Assembly: GCA_023267215.1 (NCBI GenBank) | Contig: JAHFNS010000002.1 | Span: 1-32,148 of the forward strand | Direction of reading: 5' to 3' | DNA: 32,148 nucleotides | From: Candidatus Nomurabacteria bacterium | Lineage (GTDB): Bacteria; Patescibacteriota; Minisyncoccia; Phycocordibacterales; UBA9973 | In this document: positions 1 through 32,148 of the stretch, piece after piece | How the letters are laid out: each line of letters opens with the position of its first letter | Position numbering within the stretch: position 1 is the stretch's first letter | Program-made: the position numbers and the translations under genes | Notes under the pieces: generated by a model | Seen by the model: the letters and a program-made list of their open reading frames with translations, nothing else | Told to the model about the DNA's origin: nothing | Database searches by the model: none

Positions 1-319
1 CTTCAGACTTCAATGCTTTAATTATAGAACCCAAACCATTATGTCCTCCTGAAGATCTGTTGAAAGAAATTTTCATTTTTCCTATTGGCAAATCAATATC
101 ATCATAAATAACTATTAAATCTTTCAAATCTTTTTTTGATTTTATTAGTGGACCGACTACTTTGCCAGAATTGTTCATAAACTTATCTGGGTAGACAAAT
201 TTAATTTTATCTTTAAGGTCTAATTTTTTTTCTACCATCGCAAGCATAATAAAACCAGTGTTATGTCTGGTCTTTTCATATTCTTCTCCTGGGTTTCCTA
301 AACCAACAACGAGTTTCAT
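1..319 (-). CDS. pth: peptidyl-tRNA hydrolase, N-terminal part (cut by window edge)
   Basis: Reading the minus strand from the ATG at 319 gives about 106 residues beginning MKLVVGLGNPGEEYEKTRHN, open to the window edge. VGLGNPG followed by Y-x2-TRHN-x-G is the Pth N-terminal signature, including the catalytic His of TRHN. FMNNSG (about residues 61-66) and DDIDLP (about 83-88, with the second catalytic Asp) also fit, as does the later SGGHNGL segment. Pth hydrolyses peptidyl-tRNAs that drop off the ribosome, in the cytoplasm. The C-terminal half lies outside the window. It diverges from lepB across a palindrome-rich spacer. A TATAAT box at 327-332, preceded by TGT, ends 7 nt before the ATG, so the mRNA probably has no 5' leader. 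Identification is firm; only the end is missing. Confidence 0.95.
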   Translation of the reverse strand, partial: MKLVVGLGNPGEEYEKTRHNTGFIMLAMVEKKLDLKDKIKFVYPDKFMNNSGKVVGPLIKSKKDLKDLIVIYDDIDLPIGKMKISFNRSSGGHNGLGSIIKALKSE

Positions 320-326
320 GTATTTG

Positions 327-332
327 ATTATA
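327..332 (-). promoter_or_regulatory. -10 box of pth, leaderless
   Basis: Perfect TATAAT on the minus strand with an upstream TGT (extended -10), 7 nt before the pth ATG. Transcription would start at or next to the ATG. The -35 region falls in the outer arm of the adjacent palindrome. Confidence 0.6.
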
Positions 333-335
333 ACA

Positions 336-412
336 CACCTCACCCCTTCCTGCTATAAGCAGGTTTCCCCTCTCCAAAATTAAAATTTTGGAGAGGGGTT
401 AGGGATGAGGTG
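336..412. repeat. nested palindrome, three-way-junction type
   Basis: The outer arms CACCTCACCCCT (336-347) and AGGGATGAGGTG (401-412) pair with one mismatch. Between them are two hairpins: CCTGCT-ATA-AGCAGG (349-363) and a perfect 14-bp stem, CCCCTCTCCAAAAT (367-380) with its complement at 385-398 around a 4-nt loop. The whole folds as a three-way junction. It is more GC-rich than its surroundings and sits between divergent pth and lepB, so it looks like a dispersed REP/MITE-like repeat. No transposase is nearby. Confidence 0.75.
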
Positions 413-416
413 AAGT

Positions 417-475
417 CCCCCTGATAAGGGGGGCTATAGGAGGTTGTATTTTTATTTCAAAACAACTCCCCCTAT
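417..475. repeat. second palindrome cluster before lepB
   Basis: CCCCC-TGATAA-GGGGG forms a hairpin at 417-432. It is followed by an imperfect inverted pair, ATAGGAGGTTGT (436-447) and ACAACTCCCCCTAT (462-475). The last arm reaches the -35 region of the lepB promoter. It is probably a repeat of the same class as the one at 336-412. An effect on lepB transcription is possible but is inference. Confidence 0.6.
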
Positions 476-502
476 TGTGTCAATACTTTTTTGTGCTAAA
501 AT
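475..502 (+). promoter_or_regulatory. lepB promoter, leaderless
   Basis: TTGTGT (475-480), 16 nt spacer, then TAAAAT (497-502) with an upstream TGC (extended -10). The ATG at 509 follows after 6 nt, so transcription would start at the start codon. There is no Shine-Dalgarno site. Confidence 0.6.
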
Positions 503-508
503 ACAAGA

Positions 509-1078
509 ATGGAAAATGAAAAAAGTAAAAAGTTTGACAAAGAATCATTTTGGGAACTCGTACGATTTGCCGTCATAGCAATGGCCATCGTCATTCCTAT
601 TCGAATGTTTATTGCTCAGCCATTCATTGTCGATGGTTCTTCAATGTTCCCTACTTTTGAAAATGGTCAATATTTGATTGTGGATGAAATATCTTATAGG
701 TTAGAAAATCCACAAAGAGATGATGTAATTGTCTTTAGATATCCAAATGACCCAAGTAAGTTTTTTATTAAAAGAATTATAGGTTTACCAAACGAAACAG
801 TAGACATCAAAGGCAATACCGTCATCGTTACTAATAAAAATCATCCAGAAGGACTAATTTTAAATCAATCTTTCGTAGAAAATGTTTCAGATAATAATAC
901 TCATTTCGAATTAAAAAATGATGAATATTTTGTAATGGGAGATAATAGATCTGCTAGTTCCGATTCAAGATATTGGGGAGCAGTACCAAAAAAACTTTTA
1001 ATCGGAAAAGTATTTTTACGATTATTTCCAATAAATAAAATCGGTATATTGCCAGGCAATTATAAACAAGTCGAATAA
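509..1078 (+). CDS. lepB: signal peptidase I
   Basis: Membrane-anchored serine protease that removes signal peptides from exported proteins. The 189 residues carry one N-terminal membrane segment (about 17-37). The catalytic-serine box GSSMFPT has Ser45. RDDVIVFRYP (about 70-79) is the conserved strand, FIKRIIGLP holds the catalytic Lys88, and the C-terminal box is MGDNRSASSDSR (about 143-154). All motifs of the Ser/Lys signal peptidase family are present in order. The length is typical of short Gram-positive-like forms. The start follows a TAAAAT box directly. hisS follows 47 nt downstream and appears to have its own -10 box, so co-transcription is optional. Confidence 0.96.
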   Translation: MENEKSKKFDKESFWELVRFAVIAMAIVIPIRMFIAQPFIVDGSSMFPTFENGQYLIVDEISYRLENPQRDDVIVFRYPNDPSKFFIKRIIGLPNETVDIKGNTVIVTNKNHPEGLILNQSFVENVSDNNTHFELKNDEYFVMGDNRSASSDSRYWGAVPKKLLIGKVFLRLFPINKIGILPGNYKQVE

Positions 1079-1082
1079 AATG

Positions 1083-1104
1083 ACCCATTCGATAAACTCA
1101 GGGT
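1083..1104. repeat. degenerate short palindromic repeat
   Basis: ACCC...GGGT brackets ATTCGATAAACTCA. The block resembles, with a few changes, the CCCTTCGACAAGCTCAGGG sequence that I recall from many bacterial genomes. It sits in the lepB-hisS spacer just before the hisS -10 box. Assignment to that repeat type is by memory, not by search. Confidence 0.35.
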
Positions 1105-1125
1105 TATAGAGAATAAAATTGAACT

Positions 1126-2433
1126 ATGAAAAAAACAAAAACGTCAAAAAGTATCAAGATAAAAAATTTAGCTTCTCCAAGAGGAATGAGAGATATTATC
1201 AATGAAGATTATTATAATTTTCAAGGATTTTTTGAAAAAGCACAGGAAGTGGCTGTTTATTATGGATTCAAGCCAATCGAAACACCCATGATGGAATATG
1301 AAGAAATCTTTACTTCCACTATTGGTGAAGGCACAGATATTGTAGATAAAGAAATGTATACCCTCAAAACTAAAGGAGGAGACCATTTAGCTTTAAGACC
1401 AGAACATACTGCAGGGCTTATGCGTTCGTATATAGAACAAGGAATGCAAAATATGCCTCAACCTGTAATGTTTTATCAATACGGTCCAGTCTTTCGACAT
1501 GACAACCCTCAAAAAGGGCGTTACCGACAATTCTGGCAATTTGATTTGGATTCATTGGGAAGTGATAAAAGTATCATAGATGCATTGGTAATAAAAATTG
1601 GTATGAGTATTTTAGAAGAAGCTGGAGCTACTAATCTATCCGTAGAAATAAATTCTATTGGTGATAAAGAATGCCGAGGTACTTATGTCAAAGAACTCAC
1701 AAGTTATTATCGAAAACATATAAATGATCTAGCTCACATTGATCGTGAACGTTTAAAAACAAATCCTCTTCGCATTTTAGATTCTAAAGAAGAAAAAACA
1801 ATCATAATAAACGAAGAAGCCCCAGATGCAATAAGTTTCCTCTGCCCTGCCTGTAAAAAACATTTCAAGGAAGTTTTAGAATATCTAGAAGAAATGAAAA
1901 TCCCTTATAATATGAACAAAAATTTAGTGCGCGGACTTTCTTATTACACTCGCACAGTTTTTGAAGTATATGCAGAAAATGAAGAAAAAGATGGTCTACC
2001 GGTACAAATAGCTTCTGGTGGACGTTATGACTATTTAGCTCGTCAGATCGGTAGCAAAAAAGATGTACCAGCTGTAGGTTTTTCTATCGGAGTAGATAGA
2101 ATCATCGCATCACCTTGGTATAAAAAGCTCTCTCCTAGAATAATTAAAAAACCAAAAATTTATTTTATTCAACTTGGTTCTGAAGCAAAATTAAAAAGTC
2201 TAAATATTATAGATATCTTACGAAAAGCTCATATTCCCATAACTCAATCACTCTCAAAAGATAGTCTCGGTTCTCAGTTGGCTATTGCTGAGAAATTAAA
2301 TATTCCTTATGCTATTATTTTCGGAGTAAAAGAAGCAATAGAAAATTCCGTAATTGTTCGAGATATGTCTAATAGATCCCAAGAAACTGTAAAATTAAGT
2401 AAACTTTTAGAATACCTAAAAGAAATTAAGTAA
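1126..2433 (+). CDS. hisS: histidyl-tRNA synthetase
   Basis: Class II synthetase that charges tRNA-His in the cytoplasm. Over 435 residues: SPRGMRDI opens the catalytic core at about 17-24. TLKTKGGDHLALRPEHTAG (79-97) is the histidine/ATP region. Motif 2 is FRHDNPQKGRYRQFWQFD (123-140). The His-specific motif is LVRGLSYYTRTVFE (267-280), and motif 3 is GFSIGVDRI (318-326). Residues about 343-435 form the anticodon-binding domain. The usual RGLDYY reads RGLSYY here (Ser272). A C-P-A-C pair (240-243) lies in the insertion domain, where other HisRS have similar cysteines. TAAAAT at 1114-1119 ends 6 nt before the ATG. The stop overlaps the def start by one base (TAATG), indicating coupling. Confidence 0.96.
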   Translation: MKKTKTSKSIKIKNLASPRGMRDIINEDYYNFQGFFEKAQEVAVYYGFKPIETPMMEYEEIFTSTIGEGTDIVDKEMYTLKTKGGDHLALRPEHTAGLMRSYIEQGMQNMPQPVMFYQYGPVFRHDNPQKGRYRQFWQFDLDSLGSDKSIIDALVIKIGMSILEEAGATNLSVEINSIGDKECRGTYVKELTSYYRKHINDLAHIDRERLKTNPLRILDSKEEKTIIINEEAPDAISFLCPACKKHFKEVLEYLEEMKIPYNMNKNLVRGLSYYTRTVFEVYAENEEKDGLPVQIASGGRYDYLARQIGSKKDVPAVGFSIGVDRIIASPWYKKLSPRIIKKPKIYFIQLGSEAKLKSLNIIDILRKAHIPITQSLSKDSLGSQLAIAEKLNIPYAIIFGVKEAIENSVIVRDMSNRSQETVKLSKLLEYLKEIK

Positions 2434-2969
2434 TGAAAGAAATAGTACAAAAAAATAGTACGGTTCTACGTCAAAATACGAAAGAAATTCCTGTAAGTGA
2501 GATTGCTACTCTAAAGATCAGAAAGATATTAAAAGAAATGTCTCTTGCTTTAAAAAGTCAAAGTGATGGAGTGGCCATAGCTGCACCACAGATAGGATAT
2601 CCTCTTTCTATTTTTGTTGTCTCTGGAAAAATTTTTCATAAAGATTTTGTCAGAGGAGAGAAAGAATTTGAAAAAATACAAAAAAATGAAATGCCAAATG
2701 ACTTAATTTTTATTAATCCAAAAATTTTAAAACTCTCTCGTGAAAAAGAATGGCTTCCTGAGGGATGTCTTTCTGTTAGGTGGCTTTATGGAAAAACCCA
2801 CAGATCTAAAAAAGCAACAATTTCTGCTTATAATGAAAACAGTAAAAAATTTCAAAGAGGTGCTTCTGGATTACTCGCTCAAATATTTCAACATGAAACA
2901 GATCATTTAAAAGGCATACTTTTTATTGATCATGCTAAAGATATTAAAGAGGAGTTGCCTATTAAATAA
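2433..2969 (+). CDS. def: peptide deformylase
   Basis: Removes the N-formyl group from new proteins using a bound metal (usually Fe2+ or Zn2+). All three family motifs are present in 178 residues: GVAIAAPQIG (46-55), EGCLS (110-114, Cys112 is a metal ligand) and QHETDHL (153-159, His154 and His158 are ligands, Glu155 the catalytic base). The ATG overlaps the hisS stop by one base. fmt, which adds the formyl group that this enzyme removes, follows after 42 nt, so the pair is functionally matched. The residues between motifs 1 and 2 (about 64-90) are Lys-rich and looser than in E. coli Def. Confidence 0.95.
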   Translation: MKEIVQKNSTVLRQNTKEIPVSEIATLKIRKILKEMSLALKSQSDGVAIAAPQIGYPLSIFVVSGKIFHKDFVRGEKEFEKIQKNEMPNDLIFINPKILKLSREKEWLPEGCLSVRWLYGKTHRSKKATISAYNENSKKFQRGASGLLAQIFQHETDHLKGILFIDHAKDIKEELPIK

Positions 2970-3011
2970 TAAAAATTAGCTTTTAGTTTCTGGGTTCTAA
3001 AAAAAATTAAA

Positions 3012-3872
3012 ATGCAAAAAAATAATCTAAATTTCATATTTTGGGGGACACCAGATGTGGCAAGTGAGACACTCCAAATTTTAAAAGAGAATGGCTATAT
3101 ACCGTCGCTTATTATTACTGCACCTGACAAACCACAAGGCCGTAAAATGCTCATCACTCCCCCACCTGTCAAAGTCTGGGCAATAGAAAACAATATTCCG
3201 TATTTGCAACCAGAATCTTTCCTCGAAGCCCAGCTTAAGGGAACTTCTCCTAAGCTGGGCTTCGAGGAAACCCAACCTGATTTATTTATCGTTGTTGCTT
3301 ATGGAAAAATAATTCCAGAAAATATTATAAATTTACCAAAATTAGGCTCTATAAATATTCACTATTCCTTATTACCAAAATACCGAGGTGCTTCCCCTGT
3401 CGAATCTGCTATTTTAAATGGAGACATAGAAACAGGTGTAAGTATTCAAAAAATGGAATATAAAATGGACACAGGGCTAATAATAGCTCAAGAAAAAGTC
3501 GAAATAAAACCAAATGAAAAAGCAGCAGAATTACGAACTCGTTTGATAAAAATTGGAGGAGAACTATTGGTGAAAACTTTAAAGACCTCCTTGGCTAATG
3601 GCTACTCCCCCGACACCTCGGGAGAAAAACAAGACGAATCAAAAGCTACCTATTGCAAAAAAATTAAAAAAGAAGATGGACTCATAGATCTAAATGATGA
3701 TCCTATAAAAAATTACAACAAATTCCGCGCTTATGCCACTTGGCCTAGAACTTTCTTTTTCAAAGAAGGCAAAAGAATAATCATCACTGATGCTAAATTA
3801 GAAAATGGTGAATTTAAAATTCTAAAAATTATTCCCGAAGGCGGCAAAGAAATAAATTATATAAAAATATAA
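3012..3872 (+). CDS. fmt: methionyl-tRNA formyltransferase carrying an in-frame palindrome
   Basis: Formylates Met on initiator tRNA using 10-formyl-tetrahydrofolate. The N-terminal formyltransferase fold has IFWGTPDVA (9-17), PDKPQGRK (38-45) and the catalytic triad Asn115, His117 (SINIHYSLLPKYRGASP, 113-129) and Asp153 (MDTGLI). A short C-terminal domain follows, with QDESKATYCKKI (207-218) at the linker. At 286 residues it is a little shorter than usual, with the loss at the C-terminus. Residues about 69-86 (FLEAQLKGTSPKLGFEE) are encoded by a perfect 20-bp inverted repeat at 3218-3270. They lie just before the PDLFIVVAYGK strand, where family members have a variable stretch. The catalytic core is intact, so the enzyme is probably active. 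It converges with hpf. Confidence 0.95.
   Translation: MQKNNLNFIFWGTPDVASETLQILKENGYIPSLIITAPDKPQGRKMLITPPPVKVWAIENNIPYLQPESFLEAQLKGTSPKLGFEETQPDLFIVVAYGKIIPENIINLPKLGSINIHYSLLPKYRGASPVESAILNGDIETGVSIQKMEYKMDTGLIIAQEKVEIKPNEKAAELRTRLIKIGGELLVKTLKTSLANGYSPDTSGEKQDESKATYCKKIKKEDGLIDLNDDPIKNYNKFRAYATWPRTFFFKEGKRIIITDAKLENGEFKILKIIPEGGKEINYIKI
3218..3270. repeat. perfect 20-bp inverted repeat inside fmt (family B)
   Basis: The left arm at 3218-3237 (TTTCCTCGAAGCCCAGCTTA) is exactly complementary to 3251-3270, with a 13-nt loop. The frame of fmt is kept. Because the element is palindromic, the opposite strand encodes nearly the same peptide (FLEAQL...KLGFEE on both strands). The right-arm core CCTAAGCTGGGCTT (3249-3262) recurs at 4809-4822. 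This behaves like the coding-region palindromic elements known from Rickettsia. No homology to those is claimed. Confidence 0.85.
3605..3624. repeat. short imperfect hairpin inside fmt
   Basis: CTCC (3605-3608) plus CGA (3611-3613) pair with TCG plus GGAG (3618-3624), with a 2-nt bulge and a CACC loop. It is GC-rich against its surroundings and lies in the linker before QDESKATY. It may be the remnant of another small palindrome. The evidence is weak. Confidence 0.35.
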
Positions 3873-3899
3873 ATTAATGTTTTCTACAACTTTATATCT

Positions 3900-4298
3900 T
3901 TAATATTTTGAGGTAAAAGGATTACGTTTTGAAAGACCTTTCAACATTTTTTTCACACTTGATGCTCCTCTTTTAAATAAAGTCTGTTCTCTGTCTTTAT
4001 TTTTTCTTATTTCTCTAAAAAGAGTTTCTTTTATTTCATCTATCGTTTGATAGATATCTTCTTTATCAGAACTAGTGTAAAATTTCTTACCATCAATATT
4101 TATCAAACAATCAGAATGAAAAACTTCACCCCCTTTGTGGTGTTGAGTACTTTTTCCTACTTCAAAATTAACCATCACTTCTCCACCCGCCTCTTCAATG
4201 CTAGAAAGTAATCTCTCTAGATTAGTAACTTTTTTTAAAACATAATCTTTAATAGCTTCTGTGAGTTCAAAATTTTTCCCTTGTAGATTTATATTCAT
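3900..4298 (-). CDS. hpf: ribosome hibernation promoting factor (HPF/RaiA family)
   Basis: A small protein that binds the 30S decoding region and inactivates ribosomes in stress or stationary phase. The 132 residues begin with the family's beta-alpha pattern MNINLQGKNFELTEAIKDYV (1-20), then KKVTNLERLL and strands around VMVNFEVGKS (41-50) and DCLINIDGKKFY (63-74). DIYQTIDEIKETLFREIRK (81-99) is helix 2. A basic tail (about 100-132, KDREQTLFKRGASSVKKMLK) follows. It is longer than in short HPF but lacks the dimerization domain of long HPF. TATAAT at 4305-4310 ends 6 nt before the ATG. It is transcribed alone, converging on fmt. Confidence 0.9.
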   Translation of the reverse strand: MNINLQGKNFELTEAIKDYVLKKVTNLERLLSSIEEAGGEVMVNFEVGKSTQHHKGGEVFHSDCLINIDGKKFYTSSDKEDIYQTIDEIKETLFREIRKNKDREQTLFKRGASSVKKMLKGLSKRNPFTSKY

Positions 4299-4333
4299 AC
4301 TTATATTATATCACAAAAATTATTCAAACTAAT

Positions 4334-4789
4334 TTACTTTTTTATTTTTTTTGAATAGTCTTTTAAGAGCTTGGAAGAACTTCTTATTTTCCCACCTTTG
4401 CCAACATTAAATACCATTTTAATACCTAATTCATTACATAATTTGAATTCTGGAATATTATCCGCAAATCTATCTCCACCATTGGCAAAGATATGAGGTT
4501 TTATTTTTGACAATTCTTTACAAATACTTATATCTTTTGTGTTTTTTTTATGTTCTGAAATAAATACTTCATCTACATGACGAAAAGAAGAAATGACTTC
4601 AGCACGGTCTTTTTCACTCATAAAACCATTACCTTTTTTCATACGAATCCAGTTGTCATTATTAATAACTACCACTAATTTATCTCCGAGTTTTTTTGCC
4701 TCTTCAAAAAGACGTGTATGCCCCGGATGAATTGGATCAAAACCTCCACTAACCATCACTATTTTCTTTTGTTTTTTGTTGTTTTTCAT
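4334..4789 (-). CDS. cytidylyltransferase-family nucleotidyltransferase
   Basis: Small Rossmann-type nucleotidyltransferase (151 residues) of the glycerol-3-phosphate cytidylyltransferase/RfaE2 superfamily. It joins a nucleotide to a phosphorylated small molecule. GGFDPIHPGHTRLFEEAK (15-32) contains the H-x-G-H motif (HPGH, 21-24), and RSSSKLL (136-142) matches the ISSTxxR position. Family members use glycerol-3-phosphate, heptose-1-phosphate, ethanolamine-phosphate or FMN, and the substrate cannot be decided from sequence. I start at the ATG at 4789. The frame is open up to 4855, but that part overlaps the upstream gene and is made of a palindromic repeat. An AGGAGG at about 4834-4839 is too far from this ATG to be its ribosome site. 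Confidence 0.8.
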   Translation of the reverse strand: MKNNKKQKKIVMVSGGFDPIHPGHTRLFEEAKKLGDKLVVVINNDNWIRMKKGNGFMSEKDRAEVISSFRHVDEVFISEHKKNTKDISICKELSKIKPHIFANGGDRFADNIPEFKLCNELGIKMVFNVGKGGKIRSSSKLLKDYSKKIKK

Positions 4790-4808
4790 AAAACTGTGGA
4801 TAACTGCC

Positions 4809-4825
4809 CCTAAGCTGGGCTTAGG
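4809..4825. repeat. short palindrome, family B core
   Basis: CCTAAGC-TGG-GCTTAGG hairpin in the spacer between the Cys-rich gene and the nucleotidyltransferase. CCTAAGCTGGGCTT (4809-4822) is identical to 3249-3262 in fmt, so this is a second, shorter copy of the same element. Confidence 0.7.
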
Positions 4826-4830
4826 AGAAA

Positions 4831-6615
4831 TTAATATACCTCCTGCTGATAACATTTTTCACAATATACTATATCACCTTTTTCTGGGTCATAACCTGTT
4901 TTGAATTTTTCTCCGCATGGACCATCTCCATGTAAATGTTTTATTGTATTTTTATAAATTCCAGTAATATCTTCTGTACCATTACACATACATTTTTGAT
5001 CATAAAGTTTTACACCTAAACGCATTTTTAATCTTTCCATTGTTCGACAAGTAGGACAAAGCGTCGGCATAGGTACACCAATCTTGCGATAAAACTGAAG
5101 CTCGTTTGGAATAATGCGAAAAGCTTTAGTGCAATTATGATTACATTTCGTTTTGTGAGAACATTCAATAACTTCTTCTGTAGTTTTATCATCCGTTTTC
5201 GTAATATCATCAGGTATATTTGAAGACAAAATAGTGGGTTGATAATTTTTTACATCTGGTTCACGCCATCTAAATCCTTTCGCAATTACCTCTTCTTTGG
5301 TAAGCGGAAAATACTCTTGTGCGATAGTTTCATTATAAGCCCAAGGACTCATCTCAACTGGATAAAATTCACCATACTTATATACACGACCCATTTTGTC
5401 TACATATGGCATTTCATCCATGTGTTTTTTTATTTTTTCTACCAGTTTTTCATATTCTTCCTTTTTATATTTTTTATTTAAAATACAATATTGCTTTTTT
5501 TGTATTCCCACACATCCAAAAATATCCTCTGACCCTCTACAACTTATCGTATATTCAGTATCGTGGGTGCTTTCTTGGGTTAAGAATGCAAATTTTATAT
5601 TCCCTACACCAGAACCACAAGAAATAGCCTCATACACCAACTCTGCTGCATCTCCCCAGTTTGAATAATCATAACAATCTTTTGAACCTGGTGTTTCTTG
5701 GATATATTGACAATATTTTAAATTTTCACTTTCTCTTATTAAAAAAGACTCTTTAACATTTTTGGAATTCGTTACATATGAACCTATACAGTTTAAATTC
5801 TTTAAACCCTGATGATTTTTATTTGGAAATTTTTTCCAAAAAGTTTCTACATTATTTTGTGCCTTTTCAATACCAACTCTTGTATGTAAATTATATTCTT
5901 TAACTTTCTTTTCATATTCTTCTTTGTTATATTGTTCATTAAAAAAATAATAATTTTTACTTCGCAGATTTACACAACCAAAACAATTCATACAACCTAC
6001 ACAATCTTTACAAAACCATAAATCACTAGAATCAGCGCATTGCAAAGAATAATATACCTTGTAGCATGTATCTAGCCAAAAACTTTGGTAACAAGTTTCA
6101 GATTTTGAAATATGAGACACATCTACACAATCACGTGAAAAATTGATACCATTGGAATACATACAATCTTCTGGACAAGTGGTATTAAAAACAAGATAAC
6201 AATTTTTAGGATCAGTGGCATTATTTGAATAATTACTATTTACCCCACGAACCATATTATTGGACTTAAAAGGAACTTCTAGCATTAATTCATAAAGTTG
6301 AGTTAAAAATGGTCGAGTCCAATCAATATCCTTTCCATAATCCATCGCATCCCATTTGTCAGAAAGCCAGACGTCCCTTTCATAAATTTTTACTGGCGAA
6401 TCAGAAGAATACATAGAAAAAATTTCTTTACCAGAAAAGTCACATTTTCTTTTATATAAACCTCGTTCATTACGAAAAGCCCAACGTCTTTGTGTACGAC
6501 AAGGTGGACAAAAAGTCGGTGGAGGGACTTTGATTTTTTCATAAAAATTAAAGTCTTCTGGCTCAATAGTGAAGTCTTGTTTGCAGTTTTGGCAGTTTCT
6601 AGTCTCGGAATTCAT
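4831..6615 (-). CDS. large Cys-rich protein with zinc-ribbon-like ends, unknown function
   Basis: 594 residues with no function I can name. The N-terminus has C8-x2-C11 and C36-x2-C39 around FTIEPEDFNFYEKIKVPPPT. The C-terminus repeats this plan: C485/C491/C495 and C520-x2-C523 around FRIIPNELQFYRKIGVPMPT, then more Cys pairs (542/544, 585/588). So two homologous ribbon-like modules bracket the protein. The middle (about 135-380) has many spaced Cys and short repeats: GCVNLRSKNYYFFNEQYNKE (213-232, ending KEEYEK) is echoed by GCVGIQKKQYCILNKKYKKE (367-386). Such regular Cys/aromatic spacing could form a repeat solenoid. There is no signal peptide, so it is probably cytoplasmic and metal-binding. 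I recall similar proteins only from CPR genomes. TATAAT at 6622-6627 ends 6 nt before the ATG. Confidence 0.75.
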   Translation of the reverse strand: MNSETRNCQNCKQDFTIEPEDFNFYEKIKVPPPTFCPPCRTQRRWAFRNERGLYKRKCDFSGKEIFSMYSSDSPVKIYERDVWLSDKWDAMDYGKDIDWTRPFLTQLYELMLEVPFKSNNMVRGVNSNYSNNATDPKNCYLVFNTTCPEDCMYSNGINFSRDCVDVSHISKSETCYQSFWLDTCYKVYYSLQCADSSDLWFCKDCVGCMNCFGCVNLRSKNYYFFNEQYNKEEYEKKVKEYNLHTRVGIEKAQNNVETFWKKFPNKNHQGLKNLNCIGSYVTNSKNVKESFLIRESENLKYCQYIQETPGSKDCYDYSNWGDAAELVYEAISCGSGVGNIKFAFLTQESTHDTEYTISCRGSEDIFGCVGIQKKQYCILNKKYKKEEYEKLVEKIKKHMDEMPYVDKMGRVYKYGEFYPVEMSPWAYNETIAQEYFPLTKEEVIAKGFRWREPDVKNYQPTILSSNIPDDITKTDDKTTEEVIECSHKTKCNHNCTKAFRIIPNELQFYRKIGVPMPTLCPTCRTMERLKMRLGVKLYDQKCMCNGTEDITGIYKNTIKHLHGDGPCGEKFKTGYDPEKGDIVYCEKCYQQEVY

Positions 6616-6621
6616 CTATTA

Positions 6622-6662
6622 ATTATACCAAAAATAGCAAAATTTTTGAAGTTTGCTATAAT
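6622..6662. promoter_or_regulatory. divergent leaderless promoters (Cys-rich gene / EamA gene)
   Basis: A minus-strand TATAAT at 6622-6627 lies 6 nt before the Cys-rich gene's ATG. A plus-strand TATAAT at 6657-6662, with upstream TGC, lies 6 nt before the EamA ATG at 6669. Both genes would be transcribed from their start codons, with the promoters partly overlapping. Confidence 0.6.
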
Positions 6663-6668
6663 TTATTC

Positions 6669-7091
6669 ATGTATATAATATATGCTTTATTAGGGGCTCT
6701 TATGGCAAGTTTGGGAACAATTTTTGCTAAACTTGGACTCAAAGGAGTGGATGCAAATTTACTTACAGCTATTCGAGGTATTACAATGGCTGTCATTGTC
6801 TCTATAGCTGCATTATCTTTTGGTAAATTAACAATAACAGCTCTTTCTTCTCTATCCTCAAAACAGTGGATTTTTGTTCTTCTCTCAGGCGTTGGTGGAG
6901 CTTTGTCTTGGATATTCTTCTATCAAGCCCTATCTGTCGGGCCTACAGTCGCTGTGACAGTCATAGATAAATTATCTGTAGTCTTTACTGCAATTCTTGC
7001 TGTCGTCGTTTTAACAGAAGGAATTACCTTACAGACAGGTATAGGCCTCGCACTTGTTTTAGCGGGTACATTACTTGTGGCTATACACTAA
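6669..7091 (+). CDS. EamA/DMT-family membrane protein, single-repeat
   Basis: 140 very hydrophobic residues with about five membrane segments: 1-20, 33-54, 66-86, 92-115 and 120-139. This is the EamA half-transporter pattern. GALMASLGTIFAKLGLKGVD (9-28) and LSVGPTVAVTVIDKLSVVFT (88-107) match the family's conserved parts (a substrate/helix segment, and the P-T-x-V plus final-helix-pair block). Full DMT transporters have two such repeats. A one-repeat protein must dimerize, as the SMR and COG2510-type relatives do. The substrate is unknown. The gene ends exactly where the 7092-7204 palindromic element begins. Confidence 0.85.
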   Translation: MYIIYALLGALMASLGTIFAKLGLKGVDANLLTAIRGITMAVIVSIAALSFGKLTITALSSLSSKQWIFVLLSGVGGALSWIFFYQALSVGPTVAVTVIDKLSVVFTAILAVVVLTEGITLQTGIGLALVLAGTLLVAIH

Positions 7092-7204
7092 AAAAATCTA
7101 AAGTAAATTAATACTTTCTGCAACATACGCTTCCTAAAGAAAGTATATTGTTTTCAGGTTGATATGCGAGTTGCAAGAAAGTAGTTAATTTATTCTAGAT
7201 TTTT
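7092..7204. repeat. palindromic element family A, copy 1 (intergenic)
   Basis: A hairpin of about 113 nt that fills the gap between two convergent genes. The inner stem TACTTTCTGCAAC (7112-7124) pairs with 7170-7183 around one bulged A. The outer stem (about 7093-7111 with about 7185-7204) continues imperfectly through AAAATCTA and TAAATTAA. A 26-nt block at 7146-7171 is identical to 19113-19138 inside tgt. The loop starts with the shared ATACGCT. It could also act as a bidirectional terminator, since it lies between two gene ends. Confidence 0.85.
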
Positions 7205-7208
7205 GATT

Positions 7209-7883
7209 TTATTTAATTAAGAAACTCAATGTAGAAACTAAACGTATCTTTTTGTATTCAGGTGATCCTGGATCTTTATCTGTAATATCAAATACTCCTT
7301 GGTTCCCGCGATGAAGTCCTCCTAAACTAGATCCTGATTCTTGAGCAATTTTTTGTGCTGTTTCTCGGGCATTTTTTAACGCTTCAGCTAACATTTCTGG
7401 TTTGATACTATTGATATCTGAAAATTCAAATGAAACAGAATTTTGATTCATTACAATCCCATTTTTTACTAAAATCAAAGTATCTTTTGATGCAGTTTTC
7501 ATTAAATCTACTTTTTTGGTATAAACAGAAAGTTGAGTAGTTGAATTGTATCTAAACAATGCATCTTTATAAGTATCTTGATATGTATTTACCGGAGCAA
7601 CATTTATTTCTGATTCTTCAAAACCTTTTTCCTTCAAAAAGGATTTTATAGTAGCAACATTTTTTTCTATATCAGCATATAAAGAATCAACATTATTTGA
7701 TTTAACTTCAAAGTTAATTGACCAAATAGCTGTGTCTGCTTTTACTATTTTTTCAGATAATCCCTTTACTTCAACATAAGATCCTTGTTTTGAAAAATCT
7801 TGTGCTGAAAAGAAAAACACGACAGAAAAGATTAATAACACTGCTCCTATAATCCAAACGCTATAATTTTTTATATTTTCCAT
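7209..7883 (-). CDS. SIMPL-domain (DUF541) protein, membrane-anchored
   Basis: 224 residues: one N-terminal membrane anchor (about 7-27), then a SIMPL/DUF541 domain. Its usual opening is V-x-G-x-S/A-x3-x-V-x-A-D-x-A, seen here as VKGLSEKIVKADTAIWSINF (39-58). The rest continues with KSFLKEKGFEESEINVAPVN (84-103), a TTQLSVYTKKVD strand and AEALKNARETAQKIAQESG near 166-184. Family members face the outside of the membrane and form oligomers. Their molecular role is poorly defined (stress tolerance and signalling have been suggested). A TATAGT box at 7893-7898 lies 9 nt before the ATG. It converges on the EamA gene across the family A palindrome. Confidence 0.85.
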   Translation of the reverse strand: MENIKNYSVWIIGAVLLIFSVVFFFSAQDFSKQGSYVEVKGLSEKIVKADTAIWSINFEVKSNNVDSLYADIEKNVATIKSFLKEKGFEESEINVAPVNTYQDTYKDALFRYNSTTQLSVYTKKVDLMKTASKDTLILVKNGIVMNQNSVSFEFSDINSIKPEMLAEALKNARETAQKIAQESGSSLGGLHRGNQGVFDITDKDPGSPEYKKIRLVSTLSFLIK

Positions 7884-7914
7884 AGTATGTATACTATAAC
7901 ATAAATATAATAAT

Positions 7915-8367
7915 CTATCTATTTTTCAAATCTTTTTCAATTTTATCTAAATGACGTGTCATTTCTTTTACTTCTTCTTGTATATCTTTTATAGCCCCTG
8001 TTTCTGTTCTTATTTCTTCTTCTGTTTTTTCTTCTAATCTTTTTTCCCCTTTAATCCCTGAAATTATTGCTTGAGTGCCAATAAAATCAAAAACAAACAA
8101 ACCAGTCGATAAAAGTAAAACACTACCTACGACAATAGACAAAGGTCCATCCCACCAAGGAAGAGTACCTAAATCAACTGATCCATTTCGTTGAATAGAA
8201 AAAATAACTTCAGTAATAAAATCAGCAGTATGCCAAATACCTCGCCAAAAGATAACCACTCCTACACCTCCAATAAAAGCATAAATAATAGGATAATGAC
8301 TTAATTTTCCTCTGATTTTATCTTCTAATTTATCAAAAAAATCAAATATTGATTTTATATGTTTCAT
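7915..8367 (-). CDS. two-TM membrane protein with charged coiled-coil tail, unknown
   Basis: 150 residues, not recognised. An amphipathic charged N-terminus (1-23) precedes membrane segment one (about 26-46), a short outer loop with a WW pair (71-72), membrane segment two (about 74-100), and a charged C-terminal helix (105-150) rich in E, K and R. The helix is predicted by eye to form a coiled coil (EEEIRTETGAIKDIQEEVKE). Both ends should face the cytoplasm. It starts 23 nt after the stop of the small basic protein gene and lies 31 nt before the SIMPL start, so these three may be co-transcribed. Confidence 0.7.
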   Translation of the reverse strand: MKHIKSIFDFFDKLEDKIRGKLSHYPIIYAFIGGVGVVIFWRGIWHTADFITEVIFSIQRNGSVDLGTLPWWDGPLSIVVGSVLLLSTGLFVFDFIGTQAIISGIKGEKRLEEKTEEEIRTETGAIKDIQEEVKEMTRHLDKIEKDLKNR

Positions 8368-8390
8368 ACTTTAAATTAAATCTGAAAAAA

Positions 8391-8516
8391 TTATTTGGAT
8401 TTCTTTCTGGTTGCCTTTTTTGCAAGCATTATTTCTTTGATTGCAAGTCTCTTCTTTGTCTTACGAGAATGTCTTGATTTCTTTTTTGGACCTAATGTTG
8501 TACTTCTTTTTGCCAT
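8391..8516 (-). CDS. 41-residue very basic protein
   Basis: Minus-strand ATG at 8516 to TAA at 8391-8393 encodes 41 residues starting MAKRSTTLGPKKKSRHSRKT and ending RKKSK. About 40% are Lys/Arg, and there is no acidic residue except one Glu. The composition is like a small ribosomal or nucleic-acid-binding protein. I do not recognise a family. The initial MAKR resembles short ribosomal proteins, but this is not enough to name it. Its conserved-looking compact frame, the lack of other coding sense here, and the downstream gene only 23 nt away support it as real. Confidence 0.6.
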   Translation of the reverse strand: MAKRSTTLGPKKKSRHSRKTKKRLAIKEIMLAKKATRKKSK

Positions 8517-8610
8517 AAATATTTATTTACAATTATTATTAATATGCTTTCATTGTAGCCTAAAATAAGTAAAAAATCCACTATTTATTTAAAATTTCAA
8601 TAAATAGTTC

Positions 8611-9063
8611 TTAAGTAAATCTCTTTGGCGGTTGAAAGTTTTGTTCAGGAGGTTGTTCTGTTTTCCAAATATTCTTTTCTTTTTGTTGTACACAAAGCAT
8701 ATCTGCTCCATTCATAAAAATTACAAGTGTGGCAACAGCAAGTCCGAAATCGCGTACCCCTATTTCTCCATAACCTACAACATACATAATATCAAAAAGA
8801 TGAAGAGCTAAAAGAAATGCCACAATTCTCGTCTGCCAACCTAAAAAAAGTAATATACCAAATACCAATTCAAATATAGCATTTAAATATACAAGAGTAA
8901 TTGCACTTAGATGGGTCATACCTATGACCCCATCTGGAACATAAGATGTCCAAGAACTAGCTTCAAAAAACTGCTGGAAACTAAACCAGAGAATCACAAT
9001 TGCCATTCCAAAACGAAGAAAAACAGAGGCGTAAGATTCAAGAAAAGAAATAATTTTTTGCAT
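8611..9063 (-). CDS. DoxX-family membrane protein
   Basis: 150 residues with four membrane segments (about 13-32, 54-75, 79-97, 104-121) and a polar Pro/Gln-rich tail (125-150). LRFGMAIVILWFSFQQFF (16-33), NAIFELVFGILLFLGWQTRI (61-80) and RDFGLAVATLVIFM (104-117) follow the DoxX/DoxX-like pattern (R-x-G-x3 in helix one, E-x3-G-x2-L-x2-G in helix two, R-D in helix four). Some relatives take part in thiosulfate or quinone-linked redox and oxidative-stress complexes, but the role here is unknown. TTTACT-N17-TATTAT lies upstream on the minus strand, with the -10 box (9072-9077) 8 nt before the ATG. A perfect 14-bp palindrome (9101-9114) lies just upstream of the -35. Confidence 0.8.
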   Translation of the reverse strand: MQKIISFLESYASVFLRFGMAIVILWFSFQQFFEASSWTSYVPDGVIGMTHLSAITLVYLNAIFELVFGILLFLGWQTRIVAFLLALHLFDIMYVVGYGEIGVRDFGLAVATLVIFMNGADMLCVQQKEKNIWKTEQPPEQNFQPPKRFT

Positions 9064-9100
9064 ATATTGTTATAATACTACATTTTAGTATACGAGTAAA

Positions 9101-9114
9101 ACCCCTTAAGGGGT
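9101..9114. promoter_or_regulatory. perfect palindrome between divergent doxX-like and tRNA-Asn promoters
   Basis: ACCCCTTAAGGGGT is self-complementary over 14 bp. It lies directly upstream of the doxX-like -35 and about 30 bp upstream of the tRNA-Asn -35. It may be an operator-like site. A short repeat remnant is the alternative. Confidence 0.3.
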
Positions 9115-9146
9115 GCAAAAACACAAATGTAATATTCTTATCTGTC

Positions 9147-9174
9147 TTGTTTTTTACTCATTTTCTGATAAGAT
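9147..9174 (+). promoter_or_regulatory. promoter of tRNA-Asn / phospholipid genes
   Basis: TTGTTT (9147-9152), 16-nt spacer, TAAGAT (9169-9174). The tRNA begins 28 nt downstream. The pgsA and pgpA-carS genes directly behind the tRNA have no other visible promoter, so this one probably serves all three. Confidence 0.55.
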
Positions 9175-9201
9175 GTAAGAAGTCCTTTAAATTAAATATA
9201 T

Positions 9202-9276
9202 TCCGGGGTAGCTCAGCGGTAGAGCGGTCGCCTGTTAAGCGATTGGTCGTAGGTTCGATCCCTACCCCCGGAGCCA
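9202..9276 (+). tRNA. tRNA-Asn (anticodon GTT), CCA encoded
   Basis: Full cloverleaf: acceptor TCCGGGG/CCCCGGA, D arm with AGCTCAGCGGTAGAGC, anticodon stem GTCGC/GCGAT with loop CTGTTAA (GTT), T arm GTAGG-TTCGATC-CCTAC, discriminator G and an encoded CCA. U1 and G73 are the usual Asn features. The next base starts the GTG of pgsA. Confidence 0.97.
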
Positions 9277-9858
9277 GTGAAAAAAACATTGGAAAAATTT
9301 GTATTATTTTTACACAAAAAATATGGTATTACGCCTGATATTTTAACTTATATAAGAATTTTTTCTGCTCCATGGCTGGCTCTATTCATTTCAAAAATTC
9401 TTATACATAAAAGTATAACATTAACCATTATTATTCTTTTATTCTATTTTTTAATAATTTCTACAGATTTTCTGGATGGTATTTTAGCTCGAGCAATACC
9501 TGAAAATAAACATCATGATCATTCCTATGGAGGAATGCTCGATCGACTAGCTGATAAAATTTTGATTATATTTATACTTATTCCATTTGGTTTTAATCTT
9601 TTTACTTTTCTCTTAATCTTAGCCGAATCAATTCTAGCCTTCCAAGCTCTCTTCTCCCCTAACGACAAAAAACAAGCTCTGAAAGCTGGTAAAATAAAAA
9701 TGATACTTCAAACATTTTTATTACCAATTTTGATATTACAAGCAGTAACCAATTTTCCAGACATGGTTGCCTATCTATATATCATCCTTACTATTATTGC
9801 TACTTATGTTTCTGTTTACTCACACTATTCACATCTTTTTTATTTTAAAAATGATTGA
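9277..9858 (+). CDS. pgsA: CDP-alcohol phosphatidyltransferase, PgsA-like
   Basis: Integral membrane enzyme. Family members join a CDP-lipid to an alcohol, for PgsA giving phosphatidylglycerol-phosphate. The 193 residues have about five membrane segments. Catalytic motif: D64 and D67-G68-x2-A71-R72, then G85-x3-D89-x3-D93. All motif residues are present, but 12 residues separate R72 from G85 (usually 8), with a His-rich insertion (NKHHDHSYG, 77-85). The start is uncertain: GTG at 9277 immediately follows the tRNA CCA, TTG at 9289 is the alternative, and no ATG exists in this part. The end overlaps the next gene by 8 nt. With PgpA next door, a phosphatidylglycerol pathway role is most likely. 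Another polar head group cannot be excluded. Confidence 0.85.
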   Translation: MKKTLEKFVLFLHKKYGITPDILTYIRIFSAPWLALFISKILIHKSITLTIIILLFYFLIISTDFLDGILARAIPENKHHDHSYGGMLDRLADKILIIFILIPFGFNLFTFLLILAESILAFQALFSPNDKKQALKAGKIKMILQTFLLPILILQAVTNFPDMVAYLYIILTIIATYVSVYSHYSHLFYFKND

Positions 9859-10828
9859 TTCTATCTCGCTTCAAATATGTAGCATCTTTGGATTATGTAA
9901 GAAAAGTAAATTTCCTGGAACTTTAGCTAGTCTGGCATCTTTAATTTTTTCTATTTTAGTTTATTACTTTTTAGGCAAAACTTTTTATGTGTTTCTGTTC
10001 TTATTTTTTTTAATTATTGGTTTTTGGGCTATCGGACAAATCCAGAAAAAAAATGGAAAGAAAGATCATCAATGGATCGGCGTGGATGAATGGATCGGTA
10101 TTTGGCTAGCTAATTTTTTTCTTTTTGAATTTAATTTCAGTTTAGTTCAAATTATTTTCTTTTCTTCAATATCTTTTTTAATCTTTAGAATCATTGATAT
10201 TTTTAAATTTATTCCTCCACTACAAAATATCAACAAAAATCAAAATCAAAATGCTACTGCCGTAATGCTAGACGATATCATAGGAGGTTTTTATACTTAT
10301 TTCCTAATGCTCATTATTTTAGGATTTTATAATTTAAATTATCTTTACTATTCTTTTTTTCTTCTATTACCAGGAATGGTGGCCAATGCAACTCCTGTTT
10401 TTTTAAAAATAAAATATTTTAATATTCCGATAAATGAACAAATCTTCGGTAAAAATAAAACCTGGCGTGGTTTCATTGGGGCTATAATATTCGGAAGTTT
10501 TTCCTATTTTATTTTAGTAAAACTTAACTTAGTAAATGGAGCCAATAGTTTTAGTTTAATCATTTTAGTTGGTTTTTTATTTGGCCTAGGCGCTATTGGT
10601 GGAGATTTAATAAAATCATTTTTTAAAAGAATAATAAGTATAAAACCCGGAGAAAGTTGGACACCTTTCGATCAGATCGATTATATTTTGGGAATGATAA
10701 TTCTAACTTATTTTTTCTATCATTATACTTTTAGTCAAATAATATTTCTTCTTATTTTAGGTGGCACAATAAGCGCCTTGGCACATAGATTAGGTTTCTT
10801 AATAAAAATAAATACCTCTAAACAATAA
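9851..10828 (+). CDS. fused PgpA (phosphatidylglycerophosphatase A) - CarS-like CDP-lipid synthase
   Basis: 325-residue membrane protein. Residues 1-155 match PgpA: FPGTLASL (21-28), VDEWIGIWLA (78-87), FRIIDIFKFIPP (112-123) and VMLDDIIGGFYT (138-149, acidic pair 141-142). PgpA dephosphorylates phosphatidylglycerol-phosphate. Residues about 165-320 match the CDP-archaeol synthase/DUF46 family: PGMVANATPVF (174-184), FGKNKTWRGFIGA (199-211), GLGAIGGDLIKSFFKR (245-260), PFDQIDYILG (272-281) and a closing AHRLGFLIK. CarS moves CMP from CTP to an acidic lipid, the CdsA step. The steps before and after PgsA are thus in one chain. The ATG at 9851 overlaps the pgsA stop by 8 nt. Upstream codons in this frame lie inside pgsA and were left out. 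The true lipid substrate is unknown. Confidence 0.82.
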   Translation: MIDSISLQICSIFGLCKKSKFPGTLASLASLIFSILVYYFLGKTFYVFLFLFFLIIGFWAIGQIQKKNGKKDHQWIGVDEWIGIWLANFFLFEFNFSLVQIIFFSSISFLIFRIIDIFKFIPPLQNINKNQNQNATAVMLDDIIGGFYTYFLMLIILGFYNLNYLYYSFFLLLPGMVANATPVFLKIKYFNIPINEQIFGKNKTWRGFIGAIIFGSFSYFILVKLNLVNGANSFSLIILVGFLFGLGAIGGDLIKSFFKRIISIKPGESWTPFDQIDYILGMIILTYFFYHYTFSQIIFLLILGGTISALAHRLGFLIKINTSKQ

Positions 10829-10840
10829 CTCTTATTGATA

Positions 10841-11908
10841 TTAAAGTGGTCTAGTTAGTCTATTCAAAAAGATTATCGCTCCTTCAAAAACACTGAAACA
10901 AAATTCATAAAAATAATCCAGGAGATGTGTATTTCTCATTTTAGGAGAATATGGCACTGAATCTTTTTTCCAATTTTCAGCAATTTCATTTAATTCTTTT
11001 ACTATTGCTGGCTCAGTAAAAAATACTCCTGATTCTATATTTAAATCAAAAGATATAATATCCATGTTTTGTGAACCTACAATACCTTCTTTTTCGTCAA
11101 CAATCATCATCTTGCTATGAATCATATCTTTTGTTAAAAAGAATTTTATATTATGCTTAAAAAGTTTCTGCATATAAAAATAGTTTGAAACATTAGCTAT
11201 ACTTGGATGATCCGCAAAAAGAGGCAGAATTATTTCTATCTCTACTCCCCTTTTCGCAGTCTTTTTTAATGCTTTTACCACCCAACGATTTGGCATAAAA
11301 TAAGGAGTAACTATTAGAATCTTTTTCCTAGCTAATTTCAATTTATCTCTATAATATTTTTTCATTCCAAAAGAATTCTTTATTGGAAAATGCTCCATAA
11401 ACCAAACCTTGCCTTTCGGTTCTTGTATGTCTTTGTCATATTTCAAAACTAATGTGTCTTTACCTCCGCAATCTTTATAAACACGAGCAAAAGATCTTAT
11501 TATATATTTTACAACCTTACCATCTACTTTTATTAAAAGATCATCCCATTTTTTATAAAATTTAGTTATATTAATACCACCCACATAACCTATTCGTTCA
11601 TCAATGACAAGAATCTTTCTGTGAGTATGACGAAAAAGTACCTTAAAAATAAACACCTCAACCCCAGCATCTTTTAAAATCTTTAGAGAATTATTGGAAA
11701 AACTATAACTACCAAGCGAGTCAATAATTATTTTGATCCTTACTCCTTCTAGAGCTTTTTGTTTTAAAATTTTAATAAAATCATGTGTATCAGTTGTATC
11801 ATCTAAAAAAGTATACATTTCAAACAAAATAGAACTTTTGGCGTGAGAAATAGCCGAAAACATAGCATCCCAAGCCTTTTCTGTCTTTGTGTAAATCTTA
11901 TAACGCAT
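10841..11908 (-). CDS. cls: phospholipase D-family protein, cardiolipin synthase-like
   Basis: 355 residues with two HKD motifs: HRKILVIDERIGYVGG (96-111; H96, K98, D103) and HSKMMIVDEKEGIVGSQN (264-281; H264, K266, D271). Each is followed by the usual G-G/G-S-x-N. Both are needed for the two-step PLD reaction. The spacing and the TPYFMPNR block (201-208) are those of bacterial cardiolipin synthases, which join two phosphatidylglycerols. The N-terminal membrane segments of ClsA are missing, as in ClsB/C types. It faces the PgsA/PgpA-CarS pair with a 12-nt gap, so the whole head-group pathway lies in 2.6 kb. I start at the ATG at 11908 because the longer frame runs into tRNA-Ala. Other PLD activities (nuclease, other lipids) remain possible. 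Confidence 0.82.
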   Translation of the reverse strand: MRYKIYTKTEKAWDAMFSAISHAKSSILFEMYTFLDDTTDTHDFIKILKQKALEGVRIKIIIDSLGSYSFSNNSLKILKDAGVEVFIFKVLFRHTHRKILVIDERIGYVGGINITKFYKKWDDLLIKVDGKVVKYIIRSFARVYKDCGGKDTLVLKYDKDIQEPKGKVWFMEHFPIKNSFGMKKYYRDKLKLARKKILIVTPYFMPNRWVVKALKKTAKRGVEIEIILPLFADHPSIANVSNYFYMQKLFKHNIKFFLTKDMIHSKMMIVDEKEGIVGSQNMDIISFDLNIESGVFFTEPAIVKELNEIAENWKKDSVPYSPKMRNTHLLDYFYEFCFSVFEGAIIFLNRLTRPL

Positions 11909-11909
11909 A

Positions 11910-11924
11910 GGTGTATGATACACC
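11910..11924. promoter_or_regulatory. dyad overlapping possible -10 box of cls
   Basis: GGTGTAT-G-ATACACC is a perfect 15-nt dyad between tRNA-Ala and cls. On the minus strand it contains TATCAT, ending 6 nt before the ATG, the same spacing as the window's leaderless genes. A repressor site or an RNA hairpin in a tRNA-cls transcript are both possible. Confidence 0.35.
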
Positions 11925-11932
11925 AAAATTTG

Positions 11933-12005
11933 TGGACCGTACAGGACTCGAACCTGCCACCCCCTCATTGCAAATGAGGTGCTCTACCAGATGAGCTAAC
12001 GGCCC
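11933..12005 (-). tRNA. tRNA-Ala (anticodon TGC)
   Basis: Acceptor GGGCCGT/ACGGTCC with one G-T pair, D arm GCTC...GAGC, anticodon stem CCTCA/TGAGG with loop TTTGCAA (TGC), T arm GCAGG-TTCGAGT-CCTGT, discriminator A. CCA is not encoded, unlike in tRNA-Asn, so CCA must be added by a nucleotidyltransferase. Confidence 0.96.
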
Positions 12006-12020
12006 AAAACTTATTTGATT

Positions 12021-12049
12021 ATTCTATCTTATTTTATTAAAAATGCAAA
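12021..12049 (-). promoter_or_regulatory. tRNA-Ala promoter
   Basis: TTTGCA (12044-12049), 17-nt spacer, TAGAAT (12021-12026) on the minus strand, about 15 nt before the tRNA 5' end. Confidence 0.6.
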
Positions 12050-12057
12050 CAAAAAGA

Positions 12058-12095
12058 AAAGGAGTGAATAATTTTTATTTTTTATTCACTCCTCT
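12058..12095 (-). terminator. rho-independent terminator of the sigma-factor gene
   Basis: GGAGTGAATAA (12061-12071) pairs perfectly with 12082-12092. On the minus strand the stem is followed by TTTTCTTTTT. It lies 20 nt after the sigma gene's stop. Confidence 0.85.
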
Positions 12096-12111
12096 TTAAT
12101 TCTTTCTCTAA

Positions 12112-12759
12112 TTAATTCTGGCATGTATTATACTCCGCCAGTTTTAATTTTAATGATTTTATCATTCCTGTGTGCATCTGCGAAACACGCGAAACAGTAA
12201 TGTTGAGTACTCGAGCAATCTCTTTGTAATTCAAGTCTTCATAGTAGTAAAGACTTAAAATTGTCCTTCTTCTTTTATCAAAACCACTATTACTCAGTTC
12301 ATGCAGTTTCCCAATCAACTCTTGTTTCTCAAGAATTGAATCAGGTTTTTCTGAATCGTTTGGAAGCATTTCGTACAACTGCACACCATCATCATAAACA
12401 GATTGGTTTACAGAAAGTGTTGAGGTTGGAAAACAAGTCGTTGGCTCTATGATGTCAGACTCAATTTCCTTATGACCAAATTTCCGAAGCTCATCATAGA
12501 TTTTGCCACGGATACGCTGGATGGCGTATGTCTCGAACTTTGTGCCGTAGTCCGGGTCAAAACGGTCGATCGCTTCACTCAAGCCTTCAATTCCAAATTG
12601 AAAAAAATCTCTTATGTCTAGCAGCCCGTTCTGGGTTAAATTTGTTCTGTGAACAACATAATGAACAAGATTTACGTAATTAAGAACGATTTGTTTTTTC
12701 AATTCTGCCGATGGCTTTTGTTTGTACGAAGCCCAAAGCGTCGTATTACTATTACTCAT
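12112..12759 (-). CDS. FliA/WhiG-type RNA polymerase sigma factor
   Basis: 215-residue alternative sigma-70-family factor. Region 2: LVHYVVHR (31-38), LDIRDFFQFGIEGLSEAIDR (47-66) and FDPDYGTKFETYAIQRIRGK (67-86), then YDELRKFG. This is the FliA/WhiG/SigB pattern for binding core enzyme and melting -10 DNA. Region 4: RRRTILSLYYYEDLNYKEIA (163-182), then RVLNITVSRVSQMHTGMIKSL (helix-turn-helix for the -35). Region 3 (about 96-150) is shortened. No anti-sigma or flagellar gene is near. It has a consensus promoter, a 60-nt leader and AGGAGG 6 nt before the ATG, unlike its neighbours. Counting 12481-12600 gives 57 G/C of 120 against 20 of 60 at 11461-11520, suggesting acquisition from elsewhere or a different expression regime. 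Confidence 0.88.
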   Translation of the reverse strand: MSNSNTTLWASYKQKPSAELKKQIVLNYVNLVHYVVHRTNLTQNGLLDIRDFFQFGIEGLSEAIDRFDPDYGTKFETYAIQRIRGKIYDELRKFGHKEIESDIIEPTTCFPTSTLSVNQSVYDDGVQLYEMLPNDSEKPDSILEKQELIGKLHELSNSGFDKRRRTILSLYYYEDLNYKEIARVLNITVSRVSQMHTGMIKSLKLKLAEYNTCQN

Positions 12760-12825
12760 GATGCCCTCCTATTGGCTGGTTTTTAAAATTTTTATTGACA
12801 ATTTACAAAATTATTTATTTTTATA

Positions 12826-12854
12826 AGCATACCATATTTAAAACATTTAGTCAA
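12826..12854 (-). promoter_or_regulatory. sigma-factor gene promoter
   Basis: TTGACT (12849-12854), 17-nt spacer, TATGCT (12826-12831) on the minus strand. The start would be near 12819, giving a leader of about 60 nt with AGGAGG shortly before the ATG. It begins right after the 12858-12881 terminator. Confidence 0.65.
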
Positions 12855-12857
12855 AAC

Positions 12858-12881
12858 AAAAAACCCCTTGCGGGGTTTTTT
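12858..12881 (-). terminator. rho-independent terminator of the putative small RNA
   Basis: AAAAAACCCC (12858-12867), loop TTGC, GGGGTTTTTT (12872-12881). The symmetrical A/T flanks let it work in both directions. Confidence 0.85.
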
Positions 12882-12931
12882 GCGGCACTTATGTTGTTTA
12901 ACGATAAATGTAAGTCAAACCTTACACTCAC
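12858..12931 (-). ncRNA. putative small RNA, about 75 nt
   Basis: On the minus strand a strong promoter (12938-12966) is followed within about 75 nt by a terminator ending at 12858. The sigma gene then has its own promoter. Nothing translatable with a ribosome site lies between. The transcript contains a second small hairpin, TGTAAG-GTTTGA-CTTACA, at about 12909-12926. No known RNA family is recognised. It could also be an attenuated leader if read-through into the sigma gene occurs. Confidence 0.5.
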
Positions 12932-12937
12932 AAACAG

Positions 12938-12966
12938 AGTATAGCATACTTGAAATAAAAAAGCAA
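12938..12966 (-). promoter_or_regulatory. promoter of the putative small RNA
   Basis: TTGCTT (12961-12966), exactly 17 nt, TATACT (12938-12943) with an upstream TGC (extended -10), minus strand. Predicted start is near 12931. Confidence 0.65.
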
Positions 12967-12974
12967 GTGCAACG

Positions 12975-13004
12975 GAAAAATCCTCTCTTCCGAGAGGATT
13001 TTTC
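12975..13004 (-). terminator. rnpB terminator
   Basis: GAAAAATCCTCTC (12975-12987) pairs perfectly with 12992-13004 around a 4-nt loop. It lies 10 nt past the RNase P RNA 3' end, and the T-run is part of the stem on the minus strand. Confidence 0.8.
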
Positions 13005-13013
13005 ATGTTTTTA

Positions 13014-13337
13014 GTCTTGTATCTATAAGCCGAATTCTGTTTCCCGATTAAAATCGAGATGATAGTTATTTATCTAGGCCCTAAATTACTCTAGGGCTCA
13101 AGCGATTCTTCCTGCTTCGCATAAAGCTTCGCAGGACACGATCTTGCACACGCGTAAGTATTTTGCCGTTTCACTTCGACTTTGCTTAATGTAAACACCA
13201 GACAAAATCGACATCGTCACTGTTCGCAACTCTACCCTTACGGGCGACGGGCGTTACCCGCTACGTTTGCCCCAAAAGGGCTGTGTGTTCGGACTTTCCT
13301 CTCCGACCTAAGTCGGAGCAACTATCTAATACAGGAC
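13014..13337 (-). ncRNA. rnpB: RNase P RNA (M1, bacterial type A-like)
   Basis: Catalytic RNA that trims tRNA 5' ends. The minus strand carries GAGGAAAGTCCGAACAC (conserved region I) near the 5' end, ACAGTGACGATG in the middle, and ACAGAATTCGGCTTAT near the 3' end, which are the universal core pieces in the correct order. The ends were set by the P1 helix: GTCCTGTAT at the 5' side pairs with ATACAAGAC at the 3' side with one mismatch. The length of about 324 nt is typical. It lies in a row with nrdJ (upstream) but has its own promoter and terminator. Confidence 0.93.
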
Positions 13338-13344
13338 AAAGTTT

Positions 13345-13373
13345 ACTATATAATAAAAAATCAAAAAAGTAAA
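13345..13373 (-). promoter_or_regulatory. rnpB promoter
   Basis: TTTACT (13368-13373), 17-nt spacer, TATAGT (13345-13350) on the minus strand. The start 7-8 nt later coincides with the P1-defined RNA 5' end. The -35 lies 3 nt past the nrdJ stop. Confidence 0.65.
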
Positions 13374-13376
13374 TAA

Positions 13377-15749
13377 TTAGTTGTCTTTTGAAACACCTTC
13401 AACTTTTTCTTTTTTGGCTTCTTCGGCTAACACATCATCAATAGAACAAACACCAGACACACAAGCGAATTCTTTAGCACCAACAGTATTATCTTCCTGT
13501 TCGTAATAAATAAGTTTCGAGAAATCAATATGTTTTATTTCTCTCATTCTTTTATCATATTCTTCTTTCGAAATCTCTTCATAGGGAGCAAGTTGATAAA
13601 CGTGTTCAGAACGAGGAAGGAATGAAAGTCCACCGACAATATCCCAATTTTCATAAATAAAATTAGCAACTTTTATCCATTCGTCATTGCCAACATAAAT
13701 AGTGACAGAAGGATTATGTTCAATATAATTTATTTTTAATCTTTTCCATTCGTTCAGTAAATCAATAGCAGAGACTTGGTCGCGAGTGACAGCGCCATCT
13801 GGTGCCTTGATTGGAAACTCAACAACAGCCACAGTAGAATTGGCAGTAGAATATCCGACTTCAGCTTTAAAAGGAACTCCTTGATCTTTGATCAATTGAT
13901 AAAGTGGATCATTGGTAGAGATACGAACGCGACGAATGTAATATTTTGCATACCATGGATGCATACCAGAACCGACATAAAGAAGCTGACCAGAATTGCC
14001 ATGTGGTTTGATGGTAGTAATACAAGTAGAACTATTTATATGAAATTTCCTAGCGTATTCTTTATTTACTTTTATAGATTCTTCACGAAGTTCCGCTAAA
14101 ACTTTATCATTTCTAATTGTTTTGTTGTCATAATAACCAGTAATAGAAACACCAAGTAAAGCTTCTTCGTCACAATTATTTTTCCATTCTTTAGATAGAT
14201 AACCAAAATTGGTTAATGTCGCTTGATAAGTACCTAAAATAGTAGAAAGTCTAACTTTTCTTTTTAAATCCTCTAGTGAATCATGTGGACGAACTACAAT
14301 GGATGTAAGATTACAAAATTGTTTTGAGCGAAGAGTAATTTCTCCGCAAGGATTTGATCCAGGCAAACCTACAATGACATTCTGGTCATCTATGATCCCA
14401 GCTTTTTTCCAATTATCAATTCGGCGTTTTGGAAGCTGAGTCATAAGACCCCCTCTATTGAATATTCCCCTTTCTCCTGTACCTGATTTGATTAATTCTA
14501 TCCATTCATTTAAAAATTCTGAAGCAGAAGGTTTTTGACTATAAACAGCTGAGTTATTAGCCATTGAGCGTTGACCATTATCAATCCAAAACTGTCCCTG
14601 TTTTGATTTACGCATTGATTCATCATCGATATCAGAGAGAGAGATGAGTGCACTGCGACGAACTCCGCCAGCAACGACAATGAGTCCAATCTGACAAATG
14701 ATATCGTGAAGATCTAAGTTGGTTAAACGTTTCCCCTGTCTTCCTAATATTTTCTTTTTTGTAAAATTAATTAAATCAATTAGAGGCTGAGGTCCAGAAG
14801 CACGTCCACCGGCCACTTTCAAACGAGAACCCGAAGGACGAACTTTACTATAATCAAATTCTATATCATATCCGTCAGCCCAAGTCTTACAACCAAATAC
14901 ATACGCGTCAGCCCAACCTTCTTTACTATCTTCCACAATATGTGTAGTAAGTTTCTTCCCAGTCTGTCTTCTTATTTGTGGAAATTTTTGAACAGTTTCA
15001 GATTCAACAGAAAAACCTAAGCCTGCTCCACACATAAGTATGTACATTATCTCTCCTAAATCTTGCCAAGCAGAAGGAGCGACATAAGAACAATTATATG
15101 CCCAAACATTTGATTTTTCACAAGCTTCGCCTGCAGACCAGAGTAATCTCATAGATGGACAAATTTCTTGTTTCAAAATTCCTTCTTTAACTTCAGTAAA
15201 ATCTTTGAGAGACATCTTGTCTCCAAGTCTTTTCTTCATATAAGCCATAAAGCGATCAATAGTCTCTACCCATGTCTCTCTTCTACCTAACCCATCTTGC
15301 CATTTTGAATATGTTCGATAAAAGATAAACTCTTCATAAGAAGATACAAAATAAGAACTTGATTCATCAAAAACTTTCTTACTCTCCGGTGGAACAGTAC
15401 CGACTTCTTTTCTCAATTCAGCTCTTTTTGACCTATATAAAATATAGGATTTGGCAGTAGCATGATATCCTTGTTCCATAAGTTCAGATTCTACGAGATC
15501 TTGAACCATTTCTACGGTCGGAACAAACTTTTTTTCTTTACTTTCTATTTTTTGATGAGTCAATTTATGGAAAACTTTAGTGGCAACATCTTTGGCTTCT
15601 TTTTTGTCTCCTTCGACAGTTATAATGAATGCTTTATAGACAGCATCCGCAATTTTATTTATATTGAAAGGAATTATTTCTCCCTCACGATTCCTGATAC
15701 TTTTCACTTTATCTAATTCTTTTTTCCCTAAAATAAAATCTTTTTCCAT
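13377..15749 (-). CDS. nrdJ: adenosylcobalamin-dependent (class II) ribonucleotide reductase
   Basis: 790 residues. Makes deoxyribonucleotides with a B12-derived radical. An N-terminal ATP-cone (about 15-112, starting IRNREGEIIPFNINKI) precedes the barrel. Cys220 (YNCSYVAP) and Cys479 (FCNLTS) are the redox pair. NPCGE (466-470) carries the thiyl Cys468 and Glu470, and GGVRRSALISL (361-371) is conserved. The C-terminal pair C763-x4-C768 (CVSGVC) is the thioredoxin-reduced tail, spaced as in the Lactobacillus-type triphosphate reductase, which this monomer-like form resembles. No class I or III genes are present, and no B12 genes are in the window, so cofactor uptake is implied. TATAAT (15756-15761) ends 6 nt before the ATG. 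Confidence 0.92.
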   Translation of the reverse strand: MEKDFILGKKELDKVKSIRNREGEIIPFNINKIADAVYKAFIITVEGDKKEAKDVATKVFHKLTHQKIESKEKKFVPTVEMVQDLVESELMEQGYHATAKSYILYRSKRAELRKEVGTVPPESKKVFDESSSYFVSSYEEFIFYRTYSKWQDGLGRRETWVETIDRFMAYMKKRLGDKMSLKDFTEVKEGILKQEICPSMRLLWSAGEACEKSNVWAYNCSYVAPSAWQDLGEIMYILMCGAGLGFSVESETVQKFPQIRRQTGKKLTTHIVEDSKEGWADAYVFGCKTWADGYDIEFDYSKVRPSGSRLKVAGGRASGPQPLIDLINFTKKKILGRQGKRLTNLDLHDIICQIGLIVVAGGVRRSALISLSDIDDESMRKSKQGQFWIDNGQRSMANNSAVYSQKPSASEFLNEWIELIKSGTGERGIFNRGGLMTQLPKRRIDNWKKAGIIDDQNVIVGLPGSNPCGEITLRSKQFCNLTSIVVRPHDSLEDLKRKVRLSTILGTYQATLTNFGYLSKEWKNNCDEEALLGVSITGYYDNKTIRNDKVLAELREESIKVNKEYARKFHINSSTCITTIKPHGNSGQLLYVGSGMHPWYAKYYIRRVRISTNDPLYQLIKDQGVPFKAEVGYSTANSTVAVVEFPIKAPDGAVTRDQVSAIDLLNEWKRLKINYIEHNPSVTIYVGNDEWIKVANFIYENWDIVGGLSFLPRSEHVYQLAPYEEISKEEYDKRMREIKHIDFSKLIYYEQEDNTVGAKEFACVSGVCSIDDVLAEEAKKEKVEGVSKDN

Positions 15750-15878
15750 GAGATGATTATACTGGTAAAAAATAATTTATGCTAGAAAAAACTAGTGGAA
15801 AACAACAAAAAATAACACAAAAAAACAACTTGTGATGACTGTAAATAGCAATTCTTTTAGGAGCTTAAACGGCAAGCT

Positions 15879-16343
15879 TTAAGGGGAAGAAAAATGGACT
15901 TCATCTCCCACTTTCAAATTATTTTTTAGAGAAAATAGAGCATTAACCTCTAAAACGTACTTGCTATAGAGACTAGGTGAAAAACTCTCTGGATATGACT
16001 CTGGTGTAGCATTTTCTTTTATATAAATCACATGAAAATCTTCACTTAGCCAAATAATATCTAAAGGAAATTTCATATCCTTCATCCAAAAAGAATATTT
16101 ATCTATATGGCTGAAAACGAAAAGCATACCTTCATCTTCTTTTAAATTATCTCTACCAGAAAGCCCTTGCTCTTGTTCTTTTTGCGTTAAAGCTAGCTCA
16201 ACTTTTAAAATTTTTCCAGCAATTTTTACAGACTGAATTTGCCCAACTTCAGTATTTTTTGAAGAATTATTATTTATCAAAAAAAATATTGCTATTAAAA
16301 AAATAACTAAAATTAAACTAAAAAAAATATTTTTCTTTAACAT
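15879..16343 (-). CDS. DUF192 protein, membrane-anchored
   Basis: 154 residues: an N-terminal hydrophobic anchor (about 5-24), then a DUF192 domain. EQEQGLSGRDNLKEDEGMLF (56-75), FWMKDMKFPLDIIWL (85-99) and a YVLEVNA segment (about 129-135) are the family's conserved pieces (GL-x-R, GMLF, FWMK-x-x-x-PLDI-x-[FW], VLE-x-x-AG). The usual final Gly after VLEVNA is Leu here. The function is unknown; family members are mostly exported. It begins 30 nt after the decarboxylase stop, so it is probably its operon partner. Confidence 0.85.
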   Translation of the reverse strand: MLKKNIFFSLILVIFLIAIFFLINNNSSKNTEVGQIQSVKIAGKILKVELALTQKEQEQGLSGRDNLKEDEGMLFVFSHIDKYSFWMKDMKFPLDIIWLSEDFHVIYIKENATPESYPESFSPSLYSKYVLEVNALFSLKNNLKVGDEVHFSSP

Positions 16344-16373
16344 TTTTTACTTTACAAACTTTATAACTTTCTA

Positions 16374-17783
16374 CTACTTAGTATGATCTCCGTTCCATCC
16401 AAAAAGTTTACCAATTTCTTCTGGTGTCTGTCTCTTGCGAGATAATCTGACTACACCATTTTGACAAATCACTATCGCTGGCTTAGAAATTAAACAATGA
16501 TTGTTTTCAAAAGTATCTTGATAAGACCCTGTGTCAAAAACTGCAAGATATAAATCAGAAACATCTTCGGTAAATTTCGGTAATAGTATATAACTTCCAG
16601 AAGCAGTGTAACGATCATCTGCATCACAAGTAGAACCAGCTAGCCAAACTTTTTGCAACCTACGAGCATTTAGATGATTAACTGTTGTAAAATGCCATTT
16701 TTGTCGAACAGCCGACCAAGTATCAGTTAAATGGGCAATAAAAGATCCGTCAATAAAATACCATTTCGTATCAGGTTTTTTAAAAACACTTTTTTCATAT
16801 AAAATTTTAAAAACAGTAATTTGAGAAGGTGCTGTAAAATAACTCCCCCACTCGCAAACCAAATTTGGATGTTTAATTCCTAATTTATCACTTTCTCTCT
16901 TAGCAGTTTTTATCATTTGATGAACTAAATTTTTAGTAGAAAATAATCTTTTTCTTTTCTCATAAGGCACAGCCATCCCCCCACCAAAATTTATAGTATC
17001 CAAACTTGGATTATATTGTTTTAATTTTGAGTATAAAGCTATTGCACGTTTAAGTGGTTTGACAAATCCTTCAATTTTTTCATTTTGTGTGGATATATGG
17101 TAATGTAAAACTGAGAGATTTCTTATCTTTTCAATTTTTAAAATTTCCTCTTCCGCAAAACCGAAATGATTGTATTTTTTATCCCAATGGGCATCAATTT
17201 TAATACTAAGATTTACCCGAATACCAACTTCACCTTTAAATTTCTTAAATCTCTCTAATTCGTGATGATTTTCTATTATTGGTATAACAATCAGACCTTT
17301 TTCGCGAAGTTCTTCGATTAAACTAATATACTTTTCAGTTTTAGGACCATTACAAGTAACTCTAATCTTACGATTAAACTTATCTTGTTCCAACATTCTT
17401 TTAACTAGAAAAAGTTCATTAACTGAAGAAACTTCTATGTGTGCACCTTCTGCTATTGCTGGTAAAACAAAATCACGATTTTGGTTTGACTTCATCACAT
17501 AATGATAATAAAACTTGCCTTTATAATTTAAAATTTTAATATAAGCGTTAAAAAGTTCTATCAAATCACGTACTCTATTTTCAAGTATAGACGGGAAAAA
17601 TATACGGGTTGCGGTACCATATTTTTTTACTATATCCATTATGTTGTATTGATAATATCCTTCTTTGACAACCAATTCTCCATTTTGATTAATATCAAAA
17701 AATTGAGTATTAAACTCCTCCATACCGAGCTTCCAAAATTTCTTTAAATTTTTCCCATGTTTCTTTATTTTTTTATTTTTCAT
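16374..17783 (-). CDS. PLP-dependent arginine/diaminopimelate-type decarboxylase (fold III), SpeA-like
   Basis: 469 residues. The alanine-racemase-type barrel carries the PLP lysine in YVMKSNQNRD (K98), where SpeA has YPIKVNQ. VSSVNEL (118-124) and FGGGMAVPY (266-274) bind the phosphate. CDADD (386-390) holds the active-site Cys/Asp, and the late GSYQDTFENNH (419-429) resembles the GAYQ...NH block of arginine decarboxylase. SpeA is about 630 residues with an inserted helical bundle, which is missing here, so the substrate (arginine, diaminopimelate, carboxynorspermidine) is uncertain. I favour arginine to agmatine, feeding polyamines. Promoter: TTTACA-N16-TATACT (17795-17822), 11 nt before the ATG, so the leader is only a few nt. 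DUF192 follows. Confidence 0.8.
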   Translation of the reverse strand: MKNKKIKKHGKNLKKFWKLGMEEFNTQFFDINQNGELVVKEGYYQYNIMDIVKKYGTATRIFFPSILENRVRDLIELFNAYIKILNYKGKFYYHYVMKSNQNRDFVLPAIAEGAHIEVSSVNELFLVKRMLEQDKFNRKIRVTCNGPKTEKYISLIEELREKGLIVIPIIENHHELERFKKFKGEVGIRVNLSIKIDAHWDKKYNHFGFAEEEILKIEKIRNLSVLHYHISTQNEKIEGFVKPLKRAIALYSKLKQYNPSLDTINFGGGMAVPYEKRKRLFSTKNLVHQMIKTAKRESDKLGIKHPNLVCEWGSYFTAPSQITVFKILYEKSVFKKPDTKWYFIDGSFIAHLTDTWSAVRQKWHFTTVNHLNARRLQKVWLAGSTCDADDRYTASGSYILLPKFTEDVSDLYLAVFDTGSYQDTFENNHCLISKPAIVICQNGVVRLSRKRQTPEEIGKLFGWNGDHTK

Positions 17784-17794
17784 ATAGATTAATT

Positions 17795-17822
17795 AGTATA
17801 CCAACTTGACAACAAATGTAAA
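17795..17822 (-). promoter_or_regulatory. promoter of the SpeA-like gene
   Basis: TTTACA (17817-17822), 16-nt spacer, TATACT (17795-17800) on the minus strand, 11 nt before the ATG. Confidence 0.6.
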
Positions 17823-17892
17823 GTATAGTTACAAACATCTTTTTTTAAAAAACCTCAAATAAATAAAAACCATAATAAAATTAAAAATTATT

Positions 17893-18426
17893 TTATTGCT
17901 CCTGCATCTCCCAAAAGAAACCATCTGAATTAAAAAAAATAATCTTGAGCTGAATTTCTGGAATTACTTTTTTTATTATTTCTAATAATCTCTTTTGTTC
18001 TAGTTGGTAAAAAAAAGGAAGAATATTTACAGTCTCAAAAAAACCCAATTCGTATTTTTTCAAAATCAACCCTGCATCCAAAAGAACACAGCTACATCCT
18101 TTTTTGTCAAAAATATTAAATCCATGCCATTTGGTAACTCCATTTTTACTTTTTAAGACTGATACTTTTTTTAATCTAGATAAAACTTCTAAAGCCAAAA
18201 ATTCCATTTCTGATTCCATCATTAAATAATCTGGATTTGGGTTAAAATTTATATTTGGCAAATTTTTTTCAAAAATAAAAACATCTTCTAGTTTGTGAAT
18301 GTCATCAATAAACAATAAGGTTTTATCGTCGGAAGATTTTATTTTCTCAAGTATTTCCCAACCAATTTTAGACCACACAGTTGGTCCCTTTGATAAATAA
18401 TAATGACCAGCTTCTATAATTCTCAT
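17893..18426 (-). CDS. 177-residue protein, unknown
   Basis: Not recognised. It has no signal peptide or membrane segment. It opens MRIIEAGHYYLSKGPTVWSK and has a strand-like LLFIDDIHKLED (37-48), reminiscent of a Walker-B-type hhhhDD, but there is no P-loop. Later come NPDYLMMESEM (63-73), a CSCVLLDAG segment (about 111-119) and an aromatic C-terminus. The alternating hydrophobic pattern suggests a small soluble alpha/beta protein. It lies upstream of, and in the same direction as, the SpeA-like gene, but with a 109-nt gap and a separate promoter. TATAGT (18435-18440) ends 8 nt before the ATG. A polyamine connection is only positional. Confidence 0.65.
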   Translation of the reverse strand: MRIIEAGHYYLSKGPTVWSKIGWEILEKIKSSDDKTLLFIDDIHKLEDVFIFEKNLPNINFNPNPDYLMMESEMEFLALEVLSRLKKVSVLKSKNGVTKWHGFNIFDKKGCSCVLLDAGLILKKYELGFFETVNILPFFYQLEQKRLLEIIKKVIPEIQLKIIFFNSDGFFWEMQEQ

Positions 18427-18488
18427 TACATATAACTATATTTAATTTTCTAAAATTTGTAAAGGATTTTTTAATATTTATCAAAAAA

Positions 18489-19814
18489 TTATTTCAAATA
18501 TTCCTTCAAAAATTCTTCTTTAAATTCAAAAAACTTATTATCTAAAATTGATTGGCGAATATTGTCTACTAGATGAGTGATGAAATGTAAGTTGTGTATA
18601 GAAGCAAGCGTGCCAGCCAACATTTCTTTTCCATGGAAAAGGTGTGCGATGTAGCTCTTTGTATAGTTCTTGCACGTATAACACTCACAATCTTTTTCTA
18701 TTGGCTCGAAATCATCTCTAAATTTTTTATTAGTAATTATTATTTTTCCATTTTTTGTATAGATAGTTCCATTTCTTCCAAGCCTTGTTGGTAAAACACA
18801 ATCAAAAAGATCCACACCATTCTCTATGCCCATAAATAAATCTTCTGGTTCCCCTATCCCGAGTAAATGACGAGGTTTCTCTTCCGGTAATATTTCATTC
18901 ACCCACCTCACAGCAGAAGACATATCTTCTTTTGCAAAAGAACCACCGATGCCAAAACCATCAAAATATCTTCCATCTACATTCGTCTCTGCAATAATTT
19001 TTGCAGATTTTTTTCGCAAAGATTCTTCACGCCCACCCTGAACAATACCAAACAGTGCTTGGGGAAAATTAAAAGAAGTACTTTTTGCGACATACGCTAC
19101 GTCAGTTTCGTTTATTGTTTTCAGGTTGATATGCGAGTCGCTAAAAAGTAGCTTCTTTTGATTTTCCAATTTTAAATGCTCCACCAAACTTCTCTCTGCC
19201 CAACGATGTGTACGTTCTAATGCTTCTTCTTGATATTTTAAATCTTCGGCTGGACTTGTACACTCATCAAAAGCAAAAATTATGTCTGCACCGAGATTGT
19301 GCTGAATTTGGATTGATTTCTCTGGGGTGATGTAATGAATTGAGCCATCTAGATGAGATTTAAAAGAAACCCCATCTTGCCCTATTTTTGCAAGTCTAGG
19401 TGCATCAGAATCATCAAATCTCTCTGGTATTAATAATGAAGGATCAGTAATTTTAGTAATTTTAGATATATCTTTTCCATAAGCAACTCCAAGAGAGAAA
19501 ACTTGAAAACCTCCAGAGTCGGTCATGGTCGGCCCTTTCCAATTCATAAATCTACCAATGCCACCAGCGTCACGCACTATTTCATCTCCTGGTTGTAAAA
19601 ATAAATGATACGTATTTCCTAACACTACCTGTGTACCAGCGTCACGAACTTGTTCAGGGTTTAAAGATTTCACTGTCGCTTTCGTCCCGACAGCAACAAA
19701 AGCCGGAGTTTTAATTTCTCCATGTGGAGTCGTTAACAGTCCCACTCTTCCCAGATATGTTTTACCGGCTTCGCCTTTGCTATTTTCTAATTTTTTCTCA
19801 ATTTTAAATTGCAT
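18489..19814 (-). CDS. tgt: tRNA-guanine transglycosylase with inserted palindrome-encoded peptide
   Basis: Exchanges G34 for a queuine precursor in GUN-anticodon tRNAs. MTDSGGFQVFSL (97-108, Asp99), PQALFGIVQGG (251-261) and FDCVLPTRLGRNGT (337-350, nucleophile Asp337) are the catalytic blocks. Zn ligands are C376, C378, C381 and H407, with exact family spacing. At 441 residues it is longer than the usual 370-380 because of two insertions. Residues about 109-142 (GVAYGKDISKITKITD onward) interrupt the block after FSL. Residues about 219-247 between the AERSLVEH helix and PQALFG are encoded by palindromic element A (19071-19159). Both insertions lie in surface loops, so the enzyme may be active. 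The ATG overlaps the mreC stop by one base. Confidence 0.94.
   Translation of the reverse strand: MQFKIEKKLENSKGEAGKTYLGRVGLLTTPHGEIKTPAFVAVGTKATVKSLNPEQVRDAGTQVVLGNTYHLFLQPGDEIVRDAGGIGRFMNWKGPTMTDSGGFQVFSLGVAYGKDISKITKITDPSLLIPERFDDSDAPRLAKIGQDGVSFKSHLDGSIHYITPEKSIQIQHNLGADIIFAFDECTSPAEDLKYQEEALERTHRWAERSLVEHLKLENQKKLLFSDSHINLKTINETDVAYVAKSTSFNFPQALFGIVQGGREESLRKKSAKIIAETNVDGRYFDGFGIGGSFAKEDMSSAVRWVNEILPEEKPRHLLGIGEPEDLFMGIENGVDLFDCVLPTRLGRNGTIYTKNGKIIITNKKFRDDFEPIEKDCECYTCKNYTKSYIAHLFHGKEMLAGTLASIHNLHFITHLVDNIRQSILDNKFFEFKEEFLKEYLK
19071..19159. repeat. palindromic element family A, copy 2, in frame inside tgt
   Basis: Arms AAAAGAAG-TACTTTTT-GCGAC (from 19071) and GTCGC-T-AAAAAGTA-G-CTTCTTTT (to 19159) pair fully with two single-base bulges. 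The bulges sit at the same two places as in copy 1. The loop shares ACATACGCT and the 26-nt block 19113-19138 with copy 1. On the minus strand it is read through in the tgt frame without a stop, giving about 28 extra residues. Confidence 0.9.
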
Positions 19815-20605
19815 TATTTCTCTACCTCCACAAATTTCAATTCTTGAATATTCACTGGACTTGATAAAAGTGCTTTCTGATATGCATCTCTTGGGTCTGA
19901 AGTTATCGTTTGCACAGTCGCTATGACGTAAGGAGTCAGCCCTGGTAAAACAACTTCTATCCCCTTTTCTATTACAAAATCCCGAGGTAAAATCATCTCA
20001 AAATTTCCTCCGCCTCTCCCAATTATCTGCATAAAAGTATCCTTGCCCGTTATCACTACTTCTGTTTTTTCGCCAGGGTTTGAATATAAAATAACTTTCG
20101 CAGTATTTAAATAGACTTCAGCAATACGTCCGATAGGCACAAAACCCCTCGCAAAAACTTTTTGTCCCACAATTAAATTATCTTTTTTACCAACATCTAT
20201 AATCAGCGTATCATAAGGAGATTGATTGGGCTTGGATAAAATATTAGCTAAAATCATATTATCTTTTTCATTTTTTTTTCCCAATATTTCCTTGATTTTT
20301 AAATTCTCATCTAAAACAGAATTATAATTTAAAATTCTAGCTTCTTGTTCTTTTAGTTTAGATCTCAAATCTTCATTTTCTAAAAGAAGTGATTTTTTAG
20401 AATAAAAATAAGCACTTAAATTTGATACTTTTTCTCCAGTATCATTTCCTAAAATTAAAACCGGACGAAAAACAACACTCGAAACAGAAGCAAGCCCACT
20501 AAAAATACCAATTCTAAAATAAAATAAAAAAAATAAAACTACAACCAAAGATGCATATTTAAAATATTTATTTCTTCTTATTTTTTTATCTAGGAGGTAA
20601 CTCAT
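19814..20605 (-). CDS. mreC: rod shape-determining protein MreC
   Basis: 263 residues: a membrane anchor (about 15-33), a periplasmic-side coiled coil (about 68-105), then the two-barrel MreC domain. ILSKPNQSPYDTLIIDVGKK, GQKVFARGFVPIGRIAEV and TSDPRDAYQKALLS follow the family (D-x-G-x3-G-V/L...G-x-V-G-x-V). It links cytoplasmic MreB filaments to wall-synthesis enzymes. I start at the ATG at 20605, which overlaps mreB by 20 nt. A TTG at 20617 would add four residues. It is transcribed in the order mreB-mreC-tgt, with one-base overlap to tgt. mreD and rodA do not follow. Confidence 0.92.
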   Translation of the reverse strand: MSYLLDKKIRRNKYFKYASLVVVLFFLFYFRIGIFSGLASVSSVVFRPVLILGNDTGEKVSNLSAYFYSKKSLLLENEDLRSKLKEQEARILNYNSVLDENLKIKEILGKKNEKDNMILANILSKPNQSPYDTLIIDVGKKDNLIVGQKVFARGFVPIGRIAEVYLNTAKVILYSNPGEKTEVVITGKDTFMQIIGRGGGNFEMILPRDFVIEKGIEVVLPGLTPYVIATVQTITSDPRDAYQKALLSSPVNIQELKFVEVEK

Positions 20606-21632
20606 CTTGGTTTCCAATTAAAACTTCTCTATAGAATTCTAAATCATCTAAAATAATACCTGTCCCCCTGGCAACAGCTGAAAGCGGATCATCTACCACA
20701 TAAACAGGAATTTTAAGGATACTTTGTAAAAGCTCTCCTAGCCCTGCTAGCAATGCTCCACCACCAGATAAAGTAATTCCTCTATGCATAATATCAGATA
20801 AAATTTCAGGTGGTGTCGTTTCAAGCAAATCTTTAACACCTTCTATAAGTTCTTTAATTGATTGAGAAAATGCTTCACGAATGTCAGAATCAGTCACTAT
20901 TACTTCTCGAGGAAGTCCAGTCAATAAATCCCTACCTCTTACTTCTGTCTCCATATATTCGCCAGGAAGTACAGAACCAATGACCATTTTCACCATCTCA
21001 GCTGTCGTCTCTCCGATCAAAATTTTGAATTCATCTCTCATGTAAGAAACAATATCATTATTAAATCTATCACCAGCAATTTTTAAATTTTTTGATTTAA
21101 CTATCCCTCCTAATGAAATAACAGCAATATCTGTTGTTCCACCACCAATATCAATAATCATAGAACCTATAGGCTCTTTGATAGGAAGTTTGACACCTAT
21201 AGCTGCAGCCATTGGTTCTTCTACTAAAAACACTTCACGTGCTCCAGCGGAACGTGCAGCATCATAAACAGCCCGTGTCTCGACATTCGTCGTACCAGAA
21301 GGAACACCTACTAGAACTCTTGGTCTAATAAATTTTTTAGATATTTTATTCGCTTTATTTATTAAATATGAAAGCATTTCTTCTGTCACTTCAAAATCTG
21401 AAATAACACCATCGACAAGTGGACGAACAGCTTTAATGTGTCCAGGAGTACGTCCCAACATTTCTTTCGCTTTTTCACCCACAGCCAAAATTTGATTGGT
21501 CTTGATATTTACTGCTACGACAGATGGTTCGTTAATAACGATGCCATGTCCTTTCAAATATACAAGCGTGTTCGAAGTACCTAGGTCTATACCAATGTCA
21601 TTTGAAAATAATTTGTAAAATTTATCAAACAT
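20586..21632 (-). CDS. mreB: rod shape-determining protein MreB
   Basis: 348-residue bacterial actin that forms membrane-bound filaments guiding lateral wall growth. Phosphate-1 loop DIGIDLGTSNT (12-22), phosphate-2 loop DIGGGTTDIA (161-170), the VGVPSG loop (108-113) and a GITLSGGGALLAGL adenosine block near 285-298 are intact. The length is typical. The N-terminal MFDKFYKLFSNDI may serve as the membrane-contact helix. It lies 20 nt after the proS stop on the same strand and overlaps mreC by 20 nt. No separate promoter was seen. Its presence indicates a rod-shaped or elongating cell with a peptidoglycan wall. Confidence 0.96.
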   Translation of the reverse strand: MFDKFYKLFSNDIGIDLGTSNTLVYLKGHGIVINEPSVVAVNIKTNQILAVGEKAKEMLGRTPGHIKAVRPLVDGVISDFEVTEEMLSYLINKANKISKKFIRPRVLVGVPSGTTNVETRAVYDAARSAGAREVFLVEEPMAAAIGVKLPIKEPIGSMIIDIGGGTTDIAVISLGGIVKSKNLKIAGDRFNNDIVSYMRDEFKILIGETTAEMVKMVIGSVLPGEYMETEVRGRDLLTGLPREVIVTDSDIREAFSQSIKELIEGVKDLLETTPPEILSDIMHRGITLSGGGALLAGLGELLQSILKIPVYVVDDPLSAVARGTGIILDDLEFYREVLIGNQDELPPR

Positions 21633-21636
21633 AATA

Positions 21637-21665
21637 AGTTAGGTTCTAGGTGCTAGGTTCTAGTG
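21637..21665. repeat. CTAGAACCTA direct repeats forming the proS end and proS-mreB spacer
   Basis: On the minus strand CTAGAACCTA occurs twice, separated by GCAC. The first copy supplies the last codons and the stop of proS (ending VTRT). Similar TTCTAGGTTCTAG-type runs occur at 23740-23758 and, decayed, near 2978-2999. Confidence 0.5.
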
Positions 21666-22942
21666 ACTAGTAAATTAATTAATTCATCCAAAGAAACAAT
21701 TTTTCCTTTTTCTTCTGTACGTTTCTTTAATTCTATTCCTCCTCCCGCCCCGGCGGACAAGTCTTTCATGCTTCTCGTAGAAACAACTGTACGATATGGT
21801 ATGCCTAATAAATCAGCATCAGCAAATTTTTCTCCAGCAGAAACTTCTTTTCTGTCATCAAATAAAACTTCAATGTTATTTTTTACCAAACTTTCATAAA
21901 TCTTATTTGCTTCAGTTGAAACTGCTTCATCGTCTCCTAAAACCAACAAATGCACCTTAAATGGCGCTATGGATTCTGGCCAAATGATACCTTTATCGTC
22001 TGCTAAGGCTTCTACGACTGTGCCCATAAGCCTGCCTGGACCAATACCATAGGATCCCATGAATACCGACTTTAACTCGCCAGTTTCTGTTTGATATTTT
22101 AAATTGAGTGCATCTGAGAAACGGGTTCCGAGTGTAAAAATATTACCAACCTCTACTGCTCTCTTCTCCACTAGCTTATCTTTATCTAAACCAAGTAAAG
22201 ATAAAGTCTCAACATTATTTACTTCCTTATTTATTGCTATTCCTTTTACTTCATCTAAATATATAGTATCTTCCCCTGCTCCAGTTATGGTTTGAAACTC
22301 ATGAGAATATTTTGAAAACATTCCACCAGACGCAAAAGTTAAATAAGTAATATGTCCGATACCAGTACGTTTAAAAATGTTTTGATATGCTACTTTAGAT
22401 TTTTCATAAAATTCATTATGTTCTTGTTCATCTTTACAAAATGAATATAAATCTTTCATTTCAAATTCTCTACATCGCATAATGCCACTCTTTGCACGAG
22501 CTTCATTGCGAAACTTTGTTTGAAATTGATAAACAAATTTTGGTAAATCTCGATATGACTGAATAAAAGATTTCATTATTTTAGTAACTGGCGCTTCGTG
22601 GGTAACAGCCAACCCTAATTCAGTTTCATTTTTTAATTTTGTTTTAAACCAAACATCAATTTTTTCATCACTCCACTGATCAGTTGGTTCCCATGTTTCT
22701 TTTTCTTGAAGAGCAGTCATGGTAATTTCTTGTCCATCAATAGCATTCATTTCCTCACGAATTATATTTTCAATATTTTTAATAACACGCAAACCAAGAG
22801 GTAGATAGCTATATACCCCTGCCATTTCCTTATGAATAAAGCCTCCACGAATAAGGAGCTCCGCGTTCTTTGAAACTTCGTCTGAAGGGGCTTCTTTCTT
22901 TGTTTTTGTAAAAAGTTGTGATTGTCTCATACTGTTAGTCAT
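21653..22942 (-). CDS. proS: prolyl-tRNA synthetase (short, no editing insertion)
   Basis: 429-residue class II synthetase. RQSQLF, then AELLIRGGFIHKEMAGVYSY (27-46, motif 1 area), THEAP (114-118), FRNEARAKSGIMRCREFEMKD (motif 2, 144-164) and GSYGIGPGRLMG (motif 3, about 296-307). The C-terminal anticodon domain begins near 325. Bacterial-type ProRS has a long editing (INS) domain between motifs 2 and 3. Here that region is far too short, so editing of Ala-tRNA-Pro must be done otherwise or not at all. The last residues (VTRT) come from a repeat. TTGCCA-N17-TAAGAT (22949-22977) ends 6 nt before the first ATG (22942), favouring it over the ATG at 22930. Confidence 0.93.
   Translation of the reverse strand: MTNSMRQSQLFTKTKKEAPSDEVSKNAELLIRGGFIHKEMAGVYSYLPLGLRVIKNIENIIREEMNAIDGQEITMTALQEKETWEPTDQWSDEKIDVWFKTKLKNETELGLAVTHEAPVTKIMKSFIQSYRDLPKFVYQFQTKFRNEARAKSGIMRCREFEMKDLYSFCKDEQEHNEFYEKSKVAYQNIFKRTGIGHITYLTFASGGMFSKYSHEFQTITGAGEDTIYLDEVKGIAINKEVNNVETLSLLGLDKDKLVEKRAVEVGNIFTLGTRFSDALNLKYQTETGELKSVFMGSYGIGPGRLMGTVVEALADDKGIIWPESIAPFKVHLLVLGDDEAVSTEANKIYESLVKNNIEVLFDDRKEVSAGEKFADADLLGIPYRTVVSTRSMKDLSAGAGGGIELKKRTEEKGKIVSLDELINLLVTRT
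21745..21756. repeat. GC-rich palindrome inside proS
   Basis: CCGCC-CC-GGCGG, a block made only of G/C in an AT-rich gene. It encodes part of LSAGAGGGIEL, where family members are a few residues shorter. Possibly a small inserted repeat. The evidence is weak. Confidence 0.35.
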
Positions 22943-22948
22943 ACTGCC

Positions 22949-22977
22949 ATCTTACCCGAAAAAAGTCTTTTTGGCAA
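22949..22977 (-). promoter_or_regulatory. proS promoter, leaderless
   Basis: TTGCCA (22972-22977), 17-nt spacer, TAAGAT (22949-22954) on the minus strand, 6 nt before the ATG at 22942. Its -35 is 2 bp from the rpsB -35, so the two promoters are back to back. Confidence 0.7.
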
Positions 22978-22979
22978 AG

Positions 22980-23008
22980 TTGCAAAAATAAGCTCATTCT
23001 GCTAGAAT
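22980..23008 (+). promoter_or_regulatory. rpsB promoter, leaderless
   Basis: TTGCAA (22980-22985), 17-nt spacer, TAGAAT (23003-23008) with upstream TGC. The ATG follows after 7 nt, so there is no room for a leader or ribosome site. Confidence 0.7.
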
Positions 23009-23015
23009 AACCCTT

Positions 23016-23735
23016 ATGCAAAAAGTAGAAAATAGAAATATAGATTCTGCCACAAGTGTAGAAAAGATGTTTGAAGTAGGAGCACATTATGGATATGGAA
23101 AGAGCCGAAGACACCCTTCTGTTTCTTCATATATATATGCCACCAAGAATAATGGCGATATTATCGACCTTGAAAAAACAAGTGTTTTGCTGGAAGATGC
23201 TCTATTATTTATCAAAAATTTAGGTGCTCAAAACAAAATTATCCTTTTTGTCGGGACAAAACCTGAAGCCAGAGAAATTATAAAAAATACAGCTCTAAGT
23301 TTAAACATGCCTTATGTAAATATACGCTGGATTGGAGGTACTTTGAGTAATTTTACAGAAATAAAAAAAAGAATCGCTGAACTCGAAAAATATAATAAGG
23401 AAAATGCTGAAGGTAGTCTCGAAAAATATACCAAAAAAGAAAGAGTTGTTCTAGCAAAAAAAATGGAAAAACTTTCAAAATATTACAGTGGTTTAATCGG
23501 TTTGAAAAAAAATCCTGATGTATTGTTTATTATTGATTCTAAGGCAGAACACATAGCTGCAACAGAAGCTTACAAATCAAAAGTACCCGTCGTCTCCTTA
23601 TCAAATTCTGATTCAAATATTAAAAATATAGATTATCCTATAATTGCAAATGATTCTGGGATACCATCTATTAAATTTTTCACTACTACCATAGCTAACG
23701 CTTATAAAGAAGGACAAATGTCTATTAAAAATTAG
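23016..23735 (+). CDS. rpsB: 30S ribosomal protein S2
   Basis: 239 residues of the small-subunit head protein. FEVGAHYGYGKSRRHPS (20-36) corresponds to the family's L-x-A-G-x-H-[FY]-G-x-x-x-R-x-x-x-P. FVGTKPEAREII (78-89), NIRWIGGTLSNF (102-113), PDVLFIIDS (168-176) and PVVSLSNSDSN (about 196-206) complete the signature. The usual opening helix is somewhat extended, with Gly-Tyr replacing the common H-[FY]-G-H part. It precedes tsf, the standard bacterial order, with a 54-nt spacer made partly of a decayed TTCTAGGTTCTAG repeat. Confidence 0.96.
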   Translation: MQKVENRNIDSATSVEKMFEVGAHYGYGKSRRHPSVSSYIYATKNNGDIIDLEKTSVLLEDALLFIKNLGAQNKIILFVGTKPEAREIIKNTALSLNMPYVNIRWIGGTLSNFTEIKKRIAELEKYNKENAEGSLEKYTKKERVVLAKKMEKLSKYYSGLIGLKKNPDVLFIIDSKAEHIAATEAYKSKVPVVSLSNSDSNIKNIDYPIIANDSGIPSIKFFTTTIANAYKEGQMSIKN

Positions 23736-23789
23736 GTCATAGCTTCTAGGTTCTAGAAAAAAATTACTAAAAACTAGCAACTAATTCAC

Positions 23790-24569
23790 ATGTCTATAAA
23801 AATAACAACTGAACTTATAAAAGAACTTAGAGATTCAACAGGTATCTCTGTAATGCAATGCAAAAATGCTTTAGAAGAAGCCGAGGGTAATATGGAAAAA
23901 GCTTTAGCTATATTAAAAAAAATAAGTTCTGACATAGCTCTAAAAAAATCAAGTCGCGAAACTAAAGACGGAAGAGTCTGTATTAAATCAGAAAATAATA
24001 AAAGTGTTCTAGTTGCTCTACATTGCGAAACAGACTTTGTATCAAAAAATGAAGATTTTGTAAATTTACTTTCAAAATTAACCGACAAAGCTTTCACAGA
24101 GGGTGTTGAAAAAATGAAAACAGAATCAAAAAACTTAATTGATCCTGTAATTCAAAAAACTGGTGAGAATATAGAATTGGGAGATGCTTATGAGGTAAAT
24201 GGAAATATCTTAGGAAACTATGTACATAACAATAAAGTGGCTGTTGTCGTTTCATTGGAAGGTGGAAACCCTGAACTCGCTCGTGATATTGCTATGCATA
24301 TAACTGCAATGAAACCAGAATACATATCTTCAAATGATATAAATGAAGAAATAAAAAAAACAATGACTGAAATATTTCAAAAAGAAGTTGCAGAAATTAA
24401 TAAACCTGAAGACATAAAGAAAAAAATGTTAGAAGGCAAAATGGCTACTTATTTCAAAGAAAAAACATTATTGGATCAAATATTTATTAAGGATGGAAAT
24501 AAAACCGTAGGAAAGCTTTTAGAAGAGAATAAAGCAAAAATAAAAGAAATAAAGCGTTATTCTATATAA
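23790..24569 (+). CDS. tsf: elongation factor Ts
   Basis: 259 residues. Nucleotide exchange factor that releases GDP from EF-Tu. The N-terminal UBA-like domain has ELRDSTGISVMQCKNALEEA (11-30), with the family's L-R-x-x-T-G-x-x-[ML]-x-x-C-K-x-A-L. The core follows with LVALHCETDFVSKNEDF (74-90), where T-D-F-V contacts EF-Tu. HNNKVAVVVSLEG and ARDIAMHITAMKP match the second half-core, and KTLLDQIFIKDGNKTVG the C-terminal module. The length is normal for two-subdomain forms. It is downstream of rpsB, probably co-transcribed, and no Shine-Dalgarno site is seen before its ATG. Confidence 0.96.
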   Translation: MSIKITTELIKELRDSTGISVMQCKNALEEAEGNMEKALAILKKISSDIALKKSSRETKDGRVCIKSENNKSVLVALHCETDFVSKNEDFVNLLSKLTDKAFTEGVEKMKTESKNLIDPVIQKTGENIELGDAYEVNGNILGNYVHNNKVAVVVSLEGGNPELARDIAMHITAMKPEYISSNDINEEIKKTMTEIFQKEVAEINKPEDIKKKMLEGKMATYFKEKTLLDQIFIKDGNKTVGKLLEENKAKIKEIKRYSI

Positions 24570-24575
24570 AATATT

Positions 24576-24989
24576 ATGTATTTTTATTTAATTTTATTTT
24601 TTCTATCACTTGTAGGTATCGTCACAATGATAGGACGAGAACTTGTGCTTGTTAGAAATGGTCATGTTGCCAAATCAGAACATTCTCATCCTTTTGTACC
24701 AGACCTAGAAAAAATTAAACATCTTACTAAAAAAGGTGCAAAAAGATTTGGATATATAACTCTTTTTGTCACCATCAGATCTTATATCCTCTTTTCCAGA
24801 TTTGTAAAAGACAAAAGCAAAATACTAATTAGGCAAATAAAAAACAGGTTTAGAAAAAATATTAATAATCTTTCAGATGAAATTGTAGAAAAAAAAGAGG
24901 TTTCAAAATATCTAAGAATTATTTCAGAATATCAACAGAAAATAAGACAAATGAAACATAGAATAAAAGAAGAAGAAGGAATAGAATAA
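24576..24989 (+). CDS. membrane-anchored basic protein, unknown
   Basis: 137 residues, not recognised. An N-terminal membrane segment (about 2-22) is followed by GRELVLVRNGHVAKSEHSHP (25-44), a second hydrophobic stretch (about 57-75, FGYITLFVTIRSYILFSRFV) and a long basic helix-rich tail (76-137) likely to form a coiled coil. It starts 6 nt after the tsf stop, so it is almost certainly in the rpsB-tsf transcript. Its abundance of Lys/Arg would suit contact with membrane or RNA, but no function is claimed. Confidence 0.7.
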   Translation: MYFYLILFFLSLVGIVTMIGRELVLVRNGHVAKSEHSHPFVPDLEKIKHLTKKGAKRFGYITLFVTIRSYILFSRFVKDKSKILIRQIKNRFRKNINNLSDEIVEKKEVSKYLRIISEYQQKIRQMKHRIKEEEGIE

Positions 24990-24996
24990 CAAATTG

Positions 24997-25069
24997 AGCC
25001 GGCACGAGGGATCGAACCCCGGACATTTCGCTTACAAAGCGAATGCTCTACCAACTGAGCTATGCCGGC
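24997..25069 (-). tRNA. tRNA-Thr (anticodon TGT)
   Basis: Acceptor GCCGGCA/TGCCGGC, D arm GCTC...GAGC, anticodon stem TTCGC/GCGAA with loop TTTGTAA (TGT), T arm CGGGG-TTCGATC-CCTCG with one G-T pair. The discriminator is T, and CCA is not encoded. Confidence 0.96.
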
Positions 25070-25174
25070 TTACTGCTTTTTAGCATAGCATATATGAGGT
25101 TAAAATCCAAATATTATTTTAAAAACTAAATTAATTTTACATTTTGTAGACCACCATATATCCTTAGATTGTGG

Positions 25175-25180
25175 TATACT
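25175..25180 (+). promoter_or_regulatory. -10 box of the HNH gene, leaderless
   Basis: TATACT with upstream TGG (extended -10), ending 6 nt before the ATG at 25187. The -35 is weak. Confidence 0.5.
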
Positions 25181-25186
25181 TAAAGA

Positions 25187-25609
25187 ATGAACTATTTAAG
25201 ATTTTGTGCTGGATGTGGAGACAAACTTTTAATTAGACATAAGATAAAATTTTGCTCAAACAAATGCCAATGCGATTTAGAATATAGAACAAATGTCGCT
25301 TTATGGAAAAAAGGAAAATTAAGTGGTGGAGTTGGAATAACTGCAAGAAATTTAGCAAATTGGCTTAGAAAATATTTGATTAAAAAATATGATAATAGGT
25401 GCTCAATTTGTGGATGGCATAAAAAACATCCATTAACGGGGGTGGTGCCACTTGAAGTAGATCACATAGATGGCAATTCTGAAAATAATCTAGAGAAAAA
25501 TTTAAGGCTGTTATGCCCAAACTGTCATGCATTAACACCTTATTATAAAAATATGAATAAAGGAAAAGGTAGAAAATGGAGAATGAAAAAATATATCAAG
25601 AATTCCTAA
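25187..25609 (+). CDS. HNH endonuclease
   Basis: 140 residues. The N-terminal zinc-binding part has C7-x2-C10 and C23-x3-C27. A linker WKKGKLSGGVGITARNLANW (40-59) resembles the W-x-x-G-x-x-SG segment of phage HNH proteins. The HNH core has C72-x2-C75 (CSICGW), LEVDHIDGN (89-97, with D92-H93) and N99/N105-x4-LLCPNCH (108-114, Zn Cys110/113, His114). All nuclease residues look intact. Such proteins cut DNA in phage packaging, homing or defence. The genomic partner here is not visible. It stands alone between tRNA-Thr and an unknown gene, with a leaderless-type -10 box, so it may be a mobile or phage-derived gene. Confidence 0.88.
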   Translation: MNYLRFCAGCGDKLLIRHKIKFCSNKCQCDLEYRTNVALWKKGKLSGGVGITARNLANWLRKYLIKKYDNRCSICGWHKKHPLTGVVPLEVDHIDGNSENNLEKNLRLLCPNCHALTPYYKNMNKGKGRKWRMKKYIKNS

Positions 25610-25674
25610 TATCAAAAACATGTATACACCATGGTTGATATGTGTAATTAATTAATTTACCCTAAAAAACAAAA

Positions 25675-25722
25675 AAGACCATTTACAAATTTGAAAATGA
25701 TCTTGCATAAGCTAAAGCTTAT
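25675..25722 (+). terminator. possible hairpins after the HNH gene
   Basis: AAGACCATTT near 25675 pairs with AAATGATCTT near 25695-25704 (one mismatch). Next comes ATAAGCT-AA-AGCTTAT (25707-25722), followed by an AT-rich tail. Termination of the HNH transcript is plausible but unproven. The rest of 25610-25821 shows nothing else. Confidence 0.35.
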
Positions 25723-25821
25723 TTATTTACTTATTTAAATCTTTAAAACAAATCACCTATTGCAACAAGAACAACAAAGGAAATCCATAATACTTTTTTA
25801 AAAACAAACAAAAAAAATAAT

Positions 25822-26223
25822 TTAGAGTTGAATATTTTCAATATCTTTTGCCATATTTTTTGAGAAGGTATGCCATTCTAGGCCGACTGGCTTTATATAT
25901 ATAGCTGCACGGTCACCGTCCAGTAAAGTTTTAAATTCATAGTGAATATTAAAACCCCAAGTATCATCAACTTCACGACTAAGATAATAGAACATATTTT
26001 TGTTTTTTATTAACCTCAAATCTCTTAATTGAGAAATGACTTTTTTTGAACATTCAAACTCATAATTTTGAGATACTGGAGAATTTTTTAAATTTTCCCA
26101 AATATCACACTGTATTCCCCTTCCTGGGCAAATACCAATTAGATGAATAAGAAGTTTTTTAAGTTCGTTGCCTAGTTCTTTTTCATCTTTAATTGCTTGA
26201 ATTATTCTTTCTTTCGGTTCCAT
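25822..26223 (-). CDS. 133-residue protein, unknown, with strong promoter
   Basis: Not recognised. The first half (about 1-75) is helical: ERIIQAIKDEKELGNELKKL, GICPGRGIQCDIWENLKN and KKVISQLRDLRLIKNKNMFY. The pattern helix - helix - L-R-D-L-x-L-I - strand with Y resembles a winged-helix DNA-binding domain, but this is by eye only. The second half (80-133) contains DDTWGFNIHYEFK and a GDRAAIYIKPVGLEW strand pair. No signal or membrane part. Its expression signals differ from most genes here: perfect TTGACA-N17-TATACT and AGGAGG 6 nt before the ATG, with a leader of about 50 nt. A regulator or phage-derived gene is possible. Confidence 0.65.
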   Translation of the reverse strand: MEPKERIIQAIKDEKELGNELKKLLIHLIGICPGRGIQCDIWENLKNSPVSQNYEFECSKKVISQLRDLRLIKNKNMFYYLSREVDDTWGFNIHYEFKTLLDGDRAAIYIKPVGLEWHTFSKNMAKDIENIQL

Positions 26224-26282
26224 TGGAACCTCCTTTTGTTTTGTGATTGTTTTATTTAAAGGAACAACCTTAATACTCTAAT

Positions 26283-26311
26283 AGTATAGCATAAACAAGT
26301 CTATCTGTCAA
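26283..26311 (-). promoter_or_regulatory. consensus promoter of the 133-aa gene
   Basis: TTGACA (26306-26311), 17-nt spacer, TATACT (26283-26288) with upstream TGC on the minus strand. The strongest match to consensus in the window. Confidence 0.75.
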
Positions 26312-26334
26312 TGGATATTTGAGCCTTATATTAT

Positions 26335-26727
26335 CTAGTTAAAATCAATTGTGAAGTTATACATCCCCATAGCACATATACCTTGGATTTTTGAGCCAGC
26401 TTTTTGAGCAGGTACATCAATAAGAGTTTCTCCACTAGGAGGAAGATTATTACGATAACCAATACTTGGGATAGATAAAGCAGAAGAACAATCAAAACTT
26501 CCATTCGTTTCCATTTTTATCACTGTAGGTATACCTGATTTAGCTGTCGTAATTCTTGGTGAATATCCGCCCTTGGCATTGATTGTAATAATCTGTTTGC
26601 CATCAACGACACTCACATTATTACCTCCATCTCCTGCAGGGTTTTTGATATTCGTAAAAATAAATACTCCTGCTATCAAAATAACAACAAAGATTATTGA
26701 GAGATAAGTTGATTTTTTTTCTTTCAT
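26335..26727 (-). CDS. cupredoxin-like copper-binding protein, membrane-anchored
   Basis: 130 residues. A membrane anchor (about 8-25) precedes a cupredoxin-type domain outside the membrane: IITINAKGGYSPRITTAKSG (46-65), IPTVIKMETNGSFDCSSALS (66-85; Cys80), then GETLIDVPAQKAG (99-111) and GICAMGMYNFTIDFN (116-130). Cys118, Met120 and Met122 are in the position of the copper-ligand loop (C-x-M-G-M), as in cupredoxin proteins found beside CopA-type pumps. No His ligand is seen in the usual place, so the copper site may be Cys/Met only. It begins 3 nt after the HMA-DsbD-like stop and so belongs to the copper cluster as its last gene. Confidence 0.8.
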   Translation of the reverse strand: MKEKKSTYLSIIFVVILIAGVFIFTNIKNPAGDGGNNVSVVDGKQIITINAKGGYSPRITTAKSGIPTVIKMETNGSFDCSSALSIPSIGYRNNLPPSGETLIDVPAQKAGSKIQGICAMGMYNFTIDFN

Positions 26728-26730
26728 ATT

Positions 26731-27753
26731 TTAAAAATTAAAAATTGGTGGAATAATTCCTGCTCCGACTAGAGCATTTATTAAATTAAAAATTCCAAAG
26801 AATACCACGACGAGTCCAGCTGTTTTGAAGAATATTCCAGATTGTGCTTTTTTATGTATACCGAGAGAACTAAAAGAAAGAAGTGAGAGCACTGGAAGCG
26901 TGCCGAGTGCAAAGGCAAACATTATTAAAGAGCCAGTGATAAAGCTACCAGTCGTTAGCGAATAAATTTGCATAGACTGAGTGAAGCCACAAGGCAAAAA
27001 GAATGTAGCGACACCAACCAAGAGTGGAGTGAGTGTATGATTAATATTTTTCAAACCATGGGCATATTTACCGACAAAATTTGGCATAGTCGGTTGAAGT
27101 TTTTTAGCCCATGGGAAAATATCTAGAAGATTGATACCGAGGATAAGCAAAACAAGAGCAACAATTAAACTTAAAATAAATGTACCTATCGTTCCAAGCT
27201 GAAATGCAGAACCGAGTGCACCTATCACTCCTCCCAAAACAAAAAATGAAACGAGTCTTCCAATGTGGAATAATACTTGTGGCCTAACGCTATCCCCTTC
27301 TTTGGAAAAATTTGCTGACATAGATAACACGAGCCCACCGACTACTGCCATACAGGTAGAGACTGAAGCAACAAGCCCCACGACAAAAGCCGTACCAAAA
27401 CTAACTTTTGATACATTTATCAAATTCACAATGCCAAGTTTTTGTAAAAGAATAAAAAAAGCAATAAATCCTAAAGCGACAGGTATAGCAAGGTTAAAAT
27501 CGGACCAATTTATTTTCTTCTCTTCTTTTTCAAGTGAAAGTGTATAGCCATGTGGTTTTAAGACTACACTTAATTCTTCTGCTATCTGTTCTGGTGTTTT
27601 ATCTCCAAACTCCCCCGTCACTTCTACACTAAAATTCGCGAGTGAAGCTTTCACATGAGAAACTTCTACTATCTCATTTAGTTCACTTTCAGTCAGCATT
27701 ACACAAGCATTGCAGTGCATTCCGTTTACATTAAATGTATATGTTTTTTGCAT
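26731..27753 (-). CDS. HMA domain fused to DsbD/SafE-like membrane domain
   Basis: 340 residues. Residues 1-72 form a heavy-metal-associated domain with GMHCNAC (11-17; Cys14, Cys17), which binds Cu(I). Residues about 86-335 are a six-to-seven-helix domain of the cytochrome-c-biogenesis/sulfite-exporter-like (DsbD_2, COG2836) type. STCMAVVGGLVLSM (132-145; Cys134) and FLPCGFTQSMQIY (252-264; Cys255) are in the two matching half-repeats, as in CcdA/DsbD, which pass electrons through a paired membrane cysteine. The family is often found beside copper pumps. The role may be copper transport, or supplying reducing power to the outside copper/thiol proteins. It lies between copA (30 nt) and the cupredoxin (3 nt). 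Confidence 0.82.
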   Translation of the reverse strand: MQKTYTFNVNGMHCNACVMLTESELNEIVEVSHVKASLANFSVEVTGEFGDKTPEQIAEELSVVLKPHGYTLSLEKEEKKINWSDFNLAIPVALGFIAFFILLQKLGIVNLINVSKVSFGTAFVVGLVASVSTCMAVVGGLVLSMSANFSKEGDSVRPQVLFHIGRLVSFFVLGGVIGALGSAFQLGTIGTFILSLIVALVLLILGINLLDIFPWAKKLQPTMPNFVGKYAHGLKNINHTLTPLLVGVATFFLPCGFTQSMQIYSLTTGSFITGSLIMFAFALGTLPVLSLLSFSSLGIHKKAQSGIFFKTAGLVVVFFGIFNLINALVGAGIIPPIFNF

Positions 27754-27783
27754 AATAATATATTTAAATAATTAATAATAAAT

Positions 27784-30021
27784 TTATAACTTTTTTAATT
27801 TCAAACGAAGTGAATTACTAACAACTGAAACACTTGAAAATGCCATAGCAAAACCTGCAAATACCGGAGATAGCAACCATCCAAAAATTGGATAAAATAA
27901 TCCTCCAGCTAATGGTATACCAACAACATTATAGATAAATGCCCAGAAAAGATTTTGCTTAATACCTCGCATTGTAATTTTTGAAAGATTAACTGCTTTA
28001 ACTAGTTTAGAGATATCTCCATGCAAAAGTGTTATACCAGCTGATTCTATCGCTACATCCGTCCCCGTAGCCATAGCTATGCCTATGTCTGCCTGCGCTA
28101 GCGCTGGAGCATCATTTACTCCATCTCCTGCCATCGCTACAACTTTACCTTCTTTTTGTAATTCTTTTATTTTATTTAATTTATCCTCTGGCATTACTTC
28201 TGATACAATCTCATCAATACCAATAACTTTTGCAATATATTCTGCTGTATTTTTATTATCTCCTGTAAGCATAACTACTTTAATACCAAGCTTATGCAAA
28301 TTTTTTACTGCTTCTATTGCTTCTTCTTTTATGGCATCTGCCACCATAACAAAACCAAGTATTTTTTCTTTTGTAGTAATAATAATTGGCGTTTTCCCTT
28401 CTAGTGTTTCCTTTTCAATTGATTCAATATCAAACGACAAATTAAGCTCTCCTATTAATTTTGTATTTCCAGCATAATATACAACTTCATTTATTTTACC
28501 CTCTATCCCTTTACCTTTTATAGAATTAAATTCACTTACGGGTATTAAATTTATTTTCTTTTCGTTTGAATAAGCAATGATAGCAGAGGCTATGGGATGT
28601 TCGGAATTTTTCTCAAGAGAAGCAAGAATGGAAATGAGTTCTTCATCTTTTTTATCAGATAAATTCTTTATTAAAATAAGTTCTGGTTTACCACGTGTAA
28701 GTGTTCCTGTTTTGTCTAAAACTATTACATCAACTTTACCTAATTTCTCTAGTGTACTAGCATCTTTAATAAGAATCCCCTCTTGTGCTCCTTTCCCTAC
28801 TCCGACAATGATAGCTGTTGGTGTAGCAAGTCCTAATGCACAAGGACAAGCAATAACTAAAATACCTACAAATGATACCAAACCATAAGATAATGCTTGA
28901 GAAAATCCTAAATACTGTGTACCTACCAAAAGCCACAAACCTAAAGTAATAAAAGATAATACTAAAACAACGGGAACAAAGACACTTGAGATTTTATCAG
29001 CTAATGCTTGAATAGGAGCACGACTACTTTGTGCTTCTTCTACCATTTTTATGATATGAGCAAGCATAGTTTCAGAACCTATTTTTGTAGCCTTGAATGT
29101 AAAAGATCCTGTCGTATTTATCGTTCCAGCAACCACATTATCACCAATATTCTTACTTACAGGCATCGGCTCACCTGAAATCATAGATTCATCTACGTAT
29201 GATGAACCTTCAGTTAAAACACCATCAACAGGAATATTACTTCCTGGTTTTACAATTATTGAATCCCCATGAACAACTTGATCAATAGGTATTTCTATTT
29301 CTTTACCTTCACGAATCACCAAAGCTACCTTAGCCTGAAGGTTTAGAAGTTTTTCTATAGCATCTCCAGTTTTAATTTTTGCTCTAGCTTCAAGAAATTT
29401 ACCAAGAGTAATAAATGCTATAACCACAATAACTACATCATAATAACTCTGATTAATATTTATAAAAGATTTGAGACTTTCTTTGAAAGCACTAACGATA
29501 AAACTATAAAGAAATGCAACACTCGTACCAAGACCAATTAAAGTATCCATATTTGCTTTGCCATAACGAAAGAACCGATAAAGACCAAATAGATATGGTT
29601 TACCTACTACAAATAAAGTATAAGCAGCTAATATTGGCAAAAGATGGTGAAAAAACTCACTCCAAAAATAAGACATCTCAGATGTTAATTTAAATTGAGC
29701 AAAAATATCCCATCCCATCACAAAAACACTCACCATAACAATCGGAATGAGTAAAAAAAGTTTATTACGCATTTCTTTAAGCTCAATATTTTTTTCTTTT
29801 TCTTTTTTTAAAAAAACAAAAGAATACCCAAGTGGTTCTATCTTTTTAGAAAGCGCTTCTCCATTTGTTTTAGAAGAATCAAAAGAAATTTTAGCTTTTT
29901 CTGTGCCAGAATTTACTTCAATCGATTCCACTCCCTCTATCTTTTCCAAAGTTTTTTCAATAATACTTGCACAAGAAGCACAATGCATGCCTTTAATTTT
30001 AAAAGTTTTTACTTCATTCAT
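27784..30021 (-). CDS. copA: copper-transporting P1B-type ATPase
   Basis: 745 residues. Exports Cu(I) (or possibly Ag) using ATP. An N-terminal HMA has GMHCASC (11-17). The membrane part has CPC (392-394) in the sixth helix. The actuator loop has SGEP (282-285). Phosphorylation Asp436 is in DKTGTLT. HP (475-476) is the nucleotide-binding SEHP, and TGDN (586-589) and GDGVNDAPALA (632-642) complete the P domain. YN (697-698) and MAFSSVSVVSNSLRL (726-740) in the last helices are the Cu(I)-type P1B-1 signature. All functional residues are intact. It is third in a run with the glycosyltransferase and thioredoxin-fold genes before it (26 nt from the latter) and the HMA-DsbD gene after it. Confidence 0.96.
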   Translation of the reverse strand: MNEVKTFKIKGMHCASCASIIEKTLEKIEGVESIEVNSGTEKAKISFDSSKTNGEALSKKIEPLGYSFVFLKKEKEKNIELKEMRNKLFLLIPIVMVSVFVMGWDIFAQFKLTSEMSYFWSEFFHHLLPILAAYTLFVVGKPYLFGLYRFFRYGKANMDTLIGLGTSVAFLYSFIVSAFKESLKSFININQSYYDVVIVVIAFITLGKFLEARAKIKTGDAIEKLLNLQAKVALVIREGKEIEIPIDQVVHGDSIIVKPGSNIPVDGVLTEGSSYVDESMISGEPMPVSKNIGDNVVAGTINTTGSFTFKATKIGSETMLAHIIKMVEEAQSSRAPIQALADKISSVFVPVVLVLSFITLGLWLLVGTQYLGFSQALSYGLVSFVGILVIACPCALGLATPTAIIVGVGKGAQEGILIKDASTLEKLGKVDVIVLDKTGTLTRGKPELILIKNLSDKKDEELISILASLEKNSEHPIASAIIAYSNEKKINLIPVSEFNSIKGKGIEGKINEVVYYAGNTKLIGELNLSFDIESIEKETLEGKTPIIITTKEKILGFVMVADAIKEEAIEAVKNLHKLGIKVVMLTGDNKNTAEYIAKVIGIDEIVSEVMPEDKLNKIKELQKEGKVVAMAGDGVNDAPALAQADIGIAMATGTDVAIESAGITLLHGDISKLVKAVNLSKITMRGIKQNLFWAFIYNVVGIPLAGGLFYPIFGWLLSPVFAGFAMAFSSVSVVSNSLRLKLKKL

Positions 30022-30047
30022 TTTTTGTTTTCTTTTTAATTGATAAA

Positions 30048-30761
30048 CTAAAGAGCCTTATTTGTTGTTGTTTTAATAGATTTTATTGTATCTACTGGTT
30101 TTATTTCTTGAAGTTTAAAAGATTGTTTAACTATTGTTTCAAGTTCATCTATTCCATGAAAACCCGTCAACACATTATCATCGACAACTAAAGCAGGAAG
30201 CTTTGTGTCTTGTATTTTATATATTTGAATCATTGCCTTTACAGCAGAAAGATCAACATTATAATCAAAAGAATAAACTCGAAGTTCAGGATATTTATCT
30301 CGGAGAGCTGAAAGAGCTACACTTTCCCTTTCGCATTCACTACAATTTAGAGCTGTTGTATAAAAGTAAAGAATAAAAGCGGATTTAGTTTGACAACGTT
30401 CTGATATTTTTTTATTTAAAAGATAATCTTTAATTTCAAGTAAGGAATAATATTTTTTTAAATAAGAAACTGTATCAGTTGTTCCTAGATTTTGCTGTCC
30501 CCATTCTAATTTATTACCAAGTTCACTAAGTTCACCAGAAAACACAGAATCAGAAATATTTTTACAAGAAAGTTCTGAAAGTAAAGAAAATTGAGTTTCA
30601 GAAGATAAAATATCAATTGATATTTTATCTTGAATTAATTTCAATTGATCAACTTTTTTATTACTAAAATAATTACTAACATAACTAGCACTTAAAAAAA
30701 GAGTCATAGTAAATAAAAAAACTATTAAATATTTTTTCCAATCTATGTGATTTGTATCCAT
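30048..30761 (-). CDS. membrane-anchored thioredoxin-fold protein
   Basis: 237 residues. Membrane anchor (about 10-29), a helical outer stretch with Cys66 and Cys123, then a thioredoxin-like domain. YFYTTALNCSECERESVALS (132-151) carries C140-x2-C143 after the first strand, and KLPALVV (187-193) has the cis-Pro189. The long Gln/Leu/Lys-rich part (40-125) is not part of a standard thioredoxin. It resembles the secreted TlpA/thiol-disulfide type only in fold. Placed directly upstream of copA (26 nt gap), it may reduce copper or copper-binding cysteines outside the membrane, with the HMA-DsbD protein as electron source. This role is inferred from context. Confidence 0.7.
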   Translation of the reverse strand: MDTNHIDWKKYLIVFLFTMTLFLSASYVSNYFSNKKVDQLKLIQDKISIDILSSETQFSLLSELSCKNISDSVFSGELSELGNKLEWGQQNLGTTDTVSYLKKYYSLLEIKDYLLNKKISERCQTKSAFILYFYTTALNCSECERESVALSALRDKYPELRVYSFDYNVDLSAVKAMIQIYKIQDTKLPALVVDDNVLTGFHGIDELETIVKQSFKLQEIKPVDTIKSIKTTTNKAL

Positions 30762-30805
30762 ATCAATTCATTCAAAATTCGTAATTATCAATTCGTAACT
30801 AATTT
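30762..30805. repeat. ATTCGTAA direct repeats in a gene spacer
   Basis: ATTCGTAA occurs twice within about 18 nt (around 30778-30798), preceded by related ATTCA runs, in the spacer between the glycosyltransferase and thioredoxin-fold genes. Likely a decayed dispersed repeat. No regulatory role is evident. Confidence 0.35.
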
Positions 30806-32050
30806 CTACCTCCAAGCTGGCTTTCTAGATAAAATCGTATTAAAAACTGCTTTTAAAAGCCAAAAAGGACCAACGATACTAAAAATTATAAAGAAATAAA
30901 ATATATTAAAAGAAAAGTTCCATTTTCCTTCAGAAATTTTTCTACCTATAATTATAGACAAGACAACCAATAAATACAGTGTAATACCAATAAAAAAAAG
31001 AGATTGAGTATTTATAAAAAACGGATCAAAGTTCTTTATACTAGAATTAAAATTAAAACCTATGTCTCTAAACTCTAAAATTTTAAAAAACAAAAACTTA
31101 CCAAAACTGTAAAACATTTTTCCAAAGAGAAAACCAACAGCGATAATAGAAAGAACATTGTAAGGTACGGTAAAAAGCGAGAAATTACCATATTTCTTTT
31201 TAAGAATTATTTTTCGATAATCTATCATATTATTTATAGAACCATAAATCCAACGTAATCTTTGTTTGTAAAGCTTTTTAATAGTTGTGGGAGTATTGGT
31301 ATAAATATAAGCATCATTGCATTGTTCTATTTTATAATGATTTTTTTGCATTCTAAAAGCAATTTCCATATCTTCTGTATTATGAGCGTGTCGATAAGGA
31401 CCTAAATCATCAAATACTTTTTTACGAAAAATAGTAAGTGGCCCTGGAGTCACATGAATAGCCCCTAAGAAACCAAGCATTTTTTTAGTATAAACAGACA
31501 TATCATACTCAACTTTTTGAGCATTTTGAACCATATTCTTTGAATTAATAGCTATGATAGATGGAGATACTGCCATAATATTTTTATCTTTTTCAAAATA
31601 ACTCATAATTCTAGTTAAGGATTCTGGATCTGCCTCTGAGTCAGCATCTAAACAACCTAAAAAATCAGTCTCTACGCTTTCAAGACCTAAATTAAGAGCA
31701 GTATATTTGCCACCATTTTCTTTACGAAAAATTTTTATATTTGAATATTTTGAAAATCTTTGAATGACATCCCAAGTCTTATCTGTAGAGCCATCATCTA
31801 TTAAAAATATTTTTAATTTATCTTTTGGATAATTTAAATTGAGTAGTGAACGAACTGTTTTATAAATTGTTTTTTCTTCATTCCAGCAAGGAACAATGAC
31901 TGTCACTTTTGGATATTTTATAAGTTTAATAGGTCCTTTTCTTATAATTATTTTTTTCCTATTTTCTAAAAAAGTAATCAGAAAAAACACCTGCACGTAG
32001 ACAGACAAAAAGGTCAAAATATAAAAAATAACGTTTGAAATTGAAGCCAT
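30806..32050 (-). CDS. processive-type family 2 glycosyltransferase
   Basis: 414 residues. One N-terminal membrane segment (about 5-27), a GT-A domain, and about four membrane segments after residue 280. Nucleotide and metal binding: VIVPCWNEEKTIYKTVRSLL (51-70), DD (85-86), DAD (135-137), then TED (225-227) as catalytic base and QRLRW (263-267). D, DxD, TED and Q/RxxRW are those of cellulose, chitin, hyaluronan and poly-GlcNAc synthases, so it should build and extrude a polysaccharide. I start at the ATG at 32050; the frame is open further upstream but without similarity. TGC-TATATT (32063-32071) lies 12 nt before it. It heads the run that continues into the copper cluster, though a link to copper is not implied. 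Confidence 0.88.
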   Translation of the reverse strand: MASISNVIFYILTFLSVYVQVFFLITFLENRKKIIIRKGPIKLIKYPKVTVIVPCWNEEKTIYKTVRSLLNLNYPKDKLKIFLIDDGSTDKTWDVIQRFSKYSNIKIFRKENGGKYTALNLGLESVETDFLGCLDADSEADPESLTRIMSYFEKDKNIMAVSPSIIAINSKNMVQNAQKVEYDMSVYTKKMLGFLGAIHVTPGPLTIFRKKVFDDLGPYRHAHNTEDMEIAFRMQKNHYKIEQCNDAYIYTNTPTTIKKLYKQRLRWIYGSINNMIDYRKIILKKKYGNFSLFTVPYNVLSIIAVGFLFGKMFYSFGKFLFFKILEFRDIGFNFNSSIKNFDPFFINTQSLFFIGITLYLLVVLSIIIGRKISEGKWNFSFNIFYFFIIFSIVGPFWLLKAVFNTILSRKPAWR

Positions 32051-32105
32051 TTCTATATAAATAATATAGCATTTTAAGGCAAAAAAGCAAATAAAAAAAC
32101 ACAAA

Positions 32106-32148
32106 TTAATACCTTCTGCAACATACGCTTCTAGAAATTAGTCTATGG
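32106..32148. repeat. palindromic element family A, copy 3 (left half, cut by window end)
   Basis: TACCTTCTGCAAC (32110-32122) followed by ATACGCTTC matches the left arm and loop start of copy 1, which has TACTTTCTGCAAC. The upstream AATTAA is also shared. The right arm would lie beyond the window. Confidence 0.75.

Follow-up and report, generated by a model that had tools for sequence, protein, structure and literature searches.

A PgpA-CarS-like fusion protein encoded directly behind pgsA in Candidatus Nomurabacteria: a candidate bifunctional enzyme of phosphatidylglycerol synthesis

Results and Discussion

The window (the whole analyzed stretch of 32,148 nt, contig C20 of a draft genome of Candidatus Nomurabacteria) was found to carry a gene for a 325-residue protein, in which a phosphatidylglycerophosphatase A (PgpA) domain is joined to a domain related to CDP-archaeol synthase (CarS). 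We propose that this protein is quite probably a bifunctional CDP-diacylglycerol synthase and phosphatidylglycerophosphate (PGP) phosphatase, whose two activities would bracket the PgsA step within a salvage module for phosphatidylglycerol and cardiolipin. A preliminary description, made from the sequence alone, had put the protein forward as an undescribed enzyme architecture, and neither a pgpA-carS fusion nor CarS in Patescibacteria was found in the literature searched (open-licence papers). The domain architecture is real, conserved and apparently undescribed, and it is built from two known enzyme families. The genome holding the window (797 kb in 21 contigs, with a stated completeness of 100%) belongs to a tiny and probably host-dependent bacterium.

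Organization of the pgsA/pgpA-carS locus

The locus is composed of a pgsA-like gene, the fusion gene and a convergent gene for a cardiolipin-synthase-like phospholipase D (PLD) protein, and it is flanked by tRNA genes on both sides (Table 1). The overlap of pgsA with the fusion gene had been read correctly in the preliminary description, to the exact nucleotide.

Table 1. Features of the pgsA/pgpA-carS locus of the window.
Feature	Coordinates	Strand	Details
tRNA-Asn (GTT)	9202..9276	+	ARAGORN; abuts the pgsA start codon
pgsA-like CDP-alcohol phosphatidyltransferase	9277..9858	+	193 aa, GTG start; PF01066 56 bits
pgsA/fusion gene overlap, 8 nt	9851..9858	+	sequence
pgpA-carS fusion gene	9851..10828	+	325 aa, ATG start at 9851
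PgpA domain, residues 9-156	9875..10318	+	PF04608 95-98 bits; alignment
CarS-like CTP:lipid-phosphate cytidylyltransferase domain, residues 163-311	10337..10783	+	PF01864 52.9-54.5 bits; 5GUF; alignment
Cardiolipin-synthase-like phospholipase D protein, two HKD motifs	10841..11908	-	PLDc_2 153 bits; convergent with the fusion gene
tRNA-Ala	11932..12005	-	beyond the PLD gene

In relatives such as G027 (locus L134), pgsA begins with ATG at the same protein position as the GTG of the window. A similar abutment occurs in G029, where the pgsA ATG follows the 3' end of a tRNA-like sequence (L135, 5937-5985), and the two cases together suggest a leaderless pgsA mRNA that would be freed by tRNA processing. 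The PLD gene probably starts at 11908, as the longer open reading frame start at 11968 falls within tRNA-Ala; automatic annotation from the latter position would err by 20 residues.

Other regions of the window encode (i) a divergent ribonucleotide reductase of 790 aa with an ATP cone (13377-15749; approximately 90% identity among relatives), which the main barrel-domain Pfam model matches weakly, (ii) a group of metal-related proteins, probably for copper (26335-30021), including a cupredoxin-like protein, a DsbD_2 protein with an HMA domain and a P-type ATPase, and (iii) a 594-residue protein with no Pfam match (4831-6615), whose gene overlaps a cytidylyltransferase-like gene.

Domains and predicted active sites of the fusion protein

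A Pfam search confirmed the composition of the protein: the PgpA family matches its N-terminal half with 95 bits (PF04608; cut-off 28; positions 2-140 of the 141 in the profile), and the CarS family matches residues 163-310 with 52.9 bits (PF01864; cut-off 22). The strict NCBIfam models fall far below their cut-offs, namely 85.6 bits against 148 for the CarS equivalog PRK04032 and 50.9 against 226 for the E. coli-type PgpA, and by these scores both halves are members of their families, but divergent ones.

The sole credible match in PDB (phmmer) is CDP-archaeol synthase 5GUF (1.7e-9; residues 162-295). The structure prediction proposed in the preliminary description pointed in the same direction. 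An AlphaFold2 model of the whole protein (pLDDT 87.8, pTM 0.75), built on an alignment of 51 rows of which only three cover the PgpA half, retrieved 5GUF as the first Foldseek match, with a TM-score of 0.72 (normalized to the target), an rmsd of 2.8 and a probability of 1.00, at an E-value of merely 1.2e-3. From the helix count of this model, both active sites would lie on the same face of the membrane, presumably the cytoplasmic one.

The CarS-like half retains N179, G200, K203, G207, D252, K255, S256, K259, R260, D274 and Q275, all of which are invariant columns among 51 CarS-like sequences, so that the CTP- and metal-site residues conserved in the family, whose loss would have spoken against the initial assignment, are all present in the alignment. 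In the PgpA half D72, D79, E80, D116, K119, D141 and D142 are invariant among nine aligned PgpA domains (seven fusions and two stand-alone proteins). With residue roles taken from conservation and from a review (PMC9385802), the catalytic residues are intact in both halves. The last helix of the CarS-like half is different: S308 and H312 occur in all seven fusions, and the stand-alone proteins carry H (43/48) and N (41/48) at these positions. Since helix 5 of ApCarS helps to form the lipid groove (PMC9385802), S308 and H312 may mark a changed lipid site. Homology between the PgpA and CarS halves, considered for their common D..K....D pattern, was rejected, as BLASTP gives no match.

The C-terminal half thus shares its five-helix fold and catalytic residues with the characterized CarS proteins (PF01864; 5GUF of Aeropyrum pernix and the A. 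fulgidus enzyme), from which the protein differs in the altered last helix, in its fusion to PgpA and in its occurrence in a bacterium with no geranylgeranylglyceryl phosphate (GGGP) synthase. The N-terminal half has the PGT, DE, DxxK and DD residues of phosphatidylglycerophosphatase A (PF04608; E. coli PgpA), which is normally a stand-alone protein, and it is encoded next to pgsA. The reaction proposed for the CarS-like half is that of CDP-diacylglycerol synthase CdsA (PF01148), whose C-terminal catalytic core is distantly related: PF01148 (CTP_transf_1) matches the fusion protein with 21.9 bits, under the cut-off of 24, and reaches 30 in a scan of the DNA, in the C-terminal core only. The N-terminal region of CdsA is missing from the fusion protein, and its segment PGESWTPFDQID does not match the CDS signature KDX5PGHGGX2DRXD quoted in PMC7018664.

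Conservation and origin of the fusion

Within a set of 60 genomes (that of the window and 59 relatives of the genus and order), 36 belong to the genus, and the full fusion is present in six of these, counting the genome of the window; the other five proteins are 53-69% identical to that of the window. A seventh fusion, with an identity of about 46-48%, was found in a Candidatus Paceibacterota genome (L011). As this genome and one of Candidatus Nomurabacteria are among the fusion-bearing relatives, the organism is placed in the Patescibacteria (candidate phyla radiation). In all seven genomes pgsA lies directly upstream of the fusion gene and the PLD gene directly downstream in convergent orientation, and the overlap with pgsA recurs in L132, L133, L134, L136 and L011, being absent in L135. 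Its recurrence in seven genomes, always directly behind pgsA, shows that the fusion arose neither by chance nor from an error of assembly.

A phylogenetic tree built from 83 CarS-like domains united all seven fused domains in a single clade (support 100), which has a long stem branch (1.21 changes per column) and is placed among stand-alone proteins of Patescibacteria and DPANN archaea. This single clade makes one fusion event likely, which would have been followed by patchy loss or transfer. In one relative, G003, an orphan pgsA (L130, 6197-6784; 59% identical) is followed by tRNA-Ala, and the fusion and PLD genes are gone from the locus. A search of the G003 genome detected no CdsA despite the retained pgsA. 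This case speaks against the proposed pathway, as PgsA may draw its CDP-lipid from elsewhere or serve a different purpose.

CarS-like, CdsA and PgpA proteins in Patescibacteria

The initial view of CarS as an archaeal enzyme was too narrow, since a CarS-like match was obtained in 49 of the 380 genomes sampled from the phylum, usually as a stand-alone protein and often beside a gene for a CDP-alcohol transferase. These outnumber clear CdsA-type matches, found in 11 of the 380 by our own reading of scores. The two types co-occur in one genome, against about 1.4 expected by chance, which means a low overlap only, and the idea of mutual exclusion was rejected on statistical grounds. PgpA exceeds its cut-off in three of the 380 genomes, one of these matches being the fusion of the window.

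We read 81 stand-alone CarS-like loci, many of limited length, which come from Patescibacteria, archaea and a small number of other bacteria; in 28 of these an open reading frame with the CDP-alcohol transferase motif lies within 2.5 kb. Ten of the closest such neighbours were checked and each one matched PF01066, several touching or overlapping the CarS gene. This general pairing supports a role of CarS as supplier of CDP-lipid. The nearest relatives of the fused domain are stand-alone proteins of Patescibacteria (e.g., L012, L017 and L021), several of them adjoining a CDP-alcohol phosphatidyltransferase gene; these differ from the fusion in being unfused and, in the loci read, have no PgpA adjoining. 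A CarS-like protein in the absence of CdsA is common in the phylum, and the PgpA fusion alone is the special feature.

The stand-alone pgpA genes of G233 and G427 were considered as parts of a pgsA-pgpA-cinA arrangement, which was rejected, their neighbours being other genes. In G233 (L139, 4017-6423) the PgpA-like protein is encoded between genes for a decaprenyl-phosphate phosphoribosyltransferase-like protein and a polyprenyl glycosylphosphotransferase, a setting in which it may serve as a polyprenyl-phosphoribose phosphatase instead of dephosphorylating PGP.

Lipid enzymes detected and not detected

The proposal that the CarS-type domain stands in for CdsA held up in the genome searches. 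In this genome CTP_transf_1 matches nothing but the CarS-like domain of the fusion itself, and no match above the cut-off was found outside the fusions in the 59 relatives; of 14 control genomes, 13 gave a match to the family in the same search. The genome holds a single PgpA (PF04608).

PlsC-type acyltransferases were not found in this genome or in the other fusion genomes of the genus set (six genomes in all), nor was PlsY detected in the seven fusion genomes or in a further 16 that were checked. GGGP synthase (PF01884) is absent at the family cut-off from all 60 genomes, and the 16 weak matches among the 380 phylum genomes are partial, nearly all C-terminal and mostly sub-threshold, none of them being convincing. 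One relative of the order, G046, combines PlsC-type acyltransferases, a pgsA-like gene and CarS in the absence of CdsA and GGGP synthase. The absence of known lipid routes agrees with published analyses, in which genomes of this group were reported to lack complete lipid pathways, lipids probably being obtained from neighbours (PMC7242380, PMC8080830).

Proposed pathway

In the proposed module, the CarS-like half would convert phosphatidic acid and CTP, with a metal ion, into CDP-diacylglycerol, in place of the absent CdsA. PgsA, which is encoded by a gene of its own, would then exchange CMP for glycerol-3-phosphate to give phosphatidylglycerol phosphate, from which the PgpA half would strip the phosphate, and the neighbouring PLD-type protein would convert the resulting phosphatidylglycerol into cardiolipin. 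A fusion that brackets the PgsA step, as suggested in the preliminary description, is thus supported. The overlapping genes would favour matched production of PgsA and the fusion protein, and physical contact between the two is our guess. Since PlsC and PlsY were not detected in the fusion genomes, phosphatidic acid would probably be acquired from other cells or built from scavenged lipid.

The unusual lipid pathway that had been envisaged at the outset stands only in part. The PgsA-bracketing fusion is indeed special; CarS in the absence of CdsA, on the other hand, is common in the phylum, and archaeal lipids are not implied, as GGGP synthase is absent. With PlsC and PlsY undetected, the unusual element is more likely the activation of phosphatidic acid from outside.

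Alternative explanations

The substrate of the CarS-like half requires caution, as the CarS family alone does not predict the use of phosphatidic acid: the A. fulgidus enzyme has a strong preference for the unsaturated substrate of archaea and failed to rescue a cdsA mutant of E. coli (PMC9385802). This family specificity, together with the presence of DPANN archaea among the closest stand-alone relatives and the acceptance of archaeal analogues by PgsA and PgpA of E. coli (PMC9385802), would fit an isoprenoid ether lipid pathway, in which the CarS-like half activates an archaetidic-acid-like lipid, supplied by unrecognized enzymes of the bacterium or by an archaeal partner, to yield archaetidylglycerol. 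We rejected an archaeal pathway as the reading of this half on the negative search for GGGP synthase, both in the fusion genomes and across the 380 genomes of the phylum, and an ether lipid route of any supply appears distinctly unlikely. Two hints favour diacyl phosphatidic acid instead, i.e., the lack of an archaeal route in the genome and the gene set of G046, which, with acyltransferases and CarS present and CdsA and GGGP synthase absent, fits a CarS acting on this substrate. A wholly different possibility, that an ordinary CdsA has been lost in the gaps of a draft assembly of 21 contigs and the CarS-like half has another job, is extremely improbable given the stated completeness and the absence of CdsA also from the 59 relatives, many of them nearly complete.

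The identity of the head group was considered in the same manner. The pgsA-like protein has the motif DFLDGILAR...GGMLDRLAD, with a loop longer than usual, and its best NCBIfam model, TIGR00560 (pgsA), scores 47.6 bits, under the cut-off of 109; models of archaetidylinositol-phosphate and phosphatidylinositol-phosphate (PI-phosphate) synthases also match, weakly. It is therefore conceivable, if rather unlikely, that the transferase is not PgsA and makes another phospho-head-group lipid (e.g., phosphatidylinositol phosphate) that the PgpA-like half dephosphorylates, and the polyprenyl-phosphate-ribose setting of the G233 protein suggests that further lipids may be substrates of the family. However, pgsA is the best NCBIfam match for the transferases of the window, L134, L011 and L130, and the cardiolipin-synthase-like gene adjoining in all seven genomes fits a phosphatidylglycerol product. 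The PLD protein itself matches bac_cardiolipin (TIGR04265) best, with 158 bits against a cut-off of 290, followed by ClsB with 144 against 281. Because both the pgsA and PLD proteins score under their cut-offs, a glycerol head group and a cardiolipin product are likely rather than certain. The long stem of the fused clade and the altered residues of the last helix could also be explained if one half alone were a working enzyme and the other a scaffold joining PgsA and its partner. This we consider improbable, as the aligned fused forms keep every family-invariant core residue and the genome offers no other candidate for the CDP-lipid synthase or the PgpA step.

Implications for Patescibacteria

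The bifunctional bracket enzyme may be part of a wider pattern. We tentatively suggest, with somewhat less than even confidence, that many Patescibacteria rely mainly on CarS-like proteins for CDP-lipid synthesis, that these proteins use diacyl phosphatidic acid and so cross the "lipid divide" in their substrate, and that one Nomurabacteria lineage fused PgpA to such a protein. In this lineage the fusion would bracket PgsA, CDP-lipid and PGP would be handed from one active site to its neighbour, and lipid taken from a host would be made into phosphatidylglycerol and cardiolipin of the bacterium itself.

The supply of membrane lipids in Patescibacteria is an open question, their genomes having been reported without complete lipid pathways (PMC7242380). 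For part of the group, the module described here would provide a concrete and testable answer, in which a compact bracket enzyme serves to build head groups onto phosphatidic acid that the cell has acquired. CarS-type enzymes are treated as markers of archaeal lipids, and the locus raises the question of whether a large phylum of bacteria employs them on bacterial substrates, in which case the annotation "CDP-archaeol synthase" in Patescibacteria would be misleading.

Follow-up and report, generated by a model that had tools for sequence, protein, structure and literature searches.

Palindromes within protein-coding sequence have hitherto been considered peculiar to Rickettsia and Wolbachia. 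The Rickettsia palindromic elements RPE-1 to RPE-10 and the palindromic elements of Wolbachia comprise several families of ~100-150 bp, which lie in frame within genes, are translated and are solvent-exposed in the protein. Different groups can occur at one and the same site of a gene (PMC3767692, PMC2229807, PMC10969869). For Rickettsia, it was left open whether such shared sites are insertion hot spots or carry one diverged insert (PMC3767692). REPs measure 20-40 bp, are mostly extragenic and have an unpaired tag at their foot (PMC3733652). Bacterial MITEs (Correia/NEMIS, ERIC, RUP) are short, form long stem-loops and are sometimes fused in frame (PMC2229807, PMC10969869). In Nematomorpha mitochondria, long inverted repeats occur in translated genes, and each of the two arms codes for conserved protein segments (PMC6649704). 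Furthermore, template switching creates and repairs stems and causes multi-base compensatory changes (PMC8794818). A literature search for palindromic elements in Patescibacteria, CPR, Parcubacteria and Nomurabacteria found no report, which by itself does not prove novelty.

The stretch of DNA analysed here (32,148 nt, the window) corresponds to G000:C20:1-32148 of a 797-kb genome in 21 contigs, which is of the type of Candidatus Nomurabacteria, tiny bacteria that are uncultured. Its tgt gene contains a palindrome, designated F1, and further F1 copies were located by searches of the genome (Table 1). The encoded Tgt has intact catalytic and zinc motifs by reading (VDLFDCVLPTR, CECYTCK), and its AlphaFold2 model, with a mean pLDDT of 82.7, has Z. 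mobilis TGT (1q2r) as structural match (TM 0.78 and 0.91). In the model, the insert appears to sit in a loop between helix 191-224 and strand 252-257, and most of it has a pLDDT below 50 (226-233, 236-245). Residues 102-139 (window about 19398-19511), which are missing in Z. mobilis TGT, also have a pLDDT below 50 and are present in most relatives. They may represent an older insert.

Table 1. Location of tgt, its insert and the palindromes of the window genome
Feature	Position	Strand	Evidence or remark
tgt, queuine tRNA-ribosyltransferase	18489..19814	-	Pfam PF01702 (3.6e-133); AF2 model; Z. mobilis TGT as PDB match
Coding insert of Tgt, residues 216-251 (ENQKKLLFSDSHINLKTINETDVAYVAKSTSFNFPQ)	19062..19169	-	Alignment of 68 relatives
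F1 palindromic element in tgt	19063..19167	-	Sequence, fold, seven genomic copies, covariation
Intergenic F1 copy	7092..7204	+	Sequence, fold
Third F1 copy, left part	32094..32148	+	Runs past the window end to about 32198 (G000:C20)
Four further F1 copies outside the window	C20:256107, C15:209635, C15:223013, C15:329169		
F7 palindrome, near-perfect, in frame in fmt (LEAQLKGTSPKLGFEETQ)	3218..3270	+	

A preliminary description of the window had reported an in-frame palindrome in tgt at window positions 19071-19159. The palindrome was confirmed, and these positions are its inner part. The arms (19063-19091 and 19137-19167) are predicted to fold into a single long stem, from which the T at 19142 and the G at 19151 bulge out (-42.2 kcal/mol, + strand). 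According to a DNA search, F1 is present in seven copies in this genome, one in frame in tgt and six intergenic, with a palindrome length of 99-120 nt. One intergenic copy fills the space between the convergent genes for an EamA-like protein (6669-7091, +) and a SIMPL protein (7209-7883, -). As described before, this copy and that in tgt have their bulges at matching places and differ by two compensating changes in the inner stem, both of which are exact. Two F1 subtypes exist in the genome, one on contig C20 and the other on C15. Among 60 genomes of the same genus, seven contain F1, and mnmA of L082 holds two in-frame copies. As a palindromic repeat with several genomic copies, F1 resembles the RPEs, and the comparison with them that had been drawn for a repeated, translated palindromic element is supported. 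The likeness concerns the kind of element as set by description; membership by descent is not claimed, and the phylum is a different one.

The site in tgt is filled in some relatives and empty in others. Of the 68 Tgt relatives fetched, 65 cover the site. The distance between HxKL and ALFGIVQGG, counted from the conserved His, amounts to 8-19 residues in 29 of the 65 and to 29-74 residues in the remaining 36. The empty form reads HxKL-NTENKI-ALFG, and in the window form NTENKI is replaced by a sequence that makes the protein about 30 residues longer. Empty alleles occur in close relatives, and orthologues from other lineages are without the insert. The 36 inserts are 87-222 nt long, and nearly all of them form strong long hairpins. 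Like RPEs in conserved genes, all 36 preserve the frame (length a multiple of 3) and are open in it, whereas each of the other two sense frames is open in only 6 of the 36. The inserts are apparently translated, and these frame statistics show that only versions which keep the frame and lack stops survive at the docking site.

By DNA similarity, the 36 inserts form at least 14 clusters, F1 and a second family, F2, falling into one cluster via one species that has both in tandem. Unlike RPEs, this system has over a dozen unrelated clusters at a single site. On a Tgt tree calculated without the insert columns, about 33 changes are counted for the insert family and about 16 for occupancy; these counts are approximate because the overall tree support is low. 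One clade of four very close species with an SH-aLRT of 100 (L020, L021, L027, L047) displays four different insert states. The F3 inserts of three tgt genes are 85-91% identical, while their host genes share 71% and their third codon positions 43-47% identity. That the inserts are far more alike than the genes around them reflects element movement and not descent. A second in-frame insertion site is found near Tgt residue 383 (L036, L030, L013, L027, L066 and others), and some of the inserts there match palindromes of the main site. The tgt inserts of L042 and L071 hold GTCATTCCCGC...GCGGGAATCC, translated as VIPAQAGIQ, which we take to be a repeat that also occurs in other phyla. A record titled Burkholderiales (L016) carries a Nomurabacteria-type tgt and is probably a mis-binned contig.

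F2, first found in tgt, matches 42 of the 60 same-genus genomes; among 147 further genomes from the order, only about 8 match. Approximately 30 strong copies were read in context, and practically all lie in frame inside genes, namely tgt, tsaD, a uvrD-like helicase gene, leuS, ileS, polA, recG, mnmA and fmt. In-frame residence in these nine gene types is RPE-like; in contrast to RPEs, F2 is located almost exclusively inside genes and in both orientations, being translated either as GVSQADGPRGSAP...DSDP or as GSLSPRARGALPLGSSACETP. It shares sites with other families. At one mnmA site, F1 is found in one genome and F2 in a second, and at the fmt site F7 is present in the window genome and F2 in another genome (L134). 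In the window genome, F7 has a second good copy at C15:36424-36476 (92% identical, in frame in lepA) and weaker ones elsewhere. A diverged inverted relative of the fmt palindrome is located at 4798-4830 of the window, where it overlaps the start of ORF 4334-4855 (SPKPSLGAV).

At the tsaD site, 28-52 residues with a hairpin, from F2 and other families, were found in 29 fetched same-genus genes, a sample biased to filled genes since these loci scored best for an F2-bearing query. Nine to 23 residues are present in 24 tsaD genes of other genera, and the site is empty in at least a dozen further genomes of the genus (split match, at most ~45 nt between the pieces). A scan for inverted repeats yielded 70 at a score of 16 or more vs 1 in the codon-shuffled control and recovers only about half of the tgt inserts. 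A hairpin scan based on folded-pair counts gave similar results for real and shuffled sequence and was therefore set aside. L147 and L151 encode an isoleucyl-tRNA synthetase with both an F2 palindrome and a histidine-phosphatase domain in mid-protein (PF00300; Pfam on L147 only). Another family, in which GGATTTTTTGAAGCTTAAAAAATCC adjoins GTTCTCGGCTCGTCAGCCTCGAAACC (L156:540-650, L157:540-650, L023:2074-2190), looked intergenic or gene-end where read and has a sub-hairpin in common with F2.

The outer stems differ from site to site. In F2, the shared core comprises 63 nt, and the flanking stems of 15-25 bp are gene-specific and reach into conserved host codons. In tgt of L026, the host residues H Q K L are specified by the left arm CATCAAAAATTG, of which the right arm CAATTTTTGATG is an exact inverted copy. 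L070 has the same arm pair with a synonymous change in the Lys codon, which is mirrored in the opposite arm. In the tsaD genes of L179 and L190, the host codons for EEAR lie within the arm. Such inverted copying of host codons into an arm is a difference from RPEs. In Nematomorpha, conserved protein parts are encoded by both arms; here, the palindrome is an addition to the protein. At some sites, the outermost ends are shared between alleles: Filled tgt alleles often have KLExxK at the left end of the insert and PQ or FSP at its right end before ALFG, and tsaD alleles have the ends KEKQ ... FSFS around different cores. Such common ends suggest that a resident palindrome may have its core exchanged. 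Part of the turnover may therefore be core replacement in an inherited palindrome and not fresh insertion. The arms could also be kept by selection.

Pairing was quantified in 24 aligned F1 copies. Standard pairs occupy 93.6% of the cells vs 79.8% in shuffled alignments, 19 of the 32 stem pairs have changed on both sides vs 11.5 in shuffles, and the covariation score is 0.405 vs 0.147. None of 500 shuffles reached the observed value for pairing, two-sided changes or covariation. When the alignment was slid by 1-3 columns, pairing collapsed to about 45-50%. This means, pairing is kept while the sequence drifts, as had been proposed, and the arms of the further copies do co-vary. If pairing of the mRNA were selected, more G-U than A-C mismatches would be expected on the transcribed strand, since A-C forms no pair. 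Among the isolated mismatches, the stems of the tgt and tsaD inserts have 15 G-U vs 22 A-C on the mRNA strand (p = 0.32) and the F1 stems 21 G-U vs 15 A-C on the element strand (p = 0.41); with 37 and 36 mismatches, respectively, the power of this test is modest. As neither strand has an excess of G-U, pairing looks like Watson-Crick symmetry kept at the DNA level, which is expected from inverted copying, and the implied earlier reading that the RNA fold is preserved is not supported.

A functional RNA hairpin, whose pairing in the mRNA is selected for regulation, translational pausing or transcript stability with the peptide as a by-product, would account for the strong F1 covariation and for stems that are long both in genes and intergenically. 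It is nevertheless unlikely: Apart from the wobble data, F2 is used in both orientations, one site holds unrelated sequences with different internal architecture, close relatives have empty alleles, and no Rfam family corresponds (Rfam 15 gave no match above the gathering score and nothing credible at relaxed thresholds). DNA-level copying best explains the compensating changes. Another rival is a single inherited insert that has diverged beyond recognition in its descendants, and the common ends of many filled tgt alleles and of tsaD alleles with different cores speak for it. Yet, the same cores recur across genes and genomes, the F3 inserts exceed their hosts in similarity, F2 is found in either orientation at one site, and close relatives have wholly unrelated cores or none. 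For the cores, single inheritance is disfavoured, and as a general explanation we give it little credence; inheritance of the outermost stem is possible.

That the extra residues help the proteins has some appeal, since insert and frame are kept in many species and the inserts are in a modelled loop. However, the same site encodes unrelated peptides, opposite orientations yield different ones, empty alleles recur, and the modelled Tgt insert is mostly of low confidence. Adaptive loops are accordingly very improbable. A stable hairpin within a conserved gene could finally indicate that the element is removed from the mRNA or skipped by the ribosome in an intron-like or bypass manner. In this case, the perfect frame and stop avoidance of the tgt inserts would be needless, so that such an event is hardly to be expected.

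How the elements move was considered with respect to known systems. Like the REP/Y1 system, F1 consists of dispersed imperfect hairpins, most of which by eye show GYAG with a bulged G, and 44 of the 60 genomes encode Y1 transposases, with up to 13 genes per genome. Unlike REPs, F1 comprises ~100 nt, and its GTA is paired with only the G bulged vs an unpaired GTAG or CGTC tag in REPs. In the 26 Y1 loci read (L091-L116), neither F1 nor the other studied palindromes flanked the gene; only other hairpins were beside it. Many Y1 genes adjoin short hairpins of their own, of the TGTCAAGG...CCTTGACA type, and one hairpin ~400 nt downstream of a Y1 gene matched a tgt insert (L024). A Y1/REP transposase was rejected as mobiliser, since the genes are present but the flanking hairpins differ, and the search through the Y1 genes of 60 genomes and these 26 loci identified no mobilising enzyme tied to the elements. 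With MITEs, the elements share their short length, a non-coding origin and terminal inverted repeats in the form of long complementary arms in all copies. In contrast to MITEs, no terminal repeats are common to all copies, the outer stems are site-specific, no cognate transposase was identified, and no target-site duplication was established at the sites read. The element ends cannot be fixed because the arms merge into host sequence. Integron attC sites were rejected, as TTGCGAC/GTCGC and CTGCAAC/GTTGC do not fit the end boxes RYYYAAC / GTTRRRY. A DNA-uptake sequence would require far more than the 2-13 copies per genome, and a phage origin of F2 was dismissed after 0 matches in 50,697 phage records.

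The observations are probably best explained by mobile cores similar to RPEs that dock at permissive loops within genes and whose arms are rewritten by inverted copying. According to this model, the tgt palindrome would belong to one family out of many, all of them short, palindromic and probably non-autonomous mobile elements with a few fixed docking sites in housekeeping genes of the genus and with intergenic sites besides. A docked element would be translated as an extra surface loop. The distribution shows that its core moves between sites and genomes and that unrelated cores take its place at a given site. Outside this core, the stem would be made on site: At several sites, one arm is host sequence and the other its inverted copy, and replication template switching or hairpin-primed copying is the presumed mechanism. 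Template-switch hairpin mutations likewise arise by inverted copying, which in this case would act on mobile cores within genes. More speculatively, a dedicated process might swap unrelated palindromic cores at fixed in-frame sites of genes for tRNA modification, translation and repair by targeting the resident hairpin and rewriting flanking codons as arms; this extension is doubtful.

In dozens of species, unrelated families share a single codon position in tgt and a second site in tsaD, which speaks for recurrent occupation. With these elements, the alternative between hot spots and a diverged insert that was formulated for Rickettsia becomes testable. Inverted copying of host codons would provide a concrete DNA-level route to hairpins inside genes. 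At the same time, it cautions against taking compensating stem changes alone as proof of a functional RNA. Finally, genomes of only ~0.8 Mb appear to tolerate ~30 extra residues in conserved enzymes.
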